From an uncultured Caulobacterales bacterium (GTDB lineage Bacteria; Pseudomonadota; Alphaproteobacteria; Caulobacterales; Maricaulaceae), in contig CALFVT010000004.1 of NCBI GenBank assembly GCA_937928165.1, positions 1-64,000 of the forward strand: a stretch of 64,000 nucleotides of DNA, written 5' to 3'. How positions within the stretch are numbered: the first letter of the stretch is position 1; each line of letters begins with the position of its first letter. The notes beneath the pieces were generated by a model. It ran no database searches. It was not told the origin of the DNA and saw only the letters and a program-made list of their open reading frames with translations. The position numbers and the translations under genes were made by a program. Of the stretch, positions 1 to 64,000 are shown piece by piece.

Positions 1-504
1 ATCTAAAAGAAATAAGGTAAGTTAAAGATTCCCGCCTGCGCGGGAATGCACGGGGGTAGGTTAGGTGACGTAAAATTATCCCGTCCATTCCGGCGAAAGC
101 CGGAATCTCATACGCCTAAGTTAGAGATCCCGGCTTTCGCCGGGATAAGCGAGGTCGGGTAAGAATGGGTAAAATTTCCGCGTGCGAGGGATTGCACGGA
201 GGTGGGTCAGGTGTAATAAAATTACCTCATTCATTTTGGTCCCTGTTGTCACAGGGATAAACTCCAGCCAGAATCTCGTGAGACCTTGTAAGAGCCCCCG
301 GCTTTCGCTGGGATAGGCGGGCGTAGGAGGTGCGGTTCAGTTAAAATTTCTAACTTTTATGTCGAAGGCGGGTATCTTGGTCATAACCGTATGGATAAGC
401 AAAAACTCCAATGACATGATAGCGCTAAAACGCTGTGTGGGCCGTTGCAAAATCATATGGATTAATAAACTTGAAAATAATGAGGAATAGCTTACCTTAG
501 TCTT
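1..504. repeat. Gene-free stretch with short hairpin repeats
   Basis: No credible gene lies here. The stretch holds several small inverted repeats with 4-base loops: 31-44 (CCCGC/GCGGG), 87-106 (ATTCCGGC/GCCGGAAT, loop GAAA), 127-146 (ATCCCGGC/GCCGGGAT, loop TTTC), 241-256 (CCCTGT/ACAGGG) and 297-312, a one-mismatch copy of the 129-144 hairpin. A longer degenerate direct repeat links 44-90 with 190-236, offset 146 bases, sharing blocks such as TTGCACGG and TAAAATTA. This looks like a decayed cluster of dispersed intergenic palindromes of the REP type. The promoter of the Fe-S carrier gene must lie in the last 150 bases, but I cannot pick its elements. Confidence 0.75.
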
Positions 505-894
505 ATGGAAACAACATCACCAATATCGGCTCCGCGTAAGCGCCGCCCCCGCCCGCAGCTTGTGAGTTTGACCGAGGCCGCCGCCGCGCGGGTGCGTGAA
601 ATTCTGTCTGAGCGCGAGCAGGGATATTTACGGGTTGGCGTGAAAAACGGCGGCTGTGCGGGTATGGAATATGTCATGGATTATGTGGCGGATATCTCTC
701 CGATGGATGAGGTCGTGACCGACAAAGACGTCACTATTGTTGTAGACGCCAAAGCAGTATTATTTATCCTCGGCTCTGTTGTGGATTATGAAACCACTAT
801 TCTTCATAGCAAATTTGTCTTTCGTAATCCGAACCAAACCGATGCTTGCGGCTGTGGGGAGAGCGTTACCATTGTGCCCGTAGTTGATGCTTAA
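505..894 (+). CDS. A-type iron-sulfur carrier (HesB/IscA/SufA family)
   Basis: This 129-residue protein belongs to the HesB/IscA/SufA/ErpA family, cytoplasmic carriers that pass Fe-S clusters to client enzymes. The three family cysteines are visible: one in the GGCAGM segment (about residue 51) and two in the C-terminal CGCG segment (about 114 and 116). The first 20 residues are a basic, proline-rich extension ahead of the conserved domain. The ATG start has only a distant purine run upstream. In many alphaproteobacteria an A-type carrier ends the suf operon, but the upstream 500 bases hold no suf gene, so I do not choose between SufA, IscA and ErpA. Confidence 0.9.
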   Translation: METTSPISAPRKRRPRPQLVSLTEAAAARVREILSEREQGYLRVGVKNGGCAGMEYVMDYVADISPMDEVVTDKDVTIVVDAKAVLFILGSVVDYETTILHSKFVFRNPNQTDACGCGESVTIVPVVDA

Positions 895-929
895 TTGACT
901 TTACACCTATTTACTCTAAGTCTTAATTT

Positions 930-1373
930 ATGACATCGACGTTTAATTATTATCTTTTGCGTAATTACGGCATGTCTGTGTTTATGGTTTTAATAGGCTT
1001 GGGGTTTTTATGGCCGTTTAATCCGCAGTCGTTAAATGTTTATATAGTTATTTGCACAGCTAGCGCTCTAATCTTTGGATGTTTATTATGGTCGAAGGCT
1101 AAGATGATTAATAAGCGCGTCTTTAACCAATTAGATAGCATGACAGGCCGACCAATTTTGATTGTTTTTCTTCTGGCTCAATTTTTTGCAATTTTTATTG
1201 ATTTTAAATTTAATGTAGAATTGGCCTCTGTCTTTGTTACTATGCCGCTCGCCGTCATTATTTGTGGGTTTAGCTTTGGTTTTGGAAGTCACCTGCAGGT
1301 TAGAACTCTTAAAGCAACAGGGCTTTATGATGATCAAGCTGATATAAACCCTGATATAGAATTCACCCTATGA
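930..1373 (+). CDS. Hypothetical multi-pass membrane protein
   Basis: I do not recognise this 147-residue protein. It has about four hydrophobic segments (roughly residues 14-28, 36-54, 75-90 and 98-117), the second and third separated by a short basic loop, and an acidic C-terminus, so it should be an inner-membrane protein. Its stop overlaps the start of the next gene by four bases (ATGA), which suggests translational coupling to the UDG-like gene. The stretch is richer in A and T than its neighbours. No conserved motif points to a function. Confidence 0.7.
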   Translation: MTSTFNYYLLRNYGMSVFMVLIGLGFLWPFNPQSLNVYIVICTASALIFGCLLWSKAKMINKRVFNQLDSMTGRPILIVFLLAQFFAIFIDFKFNVELASVFVTMPLAVIICGFSFGFGSHLQVRTLKATGLYDDQADINPDIEFTL

Positions 1374-1966
1374 GCCTTTCAAATTCAGCTGGAAATCTTG
1401 ATGTTTTACTAGAGGATATCCGCGCTTGTAAACTTTGCGAAGATTTGCCGCTTGGGCCGAACCCAATTTTGCAAGGCTCGGAGTCGTCAAAAATACTTAT
1501 ATGCGGTCAAGCGCCGGGGCGGATCACCCATCATAAAGGTATTCCTTTTGATGACCCGTCTGGTAAACGGCTTCGGCAATGGCTTGGGATTGACCGCGAG
1601 ACATTTTACGATGCGAAGAAACTCGCGATTGTACCGATGGGGTTTTGCTTTCCGGGGACAGGTAAGGGCGGGGATTTACCGCCCCGTCCAATTTGTGCCC
1701 AGACATGGCGAGGGCCACTGCTCGAGGCTCTACCGAATATTGAACTTACGGTTATTATTGGCCAATATGCGATTGATTGGCATATGGGCAAAGACCGTAA
1801 ACAACGCCTAACCGACCGTGTTTTAGCGTGGGAAGAACATTGGCCTGAGCGGCTTATCACGCCGCACCCCAGCCCGCGAAATTTGCGCTGGCTTAAGAAT
1901 AATCCGTGGTTTGAATCTGATGTTATCCCCGTCTTGCAATCACGGGTTAAAATGCTTTTGGCCTAA
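1370..1966 (+). CDS. Uracil-DNA glycosylase-like protein
   Basis: This 198-residue protein has the two signature segments of the UDG superfamily: GQAPGR (about residues 46-51), matching the water-activating and uracil-pocket motif, and HPSPRN near residue 164, matching the C-terminal leucine-loop motif. Two N-terminal cysteines (CKLC) are present, but not the full four-cysteine set of family 4 and 5 enzymes. It best fits the short bacterial UDG-like group annotated as uracil-DNA glycosylase family protein, whose activity is not well defined. A base-excision repair role is inference. It overlaps the upstream membrane-protein gene by four bases, and its 3' end overlaps the convergent gene by 20 bases. 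Confidence 0.8.
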   Translation: MSLSNSAGNLDVLLEDIRACKLCEDLPLGPNPILQGSESSKILICGQAPGRITHHKGIPFDDPSGKRLRQWLGIDRETFYDAKKLAIVPMGFCFPGTGKGGDLPPRPICAQTWRGPLLEALPNIELTVIIGQYAIDWHMGKDRKQRLTDRVLAWEEHWPERLITPHPSPRNLRWLKNNPWFESDVIPVLQSRVKMLLA

Positions 1967-2849
1967 GGGGCAAAACCGTATAAACCATGAACATGGAAAT
2001 TGTTCCGGTGCCCGAAGAGAAGTCAAAGGGCTGTATGCCGTCTATATTTGTGTCGCCGTCAAGGGCATAACTAAGGTCAAAACGGACAGATTGCTCTGCG
2101 AGGGTTCCCGGTAACGCGGCTGTACGCTGTCCGCCGTCATAGACTTGTATTTCGCCGGCCGCGCCCCGAAAGTCTTGCAGGGTGGTAAGGCCGGGTAAGG
2201 GGCCAAGTCCGCCAATGGAGGGGTCTTGGGCGGCCGTTCCAAAAATGATGTTATCATCCCCTGTGACGGTAACGTCCATGTTATAGGTGATGTTTTCGAG
2301 TGTAAAATTAAGGAGGAAATCACCCGTTGCAACGGGGTTTATAAGCTGCCCTGAAATATCAAAGGCTGTGTTAGAAGCAATATAAAAAGAGCTTTCATGA
2401 CGATTAGCTTGGCTGCCAATATCAGTGTCTCCATCAAGGCCAAACGCCGTGAGGCTGTCGGCGGCATTCAAAAGGCCCGTTGGTGAGTTATCTTCAAAAT
2501 CGCCGCCAAAGGTTTGACCGGATATAAAATCGCGAGTAAGCGGGCCGCTAATACCGTCTTGTAGGGTTGGATTATCGCGGCTTAGTGGCGTGAGGGAGCC
2601 TGTAGCGACTGTGCCAACATTATTGGCGATAAGATCATTGCCTTCGGCCCCAGACGCGACGTCGTTTAGTAAAACAAAGTCAGAGCCCACCGGAGCGGTT
2701 CCGCCCGTTTCGGCAAAGTTATTGGCTCCCCAAACAATAACGGTGCCAAGGCTTTGGAAAAACGGACGGTCATTTACAGCTGCGAACACGTCACCAGACA
2801 GCTTTACCGCTAAACCGATAAAGCATAATAATGTCATTAGAAAACGCAT
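1947..2849 (-). CDS. Secreted protein of unknown function
   Basis: The 300-residue product starts with a clear Sec signal peptide (basic N-terminus, hydrophobic core to about residue 20, cleavage near VFAA). The mature part is rich in Gly, Asp, Asn, Thr and Ser, with few Lys and no Cys, as in extracellular or outer-surface beta-rich proteins of aquatic bacteria. Short GDTDI and GDTNI segments resemble Asp/Asn-rich calcium-binding turns, but no canonical repeat is present. There is no C-terminal PEP-CTERM-type anchor. The gene is convergent with the UDG-like gene and overlaps it by 20 bases. I cannot assign a function. Confidence 0.7.
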   Translation of the reverse strand: MRFLMTLLCFIGLAVKLSGDVFAAVNDRPFFQSLGTVIVWGANNFAETGGTAPVGSDFVLLNDVASGAEGNDLIANNVGTVATGSLTPLSRDNPTLQDGISGPLTRDFISGQTFGGDFEDNSPTGLLNAADSLTAFGLDGDTDIGSQANRHESSFYIASNTAFDISGQLINPVATGDFLLNFTLENITYNMDVTVTGDDNIIFGTAAQDPSIGGLGPLPGLTTLQDFRGAAGEIQVYDGGQRTAALPGTLAEQSVRFDLSYALDGDTNIDGIQPFDFSSGTGTISMFMVYTVLPLRPKAF

Positions 2850-2944
2850 GGCAAAAGGTTACATGACATAGCCCTAATGGTTGATTAATTTTATGTGTTG
2901 AAGATAAAGGCATGAATATAGGGGGCGATCAAGAGTTGTGAGTC

Positions 2945-3304
2945 ATGATGAACTTGGATAGCTATAACAAATTTTGCGCCAGCTTGCCGCAAAGTGAACA
3001 TGTGGTACAATGGGGCGGCATGGATGTGTGGAAAATTGGCGGTAAATTATTTGCTATGGCCCGCATTAAAGGTGGAGACTTACAAGTTACCTTTAAAGCT
3101 AGCGATATTGGCTATGAAGTGATGAAAGACATGCCGGGCTTGCGTCCTGCGCCTTATTTGGCCTCGCGCGGGATGAAGTGGATACAGCATTACGCTGCGC
3201 CGGGACTGGATGATGCGGCCTTAAAAGAACATATCCAGCTGAGTTATGATATGGCGATAAAACGCCTAACGGGAATAAAACGTAAGGCCTTGGGCTTGAC
3301 CTAA
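2945..3304 (+). CDS. MmcQ/YjbR family protein
   Basis: The 119-residue protein matches the small MmcQ/YjbR (DUF419) family. It has an N-terminal helix, a WKIGGKLFA strand, a VTFKASD segment and the family's SRGMKWIQHY block, followed by a C-terminal amphipathic helix. Members have a CyaY-like fold and are thought to be DNA-binding, but their biological role is not established. Two adjacent ATG codons (2945 and 2948) could start it and the upstream region does not decide between them. Confidence 0.85.
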   Translation: MMNLDSYNKFCASLPQSEHVVQWGGMDVWKIGGKLFAMARIKGGDLQVTFKASDIGYEVMKDMPGLRPAPYLASRGMKWIQHYAAPGLDDAALKEHIQLSYDMAIKRLTGIKRKALGLT

Positions 3305-3330
3305 AGCCTGTTGTTTATAAGAATAATTAT

Positions 3331-3771
3331 ATGTCTCATACAGAAACCTTAAACCCGTTTGACCATCCTAATACCGCTAAAGCTCTAGCGCTGTTTAAAC
3401 TTGGCATTTGTGTGAATTTATTGTTAGCGGGAGTATATTTTATTGGGTTTTTCATAAGTCCTTATAATTCGAAAATTTTTATATTAATGAATTTTCTTCT
3501 TGTGCCGTTAATATTATGGCTCATTAAATCAAAGCGTAGAATAATTGGGGATATTGGCTATAAACAACGCCGTCTTATGATTAAGCCTTATAAGATGCGG
3601 GCGAAATGGTATTTATTTAGTCTTATTTTTGTTATTGTAATCCCTCTATTCATTCGATCTTTTTTTACATTATCAACACACCAAATGGCTTTTCTTATTG
3701 GTAGTGTGTTCTTTTTAAATAATGGTGTTTTGACCCTTTTTTACCTTAAAAATCCACGTAAGTTTATATGA
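3331..3771 (+). CDS. Hypothetical membrane protein
   Basis: An unrecognised 146-residue protein with four strong hydrophobic stretches (about residues 25-46, 50-64, 95-112 and 116-137) and a basic central loop, so probably a four-helix inner-membrane protein. Its topology and length resemble the membrane protein at 930-1373, but I see no convincing sequence match between them. It overlaps the first glutathione-transferase-like gene by four bases (ATGA) and probably shares its transcript. It is more AT-rich than its neighbours. Confidence 0.7.
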   Translation: MSHTETLNPFDHPNTAKALALFKLGICVNLLLAGVYFIGFFISPYNSKIFILMNFLLVPLILWLIKSKRRIIGDIGYKQRRLMIKPYKMRAKWYLFSLIFVIVIPLFIRSFFTLSTHQMAFLIGSVFFLNNGVLTLFYLKNPRKFI

Positions 3772-4373
3772 AGCTCTATACCCACCCGCGCTCACCATTT
3801 GCCCGCAAGGTTATGATTTTTGCGCGTGTGCATGACATTACCCTTGATGAACATGTTGTCGGTGATCCCGATCCGCGTCATGGTTATACAGGCGGAGATA
3901 ATCCCTTAGGCAAAGTTCCGGCGCTTGAATGGAAGCCGGGGCAGTTTCTTTTTGATAGCCCTATTATTTGTGAGCATTTAGATAATTTATCAAACACGCC
4001 TTTGCTCCCGCAAGATGGCCGTGAGCGCTTTATTGAAAAATGGCATCATGCCCTTGGGGACGGCCTAGCGGAGGCAAATATGCACCTTATGTTTGAGCGC
4101 TTGCGGCCCAAAGATTTGCATTGGGAGCAAATGATAACGCGCCATGAAAAGGCGATTAAGGCGGCAGTGTTACGCCTTGATGGTATGACGGATATTTTGG
4201 GTCATGATTGGCGCTTTGGGAATATTGGTATTGTGGCGGCGCTTGATTTTCTAAGCTTTCGTGCCACCACATTGAGATGGCAGGAGGTCGCACCGCGCCT
4301 TGCTGCATGGCATAGCGGCTTTATAGCAAAACCCGCCTATCAAGATACATTTGGATATGGAGCCGAGCTATGA
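3768..4373 (+). CDS. Glutathione S-transferase family protein (first of tandem pair)
   Basis: The 201-residue protein has the GST N-terminal thioredoxin-like domain: MKLYTHPRSPFARKV with a candidate catalytic Ser at residue 9, the cis-proline region KVPALE, and the glutathione-contacting FDSPIICEHL segment. An all-helical C-terminal domain follows. Length is normal for a cytosolic GST. It is a close paralogue of the next gene and overlaps it by four bases, so the two arose by tandem duplication and are probably co-translated. The substrate cannot be told from sequence. Confidence 0.88.
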   Translation: MKLYTHPRSPFARKVMIFARVHDITLDEHVVGDPDPRHGYTGGDNPLGKVPALEWKPGQFLFDSPIICEHLDNLSNTPLLPQDGRERFIEKWHHALGDGLAEANMHLMFERLRPKDLHWEQMITRHEKAIKAAVLRLDGMTDILGHDWRFGNIGIVAALDFLSFRATTLRWQEVAPRLAAWHSGFIAKPAYQDTFGYGAEL

Positions 4374-4966
4374 AGTTGTATTGCCATCCGGTTTCGCCCT
4401 ATGCTCGTAAAGCGATGATTTTAGCCCGTCATCACGGCATTGAGCTTGAAGAACTGAAGGCGGAAAATAACGGCATAGAGGGTTATGCAGCGGGGGATAA
4501 TCCGCTCGGGAAAATCCCCGCTTTGGAATGGCAGCCCGGCCAGTATTTATTTGATAGCCCCGTAATTTGTGAATATCTTGATAACCTTTCTGACAGCCCT
4601 ATCCTGCCAAATGATCCGCACGGTCATATGCTCAATAAATGGCAACATGCTCTCGGGGATGGTCTTTCGGATGCGGTTTATAATTACCGCTATGAAACCG
4701 TCCGCCCCAAAGAGCTACATTGGGAGGAAATGATCCTGCGTCATGAAACCACCATAAGAAATGTTATTACGACCCTTGATCAAATTTGCGATTGGCTCGG
4801 CGGGCCGTGGAGCTATGGTAATCTCGCGATTATAACGGCGCTTGATTATGCGAGCTACCGCGCGGGGCATATTGATTGGCGGACGCTCTCGCCAAAACTG
4901 TCTGATTGGCATGCGGGATTTACCGATGACCCCGCCTATAAAGCAACATATGATTATCCGAATTAA
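4370..4966 (+). CDS. Glutathione S-transferase family protein (second of tandem pair)
   Basis: The second GST-like protein, 198 residues. It shares with its neighbour the MKLY-HP-SP-ARK start, the GDNPLGK-PALEW block, the FDSP-ICE-LDNLS block and the RPK-LHWE-MI segment in the helical domain, so the copies have diverged over their whole length but keep the fold. The ATG lies inside the ATGA overlap with the upstream gene. A detoxification or reductase role is expected for the family, but the partner substrate is unknown. Confidence 0.88.
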   Translation: MKLYCHPVSPYARKAMILARHHGIELEELKAENNGIEGYAAGDNPLGKIPALEWQPGQYLFDSPVICEYLDNLSDSPILPNDPHGHMLNKWQHALGDGLSDAVYNYRYETVRPKELHWEEMILRHETTIRNVITTLDQICDWLGGPWSYGNLAIITALDYASYRAGHIDWRTLSPKLSDWHAGFTDDPAYKATYDYPN

Positions 4967-4977
4967 GGGATAGGCGG

Positions 4978-6036
4978 ATGTTAAAGAAAATATTGTTAGG
5001 AGGGCTGGGCTTTATAATTATTGGCGTGGCAGCGTTTTATTTTTGGCCGCAACCTAAATATGCTCCCGGGCAGCCGAGCGAGGTTTTTTTAAAAAACGCG
5101 GAGAGCTTCTATGTCGCCCCTTTGCCGCCCGATTGGGCGTTCAAAGATTTTTTCACCGCCAATGGCCGCCGCATTAGATGGGGGGAGACTGGCAATCGTA
5201 ACGCAGCGAAAGCGAGCGTTGTTTTTGTTCCCGGTTTTGGCGGCTTTATGGAGATGTACGGTGAACAAGTGGATATGCTGGCGGAGCGGGGGTTCCATGT
5301 CATAAGCTTTGAGGCGCGGGGCATGGGCGGCGGGGACCGCGATAACCCCAAACAGCCCGAGCAAATGAACCCGTCTGATTTTAAAATCTATTCCGATGAC
5401 TTTGCCGCCTTTTATAAGGCCCATGTTTCGGACTTACCCCAAGACAAAGCCGTCTTGGCGCTCTCTTTTGGGGCGCATTTATCTATGCGGGCCGCGGCAG
5501 AACATAATCTTGACGTGGATGCCTTTGTCAGCGCCGCCCCGGCGCTTCGTCTGCAAACGGGAACGGATATGACCCGAGAAGAAGCGGTTAAAGGGCTTGG
5601 TCTTTTGCGTAGCTTAGGGCGGGGTGAGTATTTCTTGCCGGGAACAGGGAATTGGCTGCCATATAGTGATGACCTAATAGCCGTGAAAGAATGCGGCTCT
5701 GAACCGAAACGTCTCTTTCGCCGCGATGTTGTTTTAGCAAGCCGCCTCGATTTACGCACGGGCGGGCCCACAGTGAATTGGGTGCTTGAGCTTGATAAAA
5801 GCGGGAGCGGTTATATGGCATCACAAGCGTTTAAAACCGCCTTTAATATGCCGTCAAAAGTTTTACTCGCCGATGGGGATACGATTATCGACAATGACTA
5901 TGCCAAAGCTATTTGCCAAGATATTGAGAGTTGCAAGTTAGAGGTTTTGCCTAAGACCGGGCATTGCCTTTTGGTAGAGCGCGATGAAACGCTTAACCGT
6001 ATTTTTGATAATCTTGATGAGCTATTAGAGAAATAA
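4978..6036 (+). CDS. Membrane-anchored alpha/beta hydrolase
   Basis: The 352-residue protein begins with one hydrophobic helix (about residues 5-24), an uncleaved anchor or signal, followed by an alpha/beta-hydrolase of the Hydrolase_4/monoglyceride-lipase kind. The nucleophile elbow reads ALSFGA, with Ser163 as nucleophile and Ala in place of the first Gly of GxSxG. The oxyanion region is VPGFGG near residue 86, the likely acid is Asp299 or Asp301 (LADGD), and the histidine is His329 (KTGHC). A periplasm-facing lipase or esterase is the likely role. It follows the GST pair by 11 bases and is probably in the same operon. Confidence 0.85.
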   Translation: MLKKILLGGLGFIIIGVAAFYFWPQPKYAPGQPSEVFLKNAESFYVAPLPPDWAFKDFFTANGRRIRWGETGNRNAAKASVVFVPGFGGFMEMYGEQVDMLAERGFHVISFEARGMGGGDRDNPKQPEQMNPSDFKIYSDDFAAFYKAHVSDLPQDKAVLALSFGAHLSMRAAAEHNLDVDAFVSAAPALRLQTGTDMTREEAVKGLGLLRSLGRGEYFLPGTGNWLPYSDDLIAVKECGSEPKRLFRRDVVLASRLDLRTGGPTVNWVLELDKSGSGYMASQAFKTAFNMPSKVLLADGDTIIDNDYAKAICQDIESCKLEVLPKTGHCLLVERDETLNRIFDNLDELLEK

Positions 6037-6056
6037 ATTTAGAAAAACAAACAGAG

Positions 6057-7568
6057 TTATTTTAAATTATTATTAAAAAAGGCGGGCATGGTATCGCCAA
6101 AGCCCTTTTCTTTATTTTCAGGCAAGTTGTGATAGCTTTTGCGCTCTGACTTCGGCACATTTCTATCACGGTTTTCGGTCTTACGCGAGCTATCACGGCG
6201 CGGTTTAGACGGCTCGCGTTCATTGCGGCGCGGACGTTTTGTCTCTTTAGATTTAGGCTTATCATCAGCCGTTAAAGCTTTTGGACTATCGGATTTACGG
6301 GGGCGGCTCGGTTTTTTACCACGTTTTTTATCATCACGGCGACCCGGTGATTTACGCCCGCGTTCTGTGGGGAAATCTTCGAGGCCGGGAATGTCAAGCT
6401 CATCTATGGATTTGACATTAATAAGTGAGAGAATAGCGCTATAATATTTATCATCACGAGGCGCGACAAACATAATAGTGTCGCCTTTGCGGCCTGCGCG
6501 GCCTGTGCGGCCAATACGGTGAACATAATCCTCTGCATGGCTTGGGACATCATAATTAAACACATGGCTGACATCGGGAATGTCAAGCCCACGCGCTGCG
6601 ACGTCACTGGCGACTAGGAGTTTGATTTCGCCGGATTTAAACCCATCCAGTGTATTCATGCGTAATGATTGCGCCAAGTCACCGTGAATAGGCGCGGCGG
6701 AATGGCCGTGAACATTTAGCGACTTAGCGACAATGTCGACGTCTTTTTTACGGTTGCAAAAGACAATGCCGTTTTTCATCTTGGGCGTATTATCAATCAG
6801 CCAGCGCAGGGCCGTCCGCTTTTGCTTGGCATCTGATGTTGGCATTTTAACAATACATTGAGTCACCGTATCGGCGGTTTTATTTTGACGTGCGACTTGG
6901 ATGGTCACAGGTTGATGAAGGAACTGGTCCACAAGGCGCTTGATTTCAGGGGCCATCGTCGCGGAGAAAAATAAAACCTGCCGCGTAAAGGGAGTCATTT
7001 TAAAGATTTTTTCAATATCGGGAATAAAACCCATATCCAGCATACGGTCGGCTTCATCAACGACGAGGGTTTGCACGCCCGTTAGAAGAATTTTACCCCG
7101 GTCAAATTGATCGAGTAAACGCCCCGGCGTTGCGATTAAAATATCAACACCTTTCATAAGCTTTCTGTCTTGCTCTGCAAAAGATACGCCGCCAATTAAA
7201 AGCGCCATTTCTAGCTTTAGATATTTGCCATAAAGTTCGACATTTTCAGCAACTTGCGCGGCGAGTTCTCGGGTGGGGCAAACAATCAAGCAACGCGGCA
7301 TACGTGCGCGGGCGCGGCCATTGGCGAGATTATGCATAACGGGTAGGGTGAAAGCCCCCGTTTTACCGGTTCCTGTTTGGGCAATGCCCAGCACGTCTCG
7401 GCCTTTAATCGCATCGGGAATAGACCTTGCCTGAATAGGCGTTGGCGTTTCATAGCCAATATCATTGAGGGCTTTTAGGAGTTTGTCATGTAATCCTAAT
7501 TCGGCAAAGCTCACGTCAACGGGAGCATCTGCAGCAATCTCTTCTATATGTGTGGTCTTATCGTTCAA
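6057..7568 (-). CDS. DEAD-box RNA helicase, RhlE-like
   Basis: A 503-residue ATP-dependent RNA helicase with all core motifs in order: Q motif (TPTPIQ), Walker A AQTGTGKT (63-70), PTREL, TPGR, VDEADR, SAT, ARGLDIPDV and HRIGRTGRAG. The helicase core ends near residue 400; the remaining 100 residues are a basic, low-complexity Lys/Arg/Ser tail probably used for RNA contacts. This layout fits the RhlE group, which acts in ribosome assembly and mRNA decay. It is convergent with the hydrolase gene, 20 bases away. RNase E lies 9 kb away on the same strand; a degradosome link would be inference. Confidence 0.93.
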   Translation of the reverse strand: MNDKTTHIEEIAADAPVDVSFAELGLHDKLLKALNDIGYETPTPIQARSIPDAIKGRDVLGIAQTGTGKTGAFTLPVMHNLANGRARARMPRCLIVCPTRELAAQVAENVELYGKYLKLEMALLIGGVSFAEQDRKLMKGVDILIATPGRLLDQFDRGKILLTGVQTLVVDEADRMLDMGFIPDIEKIFKMTPFTRQVLFFSATMAPEIKRLVDQFLHQPVTIQVARQNKTADTVTQCIVKMPTSDAKQKRTALRWLIDNTPKMKNGIVFCNRKKDVDIVAKSLNVHGHSAAPIHGDLAQSLRMNTLDGFKSGEIKLLVASDVAARGLDIPDVSHVFNYDVPSHAEDYVHRIGRTGRAGRKGDTIMFVAPRDDKYYSAILSLINVKSIDELDIPGLEDFPTERGRKSPGRRDDKKRGKKPSRPRKSDSPKALTADDKPKSKETKRPRRNEREPSKPRRDSSRKTENRDRNVPKSERKSYHNLPENKEKGFGDTMPAFFNNNLK

Positions 7569-7592
7569 TGCTTTGTCCTAATGGCACATAAA

Positions 7593-7635
7593 TATGCTGG
7601 CGCACATATTATTATTAATATGTATGCAGGTGCAC
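7593..7635 (-). promoter_or_regulatory. Paired 13-base direct repeat upstream of the helicase gene
   Basis: The sequence TATGCWGGYGCAC occurs at 7593-7605 and again at 7623-7635, 30 bases apart (about three helical turns), in the leader of the minus-strand helicase gene whose start codon ends at 7568. Two same-face repeats in a leader could be an operator or part of the mRNA leader. No known motif is recognised. Confidence 0.35.
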
Positions 7636-7687
7636 TGACAAAGACCGCAGCAAAGGTCAAGTCATGGTTTCATTTATCACCGCAGGG

Positions 7688-8959
7688 CTACCGGTATTTT
7701 TGGCGGCGAGAATCATCAGTTATGGGATTATAACGGTCACGTAGCTTTGTTTGACGCGACTCAAGTGATTGCTCTTGGCCATTAATGTAAATATGCGTAG
7801 GCGCAGATGTGACATTAAGAGGATCACCATCCCAAACTACAAAATTTGCCGTTTGACCTTGGCGAATTTTACCAGCTTCTTCTAAGTTGAACCATGATAA
7901 GGGCGTTAGAGTTATGGCCTTTACCGCTTCGTCCCATAACAAGCCTTCACCGACCGCATTACCAGCATGCTGCGCTAAAACTCGTACATTATGAGAGAGG
8001 TCAGCTGTCCGGGTCATGAAAGCAAAGGGGATATTGGCTTCAGATAAAAGATTAGCATGATCTGGCCGCGCACCAAGTTTTTCAAAACTTCCCGGGAGGC
8101 TCTCATGAGGGTCGATTAAGAGTTTAATGCCAGAGGCTTTAATATCTTCAGCCACCATCCATGCTTCTGCGGCGCCGATAATGATAACATCCAAACGTGG
8201 ATATTCTGATTTTAATTTGACAATTCTAAGAATGTCAGCGGCCCTATCGGCTTCGATCATGACAGGCATTTGTCCGCGCACAGCCTCGGATAGGGCGGCG
8301 GCATCATAGCGGGAGAGACTATCGCCATTGTCGGCCTGCGTAAAGCGGCCGGGAAAAGCGATCGCATCATCAAGCGCGGCGCGTAATTGCGCCAGTGCTG
8401 CGGCGCGGGAGCCGCCAGCAATAGCCGCGCCGCCCTCCCCGAGGCGAATAAACATAAAGGCGGATTCGTTCGTCATAGAATCAAAACGGCCCGATGTTGT
8501 GGCAATAAGCCCTGATCCTGCAATAACATGATGACTTGCCGCCGGGGCTACGCCTATGCGGGTTATGCCTTCAATGCGGGTGTTTCCGATTGCGGCGGCT
8601 TTGGGGTTAAAACTATCCGCTGCTTGTTCAGCCGCAGATGTTTTTGCTGTGTTGGCCCGAATGTCATTGGTTCCGGCTTCAAGGCTGATATCAACAAGAC
8701 CAAGATTTGTGTAAGGTGCAAAAAAGCCGGGGGTCACCCATATGGAATCACCGGAAATTACAGAGGCACCATCGGGCGATGTAAGGTCATTGCCTATACG
8801 TAGAACAACGCCGTTATCGATGATCATATCTGCTGCGTCTAATGTCCCCTGATTGGTGAGCGTCGCAATTTTAGCGTCATCAATAAAAATGGTCTGGGCA
8901 TTAGCTGTTGCTGTAAGGCCCATTGATATCACGCAGGTTAGAATGAGATGTTTCAACAT
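7688..8959 (-). CDS. Exported amidohydrolase-fold protein lacking metal ligands
   Basis: The 423-residue protein has a Sec signal peptide (cleavage after TANA, about residue 21) and the outline of the amidohydrolase superfamily: a beta-rich N-terminal domain, the VTPGF lead-in, a TIM-barrel-sized middle and the typical C-terminal G-I--GQ-A-FVVWDGDPL block. Where active enzymes have the metal-binding HxH, this protein has Tyr83 and Asn85 (APYTNLG), so the usual metal site cannot form. It is probably a non-catalytic partner or an enzyme with altered chemistry. Its start overlaps the stop of the upstream intact amidohydrolase by one base (TAATG), so the pair is coupled. Confidence 0.85.
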   Translation of the reverse strand: MLKHLILTCVISMGLTATANAQTIFIDDAKIATLTNQGTLDAADMIIDNGVVLRIGNDLTSPDGASVISGDSIWVTPGFFAPYTNLGLVDISLEAGTNDIRANTAKTSAAEQAADSFNPKAAAIGNTRIEGITRIGVAPAASHHVIAGSGLIATTSGRFDSMTNESAFMFIRLGEGGAAIAGGSRAAALAQLRAALDDAIAFPGRFTQADNGDSLSRYDAAALSEAVRGQMPVMIEADRAADILRIVKLKSEYPRLDVIIIGAAEAWMVAEDIKASGIKLLIDPHESLPGSFEKLGARPDHANLLSEANIPFAFMTRTADLSHNVRVLAQHAGNAVGEGLLWDEAVKAITLTPLSWFNLEEAGKIRQGQTANFVVWDGDPLNVTSAPTHIYINGQEQSLESRQTKLRDRYNPITDDSRRQKYR

Positions 8960-10335
8960 TATTCATGCCCTCCGTTTTGGCCAATCATGAAATCGCTCAC
9001 AGGTTTTAATCCTGCTGCGCGGTCATAGGAGAGAGCCCCGTCAATATAAACCTTTTCTGGGCGAGCATAGGTCGAAAAAGGATCCGCCGACCATAGGACG
9101 ATATCCGCACGTTTCCCTGTTTCTAAAGATCCAGTTTGATCAGATATGCCAAGGGCTTTCGCAGGATTATGGGTCATCCACATAAAGGCTTCTGCCTTGG
9201 GAATTGCAAGTCCTGCGCGGTTGCCATCGGCCCAAGTTTTAGCAACTTCTTGGTTAAGGCGCTGTATGCCGTAGCTGTCGTCCGAGTGTATCATCGCGCA
9301 AGCCCCTTGGGCATGAACGAACGGCACGTTTTCGCGAATGCCGTCATTGGCTTCCATTTTAAAGCCGTACCAATCGGCCCACATGGCCGAGCAAACATCA
9401 TTTTTAGCGAGAAGATCGCCGATTTTATAGCTTTCGACTGCGTGGTGAAATGTTGTGATTTTATAGCCAAATTCTTTGGCTATATCCATAATTTGCGCCA
9501 TTTCATCGGCGCGGTAGCAATGCATTTGCACGAGTATGTCACCGTTTAAAACGCCCGCCATGGTTTCAAGCTGTATATCGCGGGTAACGTCTTTGCCGCT
9601 TTCTAATTTCTTTTTATATTCTGCCGCTTTGATCCAATTTTTACGGTATCCTGCGACATTTCCCATACGAGAACCAGGGCCGCCTTTTTGGCCGTAAACC
9701 CGTTTTGGATTCTCGCCGCAAGCCATTTTAAGCGTATAGGGTGCATCCGGAAATTTCATTGCCTGTACGGTTCTGGCGGCAACATTACGCAGAGTGACGC
9801 CGCGCCCGCCGAACAGATTGGCAGACCCCGGAAGAATATGTAGGGTTGTAACCCCGCCCGCAAGCGCATGACCAAATCCTGGGTCTTGGGGCCAAACGCC
9901 GTGTTCCGCGTAAACTTCAGACGTAACCGGTGAGGTGACTTCATTGCCGTCCCCATGGGCCGTGACGCCGGGTGAGGGATAATTTCCAAGATGGGAATGA
10001 ATGTCGATAATGCCGGGGCTAACCGGCTTGCCGCCCGCATCAATTTGATTGCCAGCATTTCCCGTAAAGCCGCCTTCGCCTATGGCAGATATTTTACCAT
10101 CAACGATATGGATAAACCCATTTGGTATTTGCCCGCCAATGCCGTCATAAATTTCGGCATTGGTGATAACAAAATCATCTGAAGCTAGTGGCTCATATGT
10201 GGATGCAAAAGCGGTGTTAGGAATAAGGCTTCCGTCCGATTTTGCTTCACTTTTGCTATCAGAATCAGAGCTGCAAGCTGCCAAAGCCAAGGCAGCATAG
10301 CTTATTATTAATGTGGTTTTTAAGATGTTTTTCAT
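8959..10335 (-). CDS. Amidohydrolase lipoprotein
   Basis: The 458-residue protein carries a lipoprotein signal (LALAAC, Cys21 as the lipidated residue) and a Ser/Asp-rich spacer, so it is tethered to a membrane facing the periplasm. The amidohydrolase metal site looks complete: His113 and His115 in DIHSHLG, His272 (QMHCY), His297/298 (FHHAV) and Asp352/353 (HSDDS). The end has the family's GSLETGKRADIVLWSADPF segment. Relatives include imidazolonepropionase-like and prolidase-like enzymes; the substrate is unknown. It is the first gene of the pair, followed directly by the degenerate paralogue. Confidence 0.9.
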   Translation of the reverse strand: MKNILKTTLIISYAALALAACSSDSDSKSEAKSDGSLIPNTAFASTYEPLASDDFVITNAEIYDGIGGQIPNGFIHIVDGKISAIGEGGFTGNAGNQIDAGGKPVSPGIIDIHSHLGNYPSPGVTAHGDGNEVTSPVTSEVYAEHGVWPQDPGFGHALAGGVTTLHILPGSANLFGGRGVTLRNVAARTVQAMKFPDAPYTLKMACGENPKRVYGQKGGPGSRMGNVAGYRKNWIKAAEYKKKLESGKDVTRDIQLETMAGVLNGDILVQMHCYRADEMAQIMDIAKEFGYKITTFHHAVESYKIGDLLAKNDVCSAMWADWYGFKMEANDGIRENVPFVHAQGACAMIHSDDSYGIQRLNQEVAKTWADGNRAGLAIPKAEAFMWMTHNPAKALGISDQTGSLETGKRADIVLWSADPFSTYARPEKVYIDGALSYDRAAGLKPVSDFMIGQNGGHE

Positions 10336-10422
10336 CTGCTCTTTATGGCAAAGGCATTGAAAAATTCAACCGTAATAATCTTAAAACTTAATTTTGCTTC
10401 ATCGAAAGCTATTGAACAAAAT

Positions 10423-11772
10423 TTAACTGTCTTCTTGTTCCTTAAGCCAATTTTCAAGCCAATGAATATTATATTCGCCTTTTTGAAAATCAGGATTGTC
10501 TAATATGGCTTCATGGAGTGGTTTTGTTGTCTCAATGCCTGTAACAACCATTTCGCCGAGCGCGCGGCGAAGGCGTAATATCGCCCCTTGCCGCGTATTG
10601 CCCCAGACAATAAGTTTGCCGATTAGGCTATCGTAATAAGGCGGGATGGAATAACCTGCATAAAGCGCGCTATCGAGCCGCGTATTCATACCTCCGGGGG
10701 CATGGAAGTCTATAACCTTCCCCGGAGACGGCGCAAATGTTTTGGGATGTTCGGCGTTAATGCGACATTCAATGGCGTGGCCTTTAAAAACAACATCTTT
10801 TTGATTATAATTTAGCGGCAATCCTGATGCGATGCGAATTTGCTCCCGTACGAGGTCTATGCCTGTAATCTCTTCGGTAACAGGGTGTTCCACCTGTAGA
10901 CGGGTGTTCATTTCGATAAAGAAAAACTCGCCGTTTTCGTAAAGAAATTCAATCGTTCCTGCGCCGCGGTAACCAATTTTTTTTACAGCCTTCGCAACAA
11001 TCATGCCGATTTCGGCGCGTTCTTTTGGCGTTAACGCGGGCGAGGGGGCTTCTTCTAAAACTTTTTGGTTGCGGCGCTGTAAAGAGCAATCTCGCTCACC
11101 AAGATGCACAACGTTGCCGTGAGTATCGGCTAAAACTTGTATTTCAATATGGCGTCCACCCGTCAGGTAGCGCTCTAAATAAACCTCACCATTACCAAAA
11201 GCCGCAAGCGCCTCTTGCTGGGCGGCGGATAAGGCTTCATCGAGTTTTTCAGGCGTTTCGGCAAGGCGCATACCGCGTCCACCCCCGCCAGCAGCAGCCT
11301 TCACAAGAAGCGGAAAGCCAACGTCTTTAGCGACTTTGCGGGCTTCGGCCAAGTCTGATACCCCGCCGTCAGATCCGGGAACGACGGGAATGCCTGCTTT
11401 CATTACAGTTTCTTTGGCGGTAATTTTATCGCCCATGATGCGGATGTGCTCTGCTGTTGGGCCAATAAAAGCAATATCATGAGCTTCGACGATTTCAGCA
11501 AAGCGTGCGTTCTCCGATAGGAAGCCATAGCCAGGGTGAACCGCGTCCGCATCAGTTATCTCGCAAGCGGAGATAATCGCTGGAATGTTTAAATAGCTAT
11601 CTGCTGCACTATTGGGGCCGACGCATACGCTTTCATCCGCAAGCCGAACATGCATGGCGTCTTTATCCGCTTCGGAATGAATAGCGACCGTAGAAATCCC
11701 CATCTCTTTACAGGCACGGTGGACCCGCAGGGCAATTTCGCCGCGATTGGCAATCAGGACTTTTTTGAACAT
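10423..11772 (-). CDS. accC: Biotin carboxylase subunit of acetyl-CoA carboxylase
   Basis: The 449-residue protein is the ATP-grasp subunit that carboxylates biotin on BCCP in the first step of fatty-acid synthesis. The N-terminal [13 protein letters not shown], the glycine loop [12 protein letters not shown], the [15 protein letters not shown] block and the active-site [14 protein letters not shown] are all intact, and the length matches E. coli AccC. It follows accB with a gap of nine bases, and aroQ precedes both, an order usual in alphaproteobacteria. Partner carboxyltransferase genes are not in this window. Confidence 0.98.
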
Positions 11773-11781
11773 GATGAGGCC

Positions 11782-12267
11782 TTAAGTGATGATAAATAAA
11801 GCTTCGCCAAATTCGACGGGCTGCGCATCTTCGACAAGAAGATCTGAGATTTTACCGCTTTTGGGTGCTGTGATAGGATTAAAGGTCTTCATGGCTTCAA
11901 TGAGCATGATTGTATCGCCTTCTTTCACATTATCTCCGACCTTTGCAAAGGCATCTGCGTCCGGTGAAGGGCGAACATAGGCGGTTCCGACCATGGGAGA
12001 CTTAACCGCGCCGGGGTGAGCTGCTGTATCGGCCTTATTAACGGGGGCGGGTGTTTCAGGCGCCTGCGTAAGCACAGCTGCCGCTTGAACGGGGGCGGGG
12101 GCCGCATATGTTTGAACGGCTGTCCCATGTTTCGATACCCGGATTTTAAGATCACCTTTTTCCATCTCAATTTCAGTAAGATCAGTGTCATTTAAAATGC
12201 CGGCAAGCTCACGAATAAGTTTTGTTTCACCGGCACCAGCCTTTGATGAAGATTTTGATGTTGCCAT
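11782..12267 (-). CDS. accB: Biotin carboxyl carrier protein of acetyl-CoA carboxylase
   Basis: The 161-residue BCCP has an N-terminal helix domain, an Ala/Pro-rich swinging linker (about residues 52-85) and a C-terminal biotinyl domain. The lysine to be biotinylated is Lys127 in EAMKTFN; the residues after the lysine differ from E. coli EAMKMMN, but a Thr there is common in the class. The gene lies between aroQ and accC on one transcript, consistent with stoichiometric BCCP and AccC. Confidence 0.97.
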   Translation of the reverse strand: MATSKSSSKAGAGETKLIRELAGILNDTDLTEIEMEKGDLKIRVSKHGTAVQTYAAPAPVQAAAVLTQAPETPAPVNKADTAAHPGAVKSPMVGTAYVRPSPDADAFAKVGDNVKEGDTIMLIEAMKTFNPITAPKSGKISDLLVEDAQPVEFGEALFIIT

Positions 12268-12286
12268 GTGTCTCTCTCCAGATTCG

Positions 12287-12745
12287 CTATCTTTTGGCTT
12301 TGGATGTATTGCTTAACAGATTTACGGCAGCTTGCAGCCCTAAATTATAAGAATCTGCGCCAAATCCACTGATTGTTCCCGTTGCGGCTTGGGCGACATA
12401 GGACTGGGCGCGAAAGCTTTCCCGCGTCGCCGGTTGGGATAAGTGGATTTCTATAATCGGTAGGTCTACGGCTTTTAGAGCGTCATAAATTGCGACAGAC
12501 GTATGGGTGTAGGCTGCAGGGTTAATTAAAATCGCGCAGCCCGCCGTTCTTGCTTCTTGAATATAATCAACAATTTCGCCTTCGATATTTGATTGTTTAA
12601 AAACAATATCATAGCCAAATTTCTTAACATTATCTCGGCAAGAGTTTTCAATATCACCAAGCGTTTTATAGCCGTAGATTTCAGGCTCGCGTTGACCCAA
12701 TAGGTTTAAATTTGGCCCATTTAAAATATAAATCGGTTTATTCAC
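12287..12745 (-). CDS. aroQ: Type II 3-dehydroquinate dehydratase
   Basis: The 152-residue enzyme dehydrates 3-dehydroquinate in the shikimate pathway. The N-terminal NGPNLNLLGQREPEIYG contains the catalytic Tyr24; NPAAYTHTSVA and IHLSQPATRESFR hold the other active-site residues. I place the start at the GTG at 12745, because AGAGG sits seven bases upstream and this gives the family's usual N-terminus. A second in-frame GTG at 12766 would add seven residues. It leads the aroQ-accB-accC operon. Confidence 0.96.
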   Translation of the reverse strand: MNKPIYILNGPNLNLLGQREPEIYGYKTLGDIENSCRDNVKKFGYDIVFKQSNIEGEIVDYIQEARTAGCAILINPAAYTHTSVAIYDALKAVDLPIIEIHLSQPATRESFRAQSYVAQAATGTISGFGADSYNLGLQAAVNLLSNTSKAKR

Positions 12746-12849
12746 GTCACGGCCTCTTTTTATCACAATTATGCAATGAATATTTTTACATAGAGCTAGT
12801 GATTTTCTTGGCTGTTCCTATATAGGGAAATGTGAATTTGGGAAAGAAA

Positions 12850-13053
12850 ATGTTTTTAGTTATCAATGGTAAAGATTATGCGGATTTACCTGATGGGATG
12901 TCCGTTGCGGAGCTTGTTACGCATTTGGGTCTGCCAGAAAAGAAAATGGCGATTGAGCTTAACCGCGCTGTCATATCCAAATCGGCTTATGATAATGTCA
13001 TGCTGCGTGATAATGATAAATTAGAAATAATACATTTTATTGGCGGAGGCTAA
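12850..13053 (+). CDS. thiS: Sulfur carrier protein ThiS
   Basis: A 67-residue ubiquitin-like protein that carries sulfur as a C-terminal thiocarboxylate for the thiazole half of thiamine. It shows the family's FLVINGK start, the AIELNRAVI strand and a C-terminus of IIHFIGGG, ending in the required Gly-Gly. The ATG at 12850 is preferred over a GTG 18 bases upstream because it gives the usual N-terminus. It is followed at once by thiG, its partner. Confidence 0.94.
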
Positions 13054-13054
13054 T

Positions 13055-13825
13055 ATGGACGATGATAAACTTATTATAGCGGGGCGGGAGTTTTCATCTC
13101 GGCTGATTATTGGCACGGGTAAATATAAAGATTATGCAGAAAATGCGGCTGCATTAACGGCTTCGGGTGCGGATATGGTCACAGTCGCGGTTCGGCGGGT
13201 GAATATTAACAACCCCAATGAGCCGATGTTGGTTGATTTTATAAACCCAAATGAGACCATGTTTTTGCCAAATACGGCGGGCTGTTTTACAGGAGATGAT
13301 GCGGTGCGAACCTTGCGGCTTGCCCGCGAGGCTGGCGGTTGGTCCTTGGTTAAGCTTGAGGTGCTCTCTAATGTTCATTTGTATCCGGATATGGAAGAAA
13401 CGCTAAAGAGCCTTAAGCTTTTGGTGGCCGATGGGTTTGATGTCATGGTATATTGCACCGATGATCCGGTTTATTGCCAAAAACTGGAAGAGGCAGGGGC
13501 GGCAGCGATAATGCCTTTAGCCGCGCCGATCGGTTCGGGCCTCGGGCTGTTAAACCCAACGAATATCCGCCTTGTCAAAGAAGCTGTGAAGCTTCCCGTT
13601 ATTGTTGATGCTGGGTTGGGTACAGCCTCAGAAGCGGCGGCAGCGATGGAGCTTGGTTGTGACGGAATAATAGCAAATACGGCGATTGCCGGGGCAGATG
13701 ACCCTATCCGTATGGCACATGCTTTTAAACATGCCGTGATCGCGGGCCGGCAGGCTTACTTAGCCGGACGAATTAAGCCAAAGACATATGCAGTGCCGAG
13801 TAGCCCCTTAACAGGCCTTATATAA
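13055..13825 (+). CDS. thiG: Thiazole synthase ThiG
   Basis: ThiG (256 residues) condenses ThiS thiocarboxylate, deoxyxylulose 5-phosphate and dehydroglycine into the thiazole phosphate of thiamine. The TIM barrel shows LIIGTGKY at the start, the Schiff-base lysine in LVKLEVL, and the phosphate-binding [20 protein letters not shown] and [11 protein letters not shown] loops. The ATG at 13055 has a perfect GGAGG five bases away, formed by the end of thiS, so the two genes are translationally linked. No thiO, thiE or thiF is adjacent. Confidence 0.97.
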
Positions 13826-13847
13826 ACATCGCGTGCTCGAATAAGAA

Positions 13848-13872
13848 AAGCCCGCTAAAAATGTGCGGGCTT
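13848..13872 (-). terminator. Rho-independent terminator of the dsbA-like gene
   Basis: A perfect 8-base stem (AAGCCCGC/GCGGGCTT) with a 9-base loop lies between the convergent thiG and DsbA-like genes. A T-rich run (TTTTCTTATT) follows the hairpin only on the minus strand, so it best serves the minus-strand gene, though it may stop thiG transcripts too. Confidence 0.75.
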
Positions 13873-13897
13873 AGACCATCTTAAATGATGAGAGGTT

Positions 13898-14620
13898 TTA
13901 ACTGCCAAGCTCTTCGTTAAGCATGCGCTCCAGCTCGGCTATGTTGGCACCGGATACGGATTGATCATTAATCAAGAAATAGGGCGTTCCAGTTAAAGAC
14001 GGGATGCGTTGGGCTAATATAATTGTGTCATTAATTTGGCGTTCGAGCGCGGGGTCTTTCATATCCTTTTCGAGCTCTTTCATATCAAGACCTGCTTTTT
14101 CGGCAATCTTCATGACCCGCTCTTCCGTAAGGCTCCGCTCATTCATAAGCGAAAAATGTATTGTAGAATATTTGCCTTGCCGCGCAGCGGCTAATGCCAC
14201 TTTGGCCGCATTACGGGATGTTTTTGTTCTGCCGTCTAAGAGTGGAAGTTCTTTGAAAACGATACGAACGTCTTTTGGATGCTCTTTCATAACGTCTTTG
14301 ACCCAAGTTGTAGACCGCTTGCAATATCCGCAGTTATAGTCAAAAAATTCAACAATCGTAACTTTGGCATCTTTTGGGCCGATTGAAATATCGCGGGGAT
14401 CTTTAAACACAGCGTCGCGTACAGAATCCAAGGCTTGTTTTTCTTCTTTAATTTCTAGGGCCGCAAAAGCATCGCGAAGGATTTCCGGGTTTTCTAAAAG
14501 ATATTCTTTGACGATAAGCTCGATTTCAGAACGGTTGAGGTCACCATTGGTATTGGCCTGCGCGCAGCCAGAAGCGCTCATTAAAGAAAGTGCAGCGACA
14601 CCGATCATAACTTTTTTCAT
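13898..14620 (-). CDS. DsbA-family periplasmic thiol-disulfide protein
   Basis: The 240-residue protein has an export signal ending near residue 20 (SASGCAQA; the Cys could make it a lipoprotein but the lipobox is weak). A short ScsC-type helical N-terminal region follows, then a DsbA-like thioredoxin fold. The active site CGYC lies in EFFDYNCGYCKRS and the cis-proline loop is GTPYF. It probably oxidises or isomerises disulfides in the periplasm; no dsbB is adjacent. The ATG at 14620 has GAGGAG nine bases upstream and is preferred to a GTG at 14647. Confidence 0.92.
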   Translation of the reverse strand: MKKVMIGVAALSLMSASGCAQANTNGDLNRSEIELIVKEYLLENPEILRDAFAALEIKEEKQALDSVRDAVFKDPRDISIGPKDAKVTIVEFFDYNCGYCKRSTTWVKDVMKEHPKDVRIVFKELPLLDGRTKTSRNAAKVALAAARQGKYSTIHFSLMNERSLTEERVMKIAEKAGLDMKELEKDMKDPALERQINDTIILAQRIPSLTGTPYFLINDQSVSGANIAELERMLNEELGS

Positions 14621-14694
14621 TTTAGAGGACTCCTCGCTAGTCTTCACACACCCTACAAGGCTTATGTTACCCGTTCGTTTATGAATTTGAAATT

Positions 14695-16074
14695 TTATAA
14701 TTTAGGACGCCGCCGTTTGCCGCGGCTTTTAGTAAGCTCTGAGTCTGTAATAATAATAATGTCACTTGCACGCCGCCATTGCGGTGACGACCGCGGTAAA
14801 TCTTTTTGTGCCCGGCTTGCGAAAGACTTTGCTCTTAAATAGTCACCTGTGTGGTAAGCCTGTTCAGCAATAGCATATTTCGCATAAGGCTCTTTGTTAA
14901 GTCGTCCATAAGCTTGTGATAGACTATACCAAGAATAGCCGTTATTTGGCTCACGCCTTAATGCAGATTTAAATAACTCGACGGCGCGCTCTAAGTCTTC
15001 AACTTGTGTTGATTCTGTTAAAGACCGCGCCAAGGCTGATTCTAAAAGAGCTGAGTCAGGTTTAAGTTCAAGCGCTTTTTCTGACGATGGAATTGATTCT
15101 CGTGATTTACCGCTTTCATAAAGAATTTGCGCTTTAAGTTCGTGGAAGTATGGATTGTCAGGTTGCCGTTCGAGTAAAATGTCAATCTCTTTTAAGCCAT
15201 TTTTGAGATCGGCCGTTCTGAAGTAAGCAACGGTACGTGCATAGAGAGCAAAATCTGAGATATCATCTGGTGGATATTGTGAGAAAACAACCTGCGGTGC
15301 ATCAAGAAAGCCTCTAAGTTTTGCTTGGGCCATCTCAAGGCGGTATATAGACGCTTCGTCATCAGCTTTGCCGTAATATGGACTTTCTGAAGTGACTTCA
15401 CGTAGGTTATCAATACGGTCACTTGATAAAGGGTGGCCTCTAAAATATGGGAAACGGCGGGCTTGTGATAAAACTTCTTGGTAACGAAACTTTTCGAAAA
15501 ATCCAATAAGTCCTTCGCTTGATTGTTGTGTTTGCTCTAAATATTGAGCTGCATATTGGTCTGCGGAGGCTTCGTTGACGCGGGAGTATGCCAGTGCTTC
15601 TAAGGCGCCGTATTGTTGCGGGGCGCCTGCCAAAATTAATCCGCCTGCGGCCCCTTCACCAGCAAGAATCGCCGCAAGGCCAATACCAGCAGCAATTAAA
15701 GCTGCGGCATAAGCGCTGCGCTGCCCATAATCGCTACGCACAATATGCCCGCCTGCGATATGGCCAACTTCATGGGCAATAACGCCTTTAAGTTGGTTCG
15801 GGTTTTCTGACTCATTAATCAGCCCTGTGTGAAAAAATATATTTTGTCCTCGCGTAACAAAGGCGTTGAGGCTTTGATCGTTAACAAGATATATATCAAC
15901 ATTTTCTGGTGTTAATCCCGCAGCGCGAATAATTGGCGCGGAGAAATCAAACAACATTTCTTCAATTTCAGCATCACGTATGAGCGATTGCGCCTGTGCA
16001 AAAGCCGTAAGTGTCATAGCCGCAATCAATGTGGTTATGACTTTGAGTATATTAGATTTAGGCTGTAAAATCAT
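14695..16074 (-). CDS. Periplasmic M48 metallopeptidase with TPR repeats (BepA/YfgC-like)
   Basis: A 459-residue zinc peptidase with a Sec signal peptide (cleavage after FAQA). The catalytic HEVGH motif sits near residue 100 with the third zinc ligand in the NEASADQYAAQYL helix. The C-terminal half contains TPR-like helices (LLERQPDNPYFHELKAQIL, LELKPDSALLESALARSL, LRREPNNGYSWYSLSQAYG). This architecture matches BepA, which degrades or matures misassembled outer-membrane proteins. The ATG at 16074 is used; a GTG at 16083 is also possible. It sits between the DsbA-like gene and rne. Confidence 0.93.
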   Translation of the reverse strand: MILQPKSNILKVITTLIAAMTLTAFAQAQSLIRDAEIEEMLFDFSAPIIRAAGLTPENVDIYLVNDQSLNAFVTRGQNIFFHTGLINESENPNQLKGVIAHEVGHIAGGHIVRSDYGQRSAYAAALIAAGIGLAAILAGEGAAGGLILAGAPQQYGALEALAYSRVNEASADQYAAQYLEQTQQSSEGLIGFFEKFRYQEVLSQARRFPYFRGHPLSSDRIDNLREVTSESPYYGKADDEASIYRLEMAQAKLRGFLDAPQVVFSQYPPDDISDFALYARTVAYFRTADLKNGLKEIDILLERQPDNPYFHELKAQILYESGKSRESIPSSEKALELKPDSALLESALARSLTESTQVEDLERAVELFKSALRREPNNGYSWYSLSQAYGRLNKEPYAKYAIAEQAYHTGDYLRAKSFASRAQKDLPRSSPQWRRASDIIIITDSELTKSRGKRRRPKL

Positions 16075-16183
16075 TAAATTCACTGCTTTGTTTATTACAG
16101 TGACAAACTGGAGTTAATAACCCTCAAGGTCAAGTGACGGGGCTGTAATATTGCTGTGATAAACACAAGATAAGTCCATTATA

Positions 16184-16215
16184 TAAAAAGGCCCACCAAA
16201 TAGTGAGCCTTATAT
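16184..16215 (-). terminator. Terminator downstream of rne
   Basis: On the minus strand AGGCTCAC pairs with GTGGGCCT across a 7-base loop, with one G-T wobble, and is followed by TTTTTATATAA. It lies 40 bases after the rne stop codon and fits an intrinsic terminator. Confidence 0.75.
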
Positions 16216-16252
16216 AAAATAATCATGTTATTTATCATCAAATAAATGAAGA

Positions 16253-19186
16253 TTAATCCTTATCGCCGCCAGTTAAGCGCTTAAGCCAACTTCGTTTTTT
16301 TGGCTTTTTGGCAATATCGTCCATGTTTTGACCGGCTGTTTTTACATCTGCCTTAGGACTTATGCTCGCAGGCGTATCAATTTTAACCGATTGACGTTTG
16401 GGCGTTTTCGGCGCAGCCTTGTCTATATTGCTGCTTGCAGATGGCGTTTCATTTACTGCATCCACATTAGCTTGTCTCACGGGTGCTTTACGCTTTGCCT
16501 TGGCCGGTGTCTTGGTTTCAGGCTCTGCTTTAACAGGTGCATTTTTTACAGCCGCTTTGCGCGTCCGTTTTGGTTTTTGCGCATCACTGCCAAGGGGTTT
16601 TTCTTCAGGTTTAGGTTTTCTCGCTGTAGGTTTGCGCCGCGGTTTTGGTGCAGCCTTCTCAGCGGTCTTTGTACTGGCTTTGCTATCCGCTGCTTTGCGC
16701 TTTGGCGCTGCACGTTTGCGGGCTAGTTTTTCCTGAGCCGCCTCAGTTGGTTCATCAACCCCTTTTCTGGCAGGCGCTTTACGCCGGCTTGTTGTTTTGG
16801 AAGACTTAACGGTTTCAACAGAAACGCTTTCCTTAACAGGCCGAGTTGGTTTGCGCGGTTTTGGGGGGTTAGCTGTTTCAGACGCGGCTTGCGTCACCTC
16901 AGCTGTCTTACGCTTCGGCGCGGCTCGACGTGTTGTAGAACGCAGAGATGTCTTTCTAGTGGGTTTAGCCGCGGCATCATCCTGCTTCTGACCTTCACCG
17001 GCCTTATGCTCCTGATTTGTGCTAGCCTTATCTTGTTTGGCCGCCTTACGGGCAGGGGCTTTACGGCGTCCAGTCGTTTTCGCTTTTGGCGCAGGTTTTT
17101 CGTCGGCCGAAATATTGTTTACGGCTTCATCATTAGGCGTCTCTTTATTGCGGCTTGGTGCTTTTCTGCGGTTGCCGCGTTTCGGTTTTGCTTCGGACGT
17201 ATCGAGTGATTCATCCGCGCCCGGTTCAGCAGTGTCTAGGTTAGAGCTATCTGTTGATTGTACTTCACTATTTTCAATGTTCTCACCTTTACGGCGTCGT
17301 CCACCACGGCGCCCCCGGCGACGACGGCGGCGAGGTTGATCTTCATCATTTTCATCCTCATCCACTGATTCAGCCGGTTTGGCCTCACCGTCATGATCAT
17401 CTTTTGGTTTTGACTTTTCTTTTTTCTTCGCTTTCGCAGCAGCGCGGTCAGAGTCTTGCCGTTCCTGCCTATGTTCTTTTTCGATTTCACCCATTGGATC
17501 AGTAATTGGCGTATCTCTATTTTTCAAAATATCTATAGTAAAATCGGGTTTTAACAATGTGTTGTCGGCGTGAAGTTGAACGAACATACCATAGGTTTGT
17601 TCAATTTCATGAAGACGCTGGCGTTTCTCATTTATCATATAAAGGGCAACATCCGGCGTGACGGAGAGGCGAATTTGCTCGGCTTTACCCCGAACGCCGG
17701 TTTCAGCTGCGGCACGCAGGGCGCGCAGTGCTGTTGATTCCGTGCTGCGTTGACGCCCAACGCCGCTACAATGCGGACATGATATTGTGGAGGCATCAAG
17801 CAAGCTGCGACGGCGACGCTGCCGAGAAATTTCCATAAGTCCAAATTGTGAAATTCGGCCCGTTTGAACTCGCGCACGGTCTCGGGATAAGGCCTCTTTC
17901 ATGCGCCGCTCAACCGCGCGGTTATTTTTATGCTCATCCATATCGATAAAGTCGATAACAACCAGGCCTGCAAGGTCACGCAGGCGCATTTGGCGGGCGA
18001 CTTCGTCAACGGCTTCAAGATTTGTCTTAAGGGCCGTCCGCTCAACATTACGCTCTTTCGTGGAACGCCCCGAGTTAACATCAATAGATACAAGGGCTTC
18101 GGTCGGGTGAATGACAAGATAGCCGCCGGATTTAAGCTGTACGAGAGACGAAAGGCTGTCTTCGAGTTGGCTTTCAATATCGTAGCGCAAGAATAAAGGC
18201 ACATTGTCTTTATAGGCTTTTACATTTTTAGCATGGCTCGGCATGAGCATTTTAATAAAAGTTTTCGCATCTTTATAGGCCTCATCCCCTTGAACCAGGA
18301 CCTGACTTATATCTTTGTCATACAGATCACGAATGGACCGCTTTACGAGATCGCCCTCTTCATGAATAAGTGAAGGTGCAATCGACTTGAGCGTTTTCTC
18401 TCTTATGGTTTCCCATAGGCGGCTTAGATATTCATAATCGCGTTTAATCTCAGCCTTGGTGCGTTTCGCACCTGCGGTGCGGACGATGACTCCAATGCCT
18501 GACGGCACCTCAAGGTCGGCGACAATCGTTTTAAGCCGTTTACGGTCTGACCCATTGGCAATTTTACGGGAAATGCCACCGCCGCGCGGTGTATTGGGCA
18601 TAAGTACGCAATAACGGCCTGCAAGTGACAAATAGGTTGTCATGGCAGCGCCTTTATTGCCGCGTTCTTCTTTTACGACTTGAATTAAAAGGATTTGGCC
18701 ACGTTTTATGACCTCTTGTATTTTATAACGGCGGCGACTGGCATGTCTACGGCGCTTTTTTATAGGCTCACTTTGTTCTGAGTTATCGTCATCATCATTA
18801 TCATCGTCATCTGCCTCATGTGGGGCGTCCGAATTATTATTTGTGTTTTTGGCTTGTTTTTCAGCCGCCTCATCCTCGTCTTGAGCGTCGGCAAGGGCGT
18901 CAGCCTCTTCCGCTTCAAGAAGAGCCATGCGGTCTTCGTAAGGGATTTGGTAATAATCGGGATGAATCTCGCTAAAGGCCAAAAATCCATGACGATTTCC
19001 GCCATATTCTACAAAGGCGGCCTGAAGGGAAGGCTCGACGCGGGTGACGCGCGCAAGATAGACATTGCCGCGTAATTGACGCTTGGCACTGCTTTCAAAG
19101 TCAAGTTCTTCGATACGTGTACCGTCTGCGACGACAACACGTGTTTCCTCCGGGTGGGAGGCATCTATAAGCATTCTTTTTGTCAT
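16253..19186 (-). CDS. rne: Ribonuclease E
   Basis: This 977-residue endoribonuclease drives mRNA decay and rRNA processing. The N-terminal half has the S1 domain with an acidic insertion of about 60 residues (Asp/Glu-rich, then a basic RRR patch, about 90-150) typical of alphaproteobacteria, the catalytic DNase I-like region with the aspartates in SIDVNSG and DFIDMD, and the zinc-link CPHC. From about residue 560 the chain is a low-complexity Lys/Arg/Ala/Pro tail with repeated RRKAPARK- and APKRKA-like units, ending in a basic KKRSWLKRL segment that may bind a partner. ATG 19186 has GGAG six bases upstream and is preferred to a start 30 bases earlier. Confidence 0.97.
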   Translation of the reverse strand: MTKRMLIDASHPEETRVVVADGTRIEELDFESSAKRQLRGNVYLARVTRVEPSLQAAFVEYGGNRHGFLAFSEIHPDYYQIPYEDRMALLEAEEADALADAQDEDEAAEKQAKNTNNNSDAPHEADDDDNDDDDNSEQSEPIKKRRRHASRRRYKIQEVIKRGQILLIQVVKEERGNKGAAMTTYLSLAGRYCVLMPNTPRGGGISRKIANGSDRKRLKTIVADLEVPSGIGVIVRTAGAKRTKAEIKRDYEYLSRLWETIREKTLKSIAPSLIHEEGDLVKRSIRDLYDKDISQVLVQGDEAYKDAKTFIKMLMPSHAKNVKAYKDNVPLFLRYDIESQLEDSLSSLVQLKSGGYLVIHPTEALVSIDVNSGRSTKERNVERTALKTNLEAVDEVARQMRLRDLAGLVVIDFIDMDEHKNNRAVERRMKEALSRDRARVQTGRISQFGLMEISRQRRRRSLLDASTISCPHCSGVGRQRSTESTALRALRAAAETGVRGKAEQIRLSVTPDVALYMINEKRQRLHEIEQTYGMFVQLHADNTLLKPDFTIDILKNRDTPITDPMGEIEKEHRQERQDSDRAAAKAKKKEKSKPKDDHDGEAKPAESVDEDENDEDQPRRRRRRGRRGGRRRKGENIENSEVQSTDSSNLDTAEPGADESLDTSEAKPKRGNRRKAPSRNKETPNDEAVNNISADEKPAPKAKTTGRRKAPARKAAKQDKASTNQEHKAGEGQKQDDAAAKPTRKTSLRSTTRRAAPKRKTAEVTQAASETANPPKPRKPTRPVKESVSVETVKSSKTTSRRKAPARKGVDEPTEAAQEKLARKRAAPKRKAADSKASTKTAEKAAPKPRRKPTARKPKPEEKPLGSDAQKPKRTRKAAVKNAPVKAEPETKTPAKAKRKAPVRQANVDAVNETPSASSNIDKAAPKTPKRQSVKIDTPASISPKADVKTAGQNMDDIAKKPKKRSWLKRLTGGDKD

Positions 19187-19632
19187 TGTAATCTCCGAGG
19201 AGCCAAAGTGACGCATGATTTCGCCGGGCGCATAACTGCGCAGCGAAGGCTGTCAAAATAGACTCGATGTTAGAATTTATGTTTGTGAGCACTTGCGCAA
19301 CAGGATTATGTCCTGCTTTTATGTGTAAATGATATGAGCGCAAAAAGTGCATATAATCCTTTGGTTATAAACAAAACTTTCGCTTTGCGTTAGCTTGTTT
19401 AATCTGTGTAAGGCCACGCTGTCGTGGTAATAAATACCCGTTTTACGGTGTATCCAACCTTATTATTTCTCTCTTGGCCTTATTCCCCATAAAAGGCAAA
19501 GACTTTTGTGACTTTCAGGGTAAAAATTTCATTGCTGTAATAATATGGATTAACCCTCAATCTATGGGTTATGGTAAACGGATTCTTAAATCTCTGTGTC
19601 CATTATTAAAGCGTGTTTTGTTGAATGTGATA
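19187..19632. promoter_or_regulatory. Divergent control region between rne and the amidase gene
   Basis: About 446 bases without a supported gene separate the divergent rne and amidase genes. It must hold both promoters and the rne leader, which in many bacteria takes part in autoregulation by RNase E. A small inverted repeat CAGGA-TTATG-TCCTG lies at 19301-19315. An open frame continues upstream of the amidase start to 19474, but it lacks ribosome-binding sites and would spoil the signal peptide. I see no clear promoter elements. Confidence 0.5.
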
Positions 19633-21120
19633 ATGATGAGTTTTCTTAAGATAGTTTTTCTTGCAATGATGGTAACTCTTTATGCTCCGTTATTAGCGGC
19701 GCAGGACTGGGTTGACCTTGACTATATTGTGACAGCTGAAGATGAAATGGTTCAGTTGTCTTTTACGCAGGATATTGAGAGCCCAGTTATAACACGGCTT
19801 GATTCTGGGGTTCCGCGGCTGGTTCTGGACTGGCCGTATATGACATCCTCGGTTAAGGGACAAAATATCGGGCAAGGCCAGACATCTATAACAGGCGAAG
19901 GGGTGATTAAACGATATCGCTACGCACAGCGAGGAGAGGGCTTGCGCCTCGTTCTGGAATTGACGGCGGAGGCAGAGTTCTCCAGTACAGAAAATCTTGG
20001 CAATCAATTTCGCGTTAAGTTTAAACCGCGCAGCCAAGACCAAAAGGATATAGTATCGGTAAATCATCAAGACCATAATGCTTTTGCTTATCACACGCCG
20101 TTCCCAAGACTAAAACCTAACTTAGCCATCGAAGATAAAACATCTGCTTTTGTAAAACCGCAAGCGCCTGTAAAACCGCAAGCGCCGGCCAGAGTCCATA
20201 ATACGTTTCTTTATGACGTGCCCCGACCGCGTGTAAAGCCAAACGCGGTGATAAGGCACCCGGCAAAGACGCGCCAATTTACGAATAAGGACGTAAAGCC
20301 GGAAAACGACTTTGCGGAAAGTTATACGCCTGTGAAACGTGTCTTTAAAACAACTGAGACGCCTTACCCACGAACAGCGCCGCATATTGGTGTAGGGCAG
20401 AACTTAAACTTAGGCCGCTTTACGGCTGATGTTCAAAAGCTTACGCCTAAAAAACCAATGATTATCATTGATCCGGGACATGGTGGATATGACCCCGGCG
20501 CAATAGGTGCCAAAGGAACGAAGGAAAAGCTAATTACATCGCGCGTGTCAAAACGCCTCGCGGAGGGTTTGCGCAAAACGGGACGTTACAATGTGGCTCT
20601 AACGCGGACAAAAGACGTCTATGTCGAACATGATGACCGTTTACGTATTGCAAGAGAGCGCGGGGCCGATTTATTTATCTCTCTCCATGCAGATTCGACG
20701 GAAAATGGAAAAGCTGCTGGGGCTTCTGTCTATACCTTGTCTGATAGAGCTAAGGGCCGATCTAAAGACATAACTCATACACAAAACTGGATTGTTGATG
20801 TTGATCTTTCTGAGCAAACAAGTTCTGTTGGAGATATTCTTGTGGATTTAGCGCAGCGCAAGACGCAATCCCGCAGTGCAGAGTTTGCGGCTGAGTTGGT
20901 CGCACATTTAGAGCCCGTTGTGCCGCTTGTTCGTAACACGCACAGGCGGGCTGGTTATTATGTTTTATTAGCCCCGGATGTGCCGGCTGTTCTTTTAGAA
21001 CTAGGTTTTATCTCAAATAGAGAAGACGAAAAACGCCTAAATAAGACGGCAGAGCAAGAAAAGATTACTAAGGCTGTTATTCGCGCGATTAATAGCTATT
21101 TTAATGTCAAAACTCCGTGA
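19633..21120 (+). CDS. N-acetylmuramoyl-L-alanine amidase (AmiA/B/C type)
   Basis: The enzyme cuts the amide bond between MurNAc and the stem peptide and splits septal wall at division. After a signal peptide (cleavage near LLAAQD), an AMIN-type beta domain (about residues 20-125) is followed by a Pro/Lys-rich linker of degenerate repeats, then an Amidase_3 catalytic domain: IIIDPGHGGYDPGA with a zinc histidine, LFISLHADS with another, and VLLELGFISNREDE with the catalytic Glu. The start is uncertain: ATG 19633 or 19636 gives a normal signal peptide (495 residues), while ATG 19564 or an upstream codon at 19474 would extend it. PBP1A follows. Confidence 0.93.
   Translation: MMSFLKIVFLAMMVTLYAPLLAAQDWVDLDYIVTAEDEMVQLSFTQDIESPVITRLDSGVPRLVLDWPYMTSSVKGQNIGQGQTSITGEGVIKRYRYAQRGEGLRLVLELTAEAEFSSTENLGNQFRVKFKPRSQDQKDIVSVNHQDHNAFAYHTPFPRLKPNLAIEDKTSAFVKPQAPVKPQAPARVHNTFLYDVPRPRVKPNAVIRHPAKTRQFTNKDVKPENDFAESYTPVKRVFKTTETPYPRTAPHIGVGQNLNLGRFTADVQKLTPKKPMIIIDPGHGGYDPGAIGAKGTKEKLITSRVSKRLAEGLRKTGRYNVALTRTKDVYVEHDDRLRIARERGADLFISLHADSTENGKAAGASVYTLSDRAKGRSKDITHTQNWIVDVDLSEQTSSVGDILVDLAQRKTQSRSAEFAAELVAHLEPVVPLVRNTHRRAGYYVLLAPDVPAVLLELGFISNREDEKRLNKTAEQEKITKAVIRAINSYFNVKTP
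20151..20186 (+). repeat. Perfect 18-base tandem duplication in the amidase linker
   Basis: TGTAAAACCGCAAGCGCC occurs twice back to back, in frame, encoding two VKPQAP units in the linker between the AMIN and catalytic domains. Perfect identity suggests a recent slippage event. Confidence 0.9.
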
Positions 21121-21199
21121 CCCGAGGGGGATAAGAACTTATACTCATATGAGTCGTTTGTTTCCATATTTGCCTTATTCTTACCGTAAATTCGGGCAT

Positions 21200-21230
21200 A
21201 ATATGTGATCTATATATGCGAATATGTGAT
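21200..21230 (+). promoter_or_regulatory. Direct repeat AATATGTGAT x2 upstream of PBP1A
   Basis: Two identical 10-base copies start at 21200 and 21221, 21 bases (two helical turns) apart, within the 129-base gap before the PBP1A start. The second ends 20 bases before the ATG. The spacing fits a regulator dimer pair on one face of the DNA, but no known motif is recognised and part of it could be a -10 region. Confidence 0.35.
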
Positions 21231-21249
21231 ATAAGGGCCATAATTGGTT

Positions 21250-24240
21250 ATGTCGAAATCAGGATTGTTTAAAGTTTTTAAATGGGGCTTCCTTACAGGG
21301 CTGTTCATAGCGCTGTGTGCGGCTTTGTTTATCTTTATATTTATCATGCGTTCCACTCGTGATCTTCCGCCGCTTGAAACTTTGTCTAATTATAAGCCGC
21401 AAATCATGACGCGGGTACATGCTGGTGACGGCAAGCTTATCGAAGAATTTGCCGAGGAGCAGCGCGTTTTTATATCGGGACAGAAAATTCCCGATCAACT
21501 TAAACATGCTTTTATTGCAGCCGAAGACCAACGTTATTATAGACATAACGGTTGGGACCCCATCGGCTTGACCCGTGCGGCTCTACAAGCTCCAATACGC
21601 AAACTAAAAGGCCAGCGTATTGGCGGAACATCGACGATTACTCAGCAAGTGGCGAAAAATTTTATTGTAGGAGATGATTATTCTATCCGCCGTAAAATTC
21701 GTGAGATTGCTATCGCGCGGCGTATGGAAAAAGTATTAGATAAAGACCAAATCATTGAGCTTTATTTGAATGAAATTTATTTTGGACGGCGATCTTATGG
21801 GGTGGCGGCGGCCTCATTAAACTATTTTGGTAAGCCTCTTGATCAATTAAGCTTAGCAGAAATGACATATCTGGGCGCTCTACCTAAGGGGCCGAATAAT
21901 TACCGTCTTGATGAAGAACGTGGGCGGGCCCGCGCGGCAACACGTCAATCCTATATTCTTGGGCGTATGGTTGAAGATGGATATATTACGAAAGAACAAG
22001 CGAATAATGCTAAAAATGAAGCCTTAGAATGGATAACCCGGTTCAACGGCCAAGAATACTTAGCAGCAGATTATTTTGTTGAAGAAGCCCGTAAGGAGAT
22101 TTTTGATCTCTACGGTGAAGATGAACTTTATGCAGGTGGTTTATCGATTAGAACAACATTAGACACGCAAATGCAGCTTGCTGGGCGCAAGGCCTTGCGT
22201 AATGGACTTGAAGCTTTTGATCGCCGCAGAGGTTACCGCGGCCCGATTGGCCACTTTGATAATTTTTCAGATTGGAAAACTCGCCTTGAAGCCTTCAAGG
22301 CTCCGCCTGATATTGCGCCCTGGCGTTATGCTTTAGTGCGGTCTACCGATAAAAAAATGGCAAAGCTATCTTTTGCTGATGAGGCTGCCGTTACAAGTGA
22401 TGAAGACATCGATAAATCAGGTGTTTTAGAATTGAAAGAGGTTGAGTGGGCGGCTAAAGTTTTGGCCAATGATAGAAAAGGTAAGGCCCCCGAAGCGGTT
22501 TCCGATGTTATAAAAGCCGGGGACATCATTCTTGTTGAAGCCTTACAGGGGGACGGAAATCAGACAGATGATGGCGTACAGCGTTATGGTCTTCGCCAAG
22601 TGCCGCTTGTTAACGGCGGACTTATTGCAATGGACCCGCATACGGGCCGGGTTTTAGCACTTGTTGGTGGTTATAGTTTTAACCAAAGTCAATATAACCG
22701 TGCTACACAAGCTAACCGCCAGCCGGGCTCCGCCTTTAAGCCTTTTGTTTATGCGGCGGCGCTGGAAAATGAGTTTACACCCTCAAGTCAAGTTTTGGAT
22801 GCACCCTTTGTTATCGCACGTAATGATGCGGATAAATGCGACGAGGCTGATTTAGCTTTAAAAGAAGCCGGGGAAAATGGGCTTCGCAATTCAGATATTC
22901 AAAACCCTGAAATCCCTACGGACGTTGAAGAGTGTGAACGGTTTTATAAGCCAAGTAACTTTTCGGAAGGACGTTGGTATGGGCTCTCAACCTTACGCCT
23001 AGGCCTTGAAAAGTCACGAAACGCAATGACGGTTCGGCTCGCGAATGATATTGGTATGCGGCCCGTAAAACGCATTGGTGAAAACCTTGGTATATATGAT
23101 GATGTTAAGCCTGAGCTGGCATGGTCTTTAGGAGCAGGCGAGACAACTTTACTACGGTTAGCGAAGGGTTACTCAGTGCTAGTTAACGGCGGAAAAGACG
23201 TAACGCCGCGTATTATTGACCGCGTGCAGAACCGTCTTGGGGAAACAATTTATCTTCACGGTGAAACAGCCTGTGAGGTTTGCGCACAAGAAGAATGGAC
23301 GGGGCAATCAGCACCTTCTCTTGATGATGAGCGGGCTCAACTTATGGACCCGATTACGGCTTATCAAGTCACATATATGCTTAAAGGCGTTGTTGATAAT
23401 GGAACGGGCCGGTCAATATCTGTGCTTGGGCGGCCTCTCGGCGGCAAAACGGGGACAACAAATGATTTTAAAGATGGATGGTTCATGGGGTTTTCGCCTG
23501 ATCTCGTAGCCGGAATTTATGTGGGTTATGATACGCCGCGTTCATTAGCAAATGAATCTGGCGGTAAAGTCGCTGCGCCTATTTTCCGTGATTTCATGGG
23601 GGAAGTTTTAAAAGGAAAACCCAAAGTGCCGTTTCGTATTCCAGAAGGCATTACCCTAGCCCCCGTCAACCGGGATACGGGGGAGCCGTCATTCATTGGT
23701 GCGCCTAATTATATCCTTGAGGCTTACCGTTCAGGCACAGAGCCGGGGCTAAGTAATTTTGGCTCTTCCATTCGGATTGGGGGGGGTGATTACGGCCTGG
23801 ACGGTAGTAGCCCTGATAGTGATAGTGACGCAGATTTTTACGACCTTGACTACGGCTTTGATGATAATGAGGCCCCAGAGGGTACTTCGGAGCTTGACGA
23901 AACGAATGCTGTTGAAACCAGCAATGAGGATGCGGTTACAGATAATGCGGCAGAGAGTGATGTATTGAGTATTTCAAATGACGCTGAGGAAAATGACAGG
24001 AATGATAGTGTGGAGAATGGCCTGAACAATGAGAAAAAAACAGGAGATCCTTCGGGAGCGTCACCAGATAAAGCGTTAGATGCGCCGCAAGGCGAAACAC
24101 CGCTCGACGCTAATGGGGAGTTATCCGAAGCAGAAAAATTAAAAAAAGCGGCGGCTGATGAGCTTAAGAAGAAAAAAGAAGAGTTAGCGCTCGAAGACGA
24201 TGAAGAGCTTGAAGACGAGTTGGAAGACGGTCTTTATTAA
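21250..24240 (+). CDS. mrcA: Penicillin-binding protein 1A (bifunctional transglycosylase/transpeptidase)
   Basis: A 996-residue class A PBP that polymerises and cross-links peptidoglycan. It has a short cytoplasmic tail, one transmembrane helix (about residues 11-33), a GT51 glycosyltransferase domain (AAEDQRYYRHNGWD with the catalytic Glu, GTSTITQQVAKN) and a transpeptidase domain with the active-site Ser in PGSAFKPF, the SRN triad and GKTGTTND. Past the transpeptidase (about residue 845) is an unusual acidic tail of some 150 residues with Asp/Ser runs and a charged KKKKEELALEDDEE-like end. The ATG at 21250 is chosen over a TTG six bases upstream. It lies between the amidase and prfB genes. 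Confidence 0.95.
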   Translation: MSKSGLFKVFKWGFLTGLFIALCAALFIFIFIMRSTRDLPPLETLSNYKPQIMTRVHAGDGKLIEEFAEEQRVFISGQKIPDQLKHAFIAAEDQRYYRHNGWDPIGLTRAALQAPIRKLKGQRIGGTSTITQQVAKNFIVGDDYSIRRKIREIAIARRMEKVLDKDQIIELYLNEIYFGRRSYGVAAASLNYFGKPLDQLSLAEMTYLGALPKGPNNYRLDEERGRARAATRQSYILGRMVEDGYITKEQANNAKNEALEWITRFNGQEYLAADYFVEEARKEIFDLYGEDELYAGGLSIRTTLDTQMQLAGRKALRNGLEAFDRRRGYRGPIGHFDNFSDWKTRLEAFKAPPDIAPWRYALVRSTDKKMAKLSFADEAAVTSDEDIDKSGVLELKEVEWAAKVLANDRKGKAPEAVSDVIKAGDIILVEALQGDGNQTDDGVQRYGLRQVPLVNGGLIAMDPHTGRVLALVGGYSFNQSQYNRATQANRQPGSAFKPFVYAAALENEFTPSSQVLDAPFVIARNDADKCDEADLALKEAGENGLRNSDIQNPEIPTDVEECERFYKPSNFSEGRWYGLSTLRLGLEKSRNAMTVRLANDIGMRPVKRIGENLGIYDDVKPELAWSLGAGETTLLRLAKGYSVLVNGGKDVTPRIIDRVQNRLGETIYLHGETACEVCAQEEWTGQSAPSLDDERAQLMDPITAYQVTYMLKGVVDNGTGRSISVLGRPLGGKTGTTNDFKDGWFMGFSPDLVAGIYVGYDTPRSLANESGGKVAAPIFRDFMGEVLKGKPKVPFRIPEGITLAPVNRDTGEPSFIGAPNYILEAYRSGTEPGLSNFGSSIRIGGGDYGLDGSSPDSDSDADFYDLDYGFDDNEAPEGTSELDETNAVETSNEDAVTDNAAESDVLSISNDAEENDRNDSVENGLNNEKKTGDPSGASPDKALDAPQGETPLDANGELSEAEKLKKAAADELKKKKEELALEDDEELEDELEDGLY

Positions 24241-24290
24241 AAGCGGTTCAGCGATTAAAACTTCGCAATTAAATATAGAAATGAGAATAT

Positions 24291-25407
24291 ATGCGTGCTG
24301 ATATTGAACAGCTTGAAATAGCGGTTAAGCAGTCTGTCGGCCTGCTAAGGAGGCGTCTTTGACTGGGACGTTGCAGAGCGCCGCCTCGCGGAGTTAAATA
24401 ATTTATCAGAGCAAAACGGGTTTTGGGATGACCCGCAAGCCGCGCAAAAACTTATGCGTGAGCGGAGTAAGCTCGAAAATGCCTTTGAGAATATCACCTC
24501 TATCGAAACGCAATTATTAGACGCGATTGAATATGCGCAGCTTGCGGAAATGGAAGGTGAGGACAGTCTTCTTGACGAGGCCTTTTCGGCCCTAACGGCC
24601 TTGTCAGAAATAGCCCAGAAAGCTGAGCTTGAGGCCCTTTTGTCGGGGGAGGCGGATAGTAATGATTGTTTTGTTGAAATACATCCAGGGGCCGGCGGAA
24701 CAGAGGCGCAGGATTGGGCTGAAATGCTATTGCGTATGTATACGCGCTGGGCGCAAGCTCATAATATGAAGGTCGATGTTTTAGAGGTTGAAGCCGGAGA
24801 TGGGGCTGGAATTAAATCGGCTACGATTAAAATTAAAGGTGAAAATGCTTATGGCTGGTTAAAAACTGAATCAGGCGTTCATAGGCTTGTCCGTATATCC
24901 CCGTTTGATTCGAATGCAAAGCGCCACACAAGTTTTTCCAGTGTGTGGATATTCCCCGAAATCGACGATACGATTGAAATTGATATCGACGAATCTGATT
25001 GCCGCGTTGATACTTACCGGGCCTCGGGCGCAGGGGGGCAACATGTTAATAAAACGGATAGTGCTGTGCGTATAACCCATGAACCGACGGGAATTGTTGT
25101 GCAGTGCCAAAATGACCGATCACAGCATAAAAATAGATCACAGGCATGGGATATGCTACGGGCACGGCTTTATGAGCGGGAACTACAAATCCGCGAAGAC
25201 GCGGCGCAGGCCGAAGCAGATAATAAAGCGGAGATTGGTTGGGGACATCAAATCAGATCCTACGTCTTGCAGCCCTATCAACTTGTCAAGGACTTGCGTA
25301 CAGGCGCAGAAACATCGGATACGCGCGGTGTCTTAGATGGTAAAATAGATGTGTTTTTATCGGCGTCACTCTCCGCAAAGATTACATCTCAAATGGCCGG
25401 TGAATAA
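24291..25407 (+). CDS. prfB: Peptide chain release factor 2, requiring +1 frameshift
   Basis: RF2 recognises UGA and UAA stops. A 23-codon first frame (ATG 24291, ending LLRRRL) meets an in-frame TGA at 24360-24362; skipping T24360 continues as [12 protein letters not shown] and gives a 371-residue protein that joins as RF2 usually reads (LLRR-LDWD). The second frame has the stop-codon recognition SPF ([11 protein letters not shown]) and the GGQ motif in [11 protein letters not shown] that triggers hydrolysis. The first ATG inside the second frame lies at 24454 and would lose much of domain 1. The gene follows PBP1A by 50 bases. Confidence 0.95.
24347..24363 (+). promoter_or_regulatory. Programmed +1 frameshift site of prfB
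   Basis: AAGGAGG (24347-24353), three bases, then CTT TGA C (24357-24363). This matches the known RF2 autoregulatory site: an internal Shine-Dalgarno three bases before a slippery CUU, followed by a weak UGAC stop. Low RF2 lets the ribosome slip to the +1 frame; high RF2 terminates. Function is inferred from this match. Confidence 0.95.
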
Positions 25408-25448
25408 AATCAAATTTGAATATGACGCAAAGCGAAAAGCCTAAAAGC

Positions 25449-25871
25449 CTATAGCTTAGGTTTTGTAATATTCCCGCCAGATTTACGTGAACATTTACCG
25501 TCAAAAAATGCGCCATTGGCTATGACAAGATGGTCTTGAATAATGTCGGCTTGAACATTTGCCGTCTCCGCTAGCTCAACGGAGGCCGCATCAATCTTAC
25601 CTGTAACCTTCCCGCGGATCGTTACTTTGGCTGCTGATAGTTTGCCGTTTATAGCGCCTTGCTCTCCAATCATGACGTGATTGGCAATGATATTACCGTC
25701 TAATTGACCGTCAATTTGAACGTCGCCATCTGTTTTAATATCGCCTGTGATGGCAAGGTCTTTACCCAATATTGACGGAACTGAACTTGTCGCACTATTT
25801 CGCGGAGCGGATGGTTTTTTAGATTGTTCATTCGGCTGTGTTTGCGCCGAAGAATTTGTTTTATTGAACAT
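25449..25871 (-). CDS. Bactofilin
   Basis: The 140-residue protein is a bactofilin, a polymer-forming cytoskeletal beta-helix. It has a disordered polar N-terminus (about 30 residues), then short beta rungs rich in G, I, V and D (SILGKDLAITGDIKTDGDVQIDGQLDGNI and onward to about residue 125) and a short basic tail. Bactofilins mark sites of localised wall synthesis, for example in stalk formation in Caulobacter. It overlaps the upstream M23 peptidase gene by 11 bases, a pairing also known in other bacteria. Confidence 0.95.
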   Translation of the reverse strand: MFNKTNSSAQTQPNEQSKKPSAPRNSATSSVPSILGKDLAITGDIKTDGDVQIDGQLDGNIIANHVMIGEQGAINGKLSAAKVTIRGKVTGKIDAASVELAETANVQADIIQDHLVIANGAFFDGKCSRKSGGNITKPKL

Positions 25872-27075
25872 ATTGTCCTGCTTTAATCAGATTGGACGGA
25901 TCGACTGTACGTCCTTGAAAATAAACTTCGTAATGTAAATGTGTCGACGTGCTTCGGCCCGTTGATCCCATTCCGCCAATCTTTTGTCCTTTCGTCACAC
26001 GCTGCCCGCGTTTTACATTTAACTTACTCATATGGCCATAGCGTGTTTTAAACCCGTGGCCATGATCAATTTCAACCATTTTACCCATGCCGCCATTCCG
26101 GCCTGCCATTGTTACAATGCCGTCTGATGTTGCAACAATACGGGCGTTTTTGAATGATCCGTAATCAAGGCCCGCATGAAAAGTTGGGCGCTTGGTGAAC
26201 GGATCAGGGCGCATGCCATAGCGGCTTGTTTCATAATGATCATCGTCAATGGGTAGCGCCAAAGGCATGGCTGCGAGTGCTGCGTTAAGGCTTTGGGCTT
26301 CGCTTGTACGCGCTTTAACTGTCTCCATGCGGGGCATGAATTGCCCGGATGTAAGACTTGCATTTCCCTTTTCAACCGCTGAAGGCCCGCCTTTGCCATA
26401 GGGGCTGGCTTCGAGGATATCATTAAGGTCAATTTTCGTAGATCTGATAATGGCTCTTTTTCTTTCAATGTCATCGAGCATGTCAAGCTCAGCCGTTTTT
26501 AATACTGTGTTTTGGCTCTCACCAAGATTAACTAAAAAGCGATCGACTTGTGTGTTTTCGTCATGCTGAGGCGTTACAAAATCACGGAGCGATTCGCGCG
26601 GAAAAGGATCGCGAATATGCGGGTTCATGAGAATCCTTTGATTCGCATATTTAGCATGGTTTGGGTTAATCTGCGTTTCCTCACTAGAATGCGGTACATC
26701 AAGTATTTGAGAAATGGCTTCGTGTTTCTGCTCAAAGCTTCTTGCGATTTTTTCAAAGCTTTCTTTTTGTTGAGCTAACATAAGCTGCGTGTTTTGAAGT
26801 TTAGCACGCTCCTCAGCGAGATCACGTTCAAAACTGGCTTCTTGAACACGTAATTGCTTTGCCGATGACGAAAAAGGGTTGTAGCCCCAAATCACATTGC
26901 CAATCGTAAAAATACACCAGAGAGCCATCAATGATATAGCGGCGACCAAACTCGCTTGTAGGCGAGTAGATAGATGGTAATATTTGACTTCACTTTGCGT
27001 GCGCAAATATATTTGCCGCTCAGGGAAGTGACGAAGAATACGCGCGCGGCATTCCTCTTTAAAATCGCTAAACAT
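25861..27075 (-). CDS. M23 family peptidoglycan endopeptidase
   Basis: The 404-residue protein has a cytoplasmic N-terminus of about 45 residues, one transmembrane helix (about 43-65), a periplasmic coiled-coil stretch rich in Glu, Gln and Lys (about 75-125) and a C-terminal LytM/M23 zinc domain: HAGLDYG with the first His and Asp, and HLHYEVYFQG with the final ligands. All metal ligands seem present, so it is probably an active wall hydrolase. Its overlap with the bactofilin gene suggests the filament positions this enzyme, as in the CcmA-Csd system of Helicobacter. Confidence 0.94.
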   Translation of the reverse strand: MFSDFKEECRARILRHFPERQIYLRTQSEVKYYHLSTRLQASLVAAISLMALWCIFTIGNVIWGYNPFSSSAKQLRVQEASFERDLAEERAKLQNTQLMLAQQKESFEKIARSFEQKHEAISQILDVPHSSEETQINPNHAKYANQRILMNPHIRDPFPRESLRDFVTPQHDENTQVDRFLVNLGESQNTVLKTAELDMLDDIERKRAIIRSTKIDLNDILEASPYGKGGPSAVEKGNASLTSGQFMPRMETVKARTSEAQSLNAALAAMPLALPIDDDHYETSRYGMRPDPFTKRPTFHAGLDYGSFKNARIVATSDGIVTMAGRNGGMGKMVEIDHGHGFKTRYGHMSKLNVKRGQRVTKGQKIGGMGSTGRSTSTHLHYEVYFQGRTVDPSNLIKAGQYVQ

Positions 27076-27271
27076 GTTTCCCCATTATGACAATTACATT
27101 CATGATGTTTCTTATTTCACATACGACAAAATCTATCCGTATTATTCAAGTGGTTTTTCGTGAATTTTCGTTAAATTTTGCAATTTATGTAGTTATAGGT
27201 GTTAAAATAGTTGTAATAAGCGGATGTCACACGTTGAATAAGGTGAAAAAGTCAAATTAGGTTGTAGAATT

Positions 27272-28087
27272 TTATTCTAAATCAATATCTTCGAGCCCAA
27301 GATAATAGTCTTTTTGTAATCCAGCTAAGGTGCGGGCGGGTATATTAAAAGGTGGTTTGACTCGCCCACGGAAAAATTCCCTAACGAGAGCTCGAAAATA
27401 GGCTTTTGGCGGCTGATTGTCTTGGGCTGCAATATAATGAAACCAGTCACTACCTATCTTAACATGGCCGATTTCTTCGTCATATATAATTTGTAATATT
27501 TGGGCGCTTTCGTCATCCCCCGCTTGCTTTAGTTTTTCAATCATATTGGGCGTCACATCGAGCCCGCGAGCTTCAAGCACCATTGGCGCTATAGCAAGAC
27601 GCGCAGCAATATCATGTTTTGTATGAACGGCTGCGGCCCAAAGCCCGCCATGTGCTGGATGTTCTCCATAATCACTCCCTAGTTTTTGCAAGTGAGAACG
27701 AATCATTTTGAAATGTTTCGCTTCCTCAGCACAAACTTTGACCCAATCTGCAATAAATTGCTTTTGATCTTTGGGTTTAAGGCGTGGATCATAGCTAAAA
27801 CGGGCAATCATATCAGCGGCAAGGTCAATCGCATTAAATTCGATATGTGCGACAGCGTGTAAAAGTGCTATTCGTCCTTTTTCAGTACCAAGCCGCCGCC
27901 TTTTGACCTTGTGCGGCGGAACCATGACAGGGTTTTCAGGTCTTTGAGGGGTGTCATCAAGGGGCTTGGTTAAAGGCGCAATCTTAAGATCATGCTCATA
28001 GGCATGTGCTAGCGCAAAAGCCGCTGCAACTTTATCATCGGGCGCACCGCATTTAAGGATGTCATGCGCGAATTGTAATATTGTCAT
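27272..28087 (-). CDS. DUF455 family ferritin-like protein
   Basis: The 271-residue protein fits DUF455, a ferritin-like family. The helix LLHAVAHIEFNAIDLAADMI with its H--E motif, the VCAEEAKHFKMI helix and the YDEEIGHVKIG helix provide the paired Glu/His ligands expected of a di-iron four-helix bundle. The role is not established; some relatives are called MiaE-like or rhamnan-synthesis associated, neither of which I can support. It lies 11 bases after bcp and is probably co-transcribed with it, which would fit an iron or oxidative-stress link. Confidence 0.88.
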   Translation of the reverse strand: MTILQFAHDILKCGAPDDKVAAAFALAHAYEHDLKIAPLTKPLDDTPQRPENPVMVPPHKVKRRRLGTEKGRIALLHAVAHIEFNAIDLAADMIARFSYDPRLKPKDQKQFIADWVKVCAEEAKHFKMIRSHLQKLGSDYGEHPAHGGLWAAAVHTKHDIAARLAIAPMVLEARGLDVTPNMIEKLKQAGDDESAQILQIIYDEEIGHVKIGSDWFHYIAAQDNQPPKAYFRALVREFFRGRVKPPFNIPARTLAGLQKDYYLGLEDIDLE

Positions 28088-28098
28088 GACAGCTTGGC

Positions 28099-28572
28099 TT
28101 ACGGTTTGTGACTTTCTAAGGCTGCCAGTACCGTCTCGACATGGTTTTTCACACGCACTTTACGCCATATCTCGAGGAGAGTGCCATCAGGTGAAATTAA
28201 GAATGTAGAGCGATCAATCCCCATATATTTCTTGCCATACATGTTTTTCTCAACCCATGATCCATAGGCCTCGATCATGACGCCGCTCTCATCCGAAGCT
28301 AGGGGAATGTCAAGTTCATGCTTGGCAATGAATTTATTATGTTTAGAAATGCTGTCCTTTGATACGCCTAAGATTTCAGCGCCTAGAGCGGTAAATGCCG
28401 CTTTATGTTCTGTAAAACTAATAGCTTCCTTGGTGCAGCCGGGGGTATCATCCCGCGGGTAAAAATAGACAATAAGAAATTTTCCGTGGTAATCTTGAAG
28501 TGAAACCTCACCGCCACCACTTTTGGGGCATGTGAAGTCTGGGGCGCTATCGCCTATTTTAATTGTGCTCAT
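28099..28572 (-). CDS. bcp: Thioredoxin-dependent peroxiredoxin (Bcp/PrxQ)
   Basis: A 157-residue peroxiredoxin that reduces hydroperoxides in the cytoplasm. The peroxidatic Cys lies in DDTPGCTKEA (about residue 46). The resolving Cys that E. coli Bcp has five positions later is replaced by Ile here, so resolution must use another thiol; the only other Cys is residue 15 (DFTCPKSG). Such one-Cys-like PrxQ forms are known. It is the first gene of a pair with the ferritin-like protein. Confidence 0.95.
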   Translation of the reverse strand: MSTIKIGDSAPDFTCPKSGGGEVSLQDYHGKFLIVYFYPRDDTPGCTKEAISFTEHKAAFTALGAEILGVSKDSISKHNKFIAKHELDIPLASDESGVMIEAYGSWVEKNMYGKKYMGIDRSTFLISPDGTLLEIWRKVRVKNHVETVLAALESHKP

Positions 28573-28686
28573 AATTGTGACCCTTTCGTAACTGCACTTT
28601 CGTTACGTTAAAGTGTTATTACACGTTTTGTTGACATATAGAATAAGCCAGATAAGCGAACAGTTAAAGGATGAATAGACTTTTTT

Positions 28687-31600
28687 ATGGATACCGATTC
28701 TGCTGACATAACTGTAAGTCCACAAACAGTTACGGCTGCACCAAAAGAGCTGGATGGAGGTAAACAGTTTAGCCTTAAGTCAAAGTCGATTGTGAAATTG
28801 GTTTTAGGCGGCTTCAGTAAAGTTTTGGGGGAGGTAACGGCTGTCGTTCTTGGGGCTGGAATTATTTGGCTAGGGCTTTTGACCTCTGTTATGGCTAAAG
28901 GCGAAGCTGATGTTAGCTTTTTAAAACGTAATTTTAGCCTTTGGTTTGCACAGGCTTATGATGGGCAAGATGCAGATATAGAAAAGTTTAAGGTACAATG
29001 GCACCCAAGCCGCGCAACAATCGGGTTATTAGCAAAGAATATTACCGTCACGGATGATGCGGGCGGGACATTATTATCAGTTAAATCCGTTTATACGGAA
29101 ACCCCCATAGCGGCGCTTATTAACAAAGGGGTTGAGATTAACCGCCTAACCCTTGAAGGTGGGCAGTTCACCATAAAGCGCGGTGAAAACGGCGCGATAA
29201 TTGGCTCTATCGGGGAGCCGCAATCATTTGGACGGATAGGCGCTGTTATTCCGATTTCATCAGGCCCGAGTGACGACAAAGGGCAGAACACAATAGATTT
29301 TATGTCCTTATCCGGAACGGATGTATTCTTTCAAGATGATATCTTAGGCCTTGAAGTCGATTTAAAGGCTGTTGATTTTAATACGCGCATTACTGATAGT
29401 GAGATCATCGCTATTGGGGATGCTGAGATTGGGTTTAATGATCCATCCGATTTAAACCTTGATGATGGCACTGCGCCGCAAGTCCGAGTCAAAGTCATGC
29501 GCAGTCTAAAAGCCAAAAAAGCTTTGGACGTTAATATAGAAGTGAATGCTCTTAATCCTGCAAAGTTACAGTTTAAGGATAATTATTTTCATCAATTAAA
29601 ACAAATGGATGTGCCGTTAAACTTAATGTTTAATTGGCGCGATGTAAAAGATGAATTGCGTGATGTTAAATTTAACATAGCCATGACGTCTAATGATATT
29701 TTACCATCCTTATATGGGGTTAAAGATATTCAAGATATGGCTTTGTCAGGCGTTTTTGATGTCATTGGTGATAAGGTTAGTTTTGAGAATTATGCGGTTT
29801 CATCTCCAGATTTTCAAATTCAAGGGCATGGCGACATATCAGGTGTAATAGCTTATCAGGCAGGTGGTTCTGAAGCGCTTAACTTTGATTTGAATTTCGA
29901 AGACTTTGGGTGGAGCGGATTTTCATTACTGCCTCGGCCTATTCGGATTAAAAAGGGACAAGTCCAAGGGCAATATTCGCCTCAAGCGGCTCAGCTTGAT
30001 TTATCAAAACTTCACTTACCTATTGAAAATTATGTTCTTGCAGGGGAAGGCCGCTTAAATAACTTATTTGGACATCAAAGTTATGGGCCTCGTTCGCTAA
30101 AGCTCAAAGGCGGGTTTATTGGTAGTTTATCGGAAATTGACCTTTTAGCACTTTGGCCAAAAAATGCAATTCTCGGCGGGCGAAATTGGGTGAAGTCTTC
30201 CGTTGTAGAGGCCCGGCTATCCGATATGAAATTTGATATTGATATTCCGGATGTTAATATGATCGATGGCGGATTGCCGGATGATGTAGTAAAGCTTGAC
30301 TTTCGTATAAGCGAGGGCGTGGTTCAATATATCCGTACGATGACGCCGCTTGATCGGGCGGCAGGCTATGGACAATTACGCGCGAATAGCCTTGACCTAA
30401 CGCTAACAAGTGGCCGCGTTGGCCTTATGAATATAGAAAAAGGTCGTGTTGACATTCCGCAATTTTTTCCTTTCGGGAATAATTTTACCATAGACTTTGA
30501 AGGTAGCGGCCCTGTTGATTACATGATTGAGCTGATCGATCAAAAACCGTTTGAATATGCGAGTTTATATAATCTTGTTCCTAAAGAGTTCTCTGGGCAA
30601 GCACGCGCAGCCATTAAAATTACGCGGCCACTTGGTGAAGTCTTTGATCCAAGCCTTATAAATTATGAGATAGAGGTTAATGGTGATAATATAAGCGCGC
30701 CATTTGGTTTTGGCGAATATAAATTAACGAATGGCTCACTTTTTCTAACAGCAGATAAAACAGGGATGACAATTAAAGGCCCAGCTCAACTTGGCCCTTT
30801 ATATGCAGATTTTAATTGGCGAGAGACGTTTGATTACGGTGCAACGCCGACGGAGCTGACCTTTACAAGCCAGCTTAATACGGAGGCTCTTGATAAATTT
30901 GGCCTTGGACTTCGAGAATATTTTGGCGGTGAACTCCCTTTTACGCTCTATGCGTCTGGACAGGGGGTTGCCTTTGACAAAGCTATTATTAAGGCAAATC
31001 TACAAGATAGTGAATGGGTATTTGGCAATTTATGGTCAAAACCAATCGGCCGTGCAGGTGATTTGGAATTATCAGTCTTGCGCCGTGCGGATGGGCAATT
31101 AATCATTGATAATTTCCTAGCCAATGCCCCTGGCCTATCTGTTGAGGGGGCTCTACGATTAGATAAAGATATGCGTTTGCTAGAGGCAAGCATTGCCCAA
31201 TTATCGGTTAATGATCTTGTTGATGCCCGGTTGACTATGACTCGGGAAACCATTGATAGGCCGTTACAGGCGACATTGACGGGAGATTATTTGAACCTTG
31301 AGGGCTTTATTGGTCCAACTTTGTGGCAGTCAGATAATGCCGGAACACAGTTCCCGCTGACGCTTTCAGCAAGCCTAAACACGCTTAGCTTAGCTCCAGA
31401 TTACAAGATAAATAAGGCAAATTTTATCTATAATAACTCGGGGACAACTATTGATCAGTTTCGCTTTTCTGGAGGAAGTGAGGCGGGGCTTGTCATGTTT
31501 GATTTGCAGTCTCTTGATGAAGGGCCGTTTTCTAGTCAATTACAGTTTGACCTTGCCAATGCGTCCGATGTTGTAAGCGCATTTTTTAACCTTGATAATA

Positions 31601-32157
31601 TCACCGGAGGGCGATTATACGGCGAAGCCGTTAGGCCGCGTGCTGGGGATGATTTAATTTGGTCTGGGACAGTTAATGTCGATGATTTTACGTTGATTGA
31701 TGCGCCTTTTTTGGCACAAATGCTCTCCCTTGCGTCGTTAAACGGACTTAATGATGTTTTAAATGGTGACGGAATTAATTTTGAAACTGTCGAAGTTCCG
31801 TTCACATGGGGACAGGGTGTGTTAGGCCTAGAAAGTGCCCGCGCCGCAGGGCCGGCCTTAGGCTTAACAGCAGACGGCCAAATCAATATTGCATCTAAAA
31901 ACATTGATATAGACGGTACACTTATCCCTGCCTATGCGGCCAACTCTATATTAGGGTCTATCCCTCTATTAGGAGATATCTTTGGCGGACGGGCAGATGA
32001 TGCAACCCTTGGGTTGACCTATGCTGTTAAAGGCTCATTTGGTGAAGCTCAGGTCTCTGTTAACCCGCTTTCCGCATTAACTCCGGGAATTTTACGCCAA
32101 ATATTTAAACCTAAACGAGAAAAAAGGCGCATCGAAATTCCCTCCGACTTGCCTTAA
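28687..32157 (+). CDS. Large AsmA/YhdP-like envelope protein
   Basis: A 1156-residue protein with one N-terminal transmembrane helix (about residues 45-68) and a very long beta-rich periplasmic region with almost no Cys. Its C-terminus (IPAYAANSILGSIPLLGDIFGG, then VSVNPLSALTPGILRQIF) is the typical end of DUF3971/AsmA-like proteins. AsmA-like proteins such as YhdP are long grooves thought to carry phospholipids between inner and outer membranes. Glycine-rich beta repeats run throughout. It is divergent from bcp (114 bases) and convergent with tyrS. There is no good ribosome-binding site at the ATG used. Confidence 0.9.
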   Translation: MDTDSADITVSPQTVTAAPKELDGGKQFSLKSKSIVKLVLGGFSKVLGEVTAVVLGAGIIWLGLLTSVMAKGEADVSFLKRNFSLWFAQAYDGQDADIEKFKVQWHPSRATIGLLAKNITVTDDAGGTLLSVKSVYTETPIAALINKGVEINRLTLEGGQFTIKRGENGAIIGSIGEPQSFGRIGAVIPISSGPSDDKGQNTIDFMSLSGTDVFFQDDILGLEVDLKAVDFNTRITDSEIIAIGDAEIGFNDPSDLNLDDGTAPQVRVKVMRSLKAKKALDVNIEVNALNPAKLQFKDNYFHQLKQMDVPLNLMFNWRDVKDELRDVKFNIAMTSNDILPSLYGVKDIQDMALSGVFDVIGDKVSFENYAVSSPDFQIQGHGDISGVIAYQAGGSEALNFDLNFEDFGWSGFSLLPRPIRIKKGQVQGQYSPQAAQLDLSKLHLPIENYVLAGEGRLNNLFGHQSYGPRSLKLKGGFIGSLSEIDLLALWPKNAILGGRNWVKSSVVEARLSDMKFDIDIPDVNMIDGGLPDDVVKLDFRISEGVVQYIRTMTPLDRAAGYGQLRANSLDLTLTSGRVGLMNIEKGRVDIPQFFPFGNNFTIDFEGSGPVDYMIELIDQKPFEYASLYNLVPKEFSGQARAAIKITRPLGEVFDPSLINYEIEVNGDNISAPFGFGEYKLTNGSLFLTADKTGMTIKGPAQLGPLYADFNWRETFDYGATPTELTFTSQLNTEALDKFGLGLREYFGGELPFTLYASGQGVAFDKAIIKANLQDSEWVFGNLWSKPIGRAGDLELSVLRRADGQLIIDNFLANAPGLSVEGALRLDKDMRLLEASIAQLSVNDLVDARLTMTRETIDRPLQATLTGDYLNLEGFIGPTLWQSDNAGTQFPLTLSASLNTLSLAPDYKINKANFIYNNSGTTIDQFRFSGGSEAGLVMFDLQSLDEGPFSSQLQFDLANASDVVSAFFNLDNITGGRLYGEAVRPRAGDDLIWSGTVNVDDFTLIDAPFLAQMLSLASLNGLNDVLNGDGINFETVEVPFTWGQGVLGLESARAAGPALGLTADGQINIASKNIDIDGTLIPAYAANSILGSIPLLGDIFGGRADDATLGLTYAVKGSFGEAQVSVNPLSALTPGILRQIFKPKREKRRIEIPSDLP

Positions 32158-32177
32158 AAAAATGGTTTTGAAGCCCC

Positions 32178-33452
32178 TTAAGTAAGCTTTATAAGAGCAT
32201 GTTTCTTCTTGCCGACCGAGATTTTAATTCTTCCATCTGAATTTAAATCTGCTGCGGAAAGCGTTGCCATAGGGTCTGTCACTTTGATGTCATTTATCTT
32301 TAGTGCACCGCCTTTGACATGTCGTCTCGCTTCTCCTTTTGAGGCTGCAAGTCCGCATAAAAGCGCTGCATCAATTGCTGTAAAGCCGTTAAGATTGTCA
32401 CATTCAAATGTGGGTAGCCCTGCCGACGTGCCGCTGCCTGCAAACGTCTCTTGAGCTGTTTTTTCTGCATCGCGTGCGGCGTCTACGCCGTGTAATAATG
32501 TTGTTGTTGCATTGGCTAAAGCAATTTTTGCGTCGTTTATTTGCACGCCCTCTAAGGCCTCGAGTTTAGCAATTTGTTCCAACGGCATGTCGGTAAATAA
32601 CTTTAAAAATCGGCCAACATCTGCATCATCTGTATTTCGCCAAAACTGCCAATAGTCATAAGGACTTCGGGCATAGGCTTCGCCCAATGACGGGTCGGCG
32701 TTTAACCAGACAGCCCCGTCTGCGGTTTTACCCATTTTTCCGCCAGATGCTGTTGTGATAAGCGGGGTCGTAAACCCGTAGCATTCGGCCTCCTCCATGC
32801 GCCGGGATAAATCAACGCCGGTTGTAATATTGCCCCATTGATCTGAACCGCCAAGTTGTAATGTGCAGCCGTAACGCCGGTAAAGCTCAACGAAGTCATA
32901 GCTTTGAAGTAGCGGATAGTTGAACTCAAGAAATGTCATTGGCAATTCATTCTCAAGGCGTCTTTTGACCGTCTCCATGGTCATCATACGGTTGATAGTG
33001 AAAAGCTTCCCGACATCCCGCAGAAAATCAATATAACCTAACCCGTCTAGCCAATCAGCGTTATCGGCCATTATGGCGGCATTAGGCCCATCAAAGTCCA
33101 AAAACTTTGCAAAGACTTGTTTGATCCCTTGTTTGTTAGACTCGATAATCTCATTTGTAAGAATGGGACGGGATTTATCTTTGTCTGATGGATCTCCAAT
33201 TTTTGTTGTTCCTCCACCCAGCAGAATTATCGGACGTCCGCCTGCTTGTTGCAGGCGGCGGAGCATCATTATCTGTACTAATGATCCGACATGTAAGCTA
33301 GGGGCCGTGCAGTCAAATCCAATATAGCCGGTAACAACATCTGATGCAGCTTTTTTATCAAGACCAGATTCATCTGTGCATTGATATAAAAACCCACGTT
33401 CAACGAGGCTTTGCATAAGCGTTGATTTATATGTTTTTTGATTATGCGCCAT
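32178..33452 (-). CDS. tyrS: Tyrosyl-tRNA synthetase
   Basis: A 424-residue class I synthetase that charges tRNA-Tyr. Visible are the HIGH-like HVGS after FDCTAPSL, the tyrosine-binding FLEFNYPLLQSYDFVELYRRYGCTLQLGGSDQWGN region, the KMSKS-equivalent KMGKT and a C-terminal S4-like RNA-binding domain. The ATG at 33452 gives the usual N-terminus; an upstream in-frame start at 33509 would add an atypical 19 residues. It is convergent with the AsmA-like gene. Confidence 0.97.
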   Translation of the reverse strand: MAHNQKTYKSTLMQSLVERGFLYQCTDESGLDKKAASDVVTGYIGFDCTAPSLHVGSLVQIMMLRRLQQAGGRPIILLGGGTTKIGDPSDKDKSRPILTNEIIESNKQGIKQVFAKFLDFDGPNAAIMADNADWLDGLGYIDFLRDVGKLFTINRMMTMETVKRRLENELPMTFLEFNYPLLQSYDFVELYRRYGCTLQLGGSDQWGNITTGVDLSRRMEEAECYGFTTPLITTASGGKMGKTADGAVWLNADPSLGEAYARSPYDYWQFWRNTDDADVGRFLKLFTDMPLEQIAKLEALEGVQINDAKIALANATTTLLHGVDAARDAEKTAQETFAGSGTSAGLPTFECDNLNGFTAIDAALLCGLAASKGEARRHVKGGALKINDIKVTDPMATLSAADLNSDGRIKISVGKKKHALIKLT

Positions 33453-33693
33453 GTGAGACTGTCCTGCATTGATGAAATCGCGAAATAGCAAATTCGGCGG
33501 CCCTGTCAATGCAAGGGGCAGGCTGAGACGTAACTTGTAAACAGGCCATCAGCCTATGATAGAGTAATAGTTTACTTTAATAAGGCGTTTGTTTAAGCCG
33601 CTTTCACATTCACGTCTCTGTGAAGTAATGTTTGATGACGTGATGGTGCGATCATCTTAGAGAGTGCCACCATTTATAGAGGAGTTTGTCGTT

Positions 33694-34461
33694 ATGACAA
33701 AAATTTTAAAGGCAGCGGTTTTAGCTGCGACATCAGCTTTCGGGTTTTCTTCAGTTGCTCAGGCGGGTCTTTTTGACTTTGATCCTGCGCCCGGCGGAAC
33801 ATATATATCAGGTTTCGTTGGCATTTCCGCACCAGGGGATGCAGATTTTGAAGGAACACAAGCCCCAGTTACGGGCGTTCCTGGTATGGCAGGAGCTCCT
33901 GCAGAAATTCAAGCCGATTTTGATAGTGATGTTTATTACGGCGGTGCAATAGGCATTCGTTTGCCCTTTAAATATTGGAAGTATTTCCAGCCCCGCCTCG
34001 AACTTGAAGTTAGCTATACAGAATCAGACGTTTCTAGCGGCAACTTTAACGGAGGCAATCAGGTATTTAGTGGCAATCAAAATGCGACTTATTACTTAAT
34101 TAATAATTATTCTGACATTATATGGTCAGAGAACCAACTTATTGTTCCTTATTTTGGCGGCGGTATCGGTGTCGGCGATTTTGAAACAGATATTGCGTAT
34201 TTTCCAAATAATGGGGTTGCATCAGCACCAACTTTTGCTGTGCAAGATAGCGACTCTGGTCTTGCGACAGTTTCAGCCATTGGTGCCACTTTAAAAGCAT
34301 CTGAGAAATTAGATTTTTACGTTGAGGGCCGTTATTTAAAAACTTACGGTATCGACGCAGAACGCCGCTTTGTAGCCAATGGTAATAGTGGTTTTAATGC
34401 GGATGTAGATGACGACCCTGATGGATTTACATTATCAGTTGGTACGCGCCTTAACTTCTAA
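33694..34461 (+). CDS. Outer-membrane beta-barrel protein (OmpA/OmpW-like size)
   Basis: The 255-residue protein has a signal peptide (cleavage after SVAQA), then alternating hydrophobic/polar strands with Gly- and aromatic-rich turns (YISGFVGIS, YYGGAIGIRLPF, LELEVSYTES, LIVPYFGGGIGVG, LDFYVEGRYLKTY, FTLSVGTRLNF) ending in the terminal Phe required for outer-membrane insertion. This fits a small 8- to 10-strand barrel such as the surface-antigen/Opa-like group. ATG 33694 has GAGGAG nine bases upstream. Its ligand is unknown. Confidence 0.88.
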   Translation: MTKILKAAVLAATSAFGFSSVAQAGLFDFDPAPGGTYISGFVGISAPGDADFEGTQAPVTGVPGMAGAPAEIQADFDSDVYYGGAIGIRLPFKYWKYFQPRLELEVSYTESDVSSGNFNGGNQVFSGNQNATYYLINNYSDIIWSENQLIVPYFGGGIGVGDFETDIAYFPNNGVASAPTFAVQDSDSGLATVSAIGATLKASEKLDFYVEGRYLKTYGIDAERRFVANGNSGFNADVDDDPDGFTLSVGTRLNF

Positions 34462-34462
34462 A

Positions 34463-35110
34463 CTATGCCTCTATGGCGTCTTTCAAATTTTGGAAGACGC
34501 CGTGGAACATCTCCTCGGTCAATCGTTTTGTGTTCGTGTTATATCGCGAGCAATGATAGCTTGATATCAATGTAATTTTATCACTCACATTGTAGCTTTT
34601 ATTGTGACCGAACGGATAGTCTTTGAGCTTTAAGCCAAGAGCCCTTATTGTATTATCGTGAGATATCTTTCCAAGCGTCATAATCGCTTTAAGGCGTTTT
34701 AGGCTTTTAATTTGATCTGTTAGATACGGCCTACAGGCGGTGCATTCCGCGCCGATAGGTTTGTTTTGCGGCGGTAAACAACGCACAGCATTGGTAATCT
34801 GAACGCCTTTAAGCTCAAGCCCGTCATCAGCTCTGGCATCATAACTATCATTAGACATGCCAAACTTTGCAAGGCTCGAATAAAGCAGATCGCCCGCCCA
34901 ATCCCCCGTAAAAGGCCGCGCCGTTCGGTTAGCGCCGTGCATGCCGGGAGCCAGTCCGATGATAAGCAAGCGAGGATCGGGATCGCCAAAGCTTTGAACG
35001 GGGCCATTATGGTAATCAGGATGTGAAACACGCAGCTCTTTTAAGAACTTTGATAATCGTGGGCAGCGCTTACAATTATAGGGCGGTTCTTTAAAAACGG
35101 TTTTACTCAT
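34463..35110 (-). CDS. Uracil-DNA glycosylase, family 5-like (UDGb)
   Basis: The 215-residue protein carries the family 5 signature GLAPGMHGANRTARPFTGD, whose motif A has Ala where most UDGs have Asp or Asn, and the C-terminal YHCSRYNTNT motif. Two cysteine pairs (CKRC at 13/16 and CTAC further on) fit the Fe-S cluster of families 4 and 5. It would remove uracil and perhaps other deaminated bases in the cytoplasm. The ATG at 35110 overlaps the end of the NYN gene by eight bases (ATGAGTAA); a start at 35149 is possible but less likely. Confidence 0.9.
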   Translation of the reverse strand: MSKTVFKEPPYNCKRCPRLSKFLKELRVSHPDYHNGPVQSFGDPDPRLLIIGLAPGMHGANRTARPFTGDWAGDLLYSSLAKFGMSNDSYDARADDGLELKGVQITNAVRCLPPQNKPIGAECTACRPYLTDQIKSLKRLKAIMTLGKISHDNTIRALGLKLKDYPFGHNKSYNVSDKITLISSYHCSRYNTNTKRLTEEMFHGVFQNLKDAIEA

Positions 35111-35663
35111 CTTCATGGTCGTAATCATTTCCGCTTTTGGGGCGTCCAATCAGCGGCCCCATGTCTGAGAGTTCAATAATCGCATCGGCTTGCCGGCGAA
35201 GCTCGTCTGATAACATTGGCGGTTTAGATTTCAGGGTGGACACAACGGATACCCGCGTGCCTTTTCTTTGAACAGCTTTAATCGCTGCGCGAAAATCGCC
35301 GTCGCCCGTAAATAAAAGAATATGGTCGACCACCTCTGCGATATCGATCATGTCAACAACCATTTCAATATCCATATTGCCTTTTATGCGGCGGCGGCCA
35401 TCACGGTCTGTATATTCACGGGCGCGTTTTGTGATGACATGATAGCCGTTATAATCGAGCCAATCCATTAAAGGGCGAATGGGTGAGTAATCATCATTCT
35501 CTTTTAAGGCCGTGTAGTAATTTGCGCAGATTAAGCGTCCTTTTCCGCGAAAAAGATCAAGCAGTTTTCTATAATCAATATCATAATCAAGCGTTTTACC
35601 TGTTGAATGAAGGTTTGACCCATCAATAAAAATTGCGATACGTTCATCGGGGTAGAATGCCAT
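35103..35663 (-). CDS. NYN-domain (LabA/DUF88) nuclease-like protein
   Basis: The 186-residue protein has a NYN/PIN-like domain: the first acidic site in IFIDGSNLH, the Asp/Glu in GNMDIEMVVDM and the FTGDGDF segment that completes the metal site, with a final acidic tail. NYN proteins are usually RNases or RNA-binding factors. It is co-directional with and overlaps the UDG gene, so the two are coupled. Divergent folK starts 28 bases away. The cellular target is unknown. Confidence 0.92.
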   Translation of the reverse strand: MAFYPDERIAIFIDGSNLHSTGKTLDYDIDYRKLLDLFRGKGRLICANYYTALKENDDYSPIRPLMDWLDYNGYHVITKRAREYTDRDGRRRIKGNMDIEMVVDMIDIAEVVDHILLFTGDGDFRAAIKAVQRKGTRVSVVSTLKSKPPMLSDELRRQADAIIELSDMGPLIGRPKSGNDYDHEDE

Positions 35664-35691
35664 AATAAATGCCTAAAAAATGTCGTAAAAT

Positions 35692-36201
35692 ATGAAGCCA
35701 ATCTATATCGCAATCGGGGCGAATATGTCCAACCCAAAAAAGACGCTTTTGAACTTATCAAGAGTTTTGGCCAAAAGAGATATTAGGGTAATTGCGGCGT
35801 CGAGTTTATGGCGCAACCCAGCTTGGCCCGAGGGGCGAGGCTTTCCGGATTTTTTAAATGGTGTTTTTCAAATTGAGTTTAACGGGTGTGCAAGCGAGCT
35901 TTTACATATATTTCAAGACACTGAAACTCAGTTAGGCCGTGTAAAAACAGCGCGTAACGCCCCGCGGCCCTTAGATTTAGACATTATAGACTTCCGCGGT
36001 GAGGTGAGGATAGATAGGGATTTAGAGCTACCGCATCCCCGTACTAATATGCGCGCGTTTGTCCTGTTGCCCCTTGCCGAGATTGCGCCAAACTGGCGAC
36101 ACCCTATATCAAAACTTAATGCTTTAGAGGCCCTTGCAAGGCTGCCGCTATCAGCTATGGAAACTATGCAATTTGAAACCCATATGAAACCTGCCGATTA
36201 A
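35692..36201 (+). CDS. folK: 2-amino-4-hydroxy-6-hydroxymethyldihydropteridine pyrophosphokinase
   Basis: HPPK (169 residues) transfers pyrophosphate from ATP to the pterin in folate synthesis. The N-terminal IYIAIGANMSNP, the FLNGVFQIEF strand, the QLGRV segment and the catalytic NAPRPLDLDIIDF block with LPHPR are conserved. The usual partners folP and folB are not adjacent; rpoZ follows 92 bases on. Confidence 0.95.
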   Translation: MKPIYIAIGANMSNPKKTLLNLSRVLAKRDIRVIAASSLWRNPAWPEGRGFPDFLNGVFQIEFNGCASELLHIFQDTETQLGRVKTARNAPRPLDLDIIDFRGEVRIDRDLELPHPRTNMRAFVLLPLAEIAPNWRHPISKLNALEALARLPLSAMETMQFETHMKPAD

Positions 36202-36293
36202 GCTTGTTTTTTTTATTCAGAATCTATATGTGACATCTAAATATTGCGCAGGCATTGGTTCTGCGCGTTTTTATTTGAGATTTTGGAGTAGAT

Positions 36294-36662
36294 ATGGCCC
36301 GCGTTACTGTTGAAGATTGCGTAGAAAAAATCCCGAACCGTTTTGACCTCGTACTTTTAGCCTCTCATCGTTCGCGGAATATTTCCGCAGGATCTAGCCT
36401 CACTGTTGATCGTGATAATGATAAAACGCCCGTTGTGTCTTTGCGCGAACTTGCAGAAGAAACCCTTGATCTTGATGATCTTCGCGATAGCCTCGTAAGT
36501 GGTCTACAGCGTGTTATTACAGATGATGATATGCCTGAGGAAGAAGAAACGCCAATCCTTGCCCTTGAGCAAGGCCCAGCCCAGCCAAAGGAAATGTCCG
36601 AAGCTGATCTTATGCGGGCGCTTCAGGGGGATCGTGATAACGATAACTCTAGCCGTTTCTAG
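36294..36662 (+). CDS. rpoZ: RNA polymerase omega subunit
   Basis: Omega (122 residues) helps assemble RNA polymerase and binds ppGpp. The N-terminal [28 protein letters not shown] is the family signature; the C-terminal half is acidic and variable. GGAG lies five bases before the ATG. It precedes the (p)ppGpp synthetase gene, as in most proteobacteria, but a terminator separates them. Confidence 0.97.
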
Positions 36663-36681
36663 CTTGAATTATAGGCGAATG

Positions 36682-36710
36682 AAAAAGCGGCGTTTATGGC
36701 CGCTTTTTTT
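36682..36710 (+). terminator. Rho-independent terminator after rpoZ
   Basis: AAAAGCGGC pairs with GCCGCTTTT around a 7-base loop and is followed by a T run ending at 36710. It lies 20 bases after the rpoZ stop and 48 bases before rel, so it may only partly separate the two genes. Confidence 0.85.
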
Positions 36711-36757
36711 ATGTCTTATTGATTGCCCCCTATAACAAGGAGGCCTATATCAAACAT

Positions 36758-39028
36758 ATGAGCCGATTGGTTGATATAAACGCTCCGCGCGAAGGCCATC
36801 CCGTAAAAGATTTGGGCGTGGTACCAAAGAAATCATTTCTTCGTCAGTACGAACTCGTAGAGATGGTTCGGGCCTATGACCCATCTGTCAATGAGGGCTT
36901 GCTGAACAAGGCCTATGTTTTTTCAGTTAAAGCCCACGGGAATCAAAAACGCCATTCTGGCGATCCTTACTACGCGCACCCGATTGAGGTTGCAGGCATT
37001 CTTGCCTCCTTGCATATGGACGTTGCCAGTATTTGCACGGCCCTGCTGCATGATGTGATTGAAGATACGAATACGTCGCGTGAAGATTTGGCGAAGCTTT
37101 TCACGGATGAAATTGCTGAGCTTGTGGACGGGGTTACAAAACTAAGCCAACTTGAACTTTCACGCCCTGATCTGTCGCGGGAACGTAAACAAGCGGAGAA
37201 TTTTCAAAAATTTGTTCTCGCCATGAGCAAAGACGTACGGGTTTTATTGGTGAAACTATGTGACCGCCTTCACAATATGCGGACATTACAATATCATCCA
37301 AAACAGATCTCACGGGAACGAATCGCTCTCGAAACATTAGAGATTTATGCACCGCTTGCGCGCCGAATAGGTGTTGACAGTATATGTTCTGAACTTGAAG
37401 ATCTATCCTTTCGCCATTTGAATCCGGCCATGTTCGAAAGTATTAATAAGCGGCTAGATCAGTGGCGTGCCAACCAAGCCGGAGCGATTTCTCAAATTTC
37501 AATCGCCTTGAAAGACTGCCTTGATAAATCCGGTTATGATTACAGGATTTATGGCCGCGAAAAGCGTGCCTATGCGATTTGGCGCAAATTAGAAAAACAG
37601 GGTATTGCCTTCGAAGATGTGGCGGATATTTATGCCTTTCGAATTTTGGTTGAAAATAAAGCCGATTGCTATGCGGTTTTAGGCCATCTTCATATGAATT
37701 TTCGAATTGCGCCGGCGCGGTTTCGTGATTTTATTTCCATGCCCAAACCAAATGGCTATCGATCCTTGCATACGACGATCATGGGGCCTGAAAATAGGCG
37801 CGTTGAACTACAAATTCGAACTGAACGTATGGAAGATGTTGCAGAGCGCGGCGTGGCGGCCCACTGGGCCTATAAAAACGAGTCTTATTCCTATGACCCT
37901 GACCGGGCCACGGCAACGGGGCGCGACCCTTTACGTTCCATTCGACCGCTTGTTGAATTGATGGAAAATAGCGGGGATGCGGATGAATTTCTTGAACATG
38001 CCAAACTTGAAATGTTCACTGATCAAGTTTTTACCTTTACACCAAAGGGCGAGTTAATCCCGTTGCCGCGCGGGGCAACGGCACTTGATTTTGCTTATGC
38101 GGTTCATACGGAGCTTGGCGATACCTGTATTGGTGCCAATGTGAATGGCCGAGAGTGGCCATTACATCGCCCGCTTAAAAACGGTGATGTTGTACGGATT
38201 ATTCGCGGCGGCAAAGCAGAAGCGCGCCCAGACTGGGAAAGCCTTGTTGTGACCGGTAAAGCTCGGTCAGCTCTGCGGCGCTTAACCCGTGCTCAAGAAG
38301 TAACAGAGCTTCGGGAAACAGGACAAAGACTCGTTGAACATGCCTTTGCCCGTGAAGGTAAAAATTATGCGGAAACAAATATTCAAGATGCTTTAAAGCG
38401 CCTGAAACTTGCCAGTACAGATGACTTATACGAAGCTTTAGGGCGCGGAAATCTATCGATGAATCAGTTTATGGATGCTGTGTTTCCGGGGCGAAGCGAT
38501 AATCAAGAAACCTATAGCCCGCGCGATCTTATTCAAGATGATACGGCGGCGCTCTATGTTAAAGGAGACGGATTATCTGTCGGCGCGTCTATGCACTTAT
38601 CGCGCTGTTGCTCGCCTATTCCGGGTGACCGAATTGTTGGGGTTATGGGAGATGGCGACGGGCTTCATATTCATACGATTGATTGTGAAAAACTAGTTGA
38701 TTTTGAAGATAAGCTTGAAAAATGGGTGAGCCTACTTTGGCGAAGGGCAGCCAGCCAATCTGTTTCCACAGCCCGCATTGTCGCGACCATAAGCCATACC
38801 CCGGGTGCTTTGGCCGATGTTACGAAAATTATCGGTGAGGCGGGGGGAAACCTCATAAATATTTCAACGATAAACCGCTCGCCAGCATTTTTTGACATGA
38901 TTTTAGATTTGGAAGTAAAAAACAAACGTCACCTCTCACAAATCATTGCAGCTTTGCGGACAAGCACTTATGTGGTCGCGACAACACGGGCCGATGCGAT
39001 ACATATGGATTCGGCGCTAAAGGATTAG
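36758..39028 (+). CDS. rel: Bifunctional (p)ppGpp synthetase/hydrolase (RelA/SpoT family)
   Basis: A 756-residue RSH enzyme controlling the stringent response. In order: the HD hydrolase domain ([27 protein letters not shown]) with intact metal residues, the synthetase domain ([33 protein letters not shown]), a TGS domain ([32 protein letters not shown]) and a C-terminal ACT domain. As the only long RSH seen, it probably does both reactions. ATG 36758 is used; AAGGAGG lies 14 bases upstream, rather far. It starts a run continuing into pyrE. Confidence 0.97.
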
Positions 39029-39032
39029 AGAC

Positions 39033-39620
39033 ATGATGAGTACAGACGAGGTTTTAGATGTTTTTCGGCGCGCCGGGGCTTTACTTGAAGGGCATTTCAT
39101 TTTGTCATCGGGGCTTCGTAGCCCTGTTTTTTTACAAAAGGCTTTTATCTTTAAAAACCCGCAATTAACGGAAGTCTTATGTAAATCTTTGGCTGAAAAG
39201 ATAATGGCACAGCTTGAAGTGGTGCCAGATATAATTGTCGCACCCGCTATGGGGGGAATTATTCCAGGCTATGAAACGGCGCGTCACCTTAAGCGCGAAT
39301 CGATCTTTACAGAGCGCGTTGACGGTGAATTTACCCTTCGCCGCGGCTTTACTCTAGAGCCGGGACAGAGCGTATTAATGGTGGAAGATATTGTCACAAC
39401 AGGGCTGTCATCACGGGAGTGTATTAAAAGCATTGAGAAAACAGGTGCAAAAGTTGTTGCCGGCGCGTGTATTTTTGACCGCTCGGGCGGGTCGGCAAAT
39501 ATTGGTGTGCCCCTTATTAGTTTGGCGGCTAGGTCTTTTCCGGCCTATCCGGCAGATGATTTGCCAGAAACTCTCGCAGCTATACCGGCCATAAAACCCG
39601 GTAGCCGAGGCTTGTCATAA
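39033..39620 (+). CDS. pyrE: Orotate phosphoribosyltransferase
   Basis: PyrE (195 residues) joins orotate and PRPP to give OMP in pyrimidine synthesis. The [16 protein letters not shown] start and the PRPP-binding [12 protein letters not shown] loop are present. It begins five bases after rel and ends three bases before pdxJ. The adjacent ATG at 39036 is an equally possible start. Relatives of this length form a group related to Thermus PyrE. Confidence 0.96.
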
Positions 39621-39622
39621 AT

Positions 39623-40387
39623 ATGGAGACGCGCCCCGAGAATGCCTTGCGCCTCGGCGTGAATATCGACCATATTGCGACCTTACGCAATGCGCGGGGC
39701 GGAACACATCCCGATCCAGTGGCAGGGGCTTGGGCGGCTATTCAGGCGGGCGCCGATGGTATTACGGCGCATCTACGTGAAGACCGGCGGCACATGCGCG
39801 ATGATGATATGACGCGCCTTCAAATGCTTTGCCTTGATAGCGGCATTCCACTGAATATGGAAATGGCGGTGACGGATGAAATGGAAACCATTGCCAGAGA
39901 TTTATGCCCTCATGCGGTTTGCCTCGTACCGGAGCGCCGAGAAGAACGGACAACAGAGGGGGGGCTTAACGTGGCGGGTGATCATAACCGAATTACATCG
40001 CTTGTTTCCAAGCTAGCTGATAAGGGTTGCCGCTTATCTTTATTCATTGAGGCTGTGCCGGAGCAAATTGATATGGCCGCTAAAACGGGCGCGCCTGTTG
40101 TTGAGCTTCATACAGGTGCCTATGCGCATGCGCTTGATGCGCAGGATGGTGAGGCAGCAGAGCGAATTTTAAAACAGCTTAAAACGGGGGTGAAACGGGC
40201 TGTGGATTTAGGCCTTGAAGTTCATGCCGGCCATGGCCTGACCTTTGACAATGTTGCGCCTATTGCGGCCATTTCTGAGGTTAAAGAGCTTAATATTGGT
40301 CATTTCCTTATTGGCGAAGCGGTTTTTATGGGGCTTGAAAATGCGATTGCCGAAATGCGCCGCCTGATGGATGCTGCGCGTTTATGA
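39623..40387 (+). CDS. pdxJ: Pyridoxine 5'-phosphate synthase
   Basis: PdxJ (254 residues) closes the pyridoxine ring from deoxyxylulose 5-phosphate and aminoacetone 3-phosphate in vitamin B6 synthesis. The barrel shows LGVNIDHIATLRNARGG, ITAHLREDRRHM, the NMEMA and PERREE segments, and ELHTGAYA and HAGHGL loops, all family marks. It overlaps acpS by four bases (ATGA). Confidence 0.97.
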   Translation: METRPENALRLGVNIDHIATLRNARGGTHPDPVAGAWAAIQAGADGITAHLREDRRHMRDDDMTRLQMLCLDSGIPLNMEMAVTDEMETIARDLCPHAVCLVPERREERTTEGGLNVAGDHNRITSLVSKLADKGCRLSLFIEAVPEQIDMAAKTGAPVVELHTGAYAHALDAQDGEAAERILKQLKTGVKRAVDLGLEVHAGHGLTFDNVAPIAAISEVKELNIGHFLIGEAVFMGLENAIAEMRRLMDAARL

Positions 40388-40782
40388 TAAGCGGTATCGG
40401 CACGGACTTATGTGATATACGCCGCATCGAAAAAAACCTTGATCGTTACGGGCGGCGGTTTAAAGAAAAAGTCTTTACGCCCATTGAAATCACCTATTGC
40501 GACGCCCGCGCAGGCAGTGCAGGCTATTACGCAAAGAGGTTTGCAGCCAAAGAAGCCCTCGCCAAAGCTTTATCCAATGAAAGTAGCGGATATTTGTCGT
40601 GGACAGATGTTGGTGTGGAGAACGATCCATCAGGACGTCCGGTTTTAAAATTAACCGGCGGCGCTAAAGCTCGGCTTGATAGGTTTACACCCAAGGGTTT
40701 CATGGCCTATACGCACCTAACACTGACGGATGATTATCCTTATGCCATGGCTTTTGTGGTGATAGAAATGCGAAAGACATAA
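40384..40782 (+). CDS. acpS: Holo-[acyl-carrier-protein] synthase
   Basis: AcpS (132 residues) moves 4'-phosphopantetheine from CoA to acyl carrier protein. The Mg-binding IGTDLCDI at the start and the RFAAKEALAKAL helix identify the family. It overlaps pdxJ by four bases and its stop shares a base with the rnc start (TAATG), a compact operon. The signal peptidase gene lepB, often placed here, is missing. Confidence 0.97.
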   Translation: MISGIGTDLCDIRRIEKNLDRYGRRFKEKVFTPIEITYCDARAGSAGYYAKRFAAKEALAKALSNESSGYLSWTDVGVENDPSGRPVLKLTGGAKARLDRFTPKGFMAYTHLTLTDDYPYAMAFVVIEMRKT

Positions 40783-41486
40783 TGGTTGAATATACCCCAA
40801 ACCTCGCAGAGCTCGAAGAGCGAATTGCCTATAGTTTTAAGGATAAATCGCTATTAATACGAGCCTTGACCCATTCGTCTTATGGGGATGGGAAGCGTAA
40901 AATCGCGCATTTTGAACGGCTCGAATTTTTAGGTGATCGCATTCTCAACCTAATGACAGCCGAAGCTTTGTTTAATGCTAAAGACTTAGATGAAGGCCAA
41001 ATGGCCCGCAAGCTTAATTCACTTGTCCGTAAAGAAACATGCGCAGATATGGCCCGCCGCATAGACCTCGGCGCGGCCCTGTTCTTATCGGCCTCTGAAG
41101 ATAAACAGGGGGGGCGCGAAAAAACCTCAATTCTAGGCGACGCCTGTGAGGCCTTGATCGCAGCGCTTTATGTTGACGGCGGTATGGAGGCTGCGCAAAG
41201 ACTTTACAATAAGCTTTGGGACGCGAAAGTAAGAGATACGCTGTCACAATCCCTAAAAGATCCGAAAACGGCGCTACAAGAGCTTACAGTTATGCGCGGA
41301 ATGGGAACGCCGAAATACCGCGTGATAGACCGGGCCGGACCCGATCATAGTCCTAATTTTTCTGTTGAGGTTTATTTGGAAACGGGCGCGGTTTCTTTGG
41401 GCCGCGGCAGTAGTAAAAAAGATGCGGAGCGCCATGCTGCTAAACGACTTATTACGGAGCTTATGAATATGGCTATCACATCGTGA
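40782..41486 (+). CDS. rnc: Ribonuclease III
   Basis: RNase III (234 residues) cuts double-stranded RNA in rRNA precursor and mRNA. The catalytic domain shows the signature HFERLEFLGDRIL with its acidic residues and GDACEALIAALYVDGG with the second acidic set; a dsRNA-binding domain (KTALQELTVMRG to the C-terminal KKDAERHAAKRLI helix) follows. It overlaps era by four bases. Confidence 0.97.
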   Translation: MVEYTPNLAELEERIAYSFKDKSLLIRALTHSSYGDGKRKIAHFERLEFLGDRILNLMTAEALFNAKDLDEGQMARKLNSLVRKETCADMARRIDLGAALFLSASEDKQGGREKTSILGDACEALIAALYVDGGMEAAQRLYNKLWDAKVRDTLSQSLKDPKTALQELTVMRGMGTPKYRVIDRAGPDHSPNFSVEVYLETGAVSLGRGSSKKDAERHAAKRLITELMNMAITS

Positions 41487-42430
41487 GTTCGTTAGAAACG
41501 CGCGCAGGCTTTGTCGCCATTATCGGTGCGCCGAATGCGGGGAAGTCAACATTAGTCAACGCGCTTGTCGGCGAAAAAGTATCTATTGTAACCCATAAGG
41601 TGCAGACTACGCGGTTTCAAATTCGCGGCATTGCGATGATTGATAAGACGCAGCTTGTGTTGGTTGATACGCCGGGGATATTTACGCCTAAAAACCGACT
41701 TGCGCGGTCTATGGTTCATGCGGCTTGGACGGGAGTTGATGATGCAGATGCGATTATACATGTGATAGATGCCCCCGCAGCATGGCGCGCACTGCATGAT
41801 ACGCCCAGCTCTCAAGATAAGCTGGCCCTTAAAGATAGCAACCGTGTGATGGAAGGCCTTAAACTCAGGCAGCGCGGCGATAGCTATCTTGCGCTTAATA
41901 AGATTGATGACATTGAAAGAGAGCATCTTTTGACTTTGATTGCTCATTTCCAAGCGGCAAATTTATATAAAGATGTATTCTTAATTTCTGCGCTTAACCG
42001 GGACGGTGTTGCGGATATGGGTAAAGCCCTTTGCAATGTTATGAAATCTGGGCCTTATTTATATCCGCCTGATCAGGCGGCAGATATTCCGGTCCGTCTA
42101 ATGGCTGCGGAAATCACGCGCGAGAAGCTATATCTTCGGCTCCATGATGAGCTGCCCTATGCCTCGACTGTTGAGACAGAAAAATGGACAGATCAAAAAG
42201 ACGGCTCTATCCGTATCGACCAAGTTGTCTATGTTAAACGAGCCTCGCAAAAGCCCATTGTTCTTGGAAAACAAGGGCAAACGATAAAAGCGATTGGGGC
42301 TGCGGCGCGGCGGGAAATGGAAGATTGGCTTGGCTGCCGGATACATTTATTTCTGTTTGTGAAAGTTCGCGAGAAATGGGTCGATAACCCAGAGCGTTAT
42401 ATTCAATCCGGTCTTGAATTTGATGTGTAA
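41483..42430 (+). CDS. era: GTPase Era
   Basis: Era (315 residues) is a GTPase needed for 30S ribosome maturation. G1 (GAPNAGKST), G3 (DTPG) and G4 (NKID) are intact, and a C-terminal KH domain (KPIVLGKQGQTIKAIGAAARREME) binds 16S rRNA. It starts with GTG inside the GTGA overlap with rnc. The rnc-era-recO order is conserved widely. Confidence 0.97.
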   Translation: MSSLETRAGFVAIIGAPNAGKSTLVNALVGEKVSIVTHKVQTTRFQIRGIAMIDKTQLVLVDTPGIFTPKNRLARSMVHAAWTGVDDADAIIHVIDAPAAWRALHDTPSSQDKLALKDSNRVMEGLKLRQRGDSYLALNKIDDIEREHLLTLIAHFQAANLYKDVFLISALNRDGVADMGKALCNVMKSGPYLYPPDQAADIPVRLMAAEITREKLYLRLHDELPYASTVETEKWTDQKDGSIRIDQVVYVKRASQKPIVLGKQGQTIKAIGAAARREMEDWLGCRIHLFLFVKVREKWVDNPERYIQSGLEFDV

Positions 42431-42432
42431 CG

Positions 42433-43164
42433 ATGGACTGGCAATCTGAAGGCTATATTATTGCAGTCAGGCCCCACGGGGAAAGTTCTGCCATCATTGA
42501 TGTGTTAACTCCTGATTATGGCCGCCATGCCGGGCTTGTTCGGGGGGGACGATCACGGCGAAAACGGGCTGTTATAGAAATTGGTAATAAAGTCCAAGTG
42601 CAATGGCGCGCTCGCCTTTCAGAACATCTTGGGAATTTTATTATTGAGCCAATAGAGTCTCATGCGGCATGTTTAATGAATGATAGAATAAGCTTGTCGG
42701 GATTAAATGCCCTTTGCGCCATGGCTAAAACGGTTCTGCCCGAGCGGCAAATATTCCCGCAGGTCTATGCCGCCTTTGACATTTTAATGCAAAATTTTGA
42801 AGATAAAAATATCTGGCCAGCGCTTTATATTCGTTGGGAAATGGGCGTTTTAGCGGCGCTTGGCTATGGCCTTGATCTTTCAGCTTGTGCTGCCACGGGG
42901 GAGACGCAAAACCTGACACATGTTTCGCCCCGTTCGGGGAAAGCCGTTAGCGAAGACGCGGCCCAGCCTTATTTGGATAAGTTATTTCCATTGCCGTCAT
43001 TTATGATAGGGGGGCGAGACTTATCCCCTCAAGATATTGACAATGGTTTACGCTTAACGGGATATTTTTTAGAAACCCGCGTGCAATGGGGAATAAATCA
43101 AACCCTACCAGATGCGAGAGCCGTCATGATTGACCGACTAATGGCCGATAGGCGAGCAGAATAA
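42433..43164 (+). CDS. recO: DNA repair protein RecO
   Basis: RecO (243 residues) loads RecA with RecR at gaps. It has an N-terminal OB fold (MDWQSEGYIIAVRPHGESSAIIDVLT), the basic RGGRSRRKR patch and the C-terminal part with LDLSACAATGETQNLTHVSPRSGKAVS, which in this class replaces the classical four-Cys zinc site. It follows era by two bases. Confidence 0.95.
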   Translation: MDWQSEGYIIAVRPHGESSAIIDVLTPDYGRHAGLVRGGRSRRKRAVIEIGNKVQVQWRARLSEHLGNFIIEPIESHAACLMNDRISLSGLNALCAMAKTVLPERQIFPQVYAAFDILMQNFEDKNIWPALYIRWEMGVLAALGYGLDLSACAATGETQNLTHVSPRSGKAVSEDAAQPYLDKLFPLPSFMIGGRDLSPQDIDNGLRLTGYFLETRVQWGINQTLPDARAVMIDRLMADRRAE

Positions 43165-43233
43165 ATATGATTTTTACGCAGTAATTTTATGATGGCTTGT
43201 TAATATCATAGCCGAATCAACTGCGGACGACAC

Positions 43234-45489
43234 ATGAGTGATACGACAAATAACGGACTTCCCAGTAATGCGGTCATAGAAGAACATATTGATGATGCAT
43301 TATCATCGCGCTATCTGGCCTATGCTTTATCGACAATTACCATGCGGGCTTTGCCGGATGTGCGCGATGGGTTAAAGCCTGTTCATCGCCGTATCCTCTT
43401 TGCGATGCGCCAGTTAAAGCTTAACCCTGAAACGGCTCATAAAAAATGTGCGCGGATTGTTGGGGATGTGATGGGGCAATATCACCCCCATGGAGATCAG
43501 TCCATTTACGACGCTCTTGTTAAGTTATCTCAGAGTTTTTCCGCGCGTTACCCGCTTGTAGACGGGCAGGGCAATTTTGGAAATATTGATGGGGATAGTG
43601 CTGCGGCGATGCGTTACACTGAGGCAAAAATGACCCCTGCGGGTGTGCTGCTTCTTGCGGGTATTGACGAAGATGCGGTTGATTTCATCCCAACCTATAA
43701 TGAAGAAGATGAAGAGCCAGCAGTGTTGCCAGCCGGTTTTCCGAATCTTTTGGCAAATGGCGCGACGGGCATTGCTGTGGGCATGGCCACGTCCATTCCG
43801 CCCCATAATGTCGCCGAAATATGTAATGCGGCCTTACACCTTATTAAAGCGCCTAATGCCCGTATTGAAACCCTTATGGATCATGTGAAGGGGCCCGACT
43901 TTCCAACGGGCGGCATTATTATTGAGCCTCATGAGAACATGATACAAGCTTATAAAACAGGGAAAGGTAGTTTTAAAACCCGTGCAAAGTGGGAAACGGA
44001 AGATTTAGGGCGCGGACAGTGGCAAGTGGTTGTTACAGAGATACCTTACCAAGTGCAAAAGTCACGGCTTATTGAAAAACTTGCTGATGTGATCGAATCT
44101 AAAAAGGCGTCATGGCTCGCTGATGTGCGTGATGAAAGTGCAGAGGATATACGCATTATCCTTGAGCCAAAATCAAAAAACCTTGATCCCAAATTATTCA
44201 TGGAAAGCTTATTTAAGCTGACTGACCTTGAAAACCGATTTTCTATGAATTTAAACGTGCTTGATGCGAATCGTACGCCTCGCGTTATGAACCTTCGGGA
44301 GGTTATTCAAGCCTTTCTCGATCACCGCCGCGCTGTGCTTATTCGGCGCTCTAACTACCGCCTTGAGAAGATTGATGACCGCCTCGAAGTTTTAAACGGG
44401 CTTTTGGTGGCGCATTTAAATATTGATGAAGTCATTCGTATTGTTAGGTTTGAAGACCATCCAAAAGCGGAGCTTATAAAGACATTTAACCTAACAGAGC
44501 GGCAGGCCGAGGCCATTTTAAATATGCGCTTGCGGGCTTTGAATAAACTTAAAGAAGTTGAGCTTAAATCCGATCATGATGAGCTTTCAAAAGAGAAAGC
44601 CGAGATTGAAGGCCTGCTGGGGTCAGATACGCGCCAATGGGCCGTCATTGCAGACCAAGTAAAGTCCTTGCGCGAGACCTATAGCCTTAAAACAGAGGTG
44701 GGCGCGCGGCGTACGGCCTTTGAAGATCAGCCGGACATTGATGTCGATATCGAACATGCGATGATTACAAAAGAACCAATTACGGTCGTATTATCGGAAA
44801 AGGGCTGGATACGGGCGATGAAAGGCAAACTTGAGACGGCAGACGGCCTTAAATTTAAAGAAGGTGATAAACTCGACTTTATGGTACCCGCGGAGACCAC
44901 TGATAAAATCATTATGGCCGCCTCAAATGGTAAGTTTTATACTCTGGCAGGTGATAAACTACCCGGCGGGCGGGGCAATGGCGAACCTATAAGATTACTA
45001 CTTGATTTGCCAGATGATCATGTTCCGATTGGGTTATTTGTTCATAAAGCGGATAGGAAGTTACTTGTCGCGTCATCAGACGGATATGGATTTATTGTCC
45101 AAGAAAATGATGTTATTGCGCTTAAACGCGGCGGCAAGCAAGTCCTTAATGTTAAAGGTGATGTCGAGGCTATTCGCTGTATTGAAGTTATCGGTGATAA
45201 AGTGGCGGTTATTGGCGAGAACCGAAAAATATTGGTCTATGGGGCTGATGAAATTCCTGTCATGGGCCGTGGAAAAGGGGTTCGGCTCCAGAAATATAAA
45301 GACGGTGGATTAGCAGATGTCACAACATTTAAACTCGAGGACGGATTGACCTTTACGGACGGTTCAAACCGAACCCATAGTGTTAGTGACTGGCGATTAT
45401 TAGAAGGCAAACGCGCCCAAGCCGGCCGCATGGCCCCGCGCGGCTTTGCCCGCTCTGGTAAATTTGCGCCGGATAAACGGTTAGATTAA
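43234..45489 (+). CDS. parC: DNA topoisomerase IV subunit A
   Basis: ParC (751 residues) breaks and rejoins DNA to separate daughter chromosomes. The N-terminal breakage domain shows [22 protein letters not shown], the catalytic Tyr in [11 protein letters not shown], and the [18 protein letters not shown] helix. The C-terminal half is the beta-pinwheel, with loosely repeated blades, ending in a basic tail. Length and the loose pinwheel fit ParC rather than GyrA, and its place after recO is usual in the class. Confidence 0.95.
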
Positions 45490-45556
45490 ATAATTTTCTT
45501 GCCGTAAAGCTATTTAACCACCATATCTATATTATTAGCATGTCTTGGAGGGGTTA

Positions 45557-46120
45557 ATGACGTTTCTTTTTATTTTATTGGGCCTAATGGTCCTTATCGC
45601 CTTTTTGGTTATTGGGATTTACAACCGCCTTGTGGCTCTACGGCAAACCTGTAATCAGGCATGGTCAGACATTGAGGTACAGCTTAAGCAGCGCCAAGAC
45701 CTTGTTCCGCAGCTTGTAAATACTGTCAAAGGCTATGCGAAACATGAAAAATCGACGTTAAATGAAGTTATTCAAGCCCGTAATGCCGCAGCCTCTGCTG
45801 GCGGCGTACAGGGTCAAGCCCAAGCAGAGGGCATGCTGGGGGCGGCTCTGGGTAAATTATTCGCCCTTGCTGAGGCCTATCCTGACCTTAAGGCCAATAC
45901 GAATTTCTTACAGCTACAGGACGAGCTATCAGATGTAGAAGATAAAATTGCTGCGGCGCGCCGTTTTTATAATAATGCGGTACAAGAATATAATACGGGA
46001 CGAGAACAATTCCCTGCGAATTTATTGGCCGGGGCTTTTAACTTTGTTGAAAGAGAGTTCTTTGAAGCGATTGAAGGCCGAGAAGCCCTTGAGATGCCCG
46101 TTGAAGTGAGCTTTGATTAA
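45557..46120 (+). CDS. LemA family protein
   Basis: The 187-residue protein has one N-terminal membrane helix (about residues 3-21), then the LemA helical bundle with NRLVALRQTCNQAWSDIEVQLKQRQDLVPQLV, the family hallmark, and a second conserved block AARRFYNNAVQEYN. The role is not settled; LemA genes often neighbour HtpX-like peptidases, as here. ATG 45557 has GGAGG five bases away; an in-frame TTG 12 bases upstream is less likely. Confidence 0.95.
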   Translation: MTFLFILLGLMVLIAFLVIGIYNRLVALRQTCNQAWSDIEVQLKQRQDLVPQLVNTVKGYAKHEKSTLNEVIQARNAAASAGGVQGQAQAEGMLGAALGKLFALAEAYPDLKANTNFLQLQDELSDVEDKIAAARRFYNNAVQEYNTGREQFPANLLAGAFNFVEREFFEAIEGREALEMPVEVSFD

Positions 46121-46151
46121 CCGGGCGGTTCCCGTATTATAAGGTAAATTT

Positions 46152-47228
46152 ATGGGAGCCTATGGATTAAAAACCCATATTTGGAATAATAATCTTCGCT
46201 GTGCCTTTCTTCTTGTCTTATTCCCGCTTTTGCTTTTGCTCTTAGCTTTTGCCCTTGTTCTTTTATGGACAGGCTACACGCAAAATATGCCAAGTGATCA
46301 GGGGCTAAGCTATGCCCTATCGGCCATGCCGCAAGCCGCGCCCATTGTTTTAGGATTGTCTGGCGCGTGGTTCGGCATTGCCTTTATGGGGCATCAGGCG
46401 ATGATTGATAAAGCGACAGGCACTCGGTCTGTAACTAAGTCTCAAGAGCCTCGCGCGTATAAACTTCTTGAAAATCTATGTATTTCTCGCGGCATTACAA
46501 TGCCCAAGCTTAAAGTCATGGAAACACCTGTGATGAACGCTTTTGCGAGCGGTATAAATACAAAGAACTATACGATAGCGCTCACGCGGGGGCTCATGGA
46601 CCATCTTGATGATGAAGAGCTTGAGGCGGTGATTGCCCATGAACTCTCACATATTGAAAACCGTGATGTGCGAACCATGATAATTGCCGTCATATTTGTG
46701 GGTATTTTTGCATTTTTTGGTGAGACGATCATTCGTAATATGTTTCGGGTTCACATGCCCAGAAGCCATCATCACAGGCGGAGCGGCGGGGGCAATGCAG
46801 GCGCTTTAATATTTTTTGCGGTGGCTATCATGATCTTTGCTTATTTCTTTGCGGTTATGATTCGGTTCGCGCTGTCGCGAAAGCGCGAATATATTGCAGA
46901 TGCGGGGGCTGTGGAGCTAACAAAAAACCCGGACGCCATGATACGAGCGCTTGAGAAGATTTCTGGTAATGCTAAACTTGAAACTATACCTGCAGAAGTA
47001 AGGGAGATGGCAATCGAAAACCCACGGACGGGTTTTGCTGGACTTTTTGCAACGCATCCGCCAATAGATAAGAGAATTAAGGCGTTGGTGAAATTTGCTG
47101 CGGGTCGAGAGGGGACACAAAGTAAAATTCGCCGAAACCGAAATTCGGACAACGAAATTGACCGTGTGAGCGATAACGCACGCAATAGACCGCCCTTTGG
47201 TCGGCGAAACCCTTGGGCACGGAAATAA
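46152..47228 (+). CDS. M48 family membrane metallopeptidase (HtpX-like)
   Basis: The 358-residue protein has two N-terminal membrane helices, a cytoplasmic zinc domain with HELSH (about residue 165), two more helices near residues 176-194 and 220-238, and the third zinc ligand in KREYIADAGAVELTKNPDAMIRAL. This is the HtpX layout, used to cut damaged membrane proteins. A basic C-terminal tail follows. It sits 31 bases after lemA and overlaps the upstream part of the M16 open frame. Confidence 0.95.
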   Translation: MGAYGLKTHIWNNNLRCAFLLVLFPLLLLLLAFALVLLWTGYTQNMPSDQGLSYALSAMPQAAPIVLGLSGAWFGIAFMGHQAMIDKATGTRSVTKSQEPRAYKLLENLCISRGITMPKLKVMETPVMNAFASGINTKNYTIALTRGLMDHLDDEELEAVIAHELSHIENRDVRTMIIAVIFVGIFAFFGETIIRNMFRVHMPRSHHHRRSGGGNAGALIFFAVAIMIFAYFFAVMIRFALSRKREYIADAGAVELTKNPDAMIRALEKISGNAKLETIPAEVREMAIENPRTGFAGLFATHPPIDKRIKALVKFAAGREGTQSKIRRNRNSDNEIDRVSDNARNRPPFGRRNPWARK

Positions 47229-47248
47229 ACTTTAACAATGGTAAGTAC

Positions 47249-50164
47249 ATGACAAAACAACTTTTACTCTCAACCGCACTTATGCTGTCACTAGCAGCCT
47301 GCGGCGCTGCTGATAATGCAGCCTCAGAAAAACTCTCCACAGCAACATCATCAAATGCATCTGGCGTTAGCGGCAAAACTTCGGGCGTAGACGGGTTTCG
47401 GCTTGTCGAAGAAGTCAAAGCCAAGGCTGGAGAAACAAATATTCCGTTTCGTAAATTTATCTTGGAAAACGGCCTAACTGTTGTTTTACACGAAGATAAA
47501 TCCGATCCCCTCGTCCATGTCGATGTGACCTATCATGTCGGGTCTGGACGTGAAGATGTGGGCAAATCAGGCTTTGCTCATTTCTTTGAACATATGTTAT
47601 TTCAAGGGTCTGCAAATGTTAAAGATGAAGAACATTTCAAAATCATCACCGAGGCCGGCGGGACTTTAAACGGATCAACCAGTTCAGACCGCACGAATTA
47701 TTATCAAACTGTACCAAATAATCAGCTTGAGAAAATGCTATGGCTCGAAGCGGACCGCATGGGCTATTTCCTTGATGCTGTCACCGAAGAGAAATTCGAA
47801 GTGCAGCGCGAAACCGTTAAAAATGAACGGGGACAGCGGGTTGATAATCAACCTTATGGTCTGCTTGGCGAGCGCGTTGGTGAGGCGATGTTTCCGGAAG
47901 GTCATCCATATTCATGGTCAGTTATTGGCTATCTTGAAGATCTTGACCGGGCGACGTTAAATGATCTTAAAAAGTTTTTCCTGCGTTGGTATGGCCCTAA
48001 TAATGCGGTTATTACAATCGGTGGTGACTTTGATGAAACTCAAACTCTTGAGTGGGTTAAAAAATATTTTGGGCCCATTCCAAAAGGCGCAGATGTTCCT
48101 GATCCGGTTTATAACCCTGTAACACTTGATGCTGACCGTTATATCTCACTTGAAGATAATGTGTCGTTACCGCTATTATATATGGCGTGGCCAACAGTGA
48201 AAGCTAACCATGCAGATGAAGCCCCGCTAGATGTTTTACAATCTATCATGGGGAGTGGTAAAACCTCCATTTTATACAAAAACCTTGAAAAAACAGGTAA
48301 AGCCGTCAACGCAAATGCAGGACATGGTTGCCGAGAGTTGAGCTGTCAATTCACTGCGATTGCTTTGCCAAACCCGGCCAAGGGCGCGTCATTGGCTGTG
48401 CTTGAAGCCGACATTCGGGCGTCATTCACAGAGTTTGAAGACCGCGGCGTTGAGGATGATGATCTTGAACGGGTTAAGGCGAGTATTGTATCGGGCATGA
48501 TTTATGGTCTTGAAAGCGTAACCGGTAAAGTTATCCAGCTTGCAGCCTATGAAACCTATCGAGATACGCCTAATGGAATGAGTGATGATATTGCCCGTTA
48601 TCAGAATGTAACGAAGGACGATGTCGTTCGCGTTTATAATAAGTATATCAAAAATAAGCCCGCCGTGATCATGAGTATTGTTCCCAAGGGCAAGCCTGAA
48701 ATGATTGCTAAAGCCGATACGTGGGAGCGTTATGAGCGTAACATCCCGGCAGATACAGGCAGTGATGATTTTGAATGGAGTGCACCGGAAGATAATTTCG
48801 ACCGGAGTGTGGTTCCGCCAGCAGGCCCGAATCCGACAATTAAAGTACCAGATGTTGCGACAACAAAACTCGCCAATGGCATTCGGGTCATGTCTGCTCA
48901 AAATACTGAAGTTCCCACGACAACGATTAATATTCGTATGAAAGCGGGTCAGTCACACGACAGCCTTGATAAGCTAGGTGTTGCGGTTAATACGGCGCAA
49001 TATTTAAATGACGCAAGCACGGAATCGTCGACGGCCGAAGAGCTTTCTAATCGTTTGAATAAGCTGGGGTCTTCTGTATTCTTCTTTGCCAATGACGGCT
49101 TTACAACTATGCGTATTCGTAGTTTGACAGAAAACCTTGATGCGACATTAGCTATTGCGAAAGAGAAACTTCTTGAGCCTAAGTTTGATCAAGCAGATTT
49201 TGTGCGTCTTAAAGCGCAGACGATTGAAGGCATTAAGCAAAGTAAAAAGCAGGCGGGTTCTGTTGCGTCTGAGATTTATAACCGTAAGCTTTACGGTGAT
49301 GATAATAGTTTTGCTTGGGGTGGCTCAGGAACGCTAGAAACAGTTGAGAAGACGACACTTGCTGATTTTGAAAATTTCTATAAAGCCCATTACTCACCTA
49401 AAATTGCAACTTTAACGGCGGTCAGTGATTTAAGCCAAGACAAGCTTAAGACAGCGCTTAAAACCCTCGAGGATTGGGACGGAGCTGATGTCCCTGGCGT
49501 TAAAGACAAGAGCTATCCTGAACTTGAAGGGGGTACGATTTACTTTGTCCATAAAGACAAAGCGGCGCAATCCGAAATCCGAATTGGTAAACGCTCTATG
49601 CCATATGATGCAACCGGTGAGTATTACCGCGCAAATATGATGAACTATGCGCTTGGCGGGGCGTTTAACAGCCGGATTAATCTGAATCTACGTGAAGACA
49701 AAGGCTATAGCTATGGTGCGCGGTCTTTCTTTAACGGTCAAGAAACGCGCGGGTCTTATACCGCATCTGCGGCTGTTAAAAAAGATACGACTGCCGCTTC
49801 TATTGTTGAGTTTATGAAAGAACTCGATGGTTACCGGGAAGGCGGCGTGACGGAAGAAGAACTTGCATTTACGAAAAGTGCGGTCGGTCAACGTGATGCC
49901 CGTGCCTATGAAACGCCGGGGCAAAAACTTGGCCTTCTTAACCGTATGATGCAATATAGCTTGCCGTCAAACTACGTCGAAGAGCAAAATACTATTTTGG
50001 CAAATATGACCAAAGCCGATATGAATGCACTTGCGAAGAAGCACTTAACAACGGATGATATGATTATGGTTGTTGTTGGTGATCGCGAAGTCGTTTGGGA
50101 TAATATAAAAGCCCTTGGCTATAAAGTGGTTGAATTAGATGCGGATGGAAATCCCATCAAATAA
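47249..50164 (+). CDS. M16 family zinc peptidase lipoprotein
   Basis: A 971-residue pitrilysin-like peptidase with a lipoprotein signal (LSLAAC, Cys18) and a low-complexity spacer. The first half has the inverted zinc motif HFFEH (His111, Glu114, His115) with the downstream Glu in ETVKNERGQRVDNQ; the second half is the paired, non-catalytic M16 domain. It would degrade peptides in the periplasm. The true start is ATG 47249; a longer open frame upstream overlaps the M48 gene. Confidence 0.95.
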   Translation: MTKQLLLSTALMLSLAACGAADNAASEKLSTATSSNASGVSGKTSGVDGFRLVEEVKAKAGETNIPFRKFILENGLTVVLHEDKSDPLVHVDVTYHVGSGREDVGKSGFAHFFEHMLFQGSANVKDEEHFKIITEAGGTLNGSTSSDRTNYYQTVPNNQLEKMLWLEADRMGYFLDAVTEEKFEVQRETVKNERGQRVDNQPYGLLGERVGEAMFPEGHPYSWSVIGYLEDLDRATLNDLKKFFLRWYGPNNAVITIGGDFDETQTLEWVKKYFGPIPKGADVPDPVYNPVTLDADRYISLEDNVSLPLLYMAWPTVKANHADEAPLDVLQSIMGSGKTSILYKNLEKTGKAVNANAGHGCRELSCQFTAIALPNPAKGASLAVLEADIRASFTEFEDRGVEDDDLERVKASIVSGMIYGLESVTGKVIQLAAYETYRDTPNGMSDDIARYQNVTKDDVVRVYNKYIKNKPAVIMSIVPKGKPEMIAKADTWERYERNIPADTGSDDFEWSAPEDNFDRSVVPPAGPNPTIKVPDVATTKLANGIRVMSAQNTEVPTTTINIRMKAGQSHDSLDKLGVAVNTAQYLNDASTESSTAEELSNRLNKLGSSVFFFANDGFTTMRIRSLTENLDATLAIAKEKLLEPKFDQADFVRLKAQTIEGIKQSKKQAGSVASEIYNRKLYGDDNSFAWGGSGTLETVEKTTLADFENFYKAHYSPKIATLTAVSDLSQDKLKTALKTLEDWDGADVPGVKDKSYPELEGGTIYFVHKDKAAQSEIRIGKRSMPYDATGEYYRANMMNYALGGAFNSRINLNLREDKGYSYGARSFFNGQETRGSYTASAAVKKDTTAASIVEFMKELDGYREGGVTEEELAFTKSAVGQRDARAYETPGQKLGLLNRMMQYSLPSNYVEEQNTILANMTKADMNALAKKHLTTDDMIMVVVGDREVVWDNIKALGYKVVELDADGNPIK

Positions 50165-50183
50165 GATATAATTAAATATGTTA

Positions 50184-50211
50184 AAAAGCGCTTCTTTGGA
50201 GCGCTTTTCTT
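50184..50211. terminator. Bidirectional terminator between M16 and TRAP genes
   Basis: AAAAGCGCT pairs with AGCGCTTTT around a 7-base loop; T-rich sequence follows the hairpin on both strands, so it can end both the plus-strand M16 gene and the minus-strand TRAP operon. Confidence 0.85.
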
Positions 50212-50230
50212 ATGCCAATATAAAAGACGA

Positions 50231-51811
50231 TTAGGATAAAAGATTATTAGGTAGGGCCGTTGCTAAGGCCGGAAAGAAAACCACAAGTAAGATAACGATA
50301 AACTGTAGTCCAATAAAAGGTATGACGCCTTTATACAGGGCTCTGGTTGTGACTTCCGGCGGAGATACGCCCTGTAGGTAAAATAAAGCAAAGCCAAAAG
50401 GCGGCGTGAGGAAGCTTGTTTGAAGGTTTAGTGCCATTAAAATTCCAAGCCATATGGGGTCGATCCCAAAGGCTAATAACGGCGGCGCAACAAGGGGGAC
50501 AACAACAAATGTAATCTCGATAAAGTCTAGGAAAAAGCCCAATATAAACATAACAAGCATGACAAGGGCTAAGGCCCCCCATTGCCCACCGGGCGCATTT
50601 TCAAGAAATTCTGCAACAAGTTCATCCCCGCCAAACCCGCGAAAAATAAGGCTAAAAATAGTCGCGCCAATTAAAATAACAAAAACCATAGAGGTAATGT
50701 GCATGGTTTTTCGTGAAACCTGTGCGAGTTGATCTGATTTTAATAAGGGCCAAATCGCCGTTAAAACGGCGGTGAATACCACCCCGGATATGAGAAGGCT
50801 TAATCCCATGATGACCCGTTCAATGCCGGTTAATCTATCTTGGCCAAAGCGAATATCTACGCCCGTTAAATCAATAATAACCAGTAGAATAATACCAAGG
50901 AGACTAACCATTGCTGCGCGTTTATAAATCTGTGTGCCCGATGTTTTTATCACGGCCAAAAGTATAGCGCCCAATGCCCCCAAAGCAGCAGCCCGCGTCG
51001 GCGTTGCATAGCCTGTTAAAATAGAGCCTAAGACCGCGAAGACAAGAATGATAGGCGGCAGCATGGCTATTAGAGCGCGGCGTATAAAAATTTTGGGGTC
51101 TATATCACTTGGCCACGGTGTTGAGGGGGCCTTTTGTGGCTGCAATAGACCTGTGATAACAATATAGGCGGCATATAGCCCGACAAGAGTGAGGCCTGGC
51201 AATAATGCGCCCGCAAATAAATCACCAACTGACACAACTTGGGTCGAGACTAATCCATGACTGCGCTGGGCTTCTTGAAAGGCGTTACTGATCTGATCCC
51301 CCAGTATCACAAGGACAATAGAAGGGGGAATAATCTGGCCTAATGTACCTGATGCGGCAATCGTGCCTGAGGCTAAAGATGGGCTATAACCGCGTTTAAG
51401 CATCGTCGGGAGTGATAATAAACCCATGGTCACGACCGTTGCGCCGACAATGCCTGTTGAGGCGGCTAAGAGTGCGCCTACGAAAACAACCGCAACGCCA
51501 AGCCCGCCCGGTAGCGGCCCGAATAAATCAGCTAAACTCTCAAGGAGGTCTTCCGCGATTTTTGAGCGCTCTAACATAACACCCATGAAAACAAATAAAG
51601 GGACTGCAATTAAAATTTCGCGGGTTATCAGCGGATAGATTCGGCCCGGTATGGCGAGGAAAAAATTACTATCGAATATGCCGAGGCTGGTTCCCAGAGC
51701 TGCGAAAAATACGGCAATGCCGCTAAGGGTAAAGGCGACGTTATAGCCGCCCATTAATCCTGCGCAGGCAAGACCAAACATCAAAAGGCTTAAGGTTTCT
51801 GGTAAACTCAT
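50231..51811 (-). CDS. TRAP transporter large permease subunit (DctM)
   Basis: The 526-residue protein has about 13-14 hydrophobic segments and the family's N-terminal REILIAVPLFVFMG and ASTGIVGATVVTMGLL helices. It is longer than ordinary DctM (about 430), with extra helices in the middle (about residues 280-370), a feature of the larger TRAP permeases in the mannitol/chloroaromatic group. It imports a carboxylate or similar substrate using an ion gradient. It overlaps the small-subunit gene by four bases. Confidence 0.94.
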   Translation of the reverse strand: MSLPETLSLLMFGLACAGLMGGYNVAFTLSGIAVFFAALGTSLGIFDSNFFLAIPGRIYPLITREILIAVPLFVFMGVMLERSKIAEDLLESLADLFGPLPGGLGVAVVFVGALLAASTGIVGATVVTMGLLSLPTMLKRGYSPSLASGTIAASGTLGQIIPPSIVLVILGDQISNAFQEAQRSHGLVSTQVVSVGDLFAGALLPGLTLVGLYAAYIVITGLLQPQKAPSTPWPSDIDPKIFIRRALIAMLPPIILVFAVLGSILTGYATPTRAAALGALGAILLAVIKTSGTQIYKRAAMVSLLGIILLVIIDLTGVDIRFGQDRLTGIERVIMGLSLLISGVVFTAVLTAIWPLLKSDQLAQVSRKTMHITSMVFVILIGATIFSLIFRGFGGDELVAEFLENAPGGQWGALALVMLVMFILGFFLDFIEITFVVVPLVAPPLLAFGIDPIWLGILMALNLQTSFLTPPFGFALFYLQGVSPPEVTTRALYKGVIPFIGLQFIVILLVVFFPALATALPNNLLS

Positions 51812-52488
51812 CTCTGCAAGTCCGGTGCCGGGAAATGATCTTTTATCCCGCTTAGGCGCGGGGGCTCACCTATTTCCCGCATTATAAAAACAGCCCGCAG
51901 CGCAATGGATTGCCCTTGAGCCAGCATTAATACCGCAAATGCCGGGATGAGTGTTTTTAGTAAAAATACGCCTTTAATTCCGTCGGCTTCGGCAGAGCCT
52001 TCAAAAATAAGCCATGCAAAATGAACAGAGCTATTTGACGACCAAATGAGTAAAAGGCAAACGGGCACAAGTCCAAGGTGAAACCCGATAAAGTCTATGA
52101 GCGCTTTGTGATGGCGCTGTAATCGCGACTGGAAAATATCGACTCTGACATGTTCATTCATGAGTAATGTGGCCGCCGCGCCGAGCATGAGGGTTCCGGC
52201 ATGAAAATATTGCGCGCTTTCACTAAGCTTTGTCCAAGATAGTCCAAATAATGAGAGGGCAAAAACACTCATAGCGACCGTAATGACAAGTAAGGGTAGG
52301 GCCCATTTGACCGCTTCGCCTATTTTATAATTTAGAGCGTCTACGGATGAAATGACATTTACACTTAGGCTGGAGAGGTGCTTTTGTTTGGGGAAAAATA
52401 ATAAAAGAGCAGGGAGGCTAAGCCAAATTAAGGCGAACCATCCTATGCCCTTCATAGCGCCGCCAATAATATCTATAAACTCTGCCAT
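51808..52488 (-). CDS. TRAP transporter small permease subunit (DctQ)
   Basis: The 226-residue subunit has four main hydrophobic helices (about residues 14-30, 60-84, 95-112 and 136-160), one further near 185, and the conserved MNEHVRVDIF block of DctQ. It pairs with DctM to form the membrane part. It lies 11 bases after the binding-protein gene and overlaps the large-subunit gene. It is longer than minimal DctQ (about 160-170), in keeping with its large partner. Confidence 0.9.
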   Translation of the reverse strand: MAEFIDIIGGAMKGIGWFALIWLSLPALLLFFPKQKHLSSLSVNVISSVDALNYKIGEAVKWALPLLVITVAMSVFALSLFGLSWTKLSESAQYFHAGTLMLGAAATLLMNEHVRVDIFQSRLQRHHKALIDFIGFHLGLVPVCLLLIWSSNSSVHFAWLIFEGSAEADGIKGVFLLKTLIPAFAVLMLAQGQSIALRAVFIMREIGEPPRLSGIKDHFPAPDLQR

Positions 52489-52499
52489 AACGAAGGGGA

Positions 52500-53654
52500 C
52501 TATTGTAGAGACGCAAGGGCGGCTTGGCGGGCAGCAATATAACGGCCATCACTCATTTCCGTCCATTTAGCATATTGATCCCGCGCAGTTTTATAGCTTT
52601 CATAAATTCTCTGCGTTTGCCGATCAGAGGTTCCTAGTTCACGGACGACATCTTCACATATACGGCCAATCTCTACCATAATATCTTGGCTAAAAAAGCG
52701 CGGCTCTATACCATGTTCGCGGCGAAGCGTGTTGAGGGCTTTTGCATTCTCATATGTATATTCACCGAGGCTGGTATTATTGGCATGTTGCGCCGCATAG
52801 TTTATCATCTTTTGCTCTGTTGTTGTTAGCCCGTTCCATAGCCCAAGATTAATGCCGACGGACAAAGACGCGCCGGGTTCATGAAACCCAGGCGCATAAT
52901 AAAAAGGCGCCTCGCGGTAAAACCCAAAGGCGAGATCATTCCATGGGCCAACCCATTCGGTTGCGTCAATATTTCCAGATTGAAGGGCTTGATAAATTTC
53001 ACCGCCGGACAACCGAACAGCCGCCCCGCCAAGACGGCGTATAACATCGCCGCCGAGTCCGGGCATGCGCATTTTAAGCCCTTTAAAGTCCTCAAGACTA
53101 TTGATCTCGCGTTTGAACCATCCGCCCGTTTGATGTCCGGTGTTTCCGGCTTGAAAGGCTTTGACGTTAAATCGCGCGGATAAATTATCCCATAAGGCCT
53201 GTCCGCCGCCGTGATCTATCCAGCCCATGATTTCAGCCGCTGTCATGCCCATGGGGACGGCTGTAAAAAAGGAAAACCCTTTTGATTTGCCTTGCCAGTA
53301 ATATTCAGCTGCGTGATACATATCGGCCGCGCCGGTTGATACAGCGTCGAAACATTCCACGGCACCAACAAGTTCACCGGCGGCGAAAACTTTAACGTCA
53401 ATACGGCCCTCACTAATTTCGCCAAGGCCAGATGCAAAACGGTTGGCCATTTGTCCAAGGCCCGGAAAATCTTTTGGCCAACTTGTCGCCATGCGAAATT
53501 CTTTAAGGCCTTTATTGATTGACGGCGCTGCAAGACCTTGGCCGGACTGAGCCTTGCTTGTTTTTATGGGTTTATTTGACTGCGAAAGCGCTCCGGCAAC
53601 ACCGGCACCAGCCGCAATGGCCGTGCTGGCAAGAATAAGGTCGCGGCGTTTCAT
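52500..53654 (-). CDS. TRAP transporter substrate-binding protein, TakP-like
   Basis: The 384-residue protein starts KRRDLIL, a twin-arginine-type signal, so it is probably exported folded by Tat. The body matches TRAP binding proteins, with the LKMRMPGLGGDVIRRLGG and GNIDATEWVGPWNDLAFGFY regions resembling TakP, which binds 2-oxoacids; the Arg in KMRMPG is the usual carboxylate contact. The substrate is therefore probably an organic acid, by inference. It overlaps bpt by four bases and begins the TRAP set. Confidence 0.93.
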   Translation of the reverse strand: MKRRDLILASTAIAAGAGVAGALSQSNKPIKTSKAQSGQGLAAPSINKGLKEFRMATSWPKDFPGLGQMANRFASGLGEISEGRIDVKVFAAGELVGAVECFDAVSTGAADMYHAAEYYWQGKSKGFSFFTAVPMGMTAAEIMGWIDHGGGQALWDNLSARFNVKAFQAGNTGHQTGGWFKREINSLEDFKGLKMRMPGLGGDVIRRLGGAAVRLSGGEIYQALQSGNIDATEWVGPWNDLAFGFYREAPFYYAPGFHEPGASLSVGINLGLWNGLTTTEQKMINYAAQHANNTSLGEYTYENAKALNTLRREHGIEPRFFSQDIMVEIGRICEDVVRELGTSDRQTQRIYESYKTARDQYAKWTEMSDGRYIAARQAALASLQ

Positions 53655-54442
53655 CTTAATGTCTTTGCTCGAAAACTTGCTTTTAACGCAGCCTTTTCAA
53701 GCTGAAACTGAGGTGACGTTTTGGATTCCAAATTAATCCAGCCTCTTTGAGTTAAAATCTCTGCAGGTTTGAATTTTTCTTTATAACGCATTTTTGGGCT
53801 TTCTTTGACCCAATAGCCAAGGTAAAGATAAGATAAGCCCAGAGTTTGACATCGCCTGATATGGTCAAGGATCATAAAGTTTCCTAGGCTTCGGCCCTTT
53901 ATGCCTGGATCAAAAAAACTATATACCATTGATTTTCCGTCGATAAGGTCATCGATGATAGTGCAGGCCAAGAGCGTGCCGGCATGATTACGATATTCAA
54001 CGATTTCAGTATTAACAGCGCCGTCTTCGACCATCATCTCATATCTTATAAAGTCCATTTCTGCCATGCCGCCGTCCGGGTGACGCATTGATAAATAACG
54101 CTTTAACAACCGAAATTGTTCTTCTGTGGCTAAGGCTTCGCTTATGATACGCGATATATCTTTATTTCGGTTCGTTATCCGGCGGTAGCTTTTGCTCGGC
54201 TTAAACTCATCGACCCGAATGCGTAGGGATTGACACGCACGGCAAGTTTCACAGGCGGGGCGGTAAATTACATTTTGAGACCGCCGAAACCCTGCATGTG
54301 TAAGATAATTATTTAACTGCGAGCCAGACAATGGGTCGAGCTGTGTGAAAATTTTACGTTCCATACGGTCCGGTAGATAAGGACAGGGCGTCGGGACCGT
54401 TAAGTAAAATTGTAATCGTTGTGGGTCAAAAGGCAATGACAT
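53651..54442 (-). CDS. bpt: Aspartate/glutamate leucyltransferase (arginyl-tRNA-protein transferase family)
   Basis: Bpt (263 residues) adds Leu from tRNA to proteins with N-terminal Asp or Glu, marking them for ClpAP by the N-degron pathway. The N-terminal CPYLPDRMERKIFTQL and the cysteine cluster YRPACETCRACQSLR are hallmarks, with the GNAT-like C-terminal domain (YLYLGYWVKESPKMRYKEKFKP). It overlaps the TRAP binding protein by four bases and follows the SLC13 gene by 11. Confidence 0.96.
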   Translation of the reverse strand: MSLPFDPQRLQFYLTVPTPCPYLPDRMERKIFTQLDPLSGSQLNNYLTHAGFRRSQNVIYRPACETCRACQSLRIRVDEFKPSKSYRRITNRNKDISRIISEALATEEQFRLLKRYLSMRHPDGGMAEMDFIRYEMMVEDGAVNTEIVEYRNHAGTLLACTIIDDLIDGKSMVYSFFDPGIKGRSLGNFMILDHIRRCQTLGLSYLYLGYWVKESPKMRYKEKFKPAEILTQRGWINLESKTSPQFQLEKAALKASFRAKTLR

Positions 54443-54453
54443 AATTCTTAATC

Positions 54454-56298
54454 TTAACCTGTGGAATTAATAATGAAAGGTAATAATAGGCTATAAGTGA
54501 TCCACATGAGAATAATTAAGGGCGTACCAAATTTGACGAAGTCCTTAAAACTGTATCGCCCCGGCCCCAATACTAGCAGATTGGTTTGATAGGCGATAGG
54601 TGTCGCAAAAGAACAATTTGCTGCAAAAATAACTGTGAGCACAACTGTTATAGGATCGATATTGGCTTGTTTGCTAATTGAAAGTGCAATCGGCGCAAAT
54701 AGCAATGCCGTTGCGCTATTCGAAATAATATTCGTCATACAGGCAACAATAAGGAATAATGCCATGAGGAGTATTTGTGGGCCAAAAGGTAAAAATAAAT
54801 CAACACTAGCCTGAGCGATAAATGCGGCGGCGCCTGTATGCTCCATAGCCAAGCCCATAGCGAAGGCCGCGCCAATCAGCAAAAATATACGCATATCAAG
54901 GGCACGCACCGCTTGGCGAACATTAAGGCAGCCGGCGGCTATCATGAGGATAGCGCCTGTTAAGGCTGCAATTTCTATGGGTAAAACACCTAGAGCGGCG
55001 GTTAAAACCGTGCCGCCAAAAATCAACTGCGCTAAGGTGGCTTTGCGGATATCGGGAAGTTCCGAAGTTGACCATTCTAAGAGCAAAACGTCGCGGTTAC
55101 TACGTAGCGCTTTCATGTCGGATTCGTAGCCGAAAAGAAGGAGTACATCACCGGCTTCAAGGCGAATTTCAAGCATGCGTTTGCGGATCATGCGTGAGCG
55201 TCTTTGAATGCCTAGCACAAGGCAGCCTGTTTGTCGGCGAAACCCAATTTGCTCTATATTGCGGCCAATCATCCGAGACGCCGGGGCGATGACTGCTTCG
55301 CTGACGACAATCGTATCATTGTTTTCAGAAGGTTTACTCTCGTCATGAAAGCCTGCGATATTCAGCATGCCCTTTAAATATTGGGGATCAGAGGCTAATA
55401 AATTTGATAATGAACTTCGCGTTGTCGCCACAATTAAAATATCTCCCGATTGTAAAGTTACATCAAAAGGCGGTAGAAAGCTTTGCTCCCCGCGCTGTAT
55501 CATGCGTATCGTGACATTTTTTAATTGGGGTATCATTCCGGCAATCGTTGATGCACCTTCCAGCGGGTGTCCCGCCGAAACCCGAATTTGCGCAATATAT
55601 TGACGGCCTTCATTGCTGATTTCATTCTCAAGGCTTTTCCTGTGGGGTAATAATATGGGCGCCATGGTAATAATATAAACGGCGCCTACCGCCGCCAGTA
55701 TAAGTCCTGGGCCGGTCTGAGTGAAGAACCCAAGGGACATATCAGTGCTGCGCTGTAAGACATCATTAACGAGCAAGTTTGTTGATGACCCTATAAGCGT
55801 TGTCATACCGGCTAATATGCAAAGAAAACTTAGGGGCATCATGAATAGTGAGCCTGATAGTTTAAGCCGTGAGGCCATCACTGTTAATATTGGAATGAAC
55901 ATCACAACGACGGGGGTGTTGTTCATGACCATAGAGACGGAAAAGGCGATCAGGAAAACAAGGGCTAAGGCTTGACGGGGCCGTTTATCAAGTAAGGTCG
56001 ATAATTTTGATATTGGCGCTTCTAAAGCGCCGGTGTGGAACATGCCCTGACCTACGACTAATAACGCCATAATGGCAATCAAGGCCGGAGCTGCAAAACC
56101 TGAGAGTAAAGATGTGCTATTTAGTCCATCATTGCCTAGCGGGGCGAAAAAATGAAAGAATATAAGTAAGACGGATATGACGCCAATGGATATGGCTTCG
56201 ATAGAAAATTTTTCACGAAAATATAGGTAAACAGCAGCGCCAATTATAACGAGCGTCACCCACATTTGCCATGAAATGTCTGCGGCTAAACCTTCCAC
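54454..56298 (-). CDS. SLC13-family permease with two RCK_C/TrkA_C domains
   Basis: The 614-residue protein has an N-terminal membrane half, two soluble TrkA_C-type domains in the middle (about residues 225-395, with LQSGDILIVATTRSSL and LEAGDVLLLFGYESD) and a C-terminal membrane half (SNSATALLFAPIALSI). This is the bacterial SLC13/DASS-like layout, used for sulfate, anions or carboxylates; the substrate is unknown. A GTG start at 56298 with GGAGG ten bases upstream is used; ATG at codon 12 is an alternative. Confidence 0.92.
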   Translation of the reverse strand: MEGLAADISWQMWVTLVIIGAAVYLYFREKFSIEAISIGVISVLLIFFHFFAPLGNDGLNSTSLLSGFAAPALIAIMALLVVGQGMFHTGALEAPISKLSTLLDKRPRQALALVFLIAFSVSMVMNNTPVVVMFIPILTVMASRLKLSGSLFMMPLSFLCILAGMTTLIGSSTNLLVNDVLQRSTDMSLGFFTQTGPGLILAAVGAVYIITMAPILLPHRKSLENEISNEGRQYIAQIRVSAGHPLEGASTIAGMIPQLKNVTIRMIQRGEQSFLPPFDVTLQSGDILIVATTRSSLSNLLASDPQYLKGMLNIAGFHDESKPSENNDTIVVSEAVIAPASRMIGRNIEQIGFRRQTGCLVLGIQRRSRMIRKRMLEIRLEAGDVLLLFGYESDMKALRSNRDVLLLEWSTSELPDIRKATLAQLIFGGTVLTAALGVLPIEIAALTGAILMIAAGCLNVRQAVRALDMRIFLLIGAAFAMGLAMEHTGAAAFIAQASVDLFLPFGPQILLMALFLIVACMTNIISNSATALLFAPIALSISKQANIDPITVVLTVIFAANCSFATPIAYQTNLLVLGPGRYSFKDFVKFGTPLIILMWITYSLLLPFIINSTG

Positions 56299-56385
56299 CC
56301 AGGAAATACCTCCAATTTCGATATTAACATGTGACGGAAAACCATGTTAAGGGAAAGCGAAAAATAGCAAAGAAAGCATAAGATT

Positions 56386-57243
56386 ATGGCAAAATGTTCT
56401 TTTATCGGTCTGGGCGTTATGGGCTATCCCATGGCTGGGCATCTTGTCAGTGCAGGGCATGACGTAAGGGTCTGGAACCGCACAAATTCTAAGGCAAAAA
56501 CATGGGCCAGTGAGTATAAGGGCATAGCCGCTGATACAATAGAAGATGCTGTAGACGGGGCTGATTTTATTTGTCTTTGTGTTGGAGATGATTCTGATGT
56601 TTACGCGGTTATGGAACCTATTCTGCAGGCGGCACGGTCTGGCGCGGTCGTTATAGACCACACAACGGCCTCAGATGACTGCGCAAAGACCTGCTACGCC
56701 AATGCGGCAGGCAAGGGCCTAGCTTTTATTGATGCGCCGATTTCAGGCGGCGAGGCGGGGGCGGTCAACGGCCAATTAACCGTCATGTGCGGCGGCGACC
56801 AAGCGGCCTATGATGCGGCCAAGCCAATTATGGATGCCTATGCCAAAGCAACAAAGCTTATGGGGCCCAGCGGGGCCGGGCAAGTGACGAAAATGATCAA
56901 TCAAATCTGTATTGCGGGGGCTGTGCAAGGCCTCGCGGAAGGGGTGCATTTTGCGCAAAAAGCAGGATTGAATGTCGCCGATGTTGTGGAGGCGATTGGC
57001 AAAGGCGCGGCGGCGAGCTGGCAAATGCTTAACCGTGCAGAAACGATGGATAAGGATGAGTTTGAACATGGCTTTGCTGTAGATTGGATGCGTAAAGACC
57101 TCGGCATTGCACTGCGAACAGCCGAGCGTATTGGTGCGGATTTGACCTTGGCCAAGCAGGTGGATGGATATTACGCCGAAATTCAGGAAATGGGCGGTGG
57201 CCGTTGGGACACATCGAGCCTGTTACGGCGGCTAACGACATAA
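56386..57243 (+). CDS. NAD(P)-dependent beta-hydroxyacid dehydrogenase
   Basis: The 285-residue protein belongs to the 3-hydroxyisobutyrate dehydrogenase family. It has the GLGVMGYPMAGHL dinucleotide-binding loop, the DAPISGGEAGAVNGQLTVMCGG substrate loop and the catalytic Lys in GAGQVTKMINQI. Relatives act on 3-hydroxyisobutyrate, tartronate semialdehyde or succinic semialdehyde; the substrate is unresolved. It is divergent from the SLC13 gene by 87 bases. Confidence 0.93.
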   Translation: MAKCSFIGLGVMGYPMAGHLVSAGHDVRVWNRTNSKAKTWASEYKGIAADTIEDAVDGADFICLCVGDDSDVYAVMEPILQAARSGAVVIDHTTASDDCAKTCYANAAGKGLAFIDAPISGGEAGAVNGQLTVMCGGDQAAYDAAKPIMDAYAKATKLMGPSGAGQVTKMINQICIAGAVQGLAEGVHFAQKAGLNVADVVEAIGKGAAASWQMLNRAETMDKDEFEHGFAVDWMRKDLGIALRTAERIGADLTLAKQVDGYYAEIQEMGGGRWDTSSLLRRLTT

Positions 57244-57276
57244 TAATTATTTTCGAAAACCTTTTAAATTCAATGT

Positions 57277-57302
57277 ACGGACAGGAATGACGTCGCGTCC
57301 GT
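57277..57302 (+). promoter_or_regulatory. Inverted repeat upstream of the RHH/EF-hand gene
   Basis: ACGGAC at 57277-57282 and GTCCGT at 57297-57302 form an inverted repeat with a 14-base centre, in the 126-base gap before the next gene. It could be an operator. The short stem makes chance likely. Confidence 0.3.
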
Positions 57303-57369
57303 GCGGGCTTTGGCTTAAGCTTAGGGGCGAGATTGCATAATATTTCATTGTTCTGAAAAGGAGAATGTT

Positions 57370-58152
57370 ATGACGGACGACCACAAAGATAGGCCAGAGC
57401 CTTGGGAGAAGAAAAGTGAGCGCTTTGAAATTCGCTTGCCGTTTTCTAAAAAACAAGCCTTCCTTGAAGCCTGTGAAGCGCAAGGGGATACACCCAGTGA
57501 AGCTTTGCGGCGATTTATTCATACTTATTTGCGCCGCTCGGAAGAAGATAGCCTTGGGCCTGCACGGCGCAGGCTTCGCTATAAAGCGCGGCAAAACTGG
57601 GTGTTTGGATTATCTGGCGTTCTGGCTATTGGCGCGATGTCCATAGCGGGGCCGCAGGGCTGTGCGTCGATAAAAGCGCAAAAGATAGAGAGCCAAAGGC
57701 AGGCTTTGTTTACGGCTTATGATAAAGACGGCAGCGGCGCCCTAGAACGCGGCGAAGTCACAAGCAATGATAAGGCGCTTCATGATGTGTTAGATATTGA
57801 TGATAGCCAAACGCTATCTTTAGATGAGTTTCTTATACGCGGCCGAATGCAGCTTATGAAAAGCTATGAAGGATATGATACGGACAAACGATCACTTTAT
57901 CCGGACCCCTATCTGGATCGTGAGCTTGTTGTATTTGATTTAACCGATCATGAAAACATTGTTTTAAATCGCTGGAAACAAAATCCAGAGAACAATGTTA
58001 GAGATAAAGCGGATCGATTAATTTTCCGCCATTACCTTACAGGTAAGTTTCGAGGCTATTTAGGTGAAACAACTGTGAACTTTGATACGAATGGAGAGTT
58101 TGCAAGTATTACATTGCAATATGATAAGAGTTTGTTGAAAACTGATAATTAG
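57370..58152 (+). CDS. Membrane protein with RHH-like N-terminus and EF-hand pair
   Basis: A 260-residue protein of unusual make-up. Residues 18-56 (RFEIRLPFSKKQAF..., then EALRRFIHTYL) look like a ribbon-helix-helix domain, basic residues follow, a transmembrane helix spans about 77-95, and two EF-hand loops come next: 118-129 (DKDGSGALERGE, canonical) and 142-153 (DIDDSQTLSLDE, less regular). The C-terminal 90 residues are unrecognised. If inserted with the N-terminus inside, calcium could be sensed in the periplasm and DNA contacted in the cytoplasm; this is inference. AAGGAG lies six bases before the ATG. Confidence 0.85.
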   Translation: MTDDHKDRPEPWEKKSERFEIRLPFSKKQAFLEACEAQGDTPSEALRRFIHTYLRRSEEDSLGPARRRLRYKARQNWVFGLSGVLAIGAMSIAGPQGCASIKAQKIESQRQALFTAYDKDGSGALERGEVTSNDKALHDVLDIDDSQTLSLDEFLIRGRMQLMKSYEGYDTDKRSLYPDPYLDRELVVFDLTDHENIVLNRWKQNPENNVRDKADRLIFRHYLTGKFRGYLGETTVNFDTNGEFASITLQYDKSLLKTDN

Positions 58153-58209
58153 ATTGAAAGCTTTGTTCTAAATCCTCCATCGTGATTTTTTTTCTAAAAC
58201 AACTAAGCT

Positions 58210-59196
58210 TTAGCGTCCTAAAACCTCCGCCGCTTTGGGGGCGAAATAGGTTAATATGCCGTCGCATCCTGCGCGTTTGAAACACATGAGGCTTTCCATC
58301 ATAACACGGTCGCCGTCTATCCAGCCATTTTGCGCGGCGGCCATGATCATGGCATATTCTCCGCTGACTTGGAACGCGAATGTCGGGCGGCCAAATTCGG
58401 CTTTGATACGGGTGACAATATCAAGATAGGGCAGGCCGGGCTTGACCATGAACATGTCTGCGCCTTCATAGATATCAAGTTCGACTTCTCGCAAAGCTTC
58501 TTGGGCATTGGCGGGGTCCATTTGATAGGTGCGTTTATCGCCCGTCAGGGCCGTAGCTGTCCCAATGGCGTCCCGGTAAGGACCGTAAAAGCCAGACGCA
58601 TATTTCGCGGCATAAGACATGATGGCGAGGTCTTCGAAGCCGTGAGCGTCAAGGCGGCTGCGAATCTCTCCCACGCGGCCGTCCATCATATCCGACGGGG
58701 CGACAATATCCGCGCCGGCTTGAGCCAAAATAAGCGCGCTATCGCAGAGCATATCAACGCTGGGATCGTTTAAAATAAGACCGTCTTGCATTAATCCGTC
58801 ATGGCCATGATCTGTATAGGGGTCGAGGGCGACATCGACGATAATCCCAATATCAGGAGCCGCTTGTTTAATAATTTTAATCGCCAGCGGAATAAGCCCG
58901 TCCTCATTAAGGGCTTCTTGGGCATCGCTTGATTTAAGTTTGGGGTTAATATGCGGAAACAGCGCAATGGCCGGAATGCCGAGCGCTTGTGCGCGTTTGG
59001 CTTCACCCGCGAGGGCTTTCAGGCCTATACGGTTCACACCCGGCATTGACGGGACAGGTTCAAAATCAATATCTTGATCGGTGATGATAACCGTCCAAAT
59101 GAGGTCATCTAGGCTAAGGCGATTCTCAGATGTGAGGCTTCGAAGCCAATCTGTGCGGCGAAGCCGACGTAGCCGCGTTGTTGGATAGGTGCTCAC
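58210..59196 (-). CDS. hemB: Porphobilinogen synthase (delta-aminolevulinic acid dehydratase)
   Basis: HemB (328 residues) condenses two 5-aminolevulinates into porphobilinogen for heme. It carries the active-site Lys in ADMFMVKPGLPYLD and the second Lys in MSYAAKYASGFYGPYRDA. The metal region reads DVALDPYTDHGHDG, lacking the cysteines of zinc enzymes, so this is the metal- or magnesium-type form usual in the class. The GTG at 59196 is preferred because GGAG lies six bases upstream; an ATG at 59208 is also open. It is divergent from hemA. Confidence 0.97.
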   Translation of the reverse strand: MSTYPTTRLRRLRRTDWLRSLTSENRLSLDDLIWTVIITDQDIDFEPVPSMPGVNRIGLKALAGEAKRAQALGIPAIALFPHINPKLKSSDAQEALNEDGLIPLAIKIIKQAAPDIGIIVDVALDPYTDHGHDGLMQDGLILNDPSVDMLCDSALILAQAGADIVAPSDMMDGRVGEIRSRLDAHGFEDLAIMSYAAKYASGFYGPYRDAIGTATALTGDKRTYQMDPANAQEALREVELDIYEGADMFMVKPGLPYLDIVTRIKAEFGRPTFAFQVSGEYAMIMAAAQNGWIDGDRVMMESLMCFKRAGCDGILTYFAPKAAEVLGR

Positions 59197-59262
59197 AGTG
59201 AACTCCATTATATTATTTGCTTTAATTTAGCGCGAGAATGCGATAAATTTGCTTAAAGTCAA

Positions 59263-59286
59263 TTTACACCTCGCATAAAGTGTAAA
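59263..59286. promoter_or_regulatory. Inverted repeat in the hemB-hemA intergenic region
   Basis: TTTACAC and GTGTAAA form a perfect 7-base inverted repeat with 10 bases between, centred about 63 bases before hemA and 79 before hemB. A shared operator for both heme genes is plausible. It does not match the FNR or Irr/Fur consensus that I can recall. Confidence 0.45.
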
Positions 59287-59337
59287 ATGGCGATATGAAA
59301 CATAAAAAATGAAGACAACGCTTTTTAGGCCGTGAAT

Positions 59338-60564
59338 ATGCCAAAACTTTATCGCGATATATTTCAAAAATCGGTCGATAGTGTCCGAGAAGAAGGACGT
59401 TATAGAATATTTCGTGATATTCGCCGTAAAAAAGGTGCGTTTCCACAAGCGATTTGGTATCATGATGACCATCAAGAAAAAGAAATTACGGTCTGGTGCT
59501 CTAATGATTATCTTGGCATGGGGCAAAATGAATGTGTGATTGAGGCCGTTAAAGCCGCCGTTGATACGGCAGGCACAGGGTCGGGCGGAACACGTAATAT
59601 TTCCGGCACAACACGTTATCATGTGCAGCTTGAAGATGAGCTCGCACAGCTTCATCAAAAAGATTCGGCTCTAGTTATGACATCTGGCTATGTTGCCAAT
59701 GAAGCCGCTTTGTCCACATTGCAAAAAATATTACCCGGGTTGATTGTTCTATCTGATGAGATGAATCATGCCTCTATGATTTCAGGTATTCGCAATGGGC
59801 GCTGTGAGAAGCATATCTTTAAACATAATGATATGGATGATTTAGAGAATAAACTTAAGTCATTACCGATTGACGCGCCCAAACTCATCGCCTTTGAAAG
59901 TGTTTACTCCATGGACGCCGATATTGCGCCGATCGAGACTATCTGTGATTTGGCTGAAAAATATGGTGCGATGACTTATATCGACGAAGTTCATGCGGTT
60001 GGCATGTATGGCCCAACAGGCGGCGGCGTGGCTGAAGCTCGTGGCCTTATGAGCAGAATTGACATCATCCAAGGCACGCTTGCGAAAGCTTATGGTATGA
60101 TTGGCGGTTATATTGCAGCCGACAGTGTTATTATCGACGCCATTCGCTCCCTTGCGAGTGGATTTATCTTCACGACCTCTATTCCACCCAGTACGGCGGC
60201 GGGGGCTTTGCGATCTGTTCGGGTTCTTAAGATGACGCCAGAAAAACGCACGCAACACCAAGACCGGGCCAATGCCCTTAAAACGCGGTTTAGAAATGCA
60301 GGCTATCCTTTCATTGATGGCGAAACCCATATCGTTCCGCTTATGGTGGGGGATCCCGTGAAATGCCAAGCTATTTCTGATCGGCTGATTAATGATTTTG
60401 GTATATATGCGCAACCGATTAATTATCCAACCGTGCCGCGCGGGACAGAGCGCCTTCGCTTTACACCAAGCCCATTTCATAATGACGCTATGATGGATGA
60501 CCTTATGGCTGCCCTTGATATTGTTTGGGCTGAATTTGGTCTTGAACGCCAAAAGGTGGCTTAA
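59338..60564 (+). CDS. hemA: 5-aminolevulinate synthase (C4 pathway)
   Basis: ALAS (408 residues) makes 5-aminolevulinate from glycine and succinyl-CoA with PLP, the first step of heme synthesis in alphaproteobacteria. The PLP-binding site shows [15 protein letters not shown] with the Schiff-base Lys, [11 protein letters not shown] and the [17 protein letters not shown] substrate loop. The ATG at 59338 is used; a GTG six bases earlier is possible. It lies next to glyA, which supplies glycine. Confidence 0.97.
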
Positions 60565-60661
60565 ACCTTACAGCCATATGTTTTGTGAAATTTACTGTTA
60601 GGCCGTTGCGAGCGATGCAAATTATACGTAAGCGGGCTTGTCATCATTATAGGAGCGATCT

Positions 60662-61966
60662 GTGAGCGCCGTAAAATCATCACCCTCATTAAGCGAATCT
60701 TTCTTTACAGAAAGCCTTTCGCAAAGTGACCCCGCATTATGGGACGCCATGCAAAAAGAACTCGAGCGTCAGCAACAAGAAATTGAATTGATTGCCTCTG
60801 AAAATATTGTCTCCAAAGCGGTGATCGAGGCGCAAGGCTCTGTGCTAACGAATAAATATGCCGAAGGCTATCCGGGTAAACGTTATTACGGCGGCTGTCA
60901 CTATGTTGATATTGCTGAACAGCTCGCGATTGACCGCGCCTGTGAATTATTTGGCTGCGGCTTTGCGAATGTGCAGCCCAATTCAGGTTCGCAGGCTAAT
61001 CAAGGCGTGTTTTTGGCGCTTATAAAGCCGGGCGATACGATTTTAGGTATGGATCTCGCTTCCGGCGGGCATCTCACCCACGGTGCACCGCCGAATATGT
61101 CAGGTAAATGGTTTAATGCGGTGACTTATGGTGTGAAAGAATCCGATCACCTAATTGACTATGATCAAGTCGAAGCGCTTGCACTTGCGCATAAGCCGAA
61201 AATGATTATTGCCGGCGGTTCGGCCTATTCCCGCGCTGTTGATTTTGCGCGGTTCCGCGACATTGCAGATAAAGTGGGAGCTTATCTTCATGTGGATATG
61301 GCCCATTTTGCGGGTCTTGTGGCAGGCGGACATCACCCAAGCCCGTTTCCGCATGCTCATGTGGCAACGACGACGACCCATAAAACCTTGCGCGGCCCGC
61401 GCGGGGGCATGATCCTCACCAATGATGAAGGCCTTGCGAAAAAGTTTAACTCAGCCATTTTCCCCGGCCTTCAGGGTGGCCCGCTTATGCATGTGATTGC
61501 GGGTAAAGCGGCTGCCTTTGGTGAAGCGCTAAAACCGGAATTTAAAGATTACACCGCCCGCGTGATTGAAAATTGCCGCGCCATTGCGGGGGCCCTCGTT
61601 GAGGCAGGTTATGCCGTCATTACAGGCGGTACGGATACGCATCTGGCCTTGATTGACCTCTCGCCCAAAGGCGTTAAAGGCCGTGATGCGGAGAAAGCTT
61701 TGGGCCGTGCGTTTATTACCTGTAATAAAAACGGGATTCCTTTTGATAAAGAGAAATTCACTATCACATCGGGCATTCGTATTGGTTCACCGGCAGGGAC
61801 TACGCGCGGTTTTGGCCCCGCAGAGTTTCGCGAGATTGGTCAGTTGATGGTTGAAGTGCTCGATGCTTTGGCAGAAAATCCAAAAGGCAACCCGGATGTC
61901 GAAGCCTCTGTGAAAGAGCGCGTCATGTCTTTGACCGCTCGCTTTCCGATTTACCCGAATATGTAA
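60662..61966 (+). CDS. glyA: Serine hydroxymethyltransferase
   Basis: GlyA (434 residues) interconverts serine and glycine with tetrahydrofolate, feeding one-carbon units and glycine for heme. The PLP lysine lies in [11 protein letters not shown], and [26 protein letters not shown] and [17 protein letters not shown] are family blocks. The start is a GTG with AGGAG six bases upstream. The N-terminus is about 20 residues longer than in E. coli. Confidence 0.98.
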
Positions 61967-61972
61967 CGGTCT

Positions 61973-62437
61973 ATGCGCTGCCCCTTTTGCTCATCCGAGG
62001 ACGTTCAAGTCAAAGATAGCCGCTCTGCCGAGGATGGTAATGCTATACGCCGCCGCAGGCTATGCGGTTCATGCGGGGGGCGGTTTACAACATTTGAACG
62101 GGTCCAATTACGCGACCTTGTTGTTATCAAAAAGTCAGGTAAAAAAATTGCCTTCGACCGCAATAAGCTTTTGCGCTCTGTTATGATTGCCATGCAAAAA
62201 CGCCCCGTTGAGCGAGATAAAGTTGAGCAAATGGTGTCTGGTGTTGTTCGGCGTCTTGAAAGCGGCGGTGAGGGGGAAATCACTTCTGATTATATTGGCA
62301 AGCTTGTTATGGAGGGTTTAGCTGAGCTCGATAAAGTGGCCTATGTGCGCTACGCCTCTGTCTATAAAGATTTCCGCGCGACAGGTGATTTTGAGAAGTT
62401 TATCGACGCGGAGAAGCTCTCCGATAATGAGGCCTAA
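61973..62437 (+). CDS. nrdR: Transcriptional repressor NrdR
   Basis: NrdR (154 residues) represses ribonucleotide reductase genes in response to nucleotides. The zinc ribbon has Cys3, Cys6, Cys31 and Cys34 ([11 protein letters not shown] and [13 protein letters not shown]); the rest is an ATP-cone domain ([16 protein letters not shown]). It lies six bases after glyA and six before the ribD-like gene. No nrd genes or NrdR boxes are in the window. Confidence 0.97.
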
Positions 62438-62443
62438 GATTTA

Positions 62444-63109
62444 ATGGCGCGGCCTCAAATCACCCTTAAAATTGCCAGCTCCCTTGACGGTAAAATAGCT
62501 TTATCCAATGGACAATCCGAATGGATAACGGGCGAGCAGGCGCGGGAGCATGGCCGCCGCCTAAGAAGTACACATGACGCAATATGTGTCGGCGCGAATA
62601 CGGCCGTGATTGATAACCCGCAGCTAACAACGCGCCTGTCGGGGCTAAAAGACCCCAGCCGTATTATATTTGATACATCGGCCCGTCTTTCTCCGCAGTC
62701 TAATTTGGCTTTAACTGCGCGGGATATTCCTGTCTATCTTGTCACAGCGCAGGCAAGGCCTGCGAGTGATAGATTGGAATCCCTTGGGGTTATTATTATT
62801 GCTGCGGGAGTGAATGATGCAGGCCATGTTGATATATTGCGCGGGCTTGATTTATTGCGCCGCCGCCACGGGGTGATCTCTTTATTACTCGAAGGAGGCG
62901 GAATATTAGCCGCGAGTTTTATTAAATTAGGCGTTGTTGATATAATTGAATGGTACCGGGCGTCGATGGTTTTGGGGGGTGATGGGCGTAGTGCGGTCGG
63001 TGATCTTGGATTATCTGATATGGCATCTGTTTATAAGTTTGAACGCGTTTCGATAACAGAGCTTGGCCCAGATATTCATGAGCGTTATGAACGGCGACAG
63101 GTGAGCTAA
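62444..63109 (+). CDS. RibD-type reductase domain without deaminase
   Basis: The 221-residue protein is the RibD C-terminal reductase (RibD_C/DHFR-like fold), starting MARPQITLKIASSLDGKIA and showing WITGEQAR, GANTAVIDNPQLTTR and LLLEGGGILAASF. It reduces the aminouracil ribosyl phosphate in riboflavin synthesis. The usual N-terminal cytidine-deaminase-like domain with HAE and PCxxxGxTPPC motifs is absent, and the ATG lies right after nrdR, so it is not hidden upstream. The deaminase must come from elsewhere, or this is a related reductase. Position between nrdR and ribE supports the riboflavin role. Confidence 0.9.
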   Translation: MARPQITLKIASSLDGKIALSNGQSEWITGEQAREHGRRLRSTHDAICVGANTAVIDNPQLTTRLSGLKDPSRIIFDTSARLSPQSNLALTARDIPVYLVTAQARPASDRLESLGVIIIAAGVNDAGHVDILRGLDLLRRRHGVISLLLEGGGILAASFIKLGVVDIIEWYRASMVLGGDGRSAVGDLGLSDMASVYKFERVSITELGPDIHERYERRQVS

Positions 63110-63110
63110 T

Positions 63111-63737
63111 ATGTTTACGGGCATTATTACAGATATCGGGGAAGTGCTAGAAGTGACGCGCGGCACGGGCGGTGAGTGGGGCGACACCCGCATCAAAGTC
63201 GCCTCAAGCTATGAGCCGGGCGGGATTGCCATTGGCGCATCGATTTCCCATGCGGGTGCCTGTATGACTGTGACCGAAAAGGGAGAGTATCCGCGCGGGT
63301 CATGGTATAGTTTTGATGTGTCTGATGAGAGCTTATCTAAAACGACAATCGGCTTATGGAAAACGGGTGAAAAGATTAATCTTGAACGGGCTTTGACGGG
63401 GACGGATGAGCTCGGCGGTCACCTTGTCACCGGGCATGTGGATGCCGTCGGCTATTTAAAATTCCGTGAACATATTGCGGGTTCTCTTAAACTTGATTTT
63501 TTTGCCCCTGAAAGCCTGCGTGCGGCCATTGCGCCTAAGGGGTCTATTGTAATTGACGGAGTCTCTTTGACGGTGAACGATGTCTATGATGATGGATTTA
63601 GCGTGAATATTATTCCGCATACTGCAGAGGTTACAACATTGGGACAATTACAGCCTGATGATAAAGTAAATCTGGAAATTGATCTGATTGCGCGCTATGT
63701 GGCGCGGTATCTATCGCATATGAATGCGGGGAAGTAA
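63111..63737 (+). CDS. ribE: Riboflavin synthase, alpha subunit
   Basis: The enzyme (208 residues) dismutates two 6,7-dimethyl-8-ribityllumazines into riboflavin. It starts MFTGIITDIGEV and has two related lumazine-binding halves (GASISHAGACMTV, GHLVTGHVDAVG and KGSIVIDGVSLTVNDV). It follows the ribD-like gene by one base and precedes ribB by nine. No FMN riboswitch is seen within this run. Confidence 0.97.
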   Translation: MFTGIITDIGEVLEVTRGTGGEWGDTRIKVASSYEPGGIAIGASISHAGACMTVTEKGEYPRGSWYSFDVSDESLSKTTIGLWKTGEKINLERALTGTDELGGHLVTGHVDAVGYLKFREHIAGSLKLDFFAPESLRAAIAPKGSIVIDGVSLTVNDVYDDGFSVNIIPHTAEVTTLGQLQPDDKVNLEIDLIARYVARYLSHMNAGK

Positions 63738-63746
63738 AAAACTGGA

Positions 63747-64000
63747 ATGACTGTGACGATCAATAAAGCCGCATCAGATGATGTTTATGCCCTCGCAACG
63801 CCGGAAGAGATTATCGAAGACGCCCGTAATGGCCGTATGTATATTCTAGTGGATGCGGAAGACCGCGAAAATGAGGGTGACCTTATTGTTCCTGCGCAAT
63901 TTGCAACGCCCGATGCAATTAATTTTATGGCGAAACACGGGCGCGGCCTGATTTGTCTTGCGATTGAACAGGCCAAAGCCGATGCGCTAGGCCTTAGGAA
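63747..64000 (+). CDS. ribB: 3,4-dihydroxy-2-butanone 4-phosphate synthase (partial, runs off window)
   Basis: An open frame from ATG 63747 continues to the last base of the window (84 codons). It reads EEIIEDARNGRMYILVDAEDRENEGDL, the signature of the RibB enzyme that makes the four-carbon unit of riboflavin. The ORF is cut by the window edge, so I cannot tell whether a RibA (GTP cyclohydrolase II) part is fused behind it, as often in this order. Confidence 0.93.
   Translation, partial: MTVTINKAASDDVYALATPEEIIEDARNGRMYILVDAEDRENEGDLIVPAQFATPDAINFMAKHGRGLICLAIEQAKADALGLR

Follow-up and report, generated by a model that had tools for sequence, protein, structure and literature searches.

One gene of the window, a 64,000-nucleotide stretch of contig CALFVT010000004.1 from an uncultured Caulobacterales bacterium, probably encodes an autoregulated transmembrane one-component transcription regulator that has the layout of ToxR and CadC and reads DNA with a ribbon-helix-helix (RHH) domain. 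Its 260-aa product comprises, in this order, (i) a polar N-terminus, (ii) the RHH domain, (iii) a basic linker, (iv) a hydrophobic segment, (v) an EF-hand pair, and (vi) a beta region (Table 1). The fold, the topology, a conserved operator, and the co-variation of reader and operator are supported by computation, and there is good indirect evidence for DNA reading at the gene's own promoter.

Table 1. Coordinates of the window gene, its predicted domains and sites, and the related loci with operator-bearing neighbors
Feature	Position	Strand	Basis
CDS, 260 aa: RHH, membrane helix, EF-hand pair, C-terminal beta region	57370..58152	+	ORF call, relatives
Shine-Dalgarno-like GGAG	57360..57363	+	sequence; six bases 5' of ATG
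Predicted RHH DNA-binding unit, residues 14-58	57409..57543	+	Pfam family matches, profile, AlphaFold, Foldseek, superposition
RHH residues 18, 20, 22	57421-57423, 57427-57429, 57433-57435	+	superposed on Arc 9, 11, 13
Candidate operator site 1, TGTACGGACA, 96 bp 5' of start	57274..57283	+	upstream dyad analysis
Candidate operator site 2, degenerate, CGTCCGTGCG, 22 bp past site 1	57296..57305	+	family +22 peak; weak here
Predicted membrane helix, residues 77-95	57598..57654	+	AF2 model, charge pattern (N-in)
EF-hand loop 1, residues 118-129, DKDGSGALERGE	57721..57756	+	loop sequence, AF2 model, calmodulin superposition
EF-hand loop 2, residues 142-153, DIDDSQTLSLDE	57793..57828	+	loop sequence, AF2 model, calmodulin superposition
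C-terminal region, residues 160-251	57847..58122	+	AF2 model, mostly beta, low to middling confidence
Short RHH-TM-EF gene and second signal peptidase I gene with operator	L071:6527-7306		
Further loci with the same pairing	L070, L078-L082, L090, L092, L100, L103, L104		
Kordiimonas-type adjacent exported HExxH protein, operator upstream	L060:6728-7837, L061:6639-7733, L075:6639-7745, L077:4274-5371		

The gene is flanked by a 3-hydroxyisobutyrate-dehydrogenase-like gene and a convergent hemB-like gene, both named by sequence reading alone, and comparison of this neighborhood with the loci of relatives found no conservation. No sigma-70-like promoter scored on the + strand 5' of the gene. A plain secreted EF-hand protein made from an internal start was considered and rejected: the window protein has no Met between residues 1 and 89, unlike several relatives, in which an internal Met is present.

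Taken singly, the window sequence falls under the Pfam cut-offs for both RHH (RHH_9, E 0.014) and EF-hand domains, and for this reason the caution of the sequence-only reading in its domain calls was justified. The RHH-like N-terminus, which that reading had proposed from pattern, is borne out by profile search, structure prediction, structure search, and superposition. In an alignment of 28 family proteins, members match the Pfam families RelB, RHH_9, RHH_1, ParG, NikA-like, and RHH_10, all of RHH type. A profile of 37 N-terminal segments compared with PDB had the DinJ antitoxin as its best match (9lew, E 2.2e-5), followed mostly by RHH chains (ORF56, VapB26, ParG, and RelB); the non-RHH proteins among its weak matches were two designed helical-repeat proteins and one KEOPS subunit. 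Foldseek with the full-length model returned mainly EF-hand proteins, with E no better than 0.1, and the RHH domain was therefore modelled and searched separately. The AlphaFold (AF2) model of residues 14-58, obtained with 67 sequences in the alignment and, as all RHH predictions here, for the monomer alone, has a pLDDT of 92, and nearly all of its Foldseek matches are RHH chains, Arc, CopG, PutA, and DinJ among them. With VIA-align, it superposes on Arc (1myl) with a Z of 6.7 and 1.1 A over 44 residues and also matches the PutA structures 2gpe and 2rbf; the top 30 matches are nearly all RHH proteins, each with a modest Z because the domain is so short. The strand-helix-helix fold of about 45 residues that is the hallmark of the RHH (MetJ/Arc) superfamily is predicted here with high confidence. 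In the Arc superposition, model residues 2-45 align with Arc 6-49, which places protein residues 18, 20, and 22 on Arc 9, 11, and 13; these Arc residues contact bases (Gln9 and Asn11 among them). Helix A of the RHH domain contains a cysteine, C35 (window 57472-57474), that 85% of the family retains; it may have a redox role or just fill the core.

The N-terminus is predicted to lie inside, since K and R residues are more frequent on the N side of the helix than on its C side in 81 of the 85 distinct relatives, equal in 4, and fewer in none. In the window protein, the N-side flank is strongly positive. This charge pattern supports the cytoplasmic N-terminus proposed earlier, with no relative pointing to an N-terminus in the periplasm. 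The predicted topology is ToxR-like, that is, an N-in DNA-binding domain, one helix, and a periplasmic C-terminal domain. In the full-length AF2 model (mean pLDDT 73.8), helix B continues into the membrane helix, and the confidence is about 50 over residues 81-100. In both EF-hand loops, the ligands at positions 1, 3, 5, and 12 are acidic or polar; position 6 of loop 2, previously called the weaker, is Q, not G. The predicted pair has the paired helix-loop-helix and 12-residue acidic loops of the EF-hand superfamily, and both loops are upheld by a pLDDT of about 90-96 over residues 111-150 and by superposition of residues 98-158 on a calmodulin lobe (Z 8.6, 1.3 A, 61 residues). Calcium sensing by the window protein is a plausible hypothesis. 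As a whole, the sequence-only reading of one chain joining a cytoplasmic DNA-binding end to a periplasmic calcium-binding end is partly supported, namely in its RHH fold, its N-in topology, and the existence of homologs with the same domain order.

Such homologs are present in many genera. A scan of one genome per species yielded 120 relatives, and the best 79 of the 120 loci were taken. The named genera among these 79 are all alphaproteobacteria: Hellea, Ponticaulis, Henriciella, Hyphomonas, Parvularcula, Kordiimonas, Brevundimonas, Phenylobacterium, Caulobacter, Aquidulcibacter, Altererythrobacter, Sphingomonas, and Ruegeria. EF-hand loops follow the same RHH domain and helix in 70 of the best 79, which puts the domain combination beyond chance. 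The architecture is kept in Hyphomonadaceae, Parvularculaceae, Kordiimonadales, and Caulobacteraceae, and only single loci are labelled Altererythrobacter, Sphingomonas, and Ruegeria. By sequence, the predicted RHH-helix-EF-hand regulator is conserved across many alphaproteobacteria. The scan pattern demanded KK[ST]Ex[LI]E[IV]R[LV], and conservation at those positions is partly due to selection; K28, G39, S43, and R47, which lie outside it, are nearly invariant in the family. The nine proteins of the 79 that lack an EF-hand loop are four Henriciella proteins (198-204 residues) and others that are short or cut. Some relatives carry other domains instead of EF-hands, such as TonB_C (Pfam E 1.2e-7) in the one of the four Henriciella proteins examined (L044:5986-6582). 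The Brevundimonas/Phenylobacterium form is often about 103-125 residues long, with the RHH domain, the helix, and one or two EF-hand loops. The RHH module was found in 71 of 200 sampled genomes at order level and in 60 of 119 at family level, with up to six per genome; the window's own genome has a second RHH-TM member, which is without EF-hands (L024 / L107, G000:C2:475993-476124). At L004, the frame seems to depart from the family sequence past the RHH domain, and L009 has an in-frame TGA; both are possible pseudogenes or sequence errors.

The regulator probably controls its own gene via a conserved upstream palindrome, as suggested by counts of all 4-base dyads in the 180 bp upstream of 51 non-redundant family genes. 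TGTC-NN-GACA lies 5' of 19 of the 51 (0.1 in shuffles), and the next dyads, GTCC-GGAC (13) and GTGT-N4-ACAC (5), are parts of the same palindrome. The family candidate operator is TGTCCGGACA, which a second copy frequently follows at 22 bp, and the window form TGTACGGACA is its A-variant. The core of either form occurs exactly 5' of 20 of 52 non-redundant genes, compared with 0.01 in shuffles, and within one mismatch 5' of 29 of 52, compared with 0.68; in these 52 genes, the second copy gives a peak 22 bp downstream (4.2 sd). The looser TGTNNNNACA (TGTN4ACA) precedes 49 of 80 non-redundant family genes, where about 2.85 are expected. Exact sites number 32 in 20.5 kb of family upstreams versus 38 in 880 kb of surrounding sequence, and many of the latter precede an adjacent lepB or another neighbor. 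The A-variant is not found outside family upstreams in the 880 kb around the loci, and it recurs in Hellea relatives despite otherwise differing upstream sequence. The second member in the same genome (C2:475993) has TGTCATGACA 91 bp 5' of its start. In some subgroups the family gene itself is not preceded by an operator: many Brevundimonas-type members have the site at lepB and several Kordiimonas members at a neighboring gene; for a few members, the operator was found neither before the gene nor at its neighbors. The conserved candidate operator gives independent support to the DNA-binding reading of the RHH domain.

The operator core also varies with the predicted reader. Genes were classed by RHH residues 18 and 20, and operator cores were compared pairwise with 300 permutations. 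Cores are identical in 74-85% of same-class pairs versus 22-24% of different-class pairs in every identity band tested; the difference (74% versus 24%) holds even below 50% RHH identity, with relatedness only partly controlled. None of the 300 permutations matched the observed association, in which the T/S class dominates the counts. T/S18 is mostly paired with CCGG, V18 with CCCG, G18 with AAGG-like cores, and K18, in two genomes that belong to different families, with CATG. The R18 genes of the Hellea-type clade have ACGG, but three other R18 genes have CCGG (TGTCCGGACA), so that R18 does not dictate the core. Tandem paralogs of one locus carry different cores at L045, L048, L050, L056, and L064, and because of this a shared outside regulator would be hard to reconcile with the predicted operators.

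We infer that the protein dimerizes on DNA, and a working mechanism may be outlined as follows. Two copies would pair through their RHH strands in the cytoplasm, and the paired domain would bind site 1 at its own promoter and probably also the degenerate site 2. The single N-in/C-out helix would tether the RHH domain to the inner membrane, placing the EF-hand pair and the C-terminal region in the periplasm. Occupancy of the EF-hands, presumably by calcium, or another periplasmic event would alter the geometry or stability of the dimer across the membrane and thereby change autoregulation, most likely repression.

Several other readings were weighed against this autoregulated membrane-bound regulator. 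A fortuitous match, with a protein that is either not RHH or not membrane-bound, would agree with the single-sequence Pfam scores; it is scarcely credible given the profile, the charge pattern, the AF2 and Foldseek results, the Arc superposition, and the recurrence of EF-hands among the relatives. A further objection is that the candidate operator could belong to another regulator. In this case, the protein would be a membrane-anchored EF-hand protein whose RHH domain only dimerizes or holds DNA at the membrane. Many RHH domains do double as dimerization units, but the operator center co-varies with RHH residues 18 and 20, the operators of paralogs differ, and the operator tracks family genes and their neighbors through varied gene neighborhoods, all of which make this reading quite improbable.

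Neighboring genes in relatives bear on a further reading, in which the protein is coupled to export or proteolysis: the helix would be a signal peptide behind a cytoplasmic RHH domain, cleaved by signal peptidase I, and loss or accumulation of the uncleaved form would report export or peptidase capacity. The EF-hand part would then be a cargo or a folding gate, and the target in Caulobacteraceae would be the adjacent second signal peptidase. Of 49 non-redundant members, 30 indeed have a motif resembling a signal-peptidase site, P[STAV]xA, past the helix, versus 6.2 in shuffles. In Caulobacteraceae, the family gene and a signal peptidase I gene often lie tail to tail. Exactly two S26 peptidases (E below 1e-25) are found in each of the 15 Caulobacteraceae genomes tested that carry the short form, one of them within the locus beside the family gene by coordinates; G038 and G042, of the Caulobacteraceae group but listed as lacking the family gene, have one. 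Of 11 distinct loci examined (L007 and L078 being the same place), 10 have the operator before the adjacent lepB, eight of them with two sites (exact or with one mismatch) 21-22 bp apart. In Kordiimonas-type loci (Kordiimonadales), the operator lies before an adjacent gene for an exported HExxH protein of about 365 residues. However, the HExxH proteins score above no Pfam peptidase family's cut-off, the clade of the window protein has no consistent cleavage motif of this type, and no peptidase gene adjoins the window gene. We consider this reading unlikely. A general class of substrate-type sensors, in which an RHH domain before a signal peptide or anchor reports export or proteolysis and calcium-dependent folding of the EF-hands is the gate, is similarly doubtful. 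If it existed, the regulator in Caulobacteraceae would exert feedback control on a second, dedicated signal peptidase I, while itself carrying the cleavage-site motif of that peptidase.

Two features of the relatives also qualify the membrane-bound regulator reading itself. The tether may not be permanent, since a signal-peptidase-like site follows the helix in many relatives, although not clearly in this clade. Likewise, the protein may respond to export or proteolysis instead of calcium, since TonB_C or other domains replace the EF-hands in some relatives and since, in two lineages, the probable target is exported and is a peptidase or resembles one.

PutA, a large peripheral enzyme with an RHH domain, is switched by proline and moves from DNA to the membrane. 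The window protein would share with it an RHH DNA reader with activity tied to the membrane, whereas only the window protein has a predicted integral helix and periplasmic domain. Arc, CopG, DinJ, RelB, TacA, and AmrZ share the RHH fold, palindromes at their own promoters, and strand residues aligned to Arc 9, 11, and 13. The Arc/CopG-type repressors and antitoxins are, however, soluble, and the antitoxins are paired with toxins, whereas the RHH domain of the window protein is part of a chain with a membrane helix, and a toxin gene was not observed. ToxR, CadC, and TcpP combine a cytoplasmic DNA-binding domain, a single helix, and a periplasmic sensor in one chain and read the promoter from the membrane, as the window protein would, but with other DNA-binding domains; instead of the winged-helix reader of the ToxR/CadC family proper, the window protein has a predicted RHH reader, with an EF-hand pair outside. 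The words 'ribbon', 'RHH', and 'CopG' are absent from the text of a survey of transmembrane transcription regulators (PMC10269533). EfhP (PMC9132961) and Caulobacter CaBP (PMC13171946) are periplasmic EF-hand proteins that are not described with a DNA-binding part in the available portions of these sources. Both share with the window protein EF-hands exported from a proteobacterial cell, to which the window protein adds a DNA reader. None of the open-licence papers searched contains both 'ribbon-helix-helix' and 'EF-hand', and regulators that combine RHH, helix, and EF-hands seem to be undescribed so far.

To our knowledge, the periplasmic EF-hand proteins described to date carry no output domain, which leaves the EF-hand route from extracellular calcium to gene expression largely open. 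Because the predicted chain carries both the EF-hand pair and the DNA reader, and each paralog comes with its own predicted operator, the link between calcium and expression can be tested directly. The family would also extend the DNA readers of membrane-bound regulators to the RHH fold, and the second signal peptidase paired with it in relatives gives a way into the control of signal peptidase expression.

The regulon is probably small, because operator counts per genome are near background: exact TGTACGGACA occurs 3 times in the window's own genome versus 4 for the reversed control, the other two copies lying in or beside unrelated genes, and the counts of TGTCCGGACA in 14 relatives are near those of the reversed control. 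In Ponticaulis, an unnamed gene of 142 residues located just 5' of the family gene (L035:5418-5846) is also preceded by the operator.
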